Positions 1 to 35,818 of a stretch of DNA of 35,818 nt are shown here, one piece after another; the stretch's first letter is position 1, and each line of letters starts with the position of its first letter. Both the position numbers and the translations under genes were made by a program. The stretch comes from Clostridia bacterium. GTDB lineage: Bacteria; Bacillota; Clostridia; Oscillospirales; Acutalibacteraceae. The notes beneath the pieces are model-generated. The model was not told the origin of the DNA and did not search any database. It was given only the letters and a program-made list of their open reading frames with translations. The DNA is taken from assembly GCA_017471765.1 (NCBI GenBank), contig JAFURT010000038.1:1-35818 (forward strand), written 5' to 3'.

Positions 1-13
1 AGGCATAAAACGA

Positions 14-132
14 GCCCCTTTAGGGGCGGCCGGAAAAAGGAATGCGGTCGGCAAACCTTTCGGCGCCCCTTCAGGGGCTTTGTCCGTATTATGCCCTTCT
101 AGGGCTGTGCAAGCCACCGGCTTAGCCGGTGG
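14..132. repeat. Cluster of GC-rich hairpins (possible IS200/IS605-type end or structured RNA)
   Basis: Four short inverted repeats follow one another. Three are similar: GCCCCT/AGGGGC at 14-27 and 65-78, and GCCCT/AGGGC at 93-105. The fourth is a perfect 8-bp stem, CCACCGGC/GCCGGTGG with loop TTA, at 114-132. No gene lies between position 1 and 138. Subterminal hairpins and hairpin-rich noncoding tails are typical of IS200/IS605 elements and their guide RNAs, so this may be the end of an element whose body lies before position 1. No transposase is visible, so this is only a suggestion. The last hairpin also lies 6 nt beyond the stop codon of the leftward gene ending at 139 and could serve as its terminator, although no T-run follows it. 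Confidence 0.4.
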
Positions 133-138
133 TCTTGA

Positions 139-360
139 CTACCGGGACTTTTCCTCATCCGGAGCGTTCAGAACACGCTCCAGCACGTGCCGGTAGATGC
201 CGGTGAACTGCTCCTGCGCCCGCTCCAGCGCCTGGGGGGAGATTTTTCCCTCGTCACGCAGCTTGCGTAGCCGCTTCGCCTTCTTCTCCAGCCGAGAAAA
301 CTCCCGGTTGATGTTGCCCAACGCCATCGAGGCGGTGGGGTCGGAATAATGATAGCCCAT
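139..360 (-). CDS. Small conserved-looking protein of unknown function (73 aa)
   Basis: I do not recognise this protein. It is small and highly charged. Its centre (about residues 15-35) is rich in Lys and Arg with heptad-like spacing and is probably helical or coiled-coil. There is no signal peptide or membrane segment. The ATG at 360 is chosen over two upstream in-frame starts because the site AGGAGG lies 7 nt before it, reading into MGYHYSDPT. It lies 96 nt downstream of the 162-aa gene on the same strand and probably shares its transcript. Confidence 0.6.
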   Translation of the reverse strand: MGYHYSDPTASMALGNINREFSRLEKKAKRLRKLRDEGKISPQALERAQEQFTGIYRHVLERVLNAPDEEKSR

Positions 361-455
361 ATTCATACCTCCTGTATTCTGTTTTAGCAGGTTCGCCACC
401 TGCAAATGGGCAGAATTTCCCCTTGGGAAATTCCAGCCGGTTATTTAGCAGGGGC

Positions 456-944
456 CTACAGGTTCTCGCAAGGGTCATAGGTGGGGCCATTGGCCATCAG
501 GTAGGGATCTATCTCATCATAAGGAAGAGACTGAAACGCCTCCTCAACGCCCACCACCACCGCACGCAGGCAGGGGCCGTAGCTGTTCCGGCTCTCCCGG
601 AATTCCACGGTACCCAACACCTGCCATGAGTAGAAGCCGGGAATATCCACCCGGTCACCAGAGGCGTACCGGGCGCCATCCTTGATGGTCTTCACCAGAT
701 AGCTTACCACCGAGTGACCGGTATACGTTGTATTGAAGGTGATAAGCGCCTCGATCTCCGGGTGGCCATAGCCCCTCTCCAGACCCAGGGTGGCGGCGTA
801 TTGGAGATAGTACTCCGGGTACCACCACTCGTCCGCATCCGCCGGCACTTGCGGATAGGCGTAGTTGGAGAACGTGATGCCGATTCCCGGCTTGCGGTTT
901 CGCAACCGCTCCTCTCTTCTTCTCCTTCTTTCTTGCTCGTTCAC
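456..944 (-). CDS. Protein of unknown function (162 aa) with a basic N-terminus
   Basis: I do not recognise this protein. It begins with a strongly basic stretch (ERRRRREERLRNRK). An acidic, aromatic-rich body follows, with WWYPEYYLQY near residue 40, and it ends in DPCENL. No membrane segment or known catalytic motif was seen. A GTG start at 944 is preferred because GGAGG sits exactly 7 nt before it; the ATG two codons earlier would almost touch the ribosome-binding site. It is first in a leftward pair with the 73-aa gene. Its transcript would begin near 1097 and carry a long structured leader, so expression may be controlled at the RNA level. Confidence 0.6.
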   Translation of the reverse strand: MNEQERRRRREERLRNRKPGIGITFSNYAYPQVPADADEWWYPEYYLQYAATLGLERGYGHPEIEALITFNTTYTGHSVVSYLVKTIKDGARYASGDRVDIPGFYSWQVLGTVEFRESRNSYGPCLRAVVVGVEEAFQSLPYDEIDPYLMANGPTYDPCENL

Positions 945-993
945 AAGCATTCCTCCTTTTGGGCAAAAGAAAAAGGCTGTCTGACCCTTCTCT

Positions 994-1068
994 TTGCAAA
1001 GATATGATTTTCTGTAAAAAGGCAGAGTTCACCCCTGGCCTCTTTACATGAAATCCTTATCTTTGCAA
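994..1068 (-). ncRNA. Structured 5' leader RNA, possible cis-regulatory element
   Basis: Read on the minus strand, an outer 11-bp perfect stem (TTGCAAAGATA at 1068-1058 with TATCTTTGCAA at 1004-994) encloses an inner 10-bp stem (GTAAAGAGGC at 1047-1038 with GCCTTTTTAC at 1023-1014) and a 14-nt terminal loop. On the minus strand the inner helix is complete with one G-U pair. On the plus strand the same position is an A-C mismatch, which favours a minus-strand RNA. The element lies between a good promoter (1104-1132) and the gene at 456-944. I could not match it to a riboswitch class I know. Confidence 0.45.
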
Positions 1069-1103
1069 GCGGTCAAACAACCTATGCTTGCGTTGTGAGC
1101 GTT

Positions 1104-1132
1104 AGTCTAACACAATAAAATGAATTTGTCAA
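1104..1132 (-). promoter_or_regulatory. Sigma-A promoter for the leftward unknown-gene pair
   Basis: On the minus strand, TTGACA (1132-1127), a 17-bp spacer and TAGACT (1109-1104). The -35 is a perfect match and the -10 matches at 4 of 6. The start of transcription would be near 1097, about 150 nt before the GTG start at 944. Confidence 0.6.
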
Positions 1133-1191
1133 TACCTTTTCTGCAAAATTGTTATTTTTCCTCCTGTGAGCCCTCATCACCGAAAGAAGGC

Positions 1192-1220
1192 TTGAAAAAA
1201 GAGGCATTGTGTTGTAAAAT
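1192..1220 (+). promoter_or_regulatory. Probable sigma-A promoter for the PdaA-like gene
   Basis: TTGAAA at 1192-1197, a 17-bp spacer and TAAAAT at 1215-1220. Transcription would begin near 1227, leaving only about 13 nt of leader before the ATG at 1240. No convincing sporulation-sigma site was seen, so spore-specific control is not evident. Confidence 0.5.
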
Positions 1221-1239
1221 GCTTTTTGGAGGCGATAGT

Positions 1240-2319
1240 ATGAAAAAAGTGTTTTGTGTGATAGTGTGCGTGTTAATATTGCTCTTGCTATGCTCCTGCC
1301 ACCATGCGCCCGCTGTGTCAGACACCAGCGGCACAGACCGGCAGACAACCACCAGCCGGCAAGCAGAAACGACCACGTCCGGTGAGACAAAAAGCAAGAC
1401 AACAACCACCCAGACAACCCAAACTGTCAAGGAAACCAAACCCACACCTGTCATCACCACGACCATCACCTCAACAGCCGCCAAAGTTACCACCCTGATT
1501 ACCACGGCTACAACGAAACCGGCAACCACACCGCCCCAAACCTCCACCACGGCCAAGCAGGGTTTGCCCCCTCTCATGTATACGGTGAATGATGCGGAAA
1601 ATACCAGAGGCTTAGCCACTGAGCGAAAAGGGTTCTCTTTTGGGGTGGCTCAAAACGGCGTGCCCCACAGCCAGTCGGTGATAAACCAGCAAACCTTTGA
1701 TGCATACGAAAATGTGCAGGCATTAGCATTGGACACCAAAAGTCAGGACAAAAGACTGTATCTGACCTTCGACAACGGATACGAATATCAGAATTTGACG
1801 GCAGATATTCTCGATACATTGAAGAAAAAGCAGGTAAAAGCCGCCTTTTTTGTCACCCTCAGCTATGTCAAGAAAAACCCGCAGTTTGTACAGCGTATGA
1901 TTGACGAGGGACATATTGTGGGCAATCACAGCACCACCCACCCCTCCTTCCCCAAGCTCACACGCGCCGAAATGGCTCAGGAGATTGCCACATTGGATAA
2001 TTATCTGCGCGAGCATTTTTCGTACACCAGTCCGTATTTCCGTTTCCCCTCGGGGGAACATTCGGAATGTGCCCTGGAACTGGTCACCTCCATCGGCTTT
2101 CGGTCGGTTTTCTGGTCAATAGCCCATTCCGACTGGGATACCGCCGCCCAAAAGGGCGCAGACCACGCCTTTTCAACCGTTACCTCCCGCTTTCATCCCG
2201 GTGCCGTCATCCTGCTTCACGCAGTCTCCAAGGATAACGCAGATGCACTGGACAGAATCATCGATGAAGCCCGCCGACAGGGCTATACGTTCAAGACATT
2301 GGACGAGTATTTCGGCTAA
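1240..2319 (+). CDS. pdaA: PdaA-type polysaccharide deacetylase, lipoprotein with Thr-rich linker
   Basis: A 359-aa NodB-family deacetylase predicted to act outside the membrane on cell-wall glycans. Residues 1-20 form a lipoprotein signal ending LLLLCSC, with Cys20 the likely lipidated residue. Residues 30-105 are a Thr-rich, low-complexity spacer. The catalytic domain starts near 170 and shows the metal/base residues: TFDNGYE (Asp178), HSTTH (His230, His234), RFPSGE (Arg268) and LLHA (His327). The TFDNGYE form and the NHSTTHP block are typical of PdaA, which makes muramic delta-lactam in spore cortex. Ordinary chitooligosaccharide deacetylases usually read TFDDGP. ATG 1240 is chosen because of GGAGG 7 nt upstream and the signal peptide it creates. 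The sub-family call is good, but the cortex role is inferred. Confidence 0.8.
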   Translation: MKKVFCVIVCVLILLLLCSCHHAPAVSDTSGTDRQTTTSRQAETTTSGETKSKTTTTQTTQTVKETKPTPVITTTITSTAAKVTTLITTATTKPATTPPQTSTTAKQGLPPLMYTVNDAENTRGLATERKGFSFGVAQNGVPHSQSVINQQTFDAYENVQALALDTKSQDKRLYLTFDNGYEYQNLTADILDTLKKKQVKAAFFVTLSYVKKNPQFVQRMIDEGHIVGNHSTTHPSFPKLTRAEMAQEIATLDNYLREHFSYTSPYFRFPSGEHSECALELVTSIGFRSVFWSIAHSDWDTAAQKGADHAFSTVTSRFHPGAVILLHAVSKDNADALDRIIDEARRQGYTFKTLDEYFG

Positions 2320-2397
2320 TGCTCCATCAAGCAACAACGCATTACACATTACAAGCCATACATTACAATGTAGTTTGAGAGAATAAGAGGTGGTTTT

Positions 2398-3111
2398 ATG
2401 GGACAGTTTGATGGCAAGGTGGTCGTGGTCACCGGTGGAGCCGGCGGCATCGGGCGGTGTATCTGCGAGGCGTTCGCTAAGGAAGGGGCAACGGTATGCG
2501 TGTTCGACCTGGTGGACAACCCCTATTTTGTAGGCGACTTGGCAGACAAGGGGACACTGGAACGGTTTGCGGAAAAGGTCATCGCCGACTATGGTCGGGT
2601 GGACTTCCTCATCAACAACGCCGCCCCGCTGATGAGGGGCATCGACACCTGTAGTTATGAGGCGTTTGAATACGCCCTGCAGGTAGGGGTGACGGCGCCG
2701 TTCTACCTATCCAAACTATTTATCCCCTATATGCCTGCAGGGAGCAGTATTATCAACATTTCCTCCAGCCGTGACCGGATGAGCCAGCCCCAGACCGAAA
2801 GCTACACCGCCGCAAAGGGAGGCATCGCCGCCCTGACCCACGCATTGGCGGTCAGCCTTTCCGGCCGGGTACGGGTCAATTCCATCTCTCCCGGCTGGAT
2901 CGATAATGCCTACACCGCCTATGAGGGAGCCGACGCCACCCAACACCCGGCCGGCCGGGTGGGATATCCTCCGGATATTGCTCACATGGTGCTGTTCCTC
3001 TGCTCTGACAAAGCCGGCTTTATCACCGGCGAAAACATCTGCATCGACGGCGGCATGACCCACCAGATGATCTATCACGACGACGGCGGATGGAAATGGG
3101 AAGAGGGCTGA
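2398..3111 (+). CDS. Short-chain dehydrogenase/reductase (SDR)
   Basis: A 237-aa classical SDR. The Rossmann cofactor motif TGGAGGIG is at about residues 12-19, NNAA (for the usual NNAG) near 80, and the catalytic Ser-Tyr-Lys set is seen as ISSS and YTAAK near 120-140. PG follows, and a C-terminal IDGG block completes the fold. Asp at the end of the second strand (VFDL) suggests NAD(H) preference. The substrate cannot be read from sequence. The start follows a purine-rich AAGAGGTGG site. It lies 78 nt downstream of the PdaA-like gene on the same strand with no terminator seen between them. Confidence 0.85.
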   Translation: MGQFDGKVVVVTGGAGGIGRCICEAFAKEGATVCVFDLVDNPYFVGDLADKGTLERFAEKVIADYGRVDFLINNAAPLMRGIDTCSYEAFEYALQVGVTAPFYLSKLFIPYMPAGSSIINISSSRDRMSQPQTESYTAAKGGIAALTHALAVSLSGRVRVNSISPGWIDNAYTAYEGADATQHPAGRVGYPPDIAHMVLFLCSDKAGFITGENICIDGGMTHQMIYHDDGGWKWEEG

Positions 3112-3179
3112 AAACAGACTCCCCGCTATTTTCGCGCCCGGCGGAATAAGGACACCACAAAAATGGAGGAGGAACTCCT

Positions 3180-3494
3180 GTGATTGCTTCAGTTATTGTA
3201 GGTCTTGTTGGCACCATTTTAATTGTCATTGGATACCTGCTGTGGAAAAAAGAAAAAATATCGTTGCTTCACGAATATCATTACGATAAGGTGTCTGAAG
3301 CAGATAAAAAAATTTTTTGTATCCTCTCAGGAATAGGCATCACTTTAATAGGCATCGGCCTTTTGGTCACAGCCGTATTACTTGCCGTCACCAATTCTGC
3401 ATGGAGTTTTATCGCTTTTGGCGTTGGGTTTATTGCAGGCCTTGTCCTTCTGATCTATGCACAGAATACGTACAACGTTGTTCCAAAGAAATAA
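3180..3494 (+). CDS. Small membrane protein, DUF3784 type
   Basis: A 104-aa protein with three predicted transmembrane helices (about residues 2-22, 47-69 and 76-95). Between helices 1 and 2 is the cytoplasmic loop WKKEKISLLHEYHYDKVSEA. That loop is the hallmark I remember for DUF3784, a family of unknown function common in Firmicutes. It starts at GTG 3180 behind a GGAGGAGGA site. The codon use is visibly more AT-rich than in the flanking genes. It ends just before a strong bidirectional terminator. Confidence 0.7.
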   Translation: MIASVIVGLVGTILIVIGYLLWKKEKISLLHEYHYDKVSEADKKIFCILSGIGITLIGIGLLVTAVLLAVTNSAWSFIAFGVGFIAGLVLLIYAQNTYNVVPKK

Positions 3495-3520
3495 AGCCGG
3501 TATATTCGTTTTTTAAAGAT

Positions 3521-3563
3521 AAAAGGTATCCGGAGGGGCGGATGTTCCCTCCGGATACCTTTT
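3521..3563. terminator. Bidirectional rho-independent terminator
   Basis: A perfect 17-bp stem (3521-3537 with 3547-3563) has a 9-nt loop and A-run/T-run flanks on both sides. It serves the convergent DUF3784 gene and the NERD gene. Confidence 0.9.
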
Positions 3564-3578
3564 TATGATTTTCTTGTA

Positions 3579-4337
3579 TTACAAGGCTTCCATAACCGCA
3601 TTGATTCGTTGGCACAGTGGCTCCGGCAGTGTCGCCGAGCGCTGGGTGATATAGCGTAGCAGCTCCGCTGTGCCGTTCTGTCCATACACAAAAACCGGTG
3701 TTCTGCCTGTCTGTCCGGTAAGATGCACTTCCACCTCCGGGTTGGAAAAGAACACACCGTCCTGCACAAAAACATCAGCCCCGGCCGCCTGCAATATCCC
3801 TGCCAGACAGAACACATGGGTACGCACCTGCTTGACCGGGCTATAAATCTGCTTTTGATAGGGGGTGCCTTTCTGCCCGATTTTATGCTGGGTCCAATAT
3901 TTTTCCTCATGGTCGCCCCGGACATCACCGTTCAGGTTCTTTACCTCAATAACAAACACACCGGTCGGGCCAACTATGGCTGTATCCAGCTCGGCTGATT
4001 TATCCCGGTAGGCAACCGCCACATTCCGATACACCGTATAGGTATCCGGCAAGGCAGACAGCACCTCCTCCACCGCCTGTTCGCCGGCAATGCCGCATCC
4101 CAGAATGGTGGCCCGGTTGTATTCGTAAGCAAACAGCAGAAACGCCACTACGCCTCCTGCCGCCGCCAGAAAAGCAACCACTGGCAAAAACGGCAGACGC
4201 AAAGCGCTCTGCAGGCCAAAGCACAGGAGAAATACCGGTAGAAAACAGGCCCCTGTCAAAAGCCGCTTTTTTGCCCGGTCTTTGTGGTGCTGATACCGTT
4301 CCTCCAAACCGTTACTTTTCTTAACCACTTTAGCCAT
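3579..4337 (-). CDS. NERD-domain membrane protein
   Basis: A 252-aa protein with two transmembrane helices (about residues 25-75) followed by a nuclease-related (NERD) domain. The domain core is visible as GIAGEQAVEEVL, then AELDTAIVGPTGVFVIEVKN. The Asp of ELD and the E-V-K triad correspond to the D...ExK restriction-nuclease-like active site. NERD proteins are thought to act on DNA or RNA, but the role of single membrane-anchored members is unknown. The start is ATG 4337; an upstream in-frame TTG at 4364 lies beside the azlD stop and has no better ribosome site. It is probably co-transcribed with azlCD (17 nt apart). Confidence 0.75.
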   Translation of the reverse strand: MAKVVKKSNGLEERYQHHKDRAKKRLLTGACFLPVFLLCFGLQSALRLPFLPVVAFLAAAGGVVAFLLFAYEYNRATILGCGIAGEQAVEEVLSALPDTYTVYRNVAVAYRDKSAELDTAIVGPTGVFVIEVKNLNGDVRGDHEEKYWTQHKIGQKGTPYQKQIYSPVKQVRTHVFCLAGILQAAGADVFVQDGVFFSNPEVEVHLTGQTGRTPVFVYGQNGTAELLRYITQRSATLPEPLCQRINAVMEAL

Positions 4338-4353
4338 AGATTTCACTTCCCTT

Positions 4354-4653
4354 TCACAGTACAAGTCCCGTCAGGAAGGCGGCCAGAGCCGCCGCCAGCG
4401 CCACCACGATGAGAGGCTGGTTGAAATAGGCCAGCACCAGCGCCACCACCGTGCCCACGATGGCGGTGGTGAAATCCCCGGTGGCATAGAAAATCGCCGG
4501 GATGGTCATGGCAGACAGCACCGCATAGGGCAGATAATACAGCAGACTGCGCACAAACCGGGATTTGATCTGCCGCCGGAAGAGGGTAAAAGGCACCATG
4601 CGGATAAGATAAGTCACCCCCGCCATGACGGCGATGTAGATCAGCAGACTCAT
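4354..4653 (-). CDS. azlD: AzlD branched-chain amino acid transport protein
   Basis: A 99-aa hydrophobic protein with about four transmembrane helices. It carries the family-typical stretch LIRMVPFTLFRRQIKSRFVRSLLYYLPYA split around its first cytoplasmic loop. It is the small partner of AzlC in branched-chain amino-acid export. The ATG overlaps the azlC stop as ATGA, which is translational coupling and fixes the start at 4653. Confidence 0.88.
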   Translation of the reverse strand: MSLLIYIAVMAGVTYLIRMVPFTLFRRQIKSRFVRSLLYYLPYAVLSAMTIPAIFYATGDFTTAIVGTVVALVLAYFNQPLIVVALAAALAAFLTGLVL

Positions 4654-5348
4654 GCCTCCACCTCCTCTGCCACCGGGAAGAACAGGGCTCCCACCAGCGA
4701 GGCCAGCAGAGCGCTGATAATCACCGCAAAGCCACCGGAAATGAAGGGCAGCGCATACTTGCACACCACGCTGAAAGCGGCCGCCAACAGCACCACCAAT
4801 AGCACCCGGCTATCCTTGCGGGCCGGAGGAATAATGATGGCCAGGAACATCCCGTACAGCACCAGCCCCATAGCGGCGGTCACCGCCGCCGGCAACAGAT
4901 TGCCGGCTACTGCACCCAACAGGGTGCCGGCGCCCCAGCCCACCCACGACGGCAAAATCATGCCCAGCATATAGGCCGGGGTCAGCCGTCCCGGCTGGGA
5001 GATCGCCACCGCATACACCTCATCGGTGATACCGAAGGAGACGAGAAGCCGCCGGGAGGTGGTGAACCGGTCGTCCAGCTTTTGCGACAGAGAAAAGCCC
5101 ATCAGCGCATACCGCAGATTGATGATCAACTGGGTAAGAAGCATCTCCACCAGCGTGCCGGCAGCGGCAATGATCTCAATGCCGGCCGCCTGTCCGGCAG
5201 AGGTCAGGTTGGTCAGGGAGATCAGCACCGTCCCCCACACCGGCAGGCCGAGGGCCACCGCCTTGATGCCGATGCCGAAGGACACCGACAGATACCCCAA
5301 CCCGATAGGCACACCATGTACCATACCTCTGACAAAAGGGGAACGCAT
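4650..5348 (-). CDS. azlC: AzlC branched-chain amino acid permease
   Basis: A 232-aa integral membrane protein with the AzlC pattern: GVPIGLGYLSVSFGIG near the N-terminus, LTSAGQ near residue 50, NLRYALMGFSLS near 80, and DEVYA near 110. With AzlD it forms the exporter for branched-chain amino acids and their analogues. AAAGGAGG lies about 8 nt before the ATG. Its promoter at 5384-5412 faces away from the rimP promoter. Confidence 0.9.
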   Translation of the reverse strand: MRSPFVRGMVHGVPIGLGYLSVSFGIGIKAVALGLPVWGTVLISLTNLTSAGQAAGIEIIAAAGTLVEMLLTQLIINLRYALMGFSLSQKLDDRFTTSRRLLVSFGITDEVYAVAISQPGRLTPAYMLGMILPSWVGWGAGTLLGAVAGNLLPAAVTAAMGLVLYGMFLAIIIPPARKDSRVLLVVLLAAAFSVVCKYALPFISGGFAVIISALLASLVGALFFPVAEEVEA

Positions 5349-5383
5349 GGCTCTCCCCTCCTTTCCCTACAATAACAGCGCCC

Positions 5384-5412
5384 ATTCTAGCACAAACAGC
5401 GGAAAAATACAA
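5384..5412 (-). promoter_or_regulatory. Sigma-A promoter for azlCD
   Basis: On the minus strand, TTGTAT (5412-5407), a 17-bp spacer and TAGAAT (5389-5384). It lies about 35 bp upstream of the azlC start and is divergent from the rimP promoter. Confidence 0.6.
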
Positions 5413-5439
5413 CTGTTTTTGAAAAATACGGAAAAAGAC

Positions 5440-5468
5440 TTGCATTTTCTGCGGAGCTGTGGTATACT
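5440..5468 (+). promoter_or_regulatory. Sigma-A promoter for the rimP-nusA-infB operon
   Basis: TTGCAT at 5440-5445, a 17-bp spacer and TATACT at 5463-5468. The transcript would start near 5475 and include the leader hairpin at 5491-5520. Confidence 0.7.
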
Positions 5469-5490
5469 AATGAACGTAGATAGTGTATGA

Positions 5491-5520
5491 ACAAAGGAGT
5501 GGGGCGACCTGCTCCTTTGT
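5491..5520 (+). promoter_or_regulatory. rimP leader hairpin with GCGA tetraloop
   Basis: ACAAAGGAG pairs with CTCCTTTGT. The helix extends through two wobble and two G-C pairs to a GCGA (GNRA-type) tetraloop, giving 13 continuous pairs. It sits between the promoter and the rimP ATG. Similar GAGTGGG-type hairpins precede rimP in other Firmicutes, as I remember them. No long T-run follows, so attenuation or mRNA protection are both possible. Confidence 0.6.
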
Positions 5521-5546
5521 CTTGTGTAAAGGAAAGGAAGAACGCC

Positions 5547-6047
5547 ATGGCTAAAAACGGCGCCGCCCCCGGCGGCATCGCCGGAGCTGTTGCTCCGCTG
5601 GCAGAACCCATCACCCAGGAACTGGGACTTATGCTGTGGGATATCCGGTTTGTGAAAGAAGGCGCTACCTGGATCCTCCGGGTGGTCATCGACCGCGAGG
5701 ATGCCCCGGTATCCATCAACGACTGTGTAGACGTATCCCGGCGACTGAGCCCCATACTGGACGAGGCCGACCCTATCGAGCAATCCTACTGCCTGGAGGT
5801 CACCTCCCCCGGCGCTGACCGGGAGCTGACCCGGCCGGAGCACTTCGCCTACTACGAGAGCTATCCGGTTCTCCTCAAGCTCTATCGCCCTGACGAAAAT
5901 GGGCAGAAGGAGATAGCCGGCATCTTGCTGGGTCTGCAGGACGATGGCATCGCCATCCAGACGGAGGATGATGAGACGTTGGTACTGGATAAAAAGACGG
6001 TGGCAGCTGTACACGCCATCGACGAATGGGAAGAAGCTGAAGAATAA
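5547..6047 (+). CDS. rimP: Ribosome maturation factor RimP
   Basis: A 166-aa protein that assists assembly of the 30S subunit. The N-terminal alpha/beta domain contains GLMLWDIRFVKEG and LRVVIDRED, then DCVDVSRRLSPILDE and YCLEVTSPGADRELT, the strongest RimP signature. The C-terminal SH3-like part contains GILLGLQDDGIAI. ATG 5547 follows GGAAAGGAAG. The upstream in-frame ATG at 5487 would lie across the leader hairpin and is rejected. It is the first gene of the operon leading to nusA. Confidence 0.95.
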   Translation: MAKNGAAPGGIAGAVAPLAEPITQELGLMLWDIRFVKEGATWILRVVIDREDAPVSINDCVDVSRRLSPILDEADPIEQSYCLEVTSPGADRELTRPEHFAYYESYPVLLKLYRPDENGQKEIAGILLGLQDDGIAIQTEDDETLVLDKKTVAAVHAIDEWEEAEE

Positions 6048-6092
6048 ATCAAACAGATTATGACCGCCCTGCGGTCTGTGGAGGGTATAAAC

Positions 6093-7184
6093 ATGACAAA
6101 CAAGGACATCACTGAGTTTTTTGAAGCACTCAAGCTACTGGCAAAGGAAAAGGGCATCGAGGTGGAGTACCTGCTGGATCGTATCCAGGCAGCCATCATC
6201 GTAGCAGTGAAAAAGGATTTCGGCGGCAAGGAGAACATCATTGTGGTGATGAACCCCGAGACCAACGAGTTCTACGTCGCCATCCGCAAGACGGTGGTCG
6301 AAGAGGTGGAGGACCCCGATGAGCAGCTGACGCTGGACCAGGCCAAGCAGTACGACAAGCGGGCGAAGATCGGCAAGGTCATCGATATCAAGCTGGATCC
6401 CAAGCACTTCGGCCGCATTGCCGCCCAGTCGGCAAAGCACGTCATCCGTCAGGGCATCCGTGAGGCGGAGAAGAACCAGCAGGTGTTGGAATTCCAGCGC
6501 CGCAAGCAGGAGCTGGTCACCGCCACCATCACCCGGGTAGATCCCCGTTCCGGTGCCGCCACCATCCAGGTGGGTAAGGGCGAGACTGTCCTGCCCAAGA
6601 GCGAGCAGATGGAGAGCGATGTCATCACCGAGGGTGCACACATCAAGGTATATGTAGTGGACATCAAGGAGACGGAAAAGGGCCTGCGCGCTCTGGTCTC
6701 CCGTACCCATCCCGGCCTGGTAACCCGCCTGTTCGAGAACGAGGTGCCGGAAATTTTCGACGGCACTGTGGAGATCAAGGCCATCGCCCGTGAAGCCGGT
6801 AGCCGCACCAAGATGGCTGTGCTGTCCCACGACGAGAATGTGGACGCCGTCGGTGCCTGCATCGGCCAGCGGGGCATCCGTGTAGCCAACATCGTGGAGG
6901 AGCTGGGTGGCGAGAAGATCGACATCGTGGAATACAGCGACGACCCGGCCACCTTCATTTCCGCCGCCCTGGCCCCTGCCAAGGTGCTGAAGGTAGAGAT
7001 GGACCCCGAAGGGGCTAAGGCCTGCCGTGTCACTGTACCGGACGCCCAGCTTTCCCTGGCCATCGGCAACAAAGGGCAGAACGCCCGGCTGGCGGTCAAG
7101 CTGACCGGCTGGAAGATCGACATCCGCCCGGAAAGCGGTTTCTACGGCGAGGATGAGGAAGAAGGAACGGCTGACGAAGCCTGA
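6093..7184 (+). CDS. nusA: Transcription termination/antitermination protein NusA
   Basis: A 363-aa NusA of the usual Gram-positive length. The N-terminal RNA-polymerase-binding domain (about 1-125) begins DITEFFEALKLLAKEKGI. The S1 domain (about 130-200) shows GTVTRV-like TATITRVDPRSGAATIQVG. Two KH domains follow, with GACIGQRGIRVANI and AIGNKGQNARLAVKLTGWKIDI as their GXXG loops. It lacks the acidic repeats of proteobacterial NusA, as expected. ATG 6093 is placed 7 nt after GGAGGG. Confidence 0.97.
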   Translation: MTNKDITEFFEALKLLAKEKGIEVEYLLDRIQAAIIVAVKKDFGGKENIIVVMNPETNEFYVAIRKTVVEEVEDPDEQLTLDQAKQYDKRAKIGKVIDIKLDPKHFGRIAAQSAKHVIRQGIREAEKNQQVLEFQRRKQELVTATITRVDPRSGAATIQVGKGETVLPKSEQMESDVITEGAHIKVYVVDIKETEKGLRALVSRTHPGLVTRLFENEVPEIFDGTVEIKAIAREAGSRTKMAVLSHDENVDAVGACIGQRGIRVANIVEELGGEKIDIVEYSDDPATFISAALAPAKVLKVEMDPEGAKACRVTVPDAQLSLAIGNKGQNARLAVKLTGWKIDIRPESGFYGEDEEEGTADEA

Positions 7185-7214
7185 TAGAATACCGACTGTA
7201 TCGGAGGTGAGCAT

Positions 7215-7487
7215 ATGGCAAAGGAACGGAAAATTCCGCTACGCAAGTGCAGCGGCTGTGGAGAAATGAAGCCCAAAGGGGAGCTGGTGCGTGTGGTGCG
7301 CAGCCCTGAGGGAGAGCTGTCCATGGATCTGACCGGGCGCAAAGCCGGCAGAGGCGCTTATGTATGCCGGAGCATTGACTGCCTGCGGGTCGCCCGCAAG
7401 GCGAAACGGCTGGAGCGTGCTTTCGCCTGTGCTATCCCTGCTGAAATCTATGATCGGTTAGAGGAGGAGCTGATGCAGGGTGAATAA
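7215..7487 (+). CDS. rnpM: RnpM (YlxR) RNase P modulator
   Basis: A 90-aa DUF448 protein. The signature is visible as IPLRKCSGCGEMKPKGELVRVV, then GRKAGRGAYVC and a C-terminal RLERAF helix. It binds RNA, and in Gram-positives it has been reported to modulate RNase P. It always lies between nusA and the L7Ae-like gene in this operon type, as it does here. Its stop overlaps the next start by 8 nt. Confidence 0.93.
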   Translation: MAKERKIPLRKCSGCGEMKPKGELVRVVRSPEGELSMDLTGRKAGRGAYVCRSIDCLRVARKAKRLERAFACAIPAEIYDRLEEELMQGE

Positions 7488-7809
7488 CAAACTGGCCGGT
7501 CTGCTGGGCATTGCCCGGCGTGCTGGACATATCCTGATCGGCTTCGATGCGGTGCGGGCTGCCCTGCTCGCCGGACGGACACAGCTCATCCTGCTGGCGT
7601 CCGACTGTTCTCCGAAAACGGAGAAGGAACTGCGCTTCGCCGCACAGGATAAACACTGTCCCATTCTGTTTATCGATGCCGATAAAGAAGCCGTCGCCGG
7701 TGCACTGGGTCTGCAAAAGCCCGTCGCCGTGGTAGCCACCGATGATGGCGGCTTCGCCAACGCCATGCAGGTGCATGGCACCCACACAAAGGAGGATGTT
7801 GCCCTATGA
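7480..7809 (+). CDS. ylxQ: L7Ae-family RNA-binding protein YlxQ
   Basis: A 109-aa protein with the L7Ae/L30e kink-turn-binding fold. It opens [26 protein letters not shown] and continues [15 protein letters not shown], both typical of bacterial YlxQ. The start is GTG 7480 inside the rnpM 3' end, with a GAGGAGG site upstream. Its stop overlaps the infB start as TATGA, so the three genes are translationally coupled. Confidence 0.9.
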
Positions 7810-10163
7810 TGATTAAATACCGTGTCAGCGATGTTGCCAAGGATTTCGGCGTCCCCAGCAAGGTGATCGTCGAACTGCTGGCAAAATATATCCAGCCCGC
7901 CAAAAAGAGCGCTACCGCCCTGGAGGAGCATGAGCTGGACATTATCTTTGAGTGCTTTACCCAACAGCACAACATGGACAATCTGGATGCGTATTTCGCA
8001 ACCGCCAACGATAAGAAGGAGGAGCCGGCTCCTGCCCCGGCAGAGGAAATCCCTGCCACCCCCGCTAAGGAGGAAAAGGGCGCAAAGCCTGCGGCCAAGC
8101 CGGCGGCCGACAAACCTGCCGCTGCGGCTAAGGCTCCCCAGAAGCAACCGGAGAAGCCCAAGGCGGCTCCCCAGGCCAAGGTGCCCCAGGAGCGTCGTAC
8201 CGTGGATACCCGTAAGCCCCAGCAGGTGGCTTCCGGCAAGTACGACGAGAAGTTCGATGTAATGGCCCAGACCTCCAACCACGTGCGTGGTGACGGCGGC
8301 GGCATCAAGAAGCAGAAGATCAATCAGAAATCCAAGCAGCAGTACAAGAAGCCTCGCCGCAAGGAGACGGAGAATGAGCGTCTGAAGCGTATCGAGATGG
8401 AGCGCAAGAAGAAGCAGGCCACCATCCAGGTGGGCGAGACCATCACCGTCGGTGAGCTGGCCGCCCGTCTGAAGGCCACCTCCGCCGAGGTTATCAAAAA
8501 GCTGTTCATGCTGGGCGTGATGGCCACTGTCAACGAGGAGATCGACTTCGATACCGCCTTCCTGGTGGCAGAGGAGTTCCACACCAAGGTGGAAAAGGAG
8601 GTCGTCATCACCATCGAGGAACGCATCATCGATGACAGTGAGGATACGGACGACAACCTGGTGCCCCGTGACCCCGTCGTGGTGGTTATGGGTCACGTTG
8701 ACCACGGTAAGACCTCCATCCTGGATGCCATCCGTAAGACCAGCGTCACCTCCGGTGAGGCCGGCGGCATCACCCAGCACATCGGTGCTTACCGCACGGT
8801 TGTGGGTGGCCAGTCCATCACCTTCCTGGACACCCCCGGCCACGCCGCCTTTACCTCTATGCGTGCCCGTGGTGCTCAGGTTACCGATATCGCTATCCTG
8901 GTCGTAGCTGCCGACGACGGCATCATGCCCCAGACCATCGAGGCCATCAACCACGCCAAGGCCGCCGGTGTTTCCATCATCGTAGCCATCAATAAGATGG
9001 ATAAGCCCACTGCTAATCCGGAGAAGGTCATGCAGCAGCTCACCGAGCACGAGATCGTGCCGGAGGAGTGGGGTGGCGATGCCATCTGCGTGCCCGTCTC
9101 TGCCCATACGGGTATGGGTATGGATACCCTGCTGGAGAGCGTCCTGCTGGTTGCCGAAATGAAGGAACTGAAGGCCAACCCCGATCGTGCCGCCAAAGGT
9201 ACGGTCATCGAGGCTCGCCTGGATAAGGGCCGTGGCCCCATTGCCACTGTGCTGGTACAGAACGGCACCCTGCATGTGGGCGATGTGCTGGTGGCCGGCA
9301 TGACCGTCGGCCGTGTCCGTGCCATGACGGATGAAAACGGCAACAAGCTGACCGAAGCTGGCCCCTCTGTCCCTGTGGAGATCATGGGTCTGGCCGAGGT
9401 GCCGGTATCCGGCGATATTTTCAACGCCGTTACCGATGAGCGCCTGGCCCGTGAGCTGGTAGAGCAGCGTAAGGACGAGGCCAAGGAGGAGATGTTCAGC
9501 CGCTACCAGAAGGTGACGCTGGATAACCTGTTTGACCAGCTGCACGAAGGCGAGATGAAGGAGCTGAAGGTCATCGTCAAGGCTGACGTGCAGGGCTCCG
9601 TGGAAGCAGTCACCCAGTCGCTGGAGAAGCTGACCAACGAGGAAGTCCGTGTGCGTGTTATCCATGGTGCCGTGGGCGCGGTGTCCGAGAATGATGTCAT
9701 GCTTGCTGACGCCTCCAACGCTATCATTGTTGGCTTCAACGTCCGTCCCGATCCCCTGGCGCAGGTAGCGGCCGATAATGCCGGCGTGGAGATGCGGATG
9801 TACCGTGTCATCTACGATGCCATCGAGGATGTAGAGACCGCTATGAAGGGCATGCTGGCACCCAAGACCCGTGAAGTGCTCCACGGCCGTGCCGAGGTGC
9901 GTCAGGTCTACCGCATCACCGGTGTGGGTCTGGTCGCCGGCTGCTACGTGCTGGACGGCAAGGTGTACCGCAACGACCTGTTGCGTATCGTGCGTGACGG
10001 CATCATCATCGGCGACGATAAGATGATCTCCCTCAAGCGCTTCAAGGACGACCAGAAAGAGGTTGCTCAGGGCTATGAGTGCGGTATCGGTCTGGAGAAA
10101 TTCACCGACATCCAGGAAGGCGACATCTACGAGACCTATATTATTGAGGAATACCGAGATTAA
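7806..10163 (+). CDS. infB: Translation initiation factor IF-2
   Basis: A 785-aa IF-2, the GTPase that brings initiator tRNA to the ribosome. An IF2N domain is at about 1-55 ([19 protein letters not shown]). An Ala/Pro/Lys linker spans about 75-200, and a second IF2N domain lies near 205-255. The G domain has GHVDHGKT near 296, DTPGHAAF near 340 and NKMD near 395. Domains II-IV follow to the end. Codons are strongly biased (CTG, CGT, GGT), which indicates high expression. That bias also creates long spurious antisense frames. ATG 7806 or 7809 could be used; the first overlaps the ylxQ stop. Confidence 0.98.
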
Positions 10164-10338
10164 AACGGCGTTGCCGTTTTAATCTCTGCAATATGCCCTT
10201 GACGACTTAAATTGTCGTCATTTCGGCAAAGCCGAAACCGGTCATATTTGCGCATCCTTAATACAAATATAAACGGCGTTGCCGTTTTAATCTCTGCAAT
10301 ATGCCCTTGACGACTTAAACTGTCGTCATTTCGGCAAA
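10163..10338 (+). repeat. Tandem hairpin-rich repeat (108-bp period) between infB and rbfA
   Basis: The segment 10163-10230 recurs at 10271-10338 with 67 of 68 bases the same. Each copy holds AAACGGC/GCCGTTT and TGACGAC/GTCGTCA hairpins. The first copy continues into TTTCGGC/GCCGAAA and ATATTTG/CAAATAT stems before the second begins. The only difference between copies (T at 10212, C at 10320) falls in a loop. It begins right at the infB stop codon and ends 10 nt before the rbfA ribosome site. It has no ORF and no T-run, so readthrough is expected. Confidence 0.85.
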
Positions 10339-10361
10339 AAACCAAACAAGGAGGTTGTATC

Positions 10362-10736
10362 ATGCCTAGTTATCGTATGGACCGTACCAGCGAGGACATC
10401 ATGCGGGAACTGACCGCTATTTTGCGGACGGTCAAAGACCCTCGGGTCACCGGTAGCCTGCTGAGCATCGTGCGGGTGGATGTTTCCCGTGACCTGTCCT
10501 ATGCCACCGTATATATCAGCTCCATGAACGGCATGGATGCTGCCAAAGAAGCGGTAAAGGGCCTTAAATCCGCCGCCGGCTATATGCGCCGGGAGCTGGG
10601 ACACGCCCTTTCCCTGCGGTACACCCCGGAATTGCGTTTTGTAGCCGACGATTCCATCGAATACAGCGCCGGAATCGCCGCCGCTATCAACCGCATTAAA
10701 AAAGAGGAGAAAACCCATGACGAAACGGATCAGTGA
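10362..10736 (+). CDS. rbfA: Ribosome-binding factor A
   Basis: A 124-aa RbfA for 30S maturation and cold adaptation. It shows the KH-like fold motifs: MRELTAILRTVKDPRV, VRVDVSRDLSYATVYIS, LKSAAGYMRRELGHALSLRYTPELRFVADDSIE read in sequence blocks. AAGGAGG is placed 6 nt before the ATG. It follows the hairpin repeat and overlaps the DHH gene by 20 nt, so it stays in the operon. Confidence 0.95.
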   Translation: MPSYRMDRTSEDIMRELTAILRTVKDPRVTGSLLSIVRVDVSRDLSYATVYISSMNGMDAAKEAVKGLKSAAGYMRRELGHALSLRYTPELRFVADDSIEYSAGIAAAINRIKKEEKTHDETDQ

Positions 10737-11688
10737 GCAGGAAGCCGCCCAGCGTCTGCTGGGGGCGGATAATATCCTGCTTCTGGCTCATCAGTATCCC
10801 GACGGTGATACGCTGGGCAGTAATTTTGCCCTGTATCTTGCCCTGCAAGCGCTTGGCAAGACCGTCCGTGTTGCCTGTGAGGATGTTATCCCGGAAAAGT
10901 ACGATTATATGGATGTAAGCGCTTCCATGCCGGATTTTGAGCCCACCTTCATCTGTGCACTGGATGTGGCAGATGCCAAACTGCTGGGTTCCGGTATGCA
11001 GGAAGCCTATGGCGACAGGGTCGACCTGTGCATCGACCACCACAGCACCAACACCGGCTATGCCGCCGAGACCTGCGTAGACGCCTCCTGTGCGGCCTGC
11101 GCCATGATCATTTTGCGTGTTATCCGTCTGCTGGAGGTAGAGCTGACACCGGCCATTGCCCAGTGCGTCTATACCGGCATCGCCACCGATACCGGATGCT
11201 TTAAGTACGCCAACGCCGATGCGCTGGCTCACCGTATGGCCGCCGATTGCATGGACCTGGGGATTCCGTATGAGATGATCAACCGGGTGAATTTCGACAT
11301 GAAATCCCGGGCTCGTATCGAGCTGGAGCGCATGGCGCTGGACAATATGGAATTTTATCACAATGGCCGTGTGGCCCTGATGGTCATAACCAACAATATG
11401 GTGGCCACCAGCGGTGCCACGGAAAATGACCTGGAGGGACTCCCCCCCATTCCCCGCCAGATTGAGAATGTGTGGGTGGGCATCACCCTGCGGCAAAAAG
11501 CAGACGGCAACTACAAAATCAGCGTGCGCACCGGCACCCATGCCGATGCGGCGGCGGTGTGCGCCCTGTTGGGCGGCGGTGGGCATAACCGGGCTGCCGG
11601 CTGTGCCCCCAGCGGCACGCTGGACGAAGCAAAAGCCGCCATTCTGCAAGCGGTGGAACAGGCTGTTCCCCGCATCACAACCGGCTAA
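10717..11688 (+). CDS. nrnA: NrnA-type DHH phosphoesterase (nanoRNase / pAp phosphatase)
   Basis: A 323-aa DHH-DHHA1 protein. The N-terminal DHH domain carries YPDGDTLGS near residue 28, CIDHHST near 107 and ATDTG near 165, the metal-binding set. The C-terminal DHHA1 domain ends with GGGGHNRAAG near 290. Members degrade 2-5 nt RNAs and dephosphorylate pAp, and nrnA commonly follows rbfA in Firmicutes. The ATG lies inside the rbfA 3' end behind GAGGAG. Confidence 0.9.
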   Translation: MTKRISEQEAAQRLLGADNILLLAHQYPDGDTLGSNFALYLALQALGKTVRVACEDVIPEKYDYMDVSASMPDFEPTFICALDVADAKLLGSGMQEAYGDRVDLCIDHHSTNTGYAAETCVDASCAACAMIILRVIRLLEVELTPAIAQCVYTGIATDTGCFKYANADALAHRMAADCMDLGIPYEMINRVNFDMKSRARIELERMALDNMEFYHNGRVALMVITNNMVATSGATENDLEGLPPIPRQIENVWVGITLRQKADGNYKISVRTGTHADAAAVCALLGGGGHNRAAGCAPSGTLDEAKAAILQAVEQAVPRITTG

Positions 11689-11694
11689 ACATGT

Positions 11695-11721
11695 ATGCGG
11701 ACAGGATTTTCCTGTCCGCAT
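11695..11721 (+). terminator. Hairpin between nrnA and truB (weak terminator or attenuator)
   Basis: ATGCGGACAGG pairs with CCTGTCCGCAT (11 bp, loop ATTTT). It is followed only by TAAGTGCTTTATT, not a T-run. It may give partial termination or protect the upstream message. Confidence 0.5.
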
Positions 11722-11758
11722 TAAGTGCTTTATTAAGAAAACCTGAGGAGGTGTGCCC

Positions 11759-12640
11759 ATGGATGGGATTTTATGCATCGACAAGCCGGAGGGCATGACC
11801 TCCTTTCTTTGTTGCGCCATCGTCCGACGCCTGCTGGGGGTCAAAAAAGTCGGCCACGCCGGCACGCTGGACCCCAACGCCACCGGTGTCCTCCCCCTGC
11901 TCATCGGCCGGGCAACCAAGCTGTTGGACCGCCTGCCGGTGCATGATAAATGCTACACCGCCACCCTGCAATTCGGGGCGGTAAGCGACACTCTGGACAT
12001 TTGGGGCAAGGTGGAGCAGACCGGCGCACCGCTTCCCACCATCGAGGCAATTGACCAAGCGCTCCCCGCCTTCCGGGGGGACATTCTGCAGGTTCCACCC
12101 ATGACCTCTGCTCTCAAAAAGGACGGCGTGCGGCTATATGAACTGGCCCGGAAAGGCATCGAAATCCAACGGGAGGCTCGCCCGGTAACGATATATTCTC
12201 TGGAACGCCTGGCCGCCGACGAGACCACCGGGACTATGTCCTTCTCCTGCCATTGCTCCAAGGGCACGTATATTCGTACCATCTGCGATGACCTGGGACA
12301 AGCCCTCGGCTGTGGGGCGGTGATGACCGCCCTGCGGCGCACCATGGCCGCCGGCTTCACACTGGATGACTGTGTCACCATCGAAAAAGCAAAGGCGCTG
12401 GCCGAAACCGGCTCACTGGCCGAACGGCTCCTCCCCATGGAACAGGCGCTGACCGCCTATCCGGCCATCACCGTATCCTCTGCACAGGCCGCCCGCTTTT
12501 CCAATGGCGGTGCCCTGGCTCTTGACCGGCTACGCCAGCCGGTAGAGGGCGTGGTGCGGGTATACAGCCCGGACGGGGTGTGCATTGGCCTGGGCAACCC
12601 GATGGATGGGGAACTGAAAATGGACTGCCTGCTGGTATAG
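11759..12640 (+). CDS. truB: tRNA pseudouridine-55 synthase TruB
   Basis: A 293-aa enzyme that makes pseudouridine 55 in the tRNA T-loop. The catalytic Asp38 is in HAGTLDPNATGVLP. DGILCIDKPEGMTS opens the protein, and the YELARKG and KGTYIRTICDDLG motifs follow. A C-terminal TruB_C/PUA-like tail is present. ATG 11759 lies 7 nt after AGGAGG; the GTG two codons earlier is only 1 nt from the site and is rejected. Confidence 0.96.
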   Translation: MDGILCIDKPEGMTSFLCCAIVRRLLGVKKVGHAGTLDPNATGVLPLLIGRATKLLDRLPVHDKCYTATLQFGAVSDTLDIWGKVEQTGAPLPTIEAIDQALPAFRGDILQVPPMTSALKKDGVRLYELARKGIEIQREARPVTIYSLERLAADETTGTMSFSCHCSKGTYIRTICDDLGQALGCGAVMTALRRTMAAGFTLDDCVTIEKAKALAETGSLAERLLPMEQALTAYPAITVSSAQAARFSNGGALALDRLRQPVEGVVRVYSPDGVCIGLGNPMDGELKMDCLLV

Positions 12641-12649
12641 GAGAAAACA

Positions 12650-14269
12650 ATGAACACCTACACCCTAACCACAACTGAATTTCCCTTGCCGGACATGCCC
12701 CGGGCGGTAGCGTTGGGGTTGTTTGACGGCCTGCATATCGGCCACCGCCAGGTGGTGCTGGCGGCGGCTGACGGTCTGCCGGATGGGGTTTCCCGCTGTG
12801 TATATACCTTCCAGCCGGATACTGTCACCACCAAGCCCAGAGAAGGCTTGGTGGACACTGCGGAACGCCTGTGCGACCAGCTCACCGCCATGGGCGTCAA
12901 CGAGCTGGTACAGGTGGATTTTGCCTGTATAAGACAGCTCACGCCGGAGGCCTTTGTAGAGCAGGTGCTCCACCACCAGTTACACGCTGTGCAGGTGGCC
13001 TGCGGCTACAACTACCGCTTCGGCAAAAACGGTGCCGGGGATGCCGATACCCTCACCGCCCTATGTGCCGTCTACGGCATTCGGGTGGTGGTTGTGCCCC
13101 CCGTCTGCGTAGAGGGCCAACCGGTTTCCTCCACCGCCATCCGCCAGGCACTGGCCGCCGGCGATATGGACACTGCCCGGCGGTTGCTTGGCCGCAGCTA
13201 TAGCCTGCGGCTACCGGTAGAAGCCGGCCAGCATTTAGGACGGCGGCTGGGTATGCCTACCATCAACCAGCCCCTCCCCCCGGATATGGCTCTTCCTCGC
13301 TTTGGGGTATATGCCTCCTGCGTGGAGATTGAGGGAGATGTGCTACCGGCGGTGACCAACATCGGGGTGCGCCCCACTGTGGGAGCTGATGCGCCACTGG
13401 CCGAGACCTTTATTCTGGACTATTCCGGTGACCTGTACGGCACCGTTCCTACTGTATATCCGCTGACCTACCTCCGGCCGGAGCAACAATTTGCCTCCCT
13501 GGATGAGCTGCAACAGCAGGTAGCCCGGGATGCGGCGGCCTCTGCCGCCTTATTCGCCCCCCCTGCCCGGCAGGAGGTGCGAGCTATCCTGTTTGATTTT
13601 GACGACACCCTAGGCATACGGGATGCCGCATTTCGGCAAGGGCTTGACCGCTTTGTCCGTTATTACTGCCCCGGCCTGCCGGAGGAGGAGCTTGTCCGGC
13701 GACGGGAGGAGATGTTTTACTTCAACCGCACCGGTTACGGCTCACCCATCGCCTATATACAGCTGGTCAGCCATTTTCTGAAGAAATGGGGACTGACAGA
13801 GGTGGAGCCGGAAACGGCGCTCCAGCGGCTGTGCGATAGCTTTGCGGCGGATTATCCACTCCACGAGGATGTATTCCCCACCCTATCCCGCCTGCGACAA
13901 CAGGGCTACAAACTGGGGCTCATCACCAACGGCAACAGCTATCCGCAAAACCGTAAGATGGATTACAGCGGCCTGCGTCCCTATTTTGACTTGATTGTCG
14001 TCTGCGGCGATGAGGAGGTACAAAAACCTCATCCGCTGATCTTCCGCCGGGCGGCCGCCCGGTTGGGCGTGCCGGTAGAAGCCTGTGTGTTCGTGGGAGA
14101 CCACCCGCAAAATGATATACAGGCCGCCCTGGATGCCGGTATGCAGGCCATCCGCAAGGATGCCGCCCACGAACCGGAGCATCCCTTCTTTTCTCTTCCT
14201 CTCCCCGACACGCCGGTCATCCACCGGTTGGGAGAGCTTCCCCACCTGCTGGATGGGTCTGCCACTTGA
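12650..14269 (+). CDS. ribF: RibF (riboflavin kinase/FAD synthetase) fused to a HAD hydrolase
   Basis: A 539-aa fusion; normal RibF is about 310 aa. Residues 1-180 form the FAD synthetase domain (GLFDGLHIGH at 23-32, SSTAIR near 160). Residues 185-300 form the riboflavin kinase domain (GRRLGMPTIN near 197-206, NIGVRPTV, and the catalytic Glu252 in AETF). After a short Ala-rich joint, residues 310-539 form a complete HAD phosphatase: FDFDDT (Asp316, Asp318), ITNG near 426, Lys459, and VGDHPQND with Asp484 and Asp489. All catalytic residues are present in both halves and there is no frameshift. The HAD part could dephosphorylate FMN or the riboflavin-pathway intermediate ArPP, but its substrate is not shown. 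It sits 9 nt after truB, the usual place for ribF. Confidence 0.93.
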   Translation: MNTYTLTTTEFPLPDMPRAVALGLFDGLHIGHRQVVLAAADGLPDGVSRCVYTFQPDTVTTKPREGLVDTAERLCDQLTAMGVNELVQVDFACIRQLTPEAFVEQVLHHQLHAVQVACGYNYRFGKNGAGDADTLTALCAVYGIRVVVVPPVCVEGQPVSSTAIRQALAAGDMDTARRLLGRSYSLRLPVEAGQHLGRRLGMPTINQPLPPDMALPRFGVYASCVEIEGDVLPAVTNIGVRPTVGADAPLAETFILDYSGDLYGTVPTVYPLTYLRPEQQFASLDELQQQVARDAAASAALFAPPARQEVRAILFDFDDTLGIRDAAFRQGLDRFVRYYCPGLPEEELVRRREEMFYFNRTGYGSPIAYIQLVSHFLKKWGLTEVEPETALQRLCDSFAADYPLHEDVFPTLSRLRQQGYKLGLITNGNSYPQNRKMDYSGLRPYFDLIVVCGDEEVQKPHPLIFRRAAARLGVPVEACVFVGDHPQNDIQAALDAGMQAIRKDAAHEPEHPFFSLPLPDTPVIHRLGELPHLLDGSAT

Positions 14270-14294
14270 CCTTTCCCGGCAAATACGCTACAAT
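14266..14294 (+). promoter_or_regulatory. Sigma-A promoter for rpe
   Basis: TTGACC at 14266-14271, overlapping the ribF stop codon, a 17-bp spacer and TACAAT at 14289-14294. It gives rpe a separate start about 30 nt before its ATG. Confidence 0.6.
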
Positions 14295-14329
14295 ACACTT
14301 GGATTATCCTCATGAAAGGATGTTGAACA

Positions 14330-14974
14330 ATGAAAGTTTCCCCCTCTATTCTGACCTGCGATTTTGGTTATGCCGCCGACGAGGTGCGCTTTGTGGAAGA
14401 TACCGGTGCCGACATGGTGCATCTGGATGTGATGGATGGGGTGTTCGTCCCCAATATCAGCTTTGGCCCGGCGGTCATCGGCTCTCTGCGCCCCCACACT
14501 AGCCTCTTCTTTGATGTACACCTGATGATGGCCCAGCCCCGGCGGATGCTCCCGGCTTTTGCCAAGGCAGGGGCGGATATGCTGAACATCCACCTGGAGT
14601 GCGATGACCCCATCGATGAGACGCTGGCCGACATTCATGCGCTGGGCAAAAAAGCCGCCATCACCCTCAAGCCGGCCACCCCGGCCGAGGCCGCTTTCCC
14701 CTATCTGGAGCAGGTGGCGATGGTGCTGGTGATGACGGTGGAACCCGGTTTTGGCGGGCAATCCTTCATGAGCGATATGTTGCCGAAGATCGCCGCCCTG
14801 CGGCAGGAGATCGACCGGCGTGGTCTGCAGGTGGATATTCAGGTGGATGGCGGCATCAACGCCGACACCGCCCGGCTGGTCGCCGAGGCCGGTGCTACCG
14901 TCGCCGTGCTGGGCAGTGCTCTGTTCAATGCTGAGCAGCCCTCTACCCTGGTAAAAACCGTGCAGGCTATGTAA
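14330..14974 (+). CDS. rpe: Ribulose-phosphate 3-epimerase
   Basis: A 214-aa TIM-barrel enzyme that interconverts ribulose-5-phosphate and xylulose-5-phosphate. It starts VSPSILTCDFGY. The metal ligands His31 and Asp33 (VHLDVMDG), His64 (DVHLM) and Asp173 (VDGGIN) are all present, with TVEPGFGGQ near 136. AAAGGATG precedes the ATG. Its last 8 nt overlap the 3' end of the convergent mecA gene. Confidence 0.96.
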   Translation: MKVSPSILTCDFGYAADEVRFVEDTGADMVHLDVMDGVFVPNISFGPAVIGSLRPHTSLFFDVHLMMAQPRRMLPAFAKAGADMLNIHLECDDPIDETLADIHALGKKAAITLKPATPAEAAFPYLEQVAMVLVMTVEPGFGGQSFMSDMLPKIAALRQEIDRRGLQVDIQVDGGINADTARLVAEAGATVAVLGSALFNAEQPSTLVKTVQAM

Positions 14975-15497
14975 TCGGCTCGGAAACCGGTGCTGTATCC
15001 GGCTGGTGGCGGCAGACCAGGGCGTGCCCATGCTCGGCCCAATAGGCGGCCAGTCCTTCTCCACTGCCCAACAGGTCCCCATATTCCGTCAATAGCCACC
15101 GCCTCTGCTGGGTCAGGGATGCGGTAGGATACACCACCAATATATACTCGTCGGCCTGTTCATACAGGCAAAAGGCTGGCACCTCCCCGGTGGACGTACC
15201 ACGCCACCGGGACAATATCTCCAACAAAGCATCCTCGTCGGCTATACGGTAGACCAGCGGAGAGCGCAGTAGCGGCGGCTTGAGCGCCGACACCAACAGT
15301 ACCCCTCCCCCATCTACGGGAATCAGCTCTGCCACCACCTTCTCTGCCGGCCGTGGAGCATGACGCAGCAGGCGCCGCACCAAGCGAAGTGCTGCCTGTC
15401 TGTCCTCCTCACCCGGCCGGAGCAATCCCCATTGCTCCAGCTCCTCCTCCGACAGCCACACACGCAGGCTACCGTTTATGATTTGTTCTACCTTCAC
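14967..15497 (-). CDS. mecA: MecA-like adaptor protein
   Basis: A 176-aa protein resembling the ClpC adaptor MecA of Clostridia. The N-terminal block VEQIINGSLRVWLSEEELEQWGL fits the substrate-binding domain, read in parts. A central stretch AELIPVDGGGVLLVSAL and a C-terminal region around YPTASLTQQRRWLLTEYG fit the ClpC-binding domain. MecA hands proteins to ClpCP. Sequence is divergent, so the call is by pattern only. It has a GTG start with GAGGGG upstream and its own promoter at 15533-15561. Confidence 0.7.
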   Translation of the reverse strand: MKVEQIINGSLRVWLSEEELEQWGLLRPGEEDRQAALRLVRRLLRHAPRPAEKVVAELIPVDGGGVLLVSALKPPLLRSPLVYRIADEDALLEILSRWRGTSTGEVPAFCLYEQADEYILVVYPTASLTQQRRWLLTEYGDLLGSGEGLAAYWAEHGHALVCRHQPDTAPVSEPIT

Positions 15498-15532
15498 AGA
15501 ATCCCCTCATTTCGTGCAATCATTCTATCTCC

Positions 15533-15561
15533 ATGATAGCGGGTACCCCATCCATTTTCAA
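15533..15561 (-). promoter_or_regulatory. Sigma-A promoter for mecA
   Basis: On the minus strand, TTGAAA (15561-15556), a 17-bp spacer and TATCAT (15538-15533). Start of transcription would be near 15526. No equally good plus-strand promoter for the rnf-like genes was seen between 15498 and 15647. Confidence 0.6.
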
Positions 15562-15647
15562 GAGGTACCTTTTGGCAGAAAATCTCGACGCTGGGCGTAA
15601 CCTCCCGTTGCGCCGTTCACCCCCGGGTGAGAGAAAGGTGTGATTTC

Positions 15648-16910
15648 ATGCAACTGTTTCTGCGGGGCATCGTGTTGCCCTTCCAAAAAGGAAAAACCTT
15701 GATGCGAGGCATAGAGGAGCTCCCTGTCCCTGCCGCTGTGCGTATGCCGGTGGGACGGGCAGACAAACCCTCGCCTATTGCCTCGCTGCCGGAGGAGGCT
15801 CCCCTGGCCGCCGGTCAGGTGCTGTGCACCCCCGAGGGGGATGTACCGGTGGTTTCCCCGATTTCCGGCATCCTGGAGGGTACAGTCGTTATGCAGAATT
15901 CTCTGTATGGCTCCCTGCTGTGTGCCGATATTCAGCCGGAGGGCGAGCGTACCGACCTGCTCCCGGTTATCCCCGAGGACGAGCTGACCGCTTCTGTCAT
16001 CCTGGATATCGCCCGGGAGGCCGCTGTCTACGACGAACTGGACGGCAGCCCCCTGTGGCAAAAATTACAGCGGTGGCAACTGCCGGAAAATGACCCGGCA
16101 GCGAAAACATGCATTCTGGTGGCCGATGCTACAGAAAACGATGTGTACGGCTCCTCGGCCTGGGCAGTACTGATGGAACAGCCCCGGCTTGCCCTGTTCG
16201 GCCTGCAGATGGCCGCCCGGGCTTTGCGGTTTTCCCGCTACCACATCGCCACCATGCTGCCCAAGCGGCGGCGACGCACCCTCAAGCGGGCCATCGGCCG
16301 TGAAAATGTGTATACTGTCGGGGATGAGTACCCGGTGACCGTCTATGCCGATGGCGACACCGAGGTGTACCGCATCGGTATCCAGGCCTGCCTGGCACTG
16401 GGCCGTGCGCTCAAGCAGGGCCTGCGCCACACCGCCGCTATTGTCACCGTCGCCGGTGACGGCGTGCCGGCGGCCCGGAATATGCGGGTGCCCTTCGGTA
16501 CAGATCTGCGCGCCCTGCTCTCCGCCTGCCAGGCAGAGAGCCACGTTCTGCCGATACTGGGTGATGCCATGACCGGTGTGGCCTGCGACGACCTGCAAAC
16601 ACCCATCCTGCCCGGTGTAACCACCGTACTGGCCATGAAGCCTCGCCCCATCCGTGTACCTAAACCCTGCATCGGTTGCGGGCGCTGTGCGGCTGTCTGC
16701 CATGCCGGGCTTTTACCCTACGAGATCGTGCGCCGGGCAGAAAATATGCACTACGAACGCCTGCAGCATCTGTCACCGGGCGACTGCGACGGTTGTGCCG
16801 TCTGCTCCTATGTCTGCCCTGCCGGACGGGATGTCGCCGCCGAAGTACTCAAGGCAGGCGAAACAAAGGGAACCATGTTCCTTAACTGGGGGGAGGATGA
16901 CAATGAATAA
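15648..16910 (+). CDS. rnfC: RnfC-like iron-sulfur protein lacking the NADH/FMN loop
   Basis: A 420-aa protein with RnfC layout. Barrel-sandwich N-terminus (FLRGIVLPF, then VVSPISGILEGTV) is followed by a Rossmann-like middle and two ferredoxin motifs near the end: CIGCGRCAAVC (Cys341, 344, 347, 351) and CDGCAVCSYVC (Cys380, 383, 386, 390). Both [4Fe-4S] sites are intact. The glycine-rich GGAGFPT loop and the GAECEPYLTADH block that bind FMN/NADH in normal RnfC are absent. The matching stretch (about residues 121-180) reads AREAAVYDELDGSPLWQKL and VADATENDVYGSS. ATG 15648 follows AAAGGTG. It is the first gene of a tightly overlapping cluster. Confidence 0.85.
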   Translation: MQLFLRGIVLPFQKGKTLMRGIEELPVPAAVRMPVGRADKPSPIASLPEEAPLAAGQVLCTPEGDVPVVSPISGILEGTVVMQNSLYGSLLCADIQPEGERTDLLPVIPEDELTASVILDIAREAAVYDELDGSPLWQKLQRWQLPENDPAAKTCILVADATENDVYGSSAWAVLMEQPRLALFGLQMAARALRFSRYHIATMLPKRRRRTLKRAIGRENVYTVGDEYPVTVYADGDTEVYRIGIQACLALGRALKQGLRHTAAIVTVAGDGVPAARNMRVPFGTDLRALLSACQAESHVLPILGDAMTGVACDDLQTPILPGVTTVLAMKPRPIRVPKPCIGCGRCAAVCHAGLLPYEIVRRAENMHYERLQHLSPGDCDGCAVCSYVCPAGRDVAAEVLKAGETKGTMFLNWGEDDNE

Positions 16911-17910
16911 GCCACTGGCACCCCATATCCGCACAGAAGCCCGTACCGGACACATGATGCTGGATATTCTCCTGGCGGCCCTACCGCTGGGGGTATTCTC
17001 CTATGTCAACTACGGCCTGCGGCCGGTCATTCTCCTACTGATCAGCATGGGCACCGCCATCCTATGCGAGGCTCTGTGCTGTCTGGTCGGACACCGCCCC
17101 CTGCGCACCGTCATGGATGGCAGTGCCGCTGTCACCGGCCTGCTCATCGGTCTGCTTATGTCCCCGATGGTGGATTATTGGGTCCCCATGTTGGGCGCCG
17201 CCTTCGCCATCATCGTGGTCAAAGCCCCCTTTGGCGGCTTCGGGCGGAATGTATTTAACCCAGCCGCCGCCGGTATTGCGGTGCTTACCTTCTGCTTCCC
17301 TCGGCGGATGTTTAGCTATCCGGCTATCTCCACCGTTTCCACACTGCCCCTGAGCATGACTGTTGAGGCAGGAGAAGCAGTTGTGGAACAATCCCTGGCG
17401 GCACAACTGCGGGCAGGAGCCACCCCCTCCCTGAGCAAGCTACAATTGCTGTTGGGCGATTTTGCCGGCCCCATCGGCGCCACGGCGGCGTTGATTCTGG
17501 GTGCATTTATTGTGTATCTACTGTTCCGGCGCAGTGTGTCCCCCTGGACGGTCATCCCCTACTTTGTCACCTGTGCGGTCATCGCCTGGCTGTTCCCTCT
17601 GACCGGCATGGGGCGGCTGTACAGCGCCATGGCACAGCTATGCGCCGGCTATGTGCTGTTTACCGGTGTCTTTTTCCTCAACGATCCGGTCACTACCCCC
17701 CGTTTTTGGCTGGGACGGCTGTTCTACGGCTTCTTCACGGCTATTCTGGTGATGCTGTTACAGCGCATCGGCCGGGCGGAGGCCGGCAGCTGCTTCGCTA
17801 TTCTGATCATGAACGCCCTCTCCCCCATTATCGATCGGTGGAGCTGGCACGTCTGGCACTGGCTTATGCGCCTGCGCCACTTCCGCAAGGAGGTGAAAGC
17901 CCATGGCTAA
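16903..17910 (+). CDS. rnfD: RnfD-like membrane flavoprotein subunit
   Basis: A 335-aa membrane protein with about nine helices and the RnfD/NqrB core: KAPFGGFGRNVFNPAAAG (residues 107-124) and FFLNDPVTTP (257-266). AGATP at 171-175 keeps the Thr (174) that carries covalent FMN in RnfD. ATG 16903 has GGAGG 6 nt upstream and overlaps the rnfC end by 8 nt. It overlaps rnfE by 8 nt, leaving no room for rnfG, which normally lies between D and E. Confidence 0.88.
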   Translation: MNKPLAPHIRTEARTGHMMLDILLAALPLGVFSYVNYGLRPVILLLISMGTAILCEALCCLVGHRPLRTVMDGSAAVTGLLIGLLMSPMVDYWVPMLGAAFAIIVVKAPFGGFGRNVFNPAAAGIAVLTFCFPRRMFSYPAISTVSTLPLSMTVEAGEAVVEQSLAAQLRAGATPSLSKLQLLLGDFAGPIGATAALILGAFIVYLLFRRSVSPWTVIPYFVTCAVIAWLFPLTGMGRLYSAMAQLCAGYVLFTGVFFLNDPVTTPRFWLGRLFYGFFTAILVMLLQRIGRAEAGSCFAILIMNALSPIIDRWSWHVWHWLMRLRHFRKEVKAHG

Positions 17911-18556
17911 ATCCCAAAAGATGCGCCGCCAGTTCTGGCAAACAGCCCATCTGTTTGTAGAAAATGCGGTCAGCAACAACATCGTGCTGATTCAGGCGCT
18001 GGGCCTGTGTCCCATCATTGCCGCCGGTACCAGCCTGAAAAACGGCGTCACCCTGACGGCATGCACCGCTGTGGTGCTGATTCCCCTGAGCTTTTTCATC
18101 GCCTCGGTGGGCAGTAAGTTGCCCAAATGGTTGCGTCCGGCTATATATGTCCTGCTGGCCGCCGCCCTGCTGTTGGCCGCCGGCTACGTTCTCGGCACCT
18201 ATATTTCCCCGGAACTGTACGCCAAATTGTACCTGTTCATCCCCCTGATGGCCACCAATCTGCTGTATACACGCAGTGTGGGGCTATCCACGGTCATCAA
18301 TCCGGTGGGCACCGTGGTGGATGCCCTTGGCAGTACGGTGGGCTTTGGTATGGTCATTTGTGCCATTTCCGCCCTGCGTGAGATGGCCATCAGTGATACC
18401 CTGTGGGACGTTCCTCTGGGCTATACGATTGCTCTGCCGGAAGCGGCGGTGCCCTTCACCGCTTTTATTCTGCTGGGCTTCATGTCTGCTCTGCTCCAGT
18501 GGTGCCGGCACCGGGTTTCTGCCTACTTCCACAGGAAGGAGGTGGAGGAGGCATGA
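17903..18556 (+). CDS. rnfE: RnfE-like membrane subunit with one cluster cysteine lost
   Basis: A 217-aa, six-helix protein of the RnfE/NqrD family. NNIVLIQALGLCPIIAAG keeps Cys36 of the half-helix. VDALGSTVGFGMVICAISALRE matches the family C-terminal part. The second conserved cysteine, normally in FIPLIVxNC, is replaced by Leu120 (FIPLMATNLLYTRS), and the usual GRAEAFA is also gone. In Rnf/Nqr these cysteines help to hold an intramembrane [2Fe-2S] cluster. The stop overlaps the next start as ATGA. Confidence 0.85.
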   Translation: MAKSQKMRRQFWQTAHLFVENAVSNNIVLIQALGLCPIIAAGTSLKNGVTLTACTAVVLIPLSFFIASVGSKLPKWLRPAIYVLLAAALLLAAGYVLGTYISPELYAKLYLFIPLMATNLLYTRSVGLSTVINPVGTVVDALGSTVGFGMVICAISALREMAISDTLWDVPLGYTIALPEAAVPFTAFILLGFMSALLQWCRHRVSAYFHRKEVEEA

Positions 18557-19170
18557 GCCAGATTTTCCAAGCAATCGGTACCGAGCTGTCTGAGCTTCTC
18601 TCCTTCTTCGTCACGGTTGCGCTGCTGCAAAACATTGTGCTCACCACCGGCTTCGGCTCCTCCGTTGTCCTTCACATGGTGCGCAAGCCGAAAAATATTT
18701 GGCTGTTCAGCGGTATGCTGGCCTTTTTCTCCGTTTTTACGGTGATTATTGCCTATCCTCTGGACCAGCTTCTGGGCACCGCCGTCAACAACTATTGGCG
18801 GCCGCTGATGATGGTGGGCATCACCGTTGTGCTGTATATTGTAGCCTATTTGGTGCTATCCCGTGCCTGCCCGAAATTCTACGCCCGCATCAGCCGCCTG
18901 TTGCCGATGGCCGCCTTCAACAACCTGGTCACCGGTATTGCCCTGGTGTGCAACCTGCAGTTCTCCTCCAGCCTGGGTGGCAATATCGGCCTGGCCATCG
19001 GCTCCTGCCTAGGCTTCGCCCTGCTCACCTGGCTGACCGCTGAGGGGATTGAACGGATGGATAACCCGGATATGCCGGAAGCCTTCCGTGGGATGCCCTC
19101 CACCCTGGTGTACCTGGGACTGCTGGCCCTGGCACTGATGGGCTTTACGTCCAATTTCTCCCTTATCTGA
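18553..19170 (+). CDS. rnfA: RnfA-like membrane subunit with both cluster cysteines lost
   Basis: A 205-aa, six-helix protein of the RnfA/NqrE family. The C-terminus DMPEAFRGMPSTLVYLGLLALALMGF is a clear RnfA match, read as parts. The half-helix normally FLGLCPFMGVS reads GFGSSVVLHMV (Ser36/Ser37 at the Cys site). The second site, normally LPLITTNCAVLGVAL, reads LPMAAFNNLVTGIAL (Asn124 at the Cys site). The gene overlaps rnfE by 4 nt. The next gene is not rnfB, the partner that usually follows. Confidence 0.83.
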   Translation: MSQIFQAIGTELSELLSFFVTVALLQNIVLTTGFGSSVVLHMVRKPKNIWLFSGMLAFFSVFTVIIAYPLDQLLGTAVNNYWRPLMMVGITVVLYIVAYLVLSRACPKFYARISRLLPMAAFNNLVTGIALVCNLQFSSSLGGNIGLAIGSCLGFALLTWLTAEGIERMDNPDMPEAFRGMPSTLVYLGLLALALMGFTSNFSLI

Positions 19171-19187
19171 TATCAGGAGGAACCCCT

Positions 19188-20423
19188 ATGGGAATGAAAC
19201 TCAACCGTGGCCGGCACAAGGTCTTCGGCAAGAAGAAAACCGGTCTGCGCACAGCCCTTTGGGCGCTGGCCTGTGTGGTGATTATAGCGGCTGGCTTTTT
19301 CGGCGCTAAATTGCTGGACTCCCCACCCCCGACGGACAACCCGGCTTCCTCCGACAGGGTGCCGGAGAGCGAGCCGGACACCTCTACGCCCCAGCCTTCG
19401 GTACCGGAGCAGCCTGCCATCACCCAGCCGGACAGCCCGGACACGCTCCGCGCCTTTTATCTCCCGTTTTCTGCCCTGCGAGACACCGCCGGCTTGTCGG
19501 CGACGTTGCAGCAGGCCAAGGCCGCCGGCTTCAACAGCGTGGTATTCGACCTGAAGGACAACGCCGGCAACCTGTATTACCGTTTCGACAGCCAAATGGC
19601 CCGGCAGGTAAACAGCTACACGGCAGATGCCCTCACGACCGAGGAACTGACCAAGCTATTTGCCACCCTGCGACAGGCGGGCATCGAGCCCCTGCCCCGG
19701 CTGTATGCCTTCCGGGATAATCTGGGCGCCAAGGCGTTGCCGGCGGCCCGCATCACCCCCCAGGGCAACAATAGCTGGACTTGGTATGACAACGACCCCA
19801 ATAACGGTGGCAAGGCCTGGCTCAACCCCTATGCCGACGAGGCACACAGCTACATCATCGGGCTGGCACAGGAACTACAAGCCGTCGGTGCCACCGCCAT
19901 TTTGCTGGACGGTGTGCAGTTTCCCCATCAGATCAGCAGTGCCAGCTTTGGCTCCTCCTCCAACACCGCCCTGAACCGTGGGCAGGTGTTGACCCTATTT
20001 GTGGACAAGGTAAAAACAGCTTTGGATGGTTGCAAGGTTATTCTGTCCTGTACCGCCCAGGGGGCTTTGGGTACCGACACTGGTGTCTATGGCAACAACC
20101 CCCTCACCTTTGCCCCTACTGTGGCGGCTCCTACTATTCTGCCGGGTAGCCTGCCGGCGTCCATCCGCATCGGCGACAGCACTATCCAGAATGCCCCGGA
20201 CACTCTGCAACAAACGGTGCAGGCTCTGGTCAGTCAGATGGTGCTACGCACCAAGGTGATGGAGGCGGACAAACAGCCCACCCTGCTCCCCTGGCTTCAG
20301 GCAGAAGGCTACACCGCCGCCCAAATCAAGCAGGAGATTGCCGGTTGTATCGCCGCCGATGTGCAGCAGTACATCCTGTACCACCCAGCAGGGCTGTATG
20401 ATTTTTCGACCCTGACCCAGTAA
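19188..20423 (+). CDS. Membrane-anchored DUF4015 / glycoside-hydrolase-like protein
   Basis: A 411-aa protein. A basic start (GMKLNRGRHKVFGKKK) leads into one transmembrane anchor (about 24-45) and a Pro/Ser/Thr-rich spacer (46-86), so the main domain lies outside the cell. That domain has TIM-barrel-like blocks: RAFYLPFSAL, GFNSVVFDLKDNAGNLYY, AGIEPLPRLYAFRDN and GATAILLDGVQFP. These fit DUF4015, a putative glycosyl-hydrolase family of unknown substrate. GGAGG precedes the ATG. It lies 17 nt after rnfA and is probably co-transcribed with the rnf-like genes. Confidence 0.75.
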   Translation: MGMKLNRGRHKVFGKKKTGLRTALWALACVVIIAAGFFGAKLLDSPPPTDNPASSDRVPESEPDTSTPQPSVPEQPAITQPDSPDTLRAFYLPFSALRDTAGLSATLQQAKAAGFNSVVFDLKDNAGNLYYRFDSQMARQVNSYTADALTTEELTKLFATLRQAGIEPLPRLYAFRDNLGAKALPAARITPQGNNSWTWYDNDPNNGGKAWLNPYADEAHSYIIGLAQELQAVGATAILLDGVQFPHQISSASFGSSSNTALNRGQVLTLFVDKVKTALDGCKVILSCTAQGALGTDTGVYGNNPLTFAPTVAAPTILPGSLPASIRIGDSTIQNAPDTLQQTVQALVSQMVLRTKVMEADKQPTLLPWLQAEGYTAAQIKQEIAGCIAADVQQYILYHPAGLYDFSTLTQ

Positions 20424-20478
20424 GCAACACCCTCTACCAGCATACGCAATGGGCTTTTGTCCTGTCACGAAAAAAGAT

Positions 20479-20511
20479 GACCGGTCTGCGGCAGTTTGCC
20501 GCAGACCGGTC
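20479..20511 (-). terminator. Terminator of prfC
   Basis: GACCGGTCTGCGGCA pairs with its complement (15 bp, loop GTT). On the minus strand a run of six T follows after CATC. In the plus direction only CTTTG follows, so it may partly serve the DUF4015 gene too. Confidence 0.8.
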
Positions 20512-20518
20512 TTTGTCA

Positions 20519-22129
20519 TTACGCTTCGTTCTTGCCAAACTCGGACAAAATAAGGTCCTTGTTATGATCGGTCGCCCAGGTGATGTTCCAGCTGTTGGTG
20601 AACAACAGCAGCTTGCGCTCATGCAGGTCCTGGATGCGCCGGGTATCCGAGGTTAGGTTAAGAGCCTTGACGTTGATATCCTCGTTCTCAATCCAGCGGA
20701 TATACTGGTAGGGCAGGTTCTGCATCCGGATATCTACGTTATACTCGTTCTTCAGTCGGTAGGTCAGTACCTCAAACTGCAGTACGCCTACCACACCGAC
20801 GATGACCTCTTCCATACCGCCACCCAGCTCCTGGAAAATCTGGATGGCGCCCTCCTGGGCAATCTGGGTGATGCCCTTCACAAACTGCTTACGCTTCATG
20901 GTATCGATCTGCGAGACCAGGGCAAAATGCTCCGGGGCGAAGGTGGGAATACCCTCGAACCGGAACTTATCGCTACCGGAGCAGATAGTGTCACCGATGG
21001 CGAACACACCGGGGTCGAATACGCCGATAATATCCCCGGCGTAGGCCTCGTCCACGATTTCCCGGCTTTCCGCCATCAACTGCTGAGGCTGGCTGAGCCG
21101 CATCTTCTTATCACCCTGGACGTGATAGACCTCCATACCCTTCTCGAACTTGCCGGAGCAAATACGCATGAATGCCACACGGTCCCGGTGTGCCTTGTTC
21201 ATGTTGGCCTGGATTTTAAACACAAAAGCGGAGAAATTCTCGCCAAAGGGGTCAATCTCCCCCTTATCCGCTTTGCGGGGCAACGGCGAGGTGGTCATCT
21301 GCAGAAAGGCTGCCAGGAAGGGCTCCACGCCGAAGTTGGTCAAAGCCGAGCCGAAGAACACCGGGGTCAGCCGACCGCACCGCACCTCGTTCATATCGAA
21401 CTCGTAGCCGGCGCCATCCAACAGCTCCACGTCGTCGCACAGCGTATCATACAGATAGGGCCCAATCATATCCTTCAGGCTCTCATCCTGCAGGTCAACG
21501 GCGGTGGCCGCCACCTCGTGCTGGGCGTTGGCGTTCTCGTCATTGGCGGTAAAGGCCAAAATTTGGCTACCCTCCCGGTCGTACACGCCTTTAAACTCCT
21601 TGCCGGAGCCGATGGGCCAGTTCATGGGATAGGTGCGGATGCCCAGCACCGTCTCAATCTCTTCCATCAGGTCGAAGGGATTGCGGGCCTCCCGGTCCAT
21701 CTTGTTGATAAAGGTGAAAATCGGGATATTCCGCAGCAGACAGACCTTAAACAGCTTGATGGTCTGCTTCTCCACGCCCTTGGAGGCATCGATGACCATT
21801 ACCGCCGAGTCCGCCGCCATCAGGGTACGGTAGGTATCCTCGGAGAAATCCTGGTGACCGGGGGTGTCCAGGATGTTGATACAGTAGTCCTTATAGTTGA
21901 ACTGCATCACCGAGGAGGTGACGGAAATACCACGCTGTTTCTCGATCTCCATCCAGTCGGAAACCGCATGGCGGTTGTTCTTTTTGCCCTTGACCATACC
22001 GGCCTCCTGGATGGCGCCTCCGTACAGCAGCAGTTTTTCAGTCAGGGTGGTTTTACCCGCATCGGGGTGAGAGATGATGGCAAACGTGCGTCGCCGTAAA
22101 ATCTCATTCTTGGTTTCGTTGATACCCAA
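20519..22129 (-). CDS. prfC: Peptide chain release factor 3
   Basis: A 536-aa translational GTPase that recycles RF1/RF2. The G domain starts RRRTFAIISHPDAGKTTLTEKLL, with the P-loop in SHPDAGKT. KGKKNNRHAVSDWMEIEKQRGISVTSSVMQF covers switch I, DTPGHQDFSEDTYRTL switch II, and NKMDR follows. The C-terminal RF3 domain ends LLLFTNSWNITWA. Length fits the family. A TTG start at 22129 is preferred: GGAGG lies 7 nt before it, while the ATG frame upstream would place that site inside the gene. Confidence 0.93.
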   Translation of the reverse strand: MGINETKNEILRRRTFAIISHPDAGKTTLTEKLLLYGGAIQEAGMVKGKKNNRHAVSDWMEIEKQRGISVTSSVMQFNYKDYCINILDTPGHQDFSEDTYRTLMAADSAVMVIDASKGVEKQTIKLFKVCLLRNIPIFTFINKMDREARNPFDLMEEIETVLGIRTYPMNWPIGSGKEFKGVYDREGSQILAFTANDENANAQHEVAATAVDLQDESLKDMIGPYLYDTLCDDVELLDGAGYEFDMNEVRCGRLTPVFFGSALTNFGVEPFLAAFLQMTTSPLPRKADKGEIDPFGENFSAFVFKIQANMNKAHRDRVAFMRICSGKFEKGMEVYHVQGDKKMRLSQPQQLMAESREIVDEAYAGDIIGVFDPGVFAIGDTICSGSDKFRFEGIPTFAPEHFALVSQIDTMKRKQFVKGITQIAQEGAIQIFQELGGGMEEVIVGVVGVLQFEVLTYRLKNEYNVDIRMQNLPYQYIRWIENEDINVKALNLTSDTRRIQDLHERKLLLFTNSWNITWATDHNKDLILSEFGKNEA

Positions 22130-22168
22130 AACAATTCCTCCAGCATAAGAGAATAGCATACAAAGGGT

Positions 22169-22197
22169 ATTATACCGCATTTCATCAAAAGATGCAA
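22169..22197 (-). promoter_or_regulatory. Sigma-A promoter for prfC
   Basis: On the minus strand, TTGCAT (22197-22192), a 17-bp spacer and TATAAT (22174-22169), about 40 nt before the TTG start. Confidence 0.7.
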
Positions 22198-22260
22198 CCG
22201 CAAATTTACATTTCTTGCGACGTAGCCGAAAGCACCCGCCATAAAAAAATACATGTTCTG

Positions 22261-22303
22261 TGTCGAATAGTGCATTGACAGGCTTGCACAGTAAAGGTAT
22301 AAT
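22261..22303 (+). promoter_or_regulatory. Consensus sigma-A promoter with an upstream 0A-like box
   Basis: TTGACA at 22275-22280, a 17-bp spacer and TATAAT at 22298-22303 match the sigma-A consensus at every base. TGTCGAA, the Spo0A-box consensus, stands at 22261-22267, 7 bp upstream of the -35. The promoter is strong evidence. The 0A box alone is not, because a 7-mer occurs by chance a few times in a window this size. Confidence 0.75.
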
Positions 22304-22338
22304 AGCCCCATATCATAGTAATTTGGGAGGTATCCCCT

Positions 22339-23169
22339 ATGGATAAGCAAAAAATCGCTCTGTATTACAGACCAAAGCCGGATATCTTGTCCTTCTATGG
22401 GATGATCGATTTTGCCGTCGAGCACGATATGCCTGCCGTAGAGGCGTTTAATCATATGGAACTGGCCGAGCCTGACCTGGAGGTCGCCCGGCGTCTGCGT
22501 GCCTATGCCGACGAAAAGGGCATTGTGTTCTGCTGTATGTCGGTGTATGCCGACCTGGTGGACGAGGATGCCGCCGAGCAGATAGAGCGCATGAAGCGCT
22601 ATACTGACGTAGCGGTTGTGCTGGGGGCACCCTTTATCCATCACACAGTCATCCCCACCAATGACCACGCCCTGCTGACCCCGGAAAACCGGGAAAAGTT
22701 CTTCTGGCAGGCGGTAGAGGGCATTCGGCAGGTTTACGATTACGCCGCCGAGCGTGGCGTACGGGCGATCTACGAGGACCAGGCTTTTGTCGTCAACGGG
22801 GTCGAGGGCATCGCCCGTCTGCTGGACGAGGTAGACCGTGACATCGGGCTGGTGGCCGACTTTGGCAACATCCGCCAGTATGGCGAAACCATCCAGCCTT
22901 ATATCCGCCGGTTTGCTGACCGCATCGTTCATGTTCACCTCAAGGATATGCGCCCGGCCACCCCGGACACCCCCAATGCGCTGATTACTTGGGACAAAAA
23001 CTGGATTGTAGAGACCGAGCCAGGTACCGGTGATGTGGATTTTGTGGAATCCATCGCCCTGCTGAAGGAGGCCGGCTACGACGGCTGGTATGCACTGGAA
23101 TACGGTGCGCCCACCACCGACGCCAACGTAGAAGCAGCCCTGGCACGCACCCGGGAATGGCTTAAATAA
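22339..23169 (+). CDS. Sugar phosphate isomerase/epimerase-like TIM-barrel protein
   Basis: A 276-aa member of the xylose-isomerase-like / AP-endonuclease-2 superfamily. The visible metal-ligand pattern includes Glu in AIYEDQ, Asp and Asn in VADFGNIR, His in VHVHLKDM and Glu near the C-terminus in YALEYGA. The PGTGDVDF block is typical of sugar-phosphate and hydroxypyruvate isomerases. Substrate is not readable. GGGAGG precedes the ATG, and it is transcribed alone from the consensus promoter upstream to the terminator at 23175. Confidence 0.82.
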   Translation: MDKQKIALYYRPKPDILSFYGMIDFAVEHDMPAVEAFNHMELAEPDLEVARRLRAYADEKGIVFCCMSVYADLVDEDAAEQIERMKRYTDVAVVLGAPFIHHTVIPTNDHALLTPENREKFFWQAVEGIRQVYDYAAERGVRAIYEDQAFVVNGVEGIARLLDEVDRDIGLVADFGNIRQYGETIQPYIRRFADRIVHVHLKDMRPATPDTPNALITWDKNWIVETEPGTGDVDFVESIALLKEAGYDGWYALEYGAPTTDANVEAALARTREWLK

Positions 23170-23174
23170 GTACC

Positions 23175-23210
23175 AAAAACCTACGGCTGTATACACAGCC
23201 GTAGGTTTTT
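23175..23210. terminator. Bidirectional terminator
   Basis: A 16-bp stem (23175-23190 with 23195-23210), loop ATAC, with A- and T-runs at its base. It lies between the convergent epimerase and VWA genes. Confidence 0.92.
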
Positions 23211-23218
23211 TATCTTTA

Positions 23219-23869
23219 TTATTTCCCCCTACGGGCGGCGTGGTCTGCGGCGATCCGGCAACCCCAATCTGCCTTTAAGGGCTTGCTTTCACGGACACAA
23301 CCCACTGCCTCGGACACGGATTCATAGAGAATCTGTGTTCCTTTGGCATCGGCCCGGTAGTTCACCGCCCGGTCAGCACCGATCCCCCAACGGGCAGCAG
23401 TCTCCACCGCATCGATGTTGGCACCGATGAAGAGGAACTCCCACCCGTACGCCTCCTTTTGATGCTGGATCATGGCTTTTACCCGGTCGCTGGTATATCG
23501 GCGGCTGGCGTTTTCCATCCCATCGGTGGTAATGACAAACAGTGTGTGAGCCGGCACATCCTCCGGCCGGGCATACTTATGGATGTTCCCGATATGCCGG
23601 ATAGCGCCGCCGAGAGCATCCAGCAGTGCCGTACAGCCCCGCACGGTGTAGTCCTGTTCGGTCATGGGGGGAACATCCTCCAGCCGCACACGGTCATGCA
23701 CCACCTCGCTGGCATCGTCAAACAGGATCGTGGACACATAGCAACCGCCCTCTTGTTTCTTCTGCCGGGCCACCATACTGTTAAACCCGCCGATGGTGTC
23801 ACTCTCCAGCCCAGCCATCGACCCGCTTCTGTCCAGGATAAATACCAGTTCTGTCATGTTGTTCTTCAT
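23219..23869 (-). CDS. von Willebrand factor A domain protein
   Basis: A 216-aa cytoplasmic VWA domain. The metal-ion-dependent adhesion site is complete: DRSGSM (Asp13, Ser15, Ser17), the Thr loop in VRGCTALLDALG and the Asp in TTDGMEN. There is no signal peptide or extra domain. Single-domain VWA proteins usually act as partners of AAA ATPases or kinases, but none is nearby, so its role is unknown. ATG 23869 is chosen after AGAGAGG; it may also start four codons later. Confidence 0.85.
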   Translation of the reverse strand: MKNNMTELVFILDRSGSMAGLESDTIGGFNSMVARQKKQEGGCYVSTILFDDASEVVHDRVRLEDVPPMTEQDYTVRGCTALLDALGGAIRHIGNIHKYARPEDVPAHTLFVITTDGMENASRRYTSDRVKAMIQHQKEAYGWEFLFIGANIDAVETAARWGIGADRAVNYRADAKGTQILYESVSEAVGCVRESKPLKADWGCRIAADHAARRGK

Positions 23870-23948
23870 AATAAAAACCTCTCTTTCATGTGATGTCACC
23901 ATTGTACACCAACAAAAGAGAGGTAAGGTCGCATAGCAAGCGACAAAA

Positions 23949-24188
23949 TTATTTCTTTACGAAGGTAATTTGATTGCCTAAAACAACTGTTTCGACATCA
24001 TATCCCGCATCACCCCATGCGGCAGACTGTGTATGGGTTTTGTCATTATTCATCCACCAGCGGTCATATTGATAAGCAGATTTTGGCAACGCAAACCCGA
24101 TAACCTTTTCAATTTCAGAATACGTCAGTGTCATCTTGCTCTGGTTTGCAGACAGTAAAAAATTAGTCAAGGGGGCATATTTTCCCAT
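23949..24188 (-). CDS. Small DUF7662-like protein
   Basis: A 79-aa protein, GKYAPLTNFL then LTYSEIEKVIGFALPKSAYQYDRWW and THTQSAAWGDAGYDVETV. I associate this pattern with DUF7662, small proteins of unknown function often found near mobile or defence genes. ATG 24188 follows AAGGAGGG, and the gene overlaps the ArsC-like gene by 26 nt. It is the last gene in the macrodomain operon. Confidence 0.65.
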   Translation of the reverse strand: MGKYAPLTNFLLSANQSKMTLTYSEIEKVIGFALPKSAYQYDRWWMNNDKTHTQSAAWGDAGYDVETVVLGNQITFVKK

Positions 24189-24522
24189 AGTCACCCTCCT
24201 TAAATCCAACCAGCACGAAATCATCTCCGACGAGCAATGGCCTTTTAACAAGCATCCCATTCGACGCCAGAAGGGTCAGCATCTCATTCTCCGTCATTTG
24301 GGGCAGTTTGTTTTTAAGCTCCAGGGATTTGTACAATAGCCCACTGGTATTAAAAAGCTTTCTCATCGGCAGGCCGCTGGTTCGATGCCAAACGGTCAGT
24401 TCGTCCTTGGTCGGGTTATCCAGTTTTATATCCCTAACAGCATAGTCAACTCCATGCTCATCCAGCCACTTTTTAGCCTTTTGGCAGGTCGTACACTTGG
24501 GATAGCAGATAAAGGTCAGCAT
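24163..24522 (-). CDS. ArsC/Spx-family thioredoxin-fold protein
   Basis: A 119-aa protein of the arsenate-reductase-like family, with CTTC at residues 10-13 and the family blocks FICYPKCTTCQKAKKWL, RTSGLPMRKLFNTSG and KRPLLVGDDFVLVGFKE read in parts. It may be a reductase or an Spx-like regulator; the conserved RP (KRPLL) is present in both. It starts 4 nt after the macrodomain stop, so the genes are co-transcribed. Confidence 0.82.
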   Translation of the reverse strand: MLTFICYPKCTTCQKAKKWLDEHGVDYAVRDIKLDNPTKDELTVWHRTSGLPMRKLFNTSGLLYKSLELKNKLPQMTENEMLTLLASNGMLVKRPLLVGDDFVLVGFKEGDYGKICPLD

Positions 24523-24526
24523 ACAA

Positions 24527-25546
24527 TCACATCCCTAACAAATTTTGGTCAAAGGCAAACAGCACCTCATTAATTTCAAAAATGTTGTAGTTGCCCTTGC
24601 TTATGAAATATTCAATGATAATATCAAATTTATTGCTGTGAGAAAGCGCAAAGCCCGCCTTCCGGAGCATGTCCTCCGTTTCCTCCAGGGTCAGCTCCAG
24701 TGCAATGGCGAAGGCGATGGCGGTAAGCTTACTGGGCTTATACTGCACATCACTGCGGATTTTGGAGAACAGCTTACGGTCTACATTGGCTCTTTTATAG
24801 CACTGGACGTCCGTCAAGCCTTTTTCGTCAATCTTGCGCAGCAGCATCTGCGAGAAGCTCTCATCCATCTGCCGCAGTTTTTCCTGCAGACTACATTTTT
24901 CCGATTTTTCATCCACTGCCATAGGGGCGGCATCGCAAAGGGGTGGCACCTCAATCGGCTTCGCTGTGGGCGTAAAGCGCTGACGGCGAGCACGTTCCCG
25001 GCGCAGGTCGGTATGCTCATCCACATACCGGTCGTCTATGTAGGCGGCGATGTCCGAAAAAAGCTTTTCTCCTATAAGGAAGGCCGCCTTATCGAAGGTG
25101 ACGATATACACTGTCATCTCATGGGTGGACAGGAACTCTCCGATGACCTCCATTGCCACCTGCAAGGCCTGGGCCTTCGGATAGCCGTAAATGCCGGAGG
25201 AAATCAGCGGAAAGGCCACACTCTCGCAGTGGTAGGCCTCCGCCAGCGCCAGGGAGGTCTGGTAGCAGGAGGCCAGCAAAGCGCGTTCGTTATGGTCTCC
25301 CCCTTCCCAAACCGGCCCTACAGTATGGATGATATGCCGGCAGGGTAGTCGGTAGCCGCCGGTAATCTTGGCCTGCCCGGTAGCACAGCCACCCAGTGTC
25401 CGGCACTCCTTCAGCAAACCGGGGCCGGCGGCACGGTGGATACAGCCATCCACCCCACCGCCGCCCAGCAGAGATGGGTTGGCGGCATTGACAATAGCAT
25501 CCACCTGCATTTTCGTGATATCATTCCGAACAATCTTCAGCGGCAT
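24527..25546 (-). CDS. Macrodomain protein with C-terminal helical (HTH-like) domain
   Basis: A 339-aa protein. Residues 1-175 form a macrodomain (VDAIVNAANPSLLGGGGVDG, then GYRLPCRHIIHTVGP and ISSGIYGYP), the fold that binds or hydrolyses ADP-ribose. A basic linker (about 178-200) leads to a mostly helical region (about 220-339) with SFSQMLLRKIDEKGLTDVQCYKRANVDRKLFSKI, which resembles an XRE-type DNA-binding module. ATG 25546 follows AAAGGAG. It is transcribed from the promoter at 25613-25641 with the ArsC-like and DUF7662-like genes. The C-terminal function is inferred. Confidence 0.85.
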   Translation of the reverse strand: MPLKIVRNDITKMQVDAIVNAANPSLLGGGGVDGCIHRAAGPGLLKECRTLGGCATGQAKITGGYRLPCRHIIHTVGPVWEGGDHNERALLASCYQTSLALAEAYHCESVAFPLISSGIYGYPKAQALQVAMEVIGEFLSTHEMTVYIVTFDKAAFLIGEKLFSDIAAYIDDRYVDEHTDLRRERARRQRFTPTAKPIEVPPLCDAAPMAVDEKSEKCSLQEKLRQMDESFSQMLLRKIDEKGLTDVQCYKRANVDRKLFSKIRSDVQYKPSKLTAIAFAIALELTLEETEDMLRKAGFALSHSNKFDIIIEYFISKGNYNIFEINEVLFAFDQNLLGM

Positions 25547-25612
25547 TGTATACTCCTTTGTGCCTATGGCATTTCCACATGGTTTATGGTGCAAACAACA
25601 CACCACAACTAT

Positions 25613-25641
25613 ATTGTATTGTGCCGCCTATGCATTGTCAA
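25613..25641 (-). promoter_or_regulatory. Sigma-A promoter for the macrodomain operon
   Basis: On the minus strand, TTGACA (25641-25636), a 17-bp spacer and TACAAT (25618-25613). It lies just after the spoVAD stop and about 65 bp before the ATG. Confidence 0.7.
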
Positions 25642-25660
25642 GTGCCAACTGCCGTTTTTC

Positions 25661-26674
25661 TTACACACCAGATGTCAGTAACACCGCATGGCAGATGCCG
25701 GGGATGCTCTCCCCCTGCTGGGAGGAGGTGGGAGACATCAGCGCCCCGGTGGGGGCGAACAGCACCCGACGCAAGGCTCCGCTTTCCATCTGCGGCAGGA
25801 GATAACTACACAGCACCGAGGCAGAGCAGCCGCACCCCGAGCCACCGGCATGGACATCCTGGGTATCCCGGTCGAACAGCAAAAGACCGCAGTCGGTGTA
25901 GTTCTCCCCCAAGGGGAGTCCCTTTTTCTCCATCAGTTCCCGGCACAGACGGCTCCCCACCAGCCCCAGGTCGCCGGTGGCGATGAGGTCATAGTCCGTC
26001 GGCACCGTCCCTGTATCGGTAAAGAAGCGGTACAGAGTATCTGCTGCCGCAGGCGCCATGGCGGCCCCCATATTATTCATATCGGTGACCCCTAAATCCT
26101 GCACACGCCCCACGCAGACGGCGCTGACACGCACCCCTCGGCTCCCCCGGCCCACCACCACCGCCCCGGCGGCAGTGGCCGTCCACTGGCTGGTAGGGGC
26201 ACGCTGACCACCGTATTCCAGCGGAAAGCGGAACTGGCGCTCCGCTGTACAGAAATGGGAGGAGGTCACCGCCCCACACAGGTCAGCGGCACCGCTGTCC
26301 ACGAAGGTAGCGGCCATAGCCAGCGTCTGCCCCATCGTAGAACAGGCACCAAACTGCCCCAGCAAGGGGATAGCCATTTCCCGCAGACCAAAGGTAGAGG
26401 CAATGTTCTGATTGAGAAGGTCTCCGGCAAACAGCAACTGCACCTGACTTTTGGACAGACCGGTCTTATCCAGCGCCCGGGTGAACGCCTCCCGCTGGAG
26501 GGCGCTTTCCGCCTTTTCCCACGTCTCCTCCCCCAGATGCGTATCCTCAAAGATGGCATCAAATCGCTTGCCCAAGGGGCCCTCGCCCTCTTTTTTGCCC
26601 CCCACGGCGGCATAACCCAAAATCGTGGGACTGTTGGACAAGGTAATGGTGTATTGCCCGCATCGCTCCGGCAT
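25661..26674 (-). CDS. spoVAD: Stage V sporulation protein AD
   Basis: A 337-aa thiolase-fold protein. SpoVAD binds dipicolinic acid and is needed for its uptake into the forespore. Blocks include SPTILGYAAVGGKKEGEGPLG, DLLNQNIASTFGLR, GQFGACSTMGQTLA, FRFPLEYGGQRAPTSQWTATAAG (in parts), TDMNNMGAAMAP and GSGCGCSA. ATG 26674 stands 7 nt after GGGAGGG. The genes spoVAC and spoVAE, which normally flank it, are not here; the neighbours are degV and the macrodomain gene. Confidence 0.92.
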   Translation of the reverse strand: MPERCGQYTITLSNSPTILGYAAVGGKKEGEGPLGKRFDAIFEDTHLGEETWEKAESALQREAFTRALDKTGLSKSQVQLLFAGDLLNQNIASTFGLREMAIPLLGQFGACSTMGQTLAMAATFVDSGAADLCGAVTSSHFCTAERQFRFPLEYGGQRAPTSQWTATAAGAVVVGRGSRGVRVSAVCVGRVQDLGVTDMNNMGAAMAPAAADTLYRFFTDTGTVPTDYDLIATGDLGLVGSRLCRELMEKKGLPLGENYTDCGLLLFDRDTQDVHAGGSGCGCSASVLCSYLLPQMESGALRRVLFAPTGALMSPTSSQQGESIPGICHAVLLTSGV

Positions 26675-26742
26675 AAAAATACCCTCCCATTTCGTGTACA
26701 TTCTTTCCATAAAGTACCCGAAACAGGAGGGTTTATGCGTTT

Positions 26743-27588
26743 TTACAGCATCCCTTTCTCAAATCCTACCAACAAGCCACCCTGTTCTGCATAAAAACTA
26801 CACAGGCCACCGGCGTGGTATATCTCCACCGGCACCTGTCCAAACTGAGCAAAGAGACGTGTCCGCAACATGTTGGCCGCCTGCTCGTTGCCGCAATGGC
26901 TGATACGCACCCGGCCACCGCTGTAGCCCAGCCGCCGCATATTCTCTACAATGGCCACCAGCGCCCGGTCCCGGCCACGGCTTTTCTCCAGCATCTCCAG
27001 CGTCCCCACATCGCTGGCCTTCCCCACGGCACGGATACCCAGCAGACCGGCGGCTTTGGCGATGAGAGGATTGACCCGTCCATTATTGGCCAGGTTTTTC
27101 ATGCTCTCCAGCATAAACAGCAACCCCGTATGCTTTGCATACGCCTGGATAGACTGGCACACCTCCTCAAAGGACAGGCCGGCCTGCACATATTCCCGCA
27201 GTTTTTCCAAAATCAGCCGCAACTCCGGCCCGGCAGATAAGGAATCCAGCACGTATACCTGCCGCCCCGGGTGTTGCTCCTCATAATCCTGCTTAGCGAT
27301 GCAGGCAGCATTATAACTGCCGGACAGATTGCTGGTGATGGTAACACACACCACCTGCTCCGCATCCCCAAAGGCGGTCAACCAGTCGCCTACCCCGGGG
27401 CAGGCCGTGGAGGAACGGCCTTTGTATTCCCGTAATTCCTGGGCCATCCCATCCACATCCAGCCGGGCGTCATCTACATATTCCTTTCCCTCCGTGATAA
27501 TCTTCAGAGACGCACAGGCAAAGGGTACCCCCGTCAGTTCCAGTGTGTCAGCAGAGGAATCCACCACAATTTTTATGTTGCTTTCCAT
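26743..27588 (-). CDS. degV: DegV-family fatty-acid-binding protein
   Basis: A 281-aa DegV/FakB-like protein that binds a fatty acid for phosphorylation by FakA. KIVVDSSADTL opens the fold, followed by STACPGVGDW, CVTITSNLSGSYNAA and GLLFMLESMKNLANNGRV, all typical. The ATG at 27588 follows AAAGGAG by 7 nt. It is 68 nt upstream of spoVAD on the same strand, so read-through is possible. Confidence 0.88.
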   Translation of the reverse strand: MESNIKIVVDSSADTLELTGVPFACASLKIITEGKEYVDDARLDVDGMAQELREYKGRSSTACPGVGDWLTAFGDAEQVVCVTITSNLSGSYNAACIAKQDYEEQHPGRQVYVLDSLSAGPELRLILEKLREYVQAGLSFEEVCQSIQAYAKHTGLLFMLESMKNLANNGRVNPLIAKAAGLLGIRAVGKASDVGTLEMLEKSRGRDRALVAIVENMRRLGYSGGRVRISHCGNEQAANMLRTRLFAQFGQVPVEIYHAGGLCSFYAEQGGLLVGFEKGML

Positions 27589-27621
27589 AGTTGGCTCCTT
27601 TCCAGTGAAAAATCCTTTTCC

Positions 27622-27650
27622 AGTATACAAAACCATCCTACGAAAGGCAA
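27622..27650 (-). promoter_or_regulatory. Sigma-A promoter for degV
   Basis: On the minus strand, TTGCCT (27650-27645), a 17-bp spacer and TATACT (27627-27622), about 35 nt before the start codon. Confidence 0.6.
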
Positions 27651-27753
27651 CCTACACCGCTATCCGGTAACTCTCACTCCGAAAACCGGCTGGTAGAACG
27701 AAAGTATCTCGCTCTACCGCAGGTAGAATTACCGTAAAACACGACAAAACGCC

Positions 27754-27782
27754 TTGCAATCCCCCACAAAAAGCCGTATACT
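27754..27782 (+). promoter_or_regulatory. Sigma-A promoter for the HAD phosphatase gene
   Basis: TTGCAA at 27754-27759, a 17-bp spacer and TATACT at 27777-27782, about 43 nt before the ATG at 27825. Confidence 0.65.
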
Positions 27783-27824
27783 ATATGGGTGTTCGGAAAA
27801 CAACAGGAAAGTGCGGGAAAGAGA

Positions 27825-28433
27825 ATGAAAATCAAAAATGTTGTGTTTGATTACGGCCAGGTAATGATTCATTTCAAGCCGGCTTACATGGTGGGGCGGT
27901 ACGTCAGCGACCCGGCAGATGCCCGGTTGCTGGAAGAGGTGATATTCGACCGGCTGTATTGGGATGACCTGGACAAGAATGCCATCAGCGACGAGGCGGT
28001 CATGGCCGCCTGTCGCCAGCGGTTGCCCCAGCGGCTGTGGGAGGTGGCAGACACCATCTACTACAACTGGATTTACAATATTCCCCCGGTAGAGGGAATG
28101 GAGGAGCTGGTTGTCTATCTGCGCCAGCAGTATGGTGTAGGGCTCTATCTGCTATCCAACATCTCTACATATTTTGCCGACCATGCGGAGGAGATGCCCT
28201 CGGTGGGGGTGTTCGACCGCTGTGTTCTGTCCGGGCCCCTCGGCATCGTCAAGCCCGACCGGGCCATTTTCGCCCACCTGTGTGATACCTGTGGGCTTAT
28301 CCCGGAAGAAACCCTGTTCATCGACGACAGCCCCCTTAATCTCGCCGGCGCCAAAGCTTACGGCATCCATGGCTATCAGTTTGATGGAGATGTGAGGAAA
28401 CTGAAAGCCTATTTGGATGAGGTATTAGGGTAG
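27825..28433 (+). CDS. HAD-family phosphatase, YihX-like
   Basis: A 202-aa HAD hydrolase. The nucleophile motif is FDYGQVMIHF: Asp followed by Gly two residues on, as in the YihX-like subfamily rather than the classic DxD. LLSNIS (motif II), Lys in GIVKPD (motif III) and FIDDSPLNLAGA (motif IV) complete the site. ATG 27825 is chosen from the first HAD strand (MKIKNVVFD); GGGAAAG lies upstream. Sugar phosphates are likely substrates, by family only. Confidence 0.82.
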   Translation: MKIKNVVFDYGQVMIHFKPAYMVGRYVSDPADARLLEEVIFDRLYWDDLDKNAISDEAVMAACRQRLPQRLWEVADTIYYNWIYNIPPVEGMEELVVYLRQQYGVGLYLLSNISTYFADHAEEMPSVGVFDRCVLSGPLGIVKPDRAIFAHLCDTCGLIPEETLFIDDSPLNLAGAKAYGIHGYQFDGDVRKLKAYLDEVLG

Positions 28434-28468
28434 ACGAAATTTTATATAAAACATCGGCTTATACCCTC

Positions 28469-28524
28469 GGTTTTGCGCTACGGTCGCTACAAGCGCAAAA
28501 CCTAAAAAAATTCTAACGAATTTT
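28469..28524 (+). repeat. Intergenic hairpin pair downstream of the HAD gene
   Basis: GGTTTTGCGCT pairs with AGCGCAAAACC (11 bp, 28469-28479 with 28492-28502). AAAATTC/GAATTTT (28507-28513 with 28518-28524) follows. The region 28434-28552 has no ORF. The first stem is followed by an A-run, not a T-run, so it is not a standard terminator. It is like the infB-rbfA repeat in style but not in sequence. Confidence 0.6.
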
Positions 28525-28552
28525 AGAGGTTCTCATCCGCCTCGTCACAGTG

Positions 28553-28594
28553 AAAAAGAAAAAGGACACCCTATTGGGTGTCCTTTTTCTTTTT
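28553..28594. terminator. Bidirectional terminator next to tRNA-Gln
   Basis: A 19-bp perfect stem (28553-28571 with 28576-28594, loop TATT) whose core is GGACACCC/GGGTGTCC inside A-rich and T-rich arms. It ends the tRNA transcript and the plus-strand HAD transcript. Confidence 0.92.
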
Positions 28595-28667
28595 GGCTGC
28601 GGAACTAGGAATCGAACCTAGACAAAGAGATTCAGAGACTCTCGTGCTACCTTTACACAATTCCGCA
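28594..28667 (-). tRNA. tRNA-Gln (anticodon CUG)
   Basis: The minus strand reads TGCGGAA at the 5' end, pairing with TTCCGCA, then discriminator G and an encoded CCA. The anticodon loop CTCTGAA gives CUG. The T-arm is CTAGGTTCGATTCCTAG. The U1-A72 pair and G73 are expected for glutamine tRNA. A T-T mismatch closes the anticodon loop (31-39). Confidence 0.93.
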
Positions 28668-28704
28668 ATGTCGGTCGCCCCTATTGGGGCTGCGAACAGA
28701 TAGT

Positions 28705-28732
28705 ATTATACCCCATTTTTCACATTTGTCAA
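28705..28732 (-). promoter_or_regulatory. Sigma-A promoter for tRNA-Gln
   Basis: On the minus strand, TTGACA (28732-28727), a 16-bp spacer and TATAAT (28710-28705), both hexamers perfect. A small GCCCC/GGGGC hairpin lies in the tRNA 5' leader. Confidence 0.8.
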
Positions 28733-28785
28733 GGGATTTTCGCAAAGTTTTGCGGAATTTTTATGATTTTTTGCCGCACAGCAGA

Positions 28786-28813
28786 AGTGCTCTGCACCAC
28801 CGTGCAGAGCACT
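28786..28813 (-). terminator. Hairpin after the glycerophosphodiesterase gene
   Basis: AGTGCTCTGCAC pairs with GTGCAGAGCACT (12 bp, loop CACC), 13 nt past the stop. No T-run follows on the minus strand, so termination may be weak. Confidence 0.55.
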
Positions 28814-28826
28814 TTCTCATAACCGC

Positions 28827-29834
28827 TTATTGATACTCTTTTAGCACCTGTTTCAGCAGGATGGGGTCATCGGTCATAATGGCATCACAGCCAAGCTCGA
28901 TAAGCCGCCGCATCTCGTCGGCGTCGTTAATCGTCCAGTACTGCACCGCCACATTCCGACGGTGCGCCCGGCGGATGAGGGTCTGTTTGTCTAACTGGAG
29001 TTCGATGCCAACATCGTAGCTCATAGGAATCTGCAGGCAGGCAAAATCCCCATTATCAAACAGGTTGACCCCCAGGAACTGGGTCAGGATAAACTTGGCC
29101 GCCGTACCGGTGGGAGCGCCTCGGAGCAGATCCGGGTACTTTTGCTTCAGTTCCTCCTCGATCTCGTCGTGGAAGGTACCCACCACCATCCGGCCCCGGT
29201 AAATGGGATACTGCTTCAAGGTGTCGTTGAGGATGCGGCAGGCTTCGTAGCCCCGCTCCCCCTCATCCTTGATTTCCACAATGAACAGCAGGTTGGGGTG
29301 GCTCTCATAAAACTCGGCAAACAGCTTATCCACCGTGGCAATCTGTAGCCCGGCGGCGGCCGGGTCGGTCACATCCTTGTAGATGCGCTCCCCTGCCTCG
29401 TCCTCGAAATAGTAGCCGAAATTGTACTGTTCCAGCTCAGCCAGGGTCATATCCGCAATGTAGTGGCGGTTTTCCTCCACCTCGCACAGCTCCTCCACCT
29501 CATCCAAAGACAAGTCGCCATTCACATTACAGGTCTCATCGATATAGGCATCGTGGTTATACACCAGATAGCCGTCCTTGGTGAGATACAGGTCGCTCTC
29601 AAGGATGTCCACCCCGATGGTGGTCACCGCCTCCCGGAAGGCCAGCATGGTATTCTCCGGGTTATTGTCCCCACCACCCCGGTGGGCGGCAACCAGCGGC
29701 AGTTCCCCCTTTTCCACGATGAAGGGGTTGTCCTCCACATTCTTTGCAGGAGGGATAAGGTTGATTGTTCCCCAAAACAGGGCGATACACGCCACGATGA
29801 TACCAAAAATTTTAAGTCCTTTATGTTTTTTCAT
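28827..29834 (-). CDS. Membrane-anchored glycerophosphodiester phosphodiesterase
   Basis: A 335-aa GDPD-family enzyme that cleaves glycerophosphodiesters to glycerol-3-phosphate. Residues 5-28 form an N-terminal membrane anchor, so the catalytic domain is outside. Catalytic and metal residues are visible: HRGGGDNNPENT (His51, Glu60), ESDLYLTKDG (Glu79, Asp81) and NHD (His94). DDP near the end closes the barrel. AAAGGAG precedes the ATG and probably once followed the end of rlmD directly (see the insertion at 29868-30428). Confidence 0.9.
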   Translation of the reverse strand: MKKHKGLKIFGIIVACIALFWGTINLIPPAKNVEDNPFIVEKGELPLVAAHRGGGDNNPENTMLAFREAVTTIGVDILESDLYLTKDGYLVYNHDAYIDETCNVNGDLSLDEVEELCEVEENRHYIADMTLAELEQYNFGYYFEDEAGERIYKDVTDPAAAGLQIATVDKLFAEFYESHPNLLFIVEIKDEGERGYEACRILNDTLKQYPIYRGRMVVGTFHDEIEEELKQKYPDLLRGAPTGTAAKFILTQFLGVNLFDNGDFACLQIPMSYDVGIELQLDKQTLIRRAHRRNVAVQYWTINDADEMRRLIELGCDAIMTDDPILLKQVLKEYQ

Positions 29835-29867
29835 CGTTTTACTCCTTTTTTACACTTTAATCAGCAC

Positions 29868-30428
29868 CGTCACGTTTTCACAATAGATTAGGCAAAGTTT
29901 GTAATATGATCAAATTGTTTTTAAATCAAATTTGTTCGTAGGAGGCACACCCCATCTTAAACCGCTATGTAATATAGCATCAACATGAGCAATTAACGCT
30001 ATCGGTACAGCTTCTCTGCCCATATCGTATTTGTGTTCTTCCTCGCCTAAAAATGTATGCGTGGTATCATCTAAATTTACAAAAGTTTCTAAAACGATAT
30101 AGTCAACGCAATACGTTTTGTCGTAACAAACAGTACATCCTTTTTCAAAAGAATAGTAAGGGTTGGCATACCCGACTCGGGTGCTTCCGTCGATCAATAT
30201 ACATCTGATTTTCATGCCATGGCAGTTTTTAATTGTTATTCCGTTTAATGTGTCTTCTTTCACAATTTCTCCGTTATATTTGTAGTAAGTAATGGTTTTC
30301 ATATGAAGCTACCTCAAAAATCCAAGTTTGTTGGTCAGTGCATTCTCTCTTTCAAAGCCCTTACACGAACAAAATGCGGATGCGTTCTTCGACCTATTCC
30401 CGACTTAAACACGTCACGTTTTCACAAT
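29868..30428. mobile_element. 544-bp insertion in the 3' end of rlmD, flanked by 17-bp direct repeats
   Basis: CGTCACGTTTTCACAAT occurs at 29868-29884 and again, identical, at 30412-30428. On the minus strand the second copy is inside the rlmD 3' end (…HCENVT then CLSRE, stop). In the same frame the first copy reads HCENVT then VLIKV, stop, directly before the ribosome site of the GDPD gene. That looks like the displaced original end of rlmD. The DNA between is visibly AT-richer and holds one unknown gene. No integrase is present. rlmD/rumA 3' ends are known integration targets of some Firmicutes conjugative elements, so this may be a remnant or a small passenger. Confidence 0.65.
29910..30302 (-). 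CDS. Unknown protein (130 aa) inside the rlmD insertion
   Basis: I do not recognise this protein. It starts MKTITYYKYNGEIVKED, has several Cys (KNCHGMKIRC, GCTVCYDKTYC) and an acidic middle (LGEEEHKYD), and shows no membrane segment. The base composition is visibly AT-richer than the neighbours, which with the flanking repeats suggests recent acquisition. ATG 30302 has GAGGTAG upstream. It could be an immunity- or antitoxin-like cargo protein, but nothing proves that. Confidence 0.65.
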   Translation of the reverse strand: MKTITYYKYNGEIVKEDTLNGITIKNCHGMKIRCILIDGSTRVGYANPYYSFEKGCTVCYDKTYCVDYIVLETFVNLDDTTHTFLGEEEHKYDMGREAVPIALIAHVDAILHSGLRWGVPPTNKFDLKTI

Positions 30429-31773
30429 GGGCCGTCCGGGGGAACAGATCCACCGGCTGTACCCACTGGGTGCGGTAGCCCTTTTCGGCGAACAGCTTTA
30501 AATCTCGGGCGAGGGTGGCCGGATCGCAGGACACATACACCACCCGGTCGGGGGCCATCTCCACCACCGTATCAATCAGGTCGGGAGAACAGCCCTTGCG
30601 GGGCGGATCCAGCACCACCACATCCGGGTGTGTTCCCTCCTTCGCCAGCTGGCGGGCCGCTTTCGCCGCATCCGCACAGATAAACCGGGCGTTGCGAATC
30701 TTATTGGCAGACGCATTCCGCCGGGCATCCCGGACGGCGGCCTCCACCACCTCCACGCCGATGATCGCCCCGGCGCAGTGAGCCATGGACAGCCCGATCG
30801 TGCCGGTGCCACAGTAGAGATCCAGCACCGTCTCCTTACCGGTGAGAGCCGCCGCCTGGGCCGCCAGCCGATACAGCTTTTCCGTCTGAGCATGGTTGAC
30901 CTGATAAAAGGAATGGGGGGATAACCGGAAGCGCAGGCCGCACAACTCATCCACAATAGCGTCAGCGCCCCACAGGGTATACCCCTCCTTGCCCAAAATC
31001 ACATTGGTGCGGTCGGGGTTGATATTCACACACAGCGACACCAGCGCCGGGGCCGCCTGGGTCAATTTCTCCACCAGTGCCTCGGTAGCCGGCAAGCGGC
31101 CGTCGGTACACACCAGGCACACCATCATCTCCCCGGTCACCGCCGCCTGACGAATATAAATATGCCGGACAAGGCCGGTGTGGCTTTCCTCATTGTAGGC
31201 AGGGATGCCGTTTTCCTGCATCCAGCCGTCCACCGCCTCCAGCACAGCGGCATAGCCCGCCGGTTGTAGCTTACAGTCCCGACAGGGGATGATGCGATGG
31301 CTACGGGGGGCAAAGAAGCCAATGACCGGGCCCGCCTCTCCCGGGGCCACCGGAAACTGGGCCTTGTTGCGGTAGCGGTCGGGGGAATCCCCACCCATCA
31401 GCGCCAAAACCGGAGCTTCAATATCTCCTACCCGGCGCATGGTGTCCTCCACCCAGCCCTGCTTATACCGGCATTCCGCCTCATAGGTCACGTGCCGCCA
31501 GTTACAACCGCCGCACTGCCGATAGGCGTCACAGTCGGCGCTCTCGCATCGGTCAGGAGAGGGGACAAGCAACTGCTCCGGTTTGCCGAAGGCATGGCTC
31601 TTCTGCACCTTGACGATGCGGCAGGAAAGCCGGTCGCCAATGGCGGTTTTGGGGATAAATATCACCATACCGGGAGCAGGAATATCCTCATCGATATACC
31701 GGGCTACGCCAAAGCCCTCACCTGTCACGCCGGTAACAGTCAGTTCAACTACCTGATTTTTACACAATGCCAT
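30394..31773 (-). CDS. rlmD: 23S rRNA (uracil-C5)-methyltransferase RlmD/RumA family
   Basis: A 459-aa methyltransferase with an N-terminal TRAM domain (about 5-60). Iron-sulfur cysteines lie in CESADCDAYRQCGGC, with a further Cys in PCRDCK. The SAM-binding domain shows LDLYCGTGTIGL. The catalytic loop is DPPRKGCS, and VYVSCDPATLARD contains the catalytic cysteine region. It methylates a uracil in 23S rRNA (U1939 and/or U747 type). The last five codons (CLSRE) come from the inserted DNA, replacing VLIKV. GAGGAG precedes the ATG. Confidence 0.93.
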   Translation of the reverse strand: MALCKNQVVELTVTGVTGEGFGVARYIDEDIPAPGMVIFIPKTAIGDRLSCRIVKVQKSHAFGKPEQLLVPSPDRCESADCDAYRQCGGCNWRHVTYEAECRYKQGWVEDTMRRVGDIEAPVLALMGGDSPDRYRNKAQFPVAPGEAGPVIGFFAPRSHRIIPCRDCKLQPAGYAAVLEAVDGWMQENGIPAYNEESHTGLVRHIYIRQAAVTGEMMVCLVCTDGRLPATEALVEKLTQAAPALVSLCVNINPDRTNVILGKEGYTLWGADAIVDELCGLRFRLSPHSFYQVNHAQTEKLYRLAAQAAALTGKETVLDLYCGTGTIGLSMAHCAGAIIGVEVVEAAVRDARRNASANKIRNARFICADAAKAARQLAKEGTHPDVVVLDPPRKGCSPDLIDTVVEMAPDRVVYVSCDPATLARDLKLFAEKGYRTQWVQPVDLFPRTAHCENVTCLSRE

Positions 31774-31805
31774 CCTGTTTTCTCCTCGCCAATAATCTAC
31801 AATCT

Positions 31806-31834
31806 ATTGTACACAATATTCTTTCGAAGTGCAA
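31806..31834 (-). promoter_or_regulatory. Sigma-A promoter for rlmD
   Basis: On the minus strand, TTGCAC (31834-31829), a 17-bp spacer and TACAAT (31811-31806), about 32 nt before the ATG. Confidence 0.65.
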
Positions 31835-31865
31835 GACATCCACCTTATTTTTCCTCTCCGACGGC

Positions 31866-31896
31866 AAAAAAAGCACCGGTACGCAAGCACCGATGC
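31866..31896 (-). terminator. Terminator after the cytidylate-kinase-like operon
   Basis: On the minus strand, GCATCGGT pairs with ACCGGTGC (8 bp, one G-U, 8-nt loop), followed directly by seven T. It lies 16 nt past the stop of the 81-aa gene. Confidence 0.82.
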
Positions 31897-31911
31897 CTTT
31901 TGCTCTCATTC

Positions 31912-32157
31912 TTATGCCATACCGCCAAAACGCTCCGGGCGCTTAATGCGGTTCCAGGCGTCATACGCCTTTCGGCTGTCGGGTTCCTCCAGCAAGAGGG
32001 TCTCCTCTTCCTGCCCATCTCGCTTCTCCAGAATATGATAGATGCGACCATCATACCGGAAGCGCCAGCTCCGGTTGCCCAACATATGCTCACCCAGGGT
32101 AAAAAACTCTCGGGGGGCTCTTTCCGCCTTATCCCGGTTTGGTCTGTTATTTGCCAT
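31912..32157 (-). CDS. Small charged protein of unknown function (81 aa)
   Basis: I do not recognise this protein. It is hydrophilic, with RSWRFRYDGRIYHILEKRDG in the middle and a Lys/Arg-rich end (YDAWNRIKRPERFGG). No signal or membrane segment was seen. AGGAAG lies before the ATG. It follows the cytidylate-kinase-like gene by 16 nt and ends at a clear terminator, so it is the last gene of that operon. Confidence 0.6.
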   Translation of the reverse strand: MANNRPNRDKAERAPREFFTLGEHMLGNRSWRFRYDGRIYHILEKRDGQEEETLLLEEPDSRKAYDAWNRIKRPERFGGMA

Positions 32158-32173
32158 ATCTTCCTACCGCCCC

Positions 32174-32779
32174 TTACTGTCCCAACTGCTCATAGGCATA
32201 CCGAATAAGCTCCACCGATTTCTCAATCCCAAACAGGCTGGAATTGATGCTCATGTGATAGTTCTTCCGGTCGCCCCAGACACAGTCGGTATAATATTCG
32301 TAGTGGCGGGCACGTTTGCGATCCTTCTCCCGGATCTGCTGTTCGATGCGCTTAGCATCGGAGCCGTATTGTTCTATACAGCGCTTCACACGCCATCCAA
32401 AATCAGCATGGATAAACACACTGAACAACTCATGCTCATCCCGCAGGATGTAATCCGCACACCGGCCCACAATGACGCAAGGGCCTTGCTGTGCCACCTG
32501 CTTGATGGCGTTACTCTCCGCAATATACACCTGATCGGACATATCCTTGTTATTGGCATGGCGATAACCGCCGGTAGCGAGATTAAACAGCAGACTGCTG
32601 ATGAACTTCTGGTCCTCCCGCTCCATAAAATCCACACTGAGGCCGCTATTTTTCACTGCCTCATTGATGAAATTTTTATCGTAATATGGGATGCCCAGCT
32701 GCTCGGCCAAAAGCCGTCCGATGAGGCTACCGGCACTGCCATATTCCCGGCTGATCACGATAATCCGGTTGTTCTCCAT
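32174..32779 (-). CDS. Cytidylate kinase-like family protein
   Basis: A 201-aa P-loop-type protein of the cytidylate-kinase-like family (AAA_26). ISREYGSAGSLIGRLLAEQLGIPYYDK is the family signature, read in parts, followed by CVIVGRCADYIL and the FIHADFGWRVKR lid region. The classic GxxxxGKS loop is modified, as is usual in this family. Its true substrate is unknown. AAGGG precedes the ATG, and the promoter is at 32829-32857. Confidence 0.82.
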   Translation of the reverse strand: MENNRIIVISREYGSAGSLIGRLLAEQLGIPYYDKNFINEAVKNSGLSVDFMEREDQKFISSLLFNLATGGYRHANNKDMSDQVYIAESNAIKQVAQQGPCVIVGRCADYILRDEHELFSVFIHADFGWRVKRCIEQYGSDAKRIEQQIREKDRKRARHYEYYTDCVWGDRKNYHMSINSSLFGIEKSVELIRYAYEQLGQ

Positions 32780-32828
32780 ACCCTTATTCTCCCCACTAAC
32801 ATACGGTCTTCATCCTATGTTTATAATA

Positions 32829-32857
32829 ATTTTACCTTATTACCGTTTCATTGTCAA
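32829..32857 (-). promoter_or_regulatory. Sigma-A promoter for the cytidylate-kinase-like gene
   Basis: On the minus strand, TTGACA (32857-32852), a 17-bp spacer and TAAAAT (32834-32829). Another TATAAT with an extended TGG just before it lies near 32900, right after spo0A, and may be a second start. Confidence 0.65.
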
Positions 32858-32918
32858 TCTTGATAAACAACAACATTTTACTGTTTCGGGGAGAATATTA
32901 TACCAAAAAGGGTAATCT

Positions 32919-33692
32919 TTAGGATATTTTTAATTGTAGCCGAAATTTATCCGAAATCATGGCAATGAATTCGCTGTTTGTGGGTTTACCGCGCTCGTTG
33001 TGGATGGTGTACCCGAAATAGGTATTCAGCACATCTACGTCCCCTCTGTCCCAGGCCACCTCGATAGCATGACGGATCGCTCGCTCCACCCGGGAGGAGG
33101 TAGTTCCATGCTTTTTTGCCACCGCCGGATACAGCCGCTTGGTGACGGCATTAATAATCTGGTCATCCTCAATAGCCAGCAGGATAGCATCCCGCAGATA
33201 CTGGTATCCCTTGATGTGGGCCGGCACGCCGATCTGATGGATGATCTCTGTGACCTGCATCTCCAGGCTGGCAATATCTCCCTTCCGCTGGGTAGAACGG
33301 CTTTCCTCCGGCAGTTTCTCGCCGTATAACGACAGGATACGCTGGGCCATCTGAGCCGCATCAAAGGGCTTGAGAAAATAATAGTCCGCCCCGGCGGCCA
33401 TGACCTCTCGTTCCAGTGCAGGGTTGTCAAACCCGGACATCACCATCATGCGGGGACGTTTTTTCATGTCCAGATGGGCCATTCCCTCCAACACACCCAG
33501 CGCATCCAGCCGCGGCAGGAACAGATCCAAAATCACCACATCCGGCTGGCGGTGGCTAATCGCTTCCAGCACCGCCTTGCCATCCTTTTCTGTTAACACC
33601 ACATCCAGGCCTTGGGATTTCATCACATTGGCACAGGGTACGGCAAAATAGTCACTATTATCCGCTAATAAGACACTGATTTTTCTGCTCAT
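32919..33692 (-). CDS. spo0A: Sporulation master regulator Spo0A
   Basis: A 257-aa response regulator. Residues 1-120 form the receiver with phospho-acceptor Asp56 (VILDLFLPRLD), Ser86 and Lys108 (FLKPFD). The C-terminal DNA-binding domain (about 145-257) is very well conserved: TEIIHQIGVPAHIKGYQYLRDAI, GTTSSRVERAIRHAIEVAWDRG and FGYTIHNERGKPTNSEFIAM, read in parts. In a gap-free alignment with B. subtilis Spo0A the acidic pair Asp10-Asp11 reads Ala10-Asp11, so one pocket residue is lost. ATG 33692 follows GGAGGAG by about 10 nt. Confidence 0.95.
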   Translation of the reverse strand: MSRKISVLLADNSDYFAVPCANVMKSQGLDVVLTEKDGKAVLEAISHRQPDVVILDLFLPRLDALGVLEGMAHLDMKKRPRMMVMSGFDNPALEREVMAAGADYYFLKPFDAAQMAQRILSLYGEKLPEESRSTQRKGDIASLEMQVTEIIHQIGVPAHIKGYQYLRDAILLAIEDDQIINAVTKRLYPAVAKKHGTTSSRVERAIRHAIEVAWDRGDVDVLNTYFGYTIHNERGKPTNSEFIAMISDKFRLQLKIS

Positions 33693-33741
33693 CGTATATT
33701 TTCTCCTCCATTTGGATTGCCGGCGAGGATATATTACCACA

Positions 33742-33785
33742 AATCCCAAAATTTGGCAACACCTAAATTGCCAAATTTTGGGATT
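33742..33785. promoter_or_regulatory. 18-bp perfect inverted repeat upstream of spo0A
   Basis: AATCCCAAAATTTGGCAA (33742-33759) and its exact complement (33768-33785) are separated by 8 nt. Each arm contains a near-palindrome, CCAAAATTTGG. It directly adjoins the spo0A -10 (33786) on its downstream side and lies about 65 nt past the trxA stop. No T-run follows on either strand. It may be an operator dyad, a leader hairpin or a weak trxA terminator. Confidence 0.8.
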
Positions 33786-33825
33786 ATTTTCGTGTCTATT
33801 CGGTTGTGTGTCAAATTCTGTCGAA
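33786..33825 (-). promoter_or_regulatory. spo0A promoter with tandem 0A-like boxes
   Basis: On the minus strand, TTGACA (33814-33809), a 17-bp spacer and GAAAAT (33791-33786). The plus strand carries TGTCGAA (33819-33825, consensus 0A box) and TGTCAAA (33809-33815, one mismatch), 10 bp apart and overlapping the -35. Autoregulation by Spo0A is likely by analogy. A sigma-H-type start was not clear. Confidence 0.6.
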
Positions 33826-33849
33826 TTTTAAGGATACCATAAGGCTGGC

Positions 33850-34170
33850 TTACTCCGCCGCCCGGTCCAGCATCGCCCGGATATCCTCCTTCGGCCGGGC
33901 GCCCACCAGTTGTTCCTTGACCTTACCATTCTGCATGGTCACCAGCGTGGGAATACTGACAATACCGAACGCCTGTGCCAGCTCCGGTTGCTCATCTACA
34001 TTCACCTTGCCGATAACGCAGTCGGTTACCTCCTCGGCCAGTTCATCCACCAGCGGCGAGACCATCTGGCAAGGACCGCACCAAACCGCCCAGAAATCCA
34101 ACAAAACCGGTTGGGTTGCCTCCAGCACCAGCGCTTGAAAATTTTCCTTTGTTACCGTTAATACAGCCAT
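33850..34170 (-). CDS. trxA: Thioredoxin
   Basis: A 106-aa thioredoxin with the redox site WCGPC (Cys31, Cys34) and the cis-proline block IPTLVTMQNGK. It is cytoplasmic. GGAAG lies before the ATG. It starts 2 nt after the ferredoxin-thioredoxin reductase gene, so the two form an operon and are likely partners. Confidence 0.95.
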   Translation of the reverse strand: MAVLTVTKENFQALVLEATQPVLLDFWAVWCGPCQMVSPLVDELAEEVTDCVIGKVNVDEQPELAQAFGIVSIPTLVTMQNGKVKEQLVGARPKEDIRAMLDRAAE

Positions 34171-34172
34171 CG

Positions 34173-34385
34173 TTATCTTCCTTTCTCGTCTTTCGTTTTA
34201 TAATACAGCATGCAGTGGCAATACCCCTCAAAGTCCGGGTCAGCCATCTGTTCACGGAATTCCCGGCAAATACACTTGAACTCCTCCGTTTTGGGCAGGC
34301 GGCAAGGGCAGTAGCCGTCCTTCGCCTTCAAGCCCTCCCGGATTCGACGCACCACTTCCGGGTCATCGTTTAGTCTGATTGCCAT
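34173..34385 (-). CDS. Ferredoxin-thioredoxin reductase catalytic chain
   Basis: A 70-aa protein with the family cysteine plan CPC (26-28), CIC (38-40) and CHC (56-58), in the frame YCPCRLPKTEEFKCICREF. It holds a [4Fe-4S] cluster next to a redox disulfide and passes electrons from ferredoxin to thioredoxin. No variable (alpha) subunit gene is nearby, as is common in anaerobes. ATG 34385 lies 8 nt after GGAGG; the GTG three codons earlier abuts the site. Confidence 0.88.
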   Translation of the reverse strand: MAIRLNDDPEVVRRIREGLKAKDGYCPCRLPKTEEFKCICREFREQMADPDFEGYCHCMLYYKTKDEKGR

Positions 34386-34411
34386 TGTCCTCACCTCCTA
34401 TCGCTACGCAT

Positions 34412-34440
34412 ATTATACCGCAATTCTTTCCGTTTGTCTA
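34412..34440 (-). promoter_or_regulatory. Sigma-A promoter for the FTR-trxA operon
   Basis: On the minus strand, TAGACA (34440-34435), a 17-bp spacer and TATAAT (34417-34412), about 25 nt before the FTR start. Confidence 0.75.
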
Positions 34441-34463
34441 CTGTTTCAAAGCTGTTTCCACTC

Positions 34464-34492
34464 TTGCATATTCTATACCGGTATGCTATACT
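34464..34492 (+). promoter_or_regulatory. Sigma-A promoter for the NAD(P)-binding protein gene
   Basis: TTGCAT at 34464-34469, a 17-bp spacer and TATACT at 34487-34492. The spacer contains the palindrome ATACCGGTAT, a possible operator. Confidence 0.65.
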
Positions 34493-34526
34493 GTATGTGT
34501 GAAATGCTGTAAAATGAGGGTTGATT

Positions 34527-35414
34527 ATGATTTTGATTACCGGCCTTACAGGCACCAGCGGCAAGCCTTTCTACGACGTACTTTGCCGTGAACAATACAA
34601 TGAAAAAATCCGGGTTGTGGTGCGAGAGACCACCGACACCTCTCAATTTGACGGTTCTCCGCTGGATTTGGAGTTGGTCACCGGCGACGTGACTGATGTG
34701 GAATTTATGAAAAAGGCGTTGGAGGGCTGTGACACGGTTTTCCATATCGCCATCAAAAACCACAGCCACCTGGTGATGGAGGCGGTCAAACAAAGCCCCC
34801 AGATCAAACGTGTCATTCTGGTATCCAGCACAATCGTATACTCGGAATTTTACAAAACGCTGGATTTGAAAGAACGGGAAGTGGAAATTCGCCAGTTGTT
34901 GGAGGAACGCAACATCCGCTATGTGTTTATCCGCCCCACCATGATTTTTGGTACCCCCCACGACCGGAACATCAGCGTATTTATCCGCTGGTTCATGAAA
35001 TACCCTCTCTTCCCTATTGTCAAGAACGGCACAGCCAACATCCAGCCGGTTTCGCGGTATGACCTGGCCGAAGCCTATTGGTTGATTCTCAAGAATCTGG
35101 ACAATCTCAAGCAGACGGAGTATATCGTATCCGGCAAGGACTGTATGTCTCTGCTGGAAATGTTCCGGTTGCTAACAGATTTAATTGGAAAAAAGGTGCG
35201 TTTCATTAACATACCGTTTGGTATTGCTTCTGCGGCTGTAAAGGCTGTATATTATCTCTCCTTTAAAAAGGTGGATTTCCGGGAAAAACTGGATCGTCTT
35301 ACCGAGGATAGAGCCTATCCCCATGATGTGATTGCCGAGGAACTGGGATATTCTCCCCACCCCTTCGTCTACCATGCGAAAACTCTGGTAGCAGAAATGC
35401 AAAAAAACAAATAA
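34527..35414 (+). CDS. NAD(P)-binding epimerase/NmrA-like protein
   Basis: A 295-aa extended-SDR-like protein. The dinucleotide motif is TGLTGTSGKPF (a TGxxGxxG variant) at the N-terminus. Then come VVVRETTD (adenosine-side strand), GDVTD, and VSSTIVYSE where the catalytic region would be. The Tyr-xxx-Lys pair is not clear, so it may be a binding protein (NmrA/atypical SDR) rather than an epimerase. ATG 34527 lies 6 nt after GAGGG. It is divergent from the FTR-trxA operon and ends at a strong terminator. Confidence 0.78.
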   Translation: MILITGLTGTSGKPFYDVLCREQYNEKIRVVVRETTDTSQFDGSPLDLELVTGDVTDVEFMKKALEGCDTVFHIAIKNHSHLVMEAVKQSPQIKRVILVSSTIVYSEFYKTLDLKEREVEIRQLLEERNIRYVFIRPTMIFGTPHDRNISVFIRWFMKYPLFPIVKNGTANIQPVSRYDLAEAYWLILKNLDNLKQTEYIVSGKDCMSLLEMFRLLTDLIGKKVRFINIPFGIASAAVKAVYYLSFKKVDFREKLDRLTEDRAYPHDVIAEELGYSPHPFVYHAKTLVAEMQKNK

Positions 35415-35428
35415 CCGGCATATGTAAC

Positions 35429-35465
35429 AGCCGTTCGGAGAAACTAACTCCGAACGGCTCTTTTT
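35429..35465 (+). terminator. Rho-independent terminator
   Basis: AGCCGTTCGGAG pairs with CTCCGAACGGCT (12 bp, loop AAACTAA), followed by C and five T. It ends the NAD(P)-binding protein gene. Confidence 0.92.
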
Positions 35466-35467
35466 AT

Positions 35468-35503
35468 AAAAAGGCGGGGGCTGTGGAATACTCCACAGCC
35501 CCC
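35468..35503 (-). terminator. Terminator of the leucine-rich-repeat gene
   Basis: On the minus strand, GGGGGCTGTGGA pairs with TCCACAGCCCCC (12 bp, 4-nt loop), then GCC and five T. It faces the plus-strand terminator at 35429. Confidence 0.9.
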
Positions 35504-35547
35504 GGCTTGTGCTAAATTTGATTTTGCTTACTTACTGTAAGTTCGCC

Positions 35548-35818
35548 TTACTTGCTATAGGTGACATACTCCACGCCGTCCACCGTGACAGAACCAACCG
35601 TCTTGTAGTTGGAGGTCACATAGCTGGGCACGTTCGTGATGTCGGAACGGATCGCGATGGTCTCTGCCCACTTGATCATGTTGCCGTACACCGCATTGCC
35701 GGTCAGACCAGCAGCGATGGTGGCAGAGTCGATGTAGACAGTCTTCAGGCTCTCGTTCAGACGGAACGCCAGGCTACCGATGCTGGTCACCGTCTCCGGG
35801 ATGGTGATGCTCTGCAGC
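35548..35818 (-). CDS. BspA-type leucine-rich-repeat protein, 3' end only
   Basis: The last 89 codons of a gene that starts beyond the window. The frame is open to position 35818 and reads LQSITIPETVTSIGSLAF followed by SLKTVYID, the LRR_5/BspA repeat consensus. The C-terminus (VTVDGVEYVTYSK) has no sorting signal. Such proteins are usually secreted or surface-bound, but the N-terminus is not visible. A GTG inside this frame is not a true start. Confidence 0.8.
   Translation of the reverse strand, partial: LQSITIPETVTSIGSLAFRLNESLKTVYIDSATIAAGLTGNAVYGNMIKWAETIAIRSDITNVPSYVTSNYKTVGSVTVDGVEYVTYSK

Follow-up and report, generated by a model that had tools for sequence, protein, structure and literature searches.

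A stripped paralogue of the Rnf complex conserved under purifying selection in one clostridial order

The window, a stretch of 35,818 nucleotides from a Clostridia bacterium, carries a cluster of four rnf-derived genes (C'-D'-E'-A') from which rnfB, rnfG and most of the redox sites of Rnf are missing. The sequences establish these losses together with a conserved gene order, purifying selection, and the retention of the [4Fe-4S] ligands of C' and of an Asn-Asp pair in most D' proteins. To judge from the residues lost, the Rnf reaction cannot take its known route through C'D'E'A', and this stripped copy, kept under selection in some gut bacteria, probably does a different job. We favour, with a probability of about 0.4, the re-use of the paralogue as a redox-gated or uncoupled membrane module whose cross-membrane electron circuit would have been lost.

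The four genes lie on the forward strand: C' (RnfC-derived subunit, 420 aa) at 15648..16910, and the RnfD-, RnfE- and RnfA-derived membrane subunits D' (335 aa), E' (217 aa) and A' (205 aa) at 16903..17910, 17903..18556 and 18553..19170, respectively. Successive genes overlap by 8, 8 and 4 nt, all four frames are open, and a G-rich stretch resembling a ribosome-binding site precedes each of them; the ORF coordinates therefore bear out the C-D-E-A cluster at 15648-19170, with these overlaps and intact frames, of the preliminary description. A gene for a DUF4015 (PF13200) protein follows A' after a gap of 17 nt (19188..20423, forward strand). The standard clostridial order is rnfC-D-G-E-A-B. Because a complete cluster of this order is present on another contig of the same genome (G000), the second copy that the preliminary description had proposed to look for, the window cluster is, on sequence, a paralogue of Rnf. 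D', E' and A' pass the Pfam cut-off (D', NQR2_RnfD_RnfE, 235.9 bits, PF03116 being the only profile that it matches; E' and A', Rnf-Nqr, 97 and 61 bits), and all four proteins fall below the NCBIfam cut-offs (rnfC, 111 bits for a cut-off of 246; rnfD, 181 for 207; rnfE, 72 for 213; rnfA, 61 for 229), so that Pfam counts of Rnf in such genomes may overstate respiration.

The family was sampled as 54 loci with D', all from one clostridial order. Named loci in the sample belong to Oscillospiraceae, Ruminococcaceae UBA5905 and Candidatus Avimonas, from which we read the order as Oscillospirales. The usual order, rpe-(mecA)-C'-D'-E'-A'-DUF4015, is common to several families, and within 5.5 kb of D' we found rpe at 49, DUF4015 at 39 and a MecA-like gene at 37 of the 54 loci. 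The RnfB and RnfG profiles matched at 0/54 loci. C', sought at the locus, is missing at 18/54, and two genomes (G010 and G026) have C'-D' with no variant E'-A' match anywhere in the genome. When the A' profile was run against 293 genomes of the class, the best matches listed included scores of 166-252 bits in nine genomes, all of the window's order, and otherwise reached at most 131 bits, which is the canonical level; no trace of the variant beyond the order was seen among these listed matches, where a diverged member may score no higher than a canonical protein. Forty fetched regions included ten with canonical-type clusters (L124, L125, L127, L129, L130, L131, L133, L134, L136 and L137), of which nine were put in the canonical set and L136 was omitted; L060 was omitted from another set of 20 regions, and L135, a contig-edge piece of the L057 genome, lacks D' and stands outside every count out of 54. 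Trees were built without an outgroup, 'one clade' meaning here that the variant forms one side of a branch: the variant D rows did so (SH-aLRT 97), as did the variant E rows (94), and the variant A rows required two changes, with two canonical-type rows with altered cysteines falling among them. The absence of a clade, which the preliminary description had named as a refuting outcome, was not what the trees showed, and its two other refuting conditions did not overturn its proposal either.

The membrane [2Fe-2S] cluster has lost its ligands. In the window only one of the four cysteines is kept, Cys36 of E'; the other E' position is Leu120, and those of A' are Ser37 and Asn124, Asn123 just before the lost cysteine being retained. 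This agrees with the earlier reading that three of the four cysteines are replaced (A Ser36/Ser37 and Asn124; E Leu120). In an uncut alignment, 30 of the 51 clusters that hold E' together with A' had one of the four cysteines and 21 had none, and 14 of 17 canonical comparison rows had all four; the cysteine losses are thus family-wide, and the gene order is conserved as the usual one among the 54 loci, two points that the preliminary description had wished to see checked. In A', residues of the proposed RnfA/E Na+ path (Thr110, Gln85 and Glu88) have mostly gone, and the old route of the ion may have gone with them. Of the RnfA residues that contact RnfB, Arg154 and Glu158 are mostly lost, and Lys32 is Lys or Arg in 40/52 A' rows. 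For these path and contact counts, E proteins longer than 270 aa were cut to their last 240 residues (at most two gap rows of 52 in the E columns), and L124, L125 and L129, whose cysteines are unusual, do not enter the canonical columns.

C' has kept its two [4Fe-4S] motifs (Cys341/344/347/351, nt 16668-16700, and Cys380/383/386/390, nt 16785-16817), and all eight cysteines are present in 36/36 C' proteins. In the window, DELDG (from nt 16032) stands in place of the FMN/NADH loop GGAGFPT; the loop pattern was found in 0/36 C' compared with 15/15 canonical RnfC, and DxxDG in 26/36 compared with 0/15. The preliminary description was right on both points for RnfC, the loss of the loop and the persistence of both cluster sites. 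It misread RnfD, taking Thr174 for the flavinylated threonine: the GATP of window D' resembles the FMN-Thr motif but lies 10 residues downstream of the Thr153 column, which holds Ser164 (nt 17392-17394) in an alignment with 17 canonical RnfD and C. tetanomorphum RnfD. Threonine occupies this column in 5/54 D' (L103, L107, L108, L109 and L111); Arg130 is conserved in 0/54, Glu185 in 3/54 and Asn90 in 3/54, the Arg130 and Glu185 equivalents being lost in the window as well. The riboflavin/cation pair is retained in the window as Asn119 (nt 17257) and Asp261 (nt 17683), and across the family in 41/54 (Asn124 column) and 45/54 (Asp248 column). In A. woodii the matching residues are N123 and D249, riboflavin ligands the mutation of which is described as abolishing Rnf activity (PMC11889175). 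The pair is frequent where C' is present (Asn 30/36, Asp 33/36) and weakly decayed where C' is missing (Asn 11/18, Asp 12/18; Fisher P 0.10 and 0.047, uncorrected for kinship). Window D' also keeps the N-terminal arm APHIR, which in Rnf is buried in RnfC. The arm motif, which was picked after inspecting the rows, is present at 21 of the 36 loci with C' (absent at 15) and at 0/18 loci lacking C', as expected if the role of the arm is to hold C'.

Deprived of RnfB and RnfG, of the [2Fe-2S] cluster in the membrane, of the FMN bound covalently to RnfD and of the RnfC site for FMN/NADH, the old electron chain would retain only its final stretch. This consists of two [4Fe-4S] clusters beside a riboflavin on the side of D' that faces the cytosol, with C' and D' presumably still associated through the D' arm. 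The stretch could serve as a redox input, sensing a cytosolic carrier or trading electrons with it; rather than pumping, the D'-E'-A' core would be gated by it, and would move a cation or small solute or signal to the envelope protein DUF4015. At the 18 loci without C' the input would have been dropped, leaving the membrane core alone at the locus, without the RnfC clusters. The C'-D' pairs of G010 and G026 argue against one indivisible machine. Also counting against this reading are the Na+-path residues mostly lost from A', the weakness of the decay of the Asn-Asp pair where C' is missing, the 15 D' proteins that accompany C' and lack the arm motif, and the loose link of DUF4015 to the cluster. 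It is about an even bet that the family is, more broadly, a branch of Rnf/Nqr without cross-membrane electron transfer, its core being a gated or passive transporter or signalling module, for which the clusters and riboflavin were the first redox gate, later lost in several lineages.

A decaying duplicate operon would account for the weak family scores, for the long branches in some lineages, and for two local defects, an E' frame of just 134 aa (L126) and a DUF4015 frame split in two (L039). We nevertheless set decay aside as the least credible reading, on purifying selection and family-wide conservation: dN/dS was 0.13-0.32 in 12 pairwise estimates, the eight cysteines are kept in all 36 C', the same gene order recurs across several families, and frames are full-length in most of the family. 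The preliminary description had considered the cluster selected and had named dN/dS below 1 as a check, and both expectations were confirmed; its frame test gave open C', D', E' and A' frames in all 10 loci of the genus, with the short E' frame of L126 and the split DUF4015 frame of L039 counting on the other side. That C'D'E'A' might instead be an alternative core of canonical Rnf, borrowing its RnfB and RnfG, is suggested by the complete rnf cluster in G000, and is nonetheless very improbable. This reading is refuted for five variant genomes, 90-99% complete, which lack E/A at canonical level as well as RnfB above cut-off and any FMN_bind protein (G079 is counted among the five by the genome searches for E/A, RnfB and FMN_bind; FMN_bind, PF04205, was absent from 5/7 genomes searched); the loss of the membrane cluster ligands and of most RnfB-contact residues also stands against it. 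Completion by a distant rnfB or rnfG was rejected on the same five genomes, which lack both genes at the cut-offs used, in keeping with the earlier suggestion, and the cofactor-site losses support its proposal of an Rnf-derived membrane system without the normal electron path.

Two other readings keep the cluster functional. Electrons might run along a truncated relay, from a ferredoxin-like cytosolic donor through the C' clusters to the D' riboflavin and on to a membrane-soluble or cytosolic-face acceptor, as in NqrB with quinone, E' and A' being structural. The invariant C' clusters, the riboflavin pair in D' proteins that accompany C', the C'-D' pairs without variant E'-A' and a RibF (riboflavin kinase/FAD synthetase)-HAD hydrolase fusion near the window cluster all fit such a relay; since 18/54 loci hold D'-E'-A' but no C', and no linked acceptor gene was seen, we regard it as rather unlikely. 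A non-redox envelope transporter or scaffold acting with the DUF4015 protein, C' being a regulatory leftover, is unlikely as well, and slightly the more so. DUF4015 lies near D' at 17 of the 18 loci lacking C', and in the window its product (102.4 bits with PF13200, gathering score 27; a profile matched by 21/21 alignment members at E up to 0.01) has, by eye, a hydrophobic segment at its N terminus and a linker rich in Pro and Ser. A fusion of DUF4015 to a YkyA domain is described, YkyA being fused elsewhere to polysaccharide deacetylases (PMC12700454). Against this reading, DUF4015 was not found within 5.5 kb at 15/54 variant loci (at L057 the contig ends first), and in G030 it adjoins rpe with no cluster present. 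The link to the cluster is therefore loose: the position of DUF4015 after A' was correctly given in the preliminary description, and a plain replacement of rnfB does not hold. The Asp of the LDGVQFP segment, which we take to be catalytic, is not conserved among 21 relatives, making an enzyme activity of the protein doubtful.

Compared with Rnf (RnfABCDGE, ferredoxin:NAD+ oxidoreductase, for instance of C. tetanomorphum and A. woodii), the variant has homologous C, D, E and A in the same relative order C-D-(G)-E-A, the two [4Fe-4S] clusters of C, the Asn-Asp pair of D and the conserved Asn before the lost cluster cysteines; it differs by the absence of B and G from the locus, by the loss of the [2Fe-2S] ligands, the RnfD FMN threonine and the RnfC loop, and by the absence of C' at a third of the loci. 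Na+-NQR too is described as a duplicate of the rnf operon from which rnfB was lost and whose function changed (PMC4014512), with an NqrA devoid of redox cofactors (PMC12174285). The variant would be another fate of such a duplicated operon. NQR, however, has retained a full membrane electron core (the cofactors of NqrB, C, D and E) and gained NqrF, whereas the variant core has itself lost cofactor sites, and an NqrC-type FMN subunit was sought with the RnfG profile and found at 0/54 loci. Two-subunit Nqr/Rnf-like complexes are also reduced Rnf relatives, reported with a non-conserved RnfD flavinylation site; according to the same account they keep an RnfG-like FMN protein and carry an NAD-binding domain fused to the RnfD-like subunit (PMC10979944), whereas the variant has no RnfG at the locus, usually keeps E' and A', and has in the window a D' matching only PF03116. 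The SoxR-reducing E. coli RsxABCDGE is presented as a relative of Rnf whose redox role is regulatory (PMC12174285) and, unlike the variant, has a complete set of subunits and cofactors. There is disagreement over the Rnf subunit that carries the ion: RnfD has been proposed in C. tetanomorphum (PMC9588780) and RnfA/E in A. woodii (PMC11889175). A natural family that has conserved the membrane core while losing most redox sites sets transport apart from electron flow, so that this dispute becomes testable by comparison.

Upstream of the cluster, the RibF-HAD fusion (12650..14269) is followed by rpe (ribulose-phosphate 3-epimerase, 14330..14974), both on the forward strand, and by the MecA-like (PF05389) gene on the reverse strand (14967..15497), divergent from C'. 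The fusion was found at 10 of 55 variant loci searched, nine of the ten genus loci and L047. A link to sporulation was considered and rejected, as SpoIVA is present in 185/197 genomes of the order and is too widespread to be informative. The mecA-like gene is not an exclusive partner of the cluster: among 33 genomes picked for having shown no variant E/A, eight have such a gene about 1.2 kb or less from rpe. The window copy scores 20.8 bits with PF05389, just below the gathering score of 22.5, and 19/20 mecA-like alignment members match this profile (E up to 0.01, best 2.9e-26). A CATNNTA-like block upstream of C', tried as a sporulation promoter, is better read, by eye, as the -10 of a putative sigma-70-like promoter directed into the mecA-like gene (TTGAAA-17-TATCAT, 15533..15561, reverse strand; a pattern picked by eye), the -10 block of which is kept in 9/10 genus sequences.

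The window cluster consists of four forward-strand genes, C' (15648-16910), D' (16903-17910), E' (17903-18556) and A' (18553-19170), named after the Rnf subunits from which their products derive. They overlap by 8, 8 and 4 nt, each is preceded by a plausible ribosome-binding site, and a DUF4015 gene starts 17 nt 3' of A', so that the C-D-E-A-DUF4015 arrangement of the preliminary description is borne out by the reading frames. D' matches the Pfam RnfD/NqrB family (235.9 bits), and E' and A' match Rnf-Nqr (97.0 and 61.0 bits). The open frame of C' contains only ferredoxin-type domains in Pfam and matches rnfC in NCBIfam (111 bits); each of the four window proteins stays below its own NCBIfam cut-off. 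A PF02508 search of the window's own assembly (78.6% complete) gave four matches. Two belong to the window cluster; the others score high (219 and 195 bits) and lie on contig C39, which carries the second, complete cluster that the preliminary description had proposed to look for: rnfC-D-G-E-A-B, followed by a Pfam-less protein, ApbE and a second FMN_bind protein (region L005, 8349-10998). The window cluster is therefore a paralogue and not the cell's sole Rnf.

When the window's genome and 59 related ones were searched (60 in total), C' was found in all 10 genomes of the genus (G000-G009, E below 1e-161), and a contig scan with A' gave 12 loci, Candidatus Avimonas and UBA5905 among them. From the order, 197 genomes drawn at at least 90% completeness were scanned with PF02508; an A' profile was then run on the 41 order genomes with four matches or only weak ones, and 40 regions were fetched. 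Earlier loci included, the set comprised 55 variant loci. D' was present at 54; the remaining one, L135, is a fragment at a contig edge and comes from the genome that also carries L057. Family f25 carried the variant in 17 of the 20 genomes listed from the order scan. Among the matches listed in a class scan of 293 genomes, A' scores clearly above the canonical level were confined to the window's order (9 genomes, 166-252 bits).

In the 5.5-kb neighbourhood of D', rpe was present in 49 of 54 loci, DUF4015 in 39 and a reversed MecA-like gene in 37; RnfG and RnfB were present in none, as claimed for the window. The layouts were rpe-mecA-C-D-E-A-DUF4015 (15 loci), rpe-(mecA)-D-E-A-DUF4015 (17), rpe-(mecA)-C-D-E-A without DUF4015 (11), and mixed arrangements, some cut by contig ends (11). 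Five genomes that are 90-99% complete (G195, in two contigs, G042, G065, G079 and G118) contained low-scoring E/A only in the PF02508 scan. None of them encoded an RnfB above the curated cut-off (weaker ferredoxin-like matches are present) or an FMN_bind domain; thus, at the cut-offs used, no distant rnfB or rnfG completes the cluster in these five genomes, where the variant works without recognisable RnfB or RnfG.

Other arrangements were observed. Genomes G010 and G026 have C'-D' alone, every PF02508 match there being at the canonical level. At L050 (10396-13080) and L052 (2967-5321), the C' proteins encoded beside D' (894 and 784 aa) end in a long charged C-terminal tail, and no variant-level E' or A' match was found genome-wide. 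In L179 (8070-9113, genome G030), DUF4015 lies immediately 3' of rpe with no Rnf-like match in the fetched 15 kb; this may be a usual site of the cluster that has since lost it. In one genome (G231:C25), the variant cluster (A' 24533-25090) and a SpoIVA gene (27131-27841) are separated by some 2 kb. L048 (15983-17314) encodes a stand-alone RnfC-like protein, presumably of the PduS type, near a phosphotransacylase-like gene.

In Acetobacterium woodii the membrane [2Fe-2S] cysteines are given as RnfA C25 and C113 and RnfE C25 and C108 (PMC11889175). Their loss, described for the window, is family-wide: at most one of the four is kept in all 51 variant clusters with both E' and A' (one in 30, none in 21, two in none); all four are present in 14 of 17 canonical rows. 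The Asn residues that directly precede the lost cysteines are conserved (A' 51/52, E' 42/52), and so are E residues Arg67 and Leu103 (each 43/52), but A residues Thr110, Gln85 and Glu88 have mostly been replaced, indicating that the half-helix core is conserved and the proposed Na+ path altered. The flavin/NADH loop pattern occurs in 0/36 C' versus 15/15 canonical RnfC, a DxxDG motif in 26/36 versus 0/15, and the eight [4Fe-4S] cysteines are intact in 36/36 C', in agreement with the initial reading of RnfC. Among 16 C' scanned (E up to 0.01), RnfC_N was matched in 10, SLBB in 10 and Complex1_51K in 9; the RnfC fold is thus recognisable in less diverged members.

In Clostridium tetanomorphum RnfD, FMN is reported on Thr153, with Arg130 and Glu185 near and Asn90 close by (PMC9588780). 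The 54 D' retain these residues in 5, 0, 3 and 3 cases, respectively. Thr174 of the window, previously taken for the FMN-Thr, had been misplaced: it lies 10 residues downstream of the true column, which holds Ser164. The deeper Asn124 and Asp248, which bind riboflavin and perhaps a cation, are retained in 41 and 45 of the 54 D' and both in 17/17 canonical rows.

Three Rnf-type clusters with an RnfG match, L124 (G227:C12), L125 (G054:C9) and L129 (G188:C9), also have altered [2Fe-2S] cysteines (none of four kept in L124, two in L125 and L129); RnfB lies beside E-A in the latter two. They may represent additional cases in which the membrane [2Fe-2S] cluster has been lost.

One branch separated 54 variants from 17 canonical rows in the D tree (71 rows, SH-aLRT 97), and a corresponding split was found for E (SH-aLRT 94). 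The A tree needed two changes, canonical-type L124 and L129 falling among variants; all three trees are quick and unrooted, with long branches on several rows. The f7 rows (L056, L098, L099) lie nearest the canonical side and alone keep Glu185 and Asn90, as predicted by stepwise loss. Selection against amino acid change, anticipated from the intact frames, was seen in all four proteins (dN/dS 0.13-0.32, 12 Nei-Gojobori estimates, window versus three genus members; DUF4015 0.26-0.37, rpe 0.08-0.19), the ratios being rough because dS is high (0.75-1.33).

We regard the family, its losses and its conservation as virtually certain. The sequences show that the variant has lost the NADH end and, of the Rnf chain, its outward half: RnfB, the A/E cluster, the RnfG flavin and the covalently bound FMN of RnfD. 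Nearly as firmly, the Rnf reaction by its known path would be impossible for the variant, since ligands are lost and subunits missing. In Rnf, the RnfD N-terminal arm is buried in RnfC; a SPHIR-like motif in this arm of D' occurs at 21/36 loci with C' and 0/18 without, which supports a predicted physical C'-D' contact. The ligands of the two C' clusters remain, as do the D' riboflavin ligands in most rows, and in Rnf the RnfC clusters and RnfD riboflavin are described as neighbours, 11.7 Å apart (PMC9588780). We infer that this stub of the chain, the C' clusters with the D' riboflavin, would form a cytosolic redox input that gates the membrane core, or swaps electrons with it.

A gated or uncoupled membrane module is our preferred, still tentative reading (probability about 0.4). 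A truncated electron relay, to which the retained ligands are also relevant, appears doubtful, and an envelope scaffold or transporter ranks below it as unlikely. C', sought at the locus only, is missing at 18 of 54 loci scattered over families f1, f23 and f25, which suggests that the membrane core is useful without C'.

In the top-listed open-licence PMC papers, no Rnf reduced to C-D-E-A, with B and G missing, was found described for these bacteria. Among the closest systems in print are NQR, stated to descend from an rnf operon that was duplicated and lost rnfB (PMC4014512), and two-subunit Nqr/Rnf-like complexes, which differ in retaining an RnfG-like protein (PMC10979944).

Upstream of rpe and the window cluster, a RibF-HAD fusion (riboflavin kinase/FAD synthetase and HAD hydrolase; 12650-14269) is a possible link to riboflavin; some HAD proteins dephosphorylate FMN. 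The same fusion is found at nine related loci, hence at 10 of 55 variant loci. A tRNA-Gln (CTG) on the minus strand (28594-28667) is the sole RNA gene of the window at the thresholds used.
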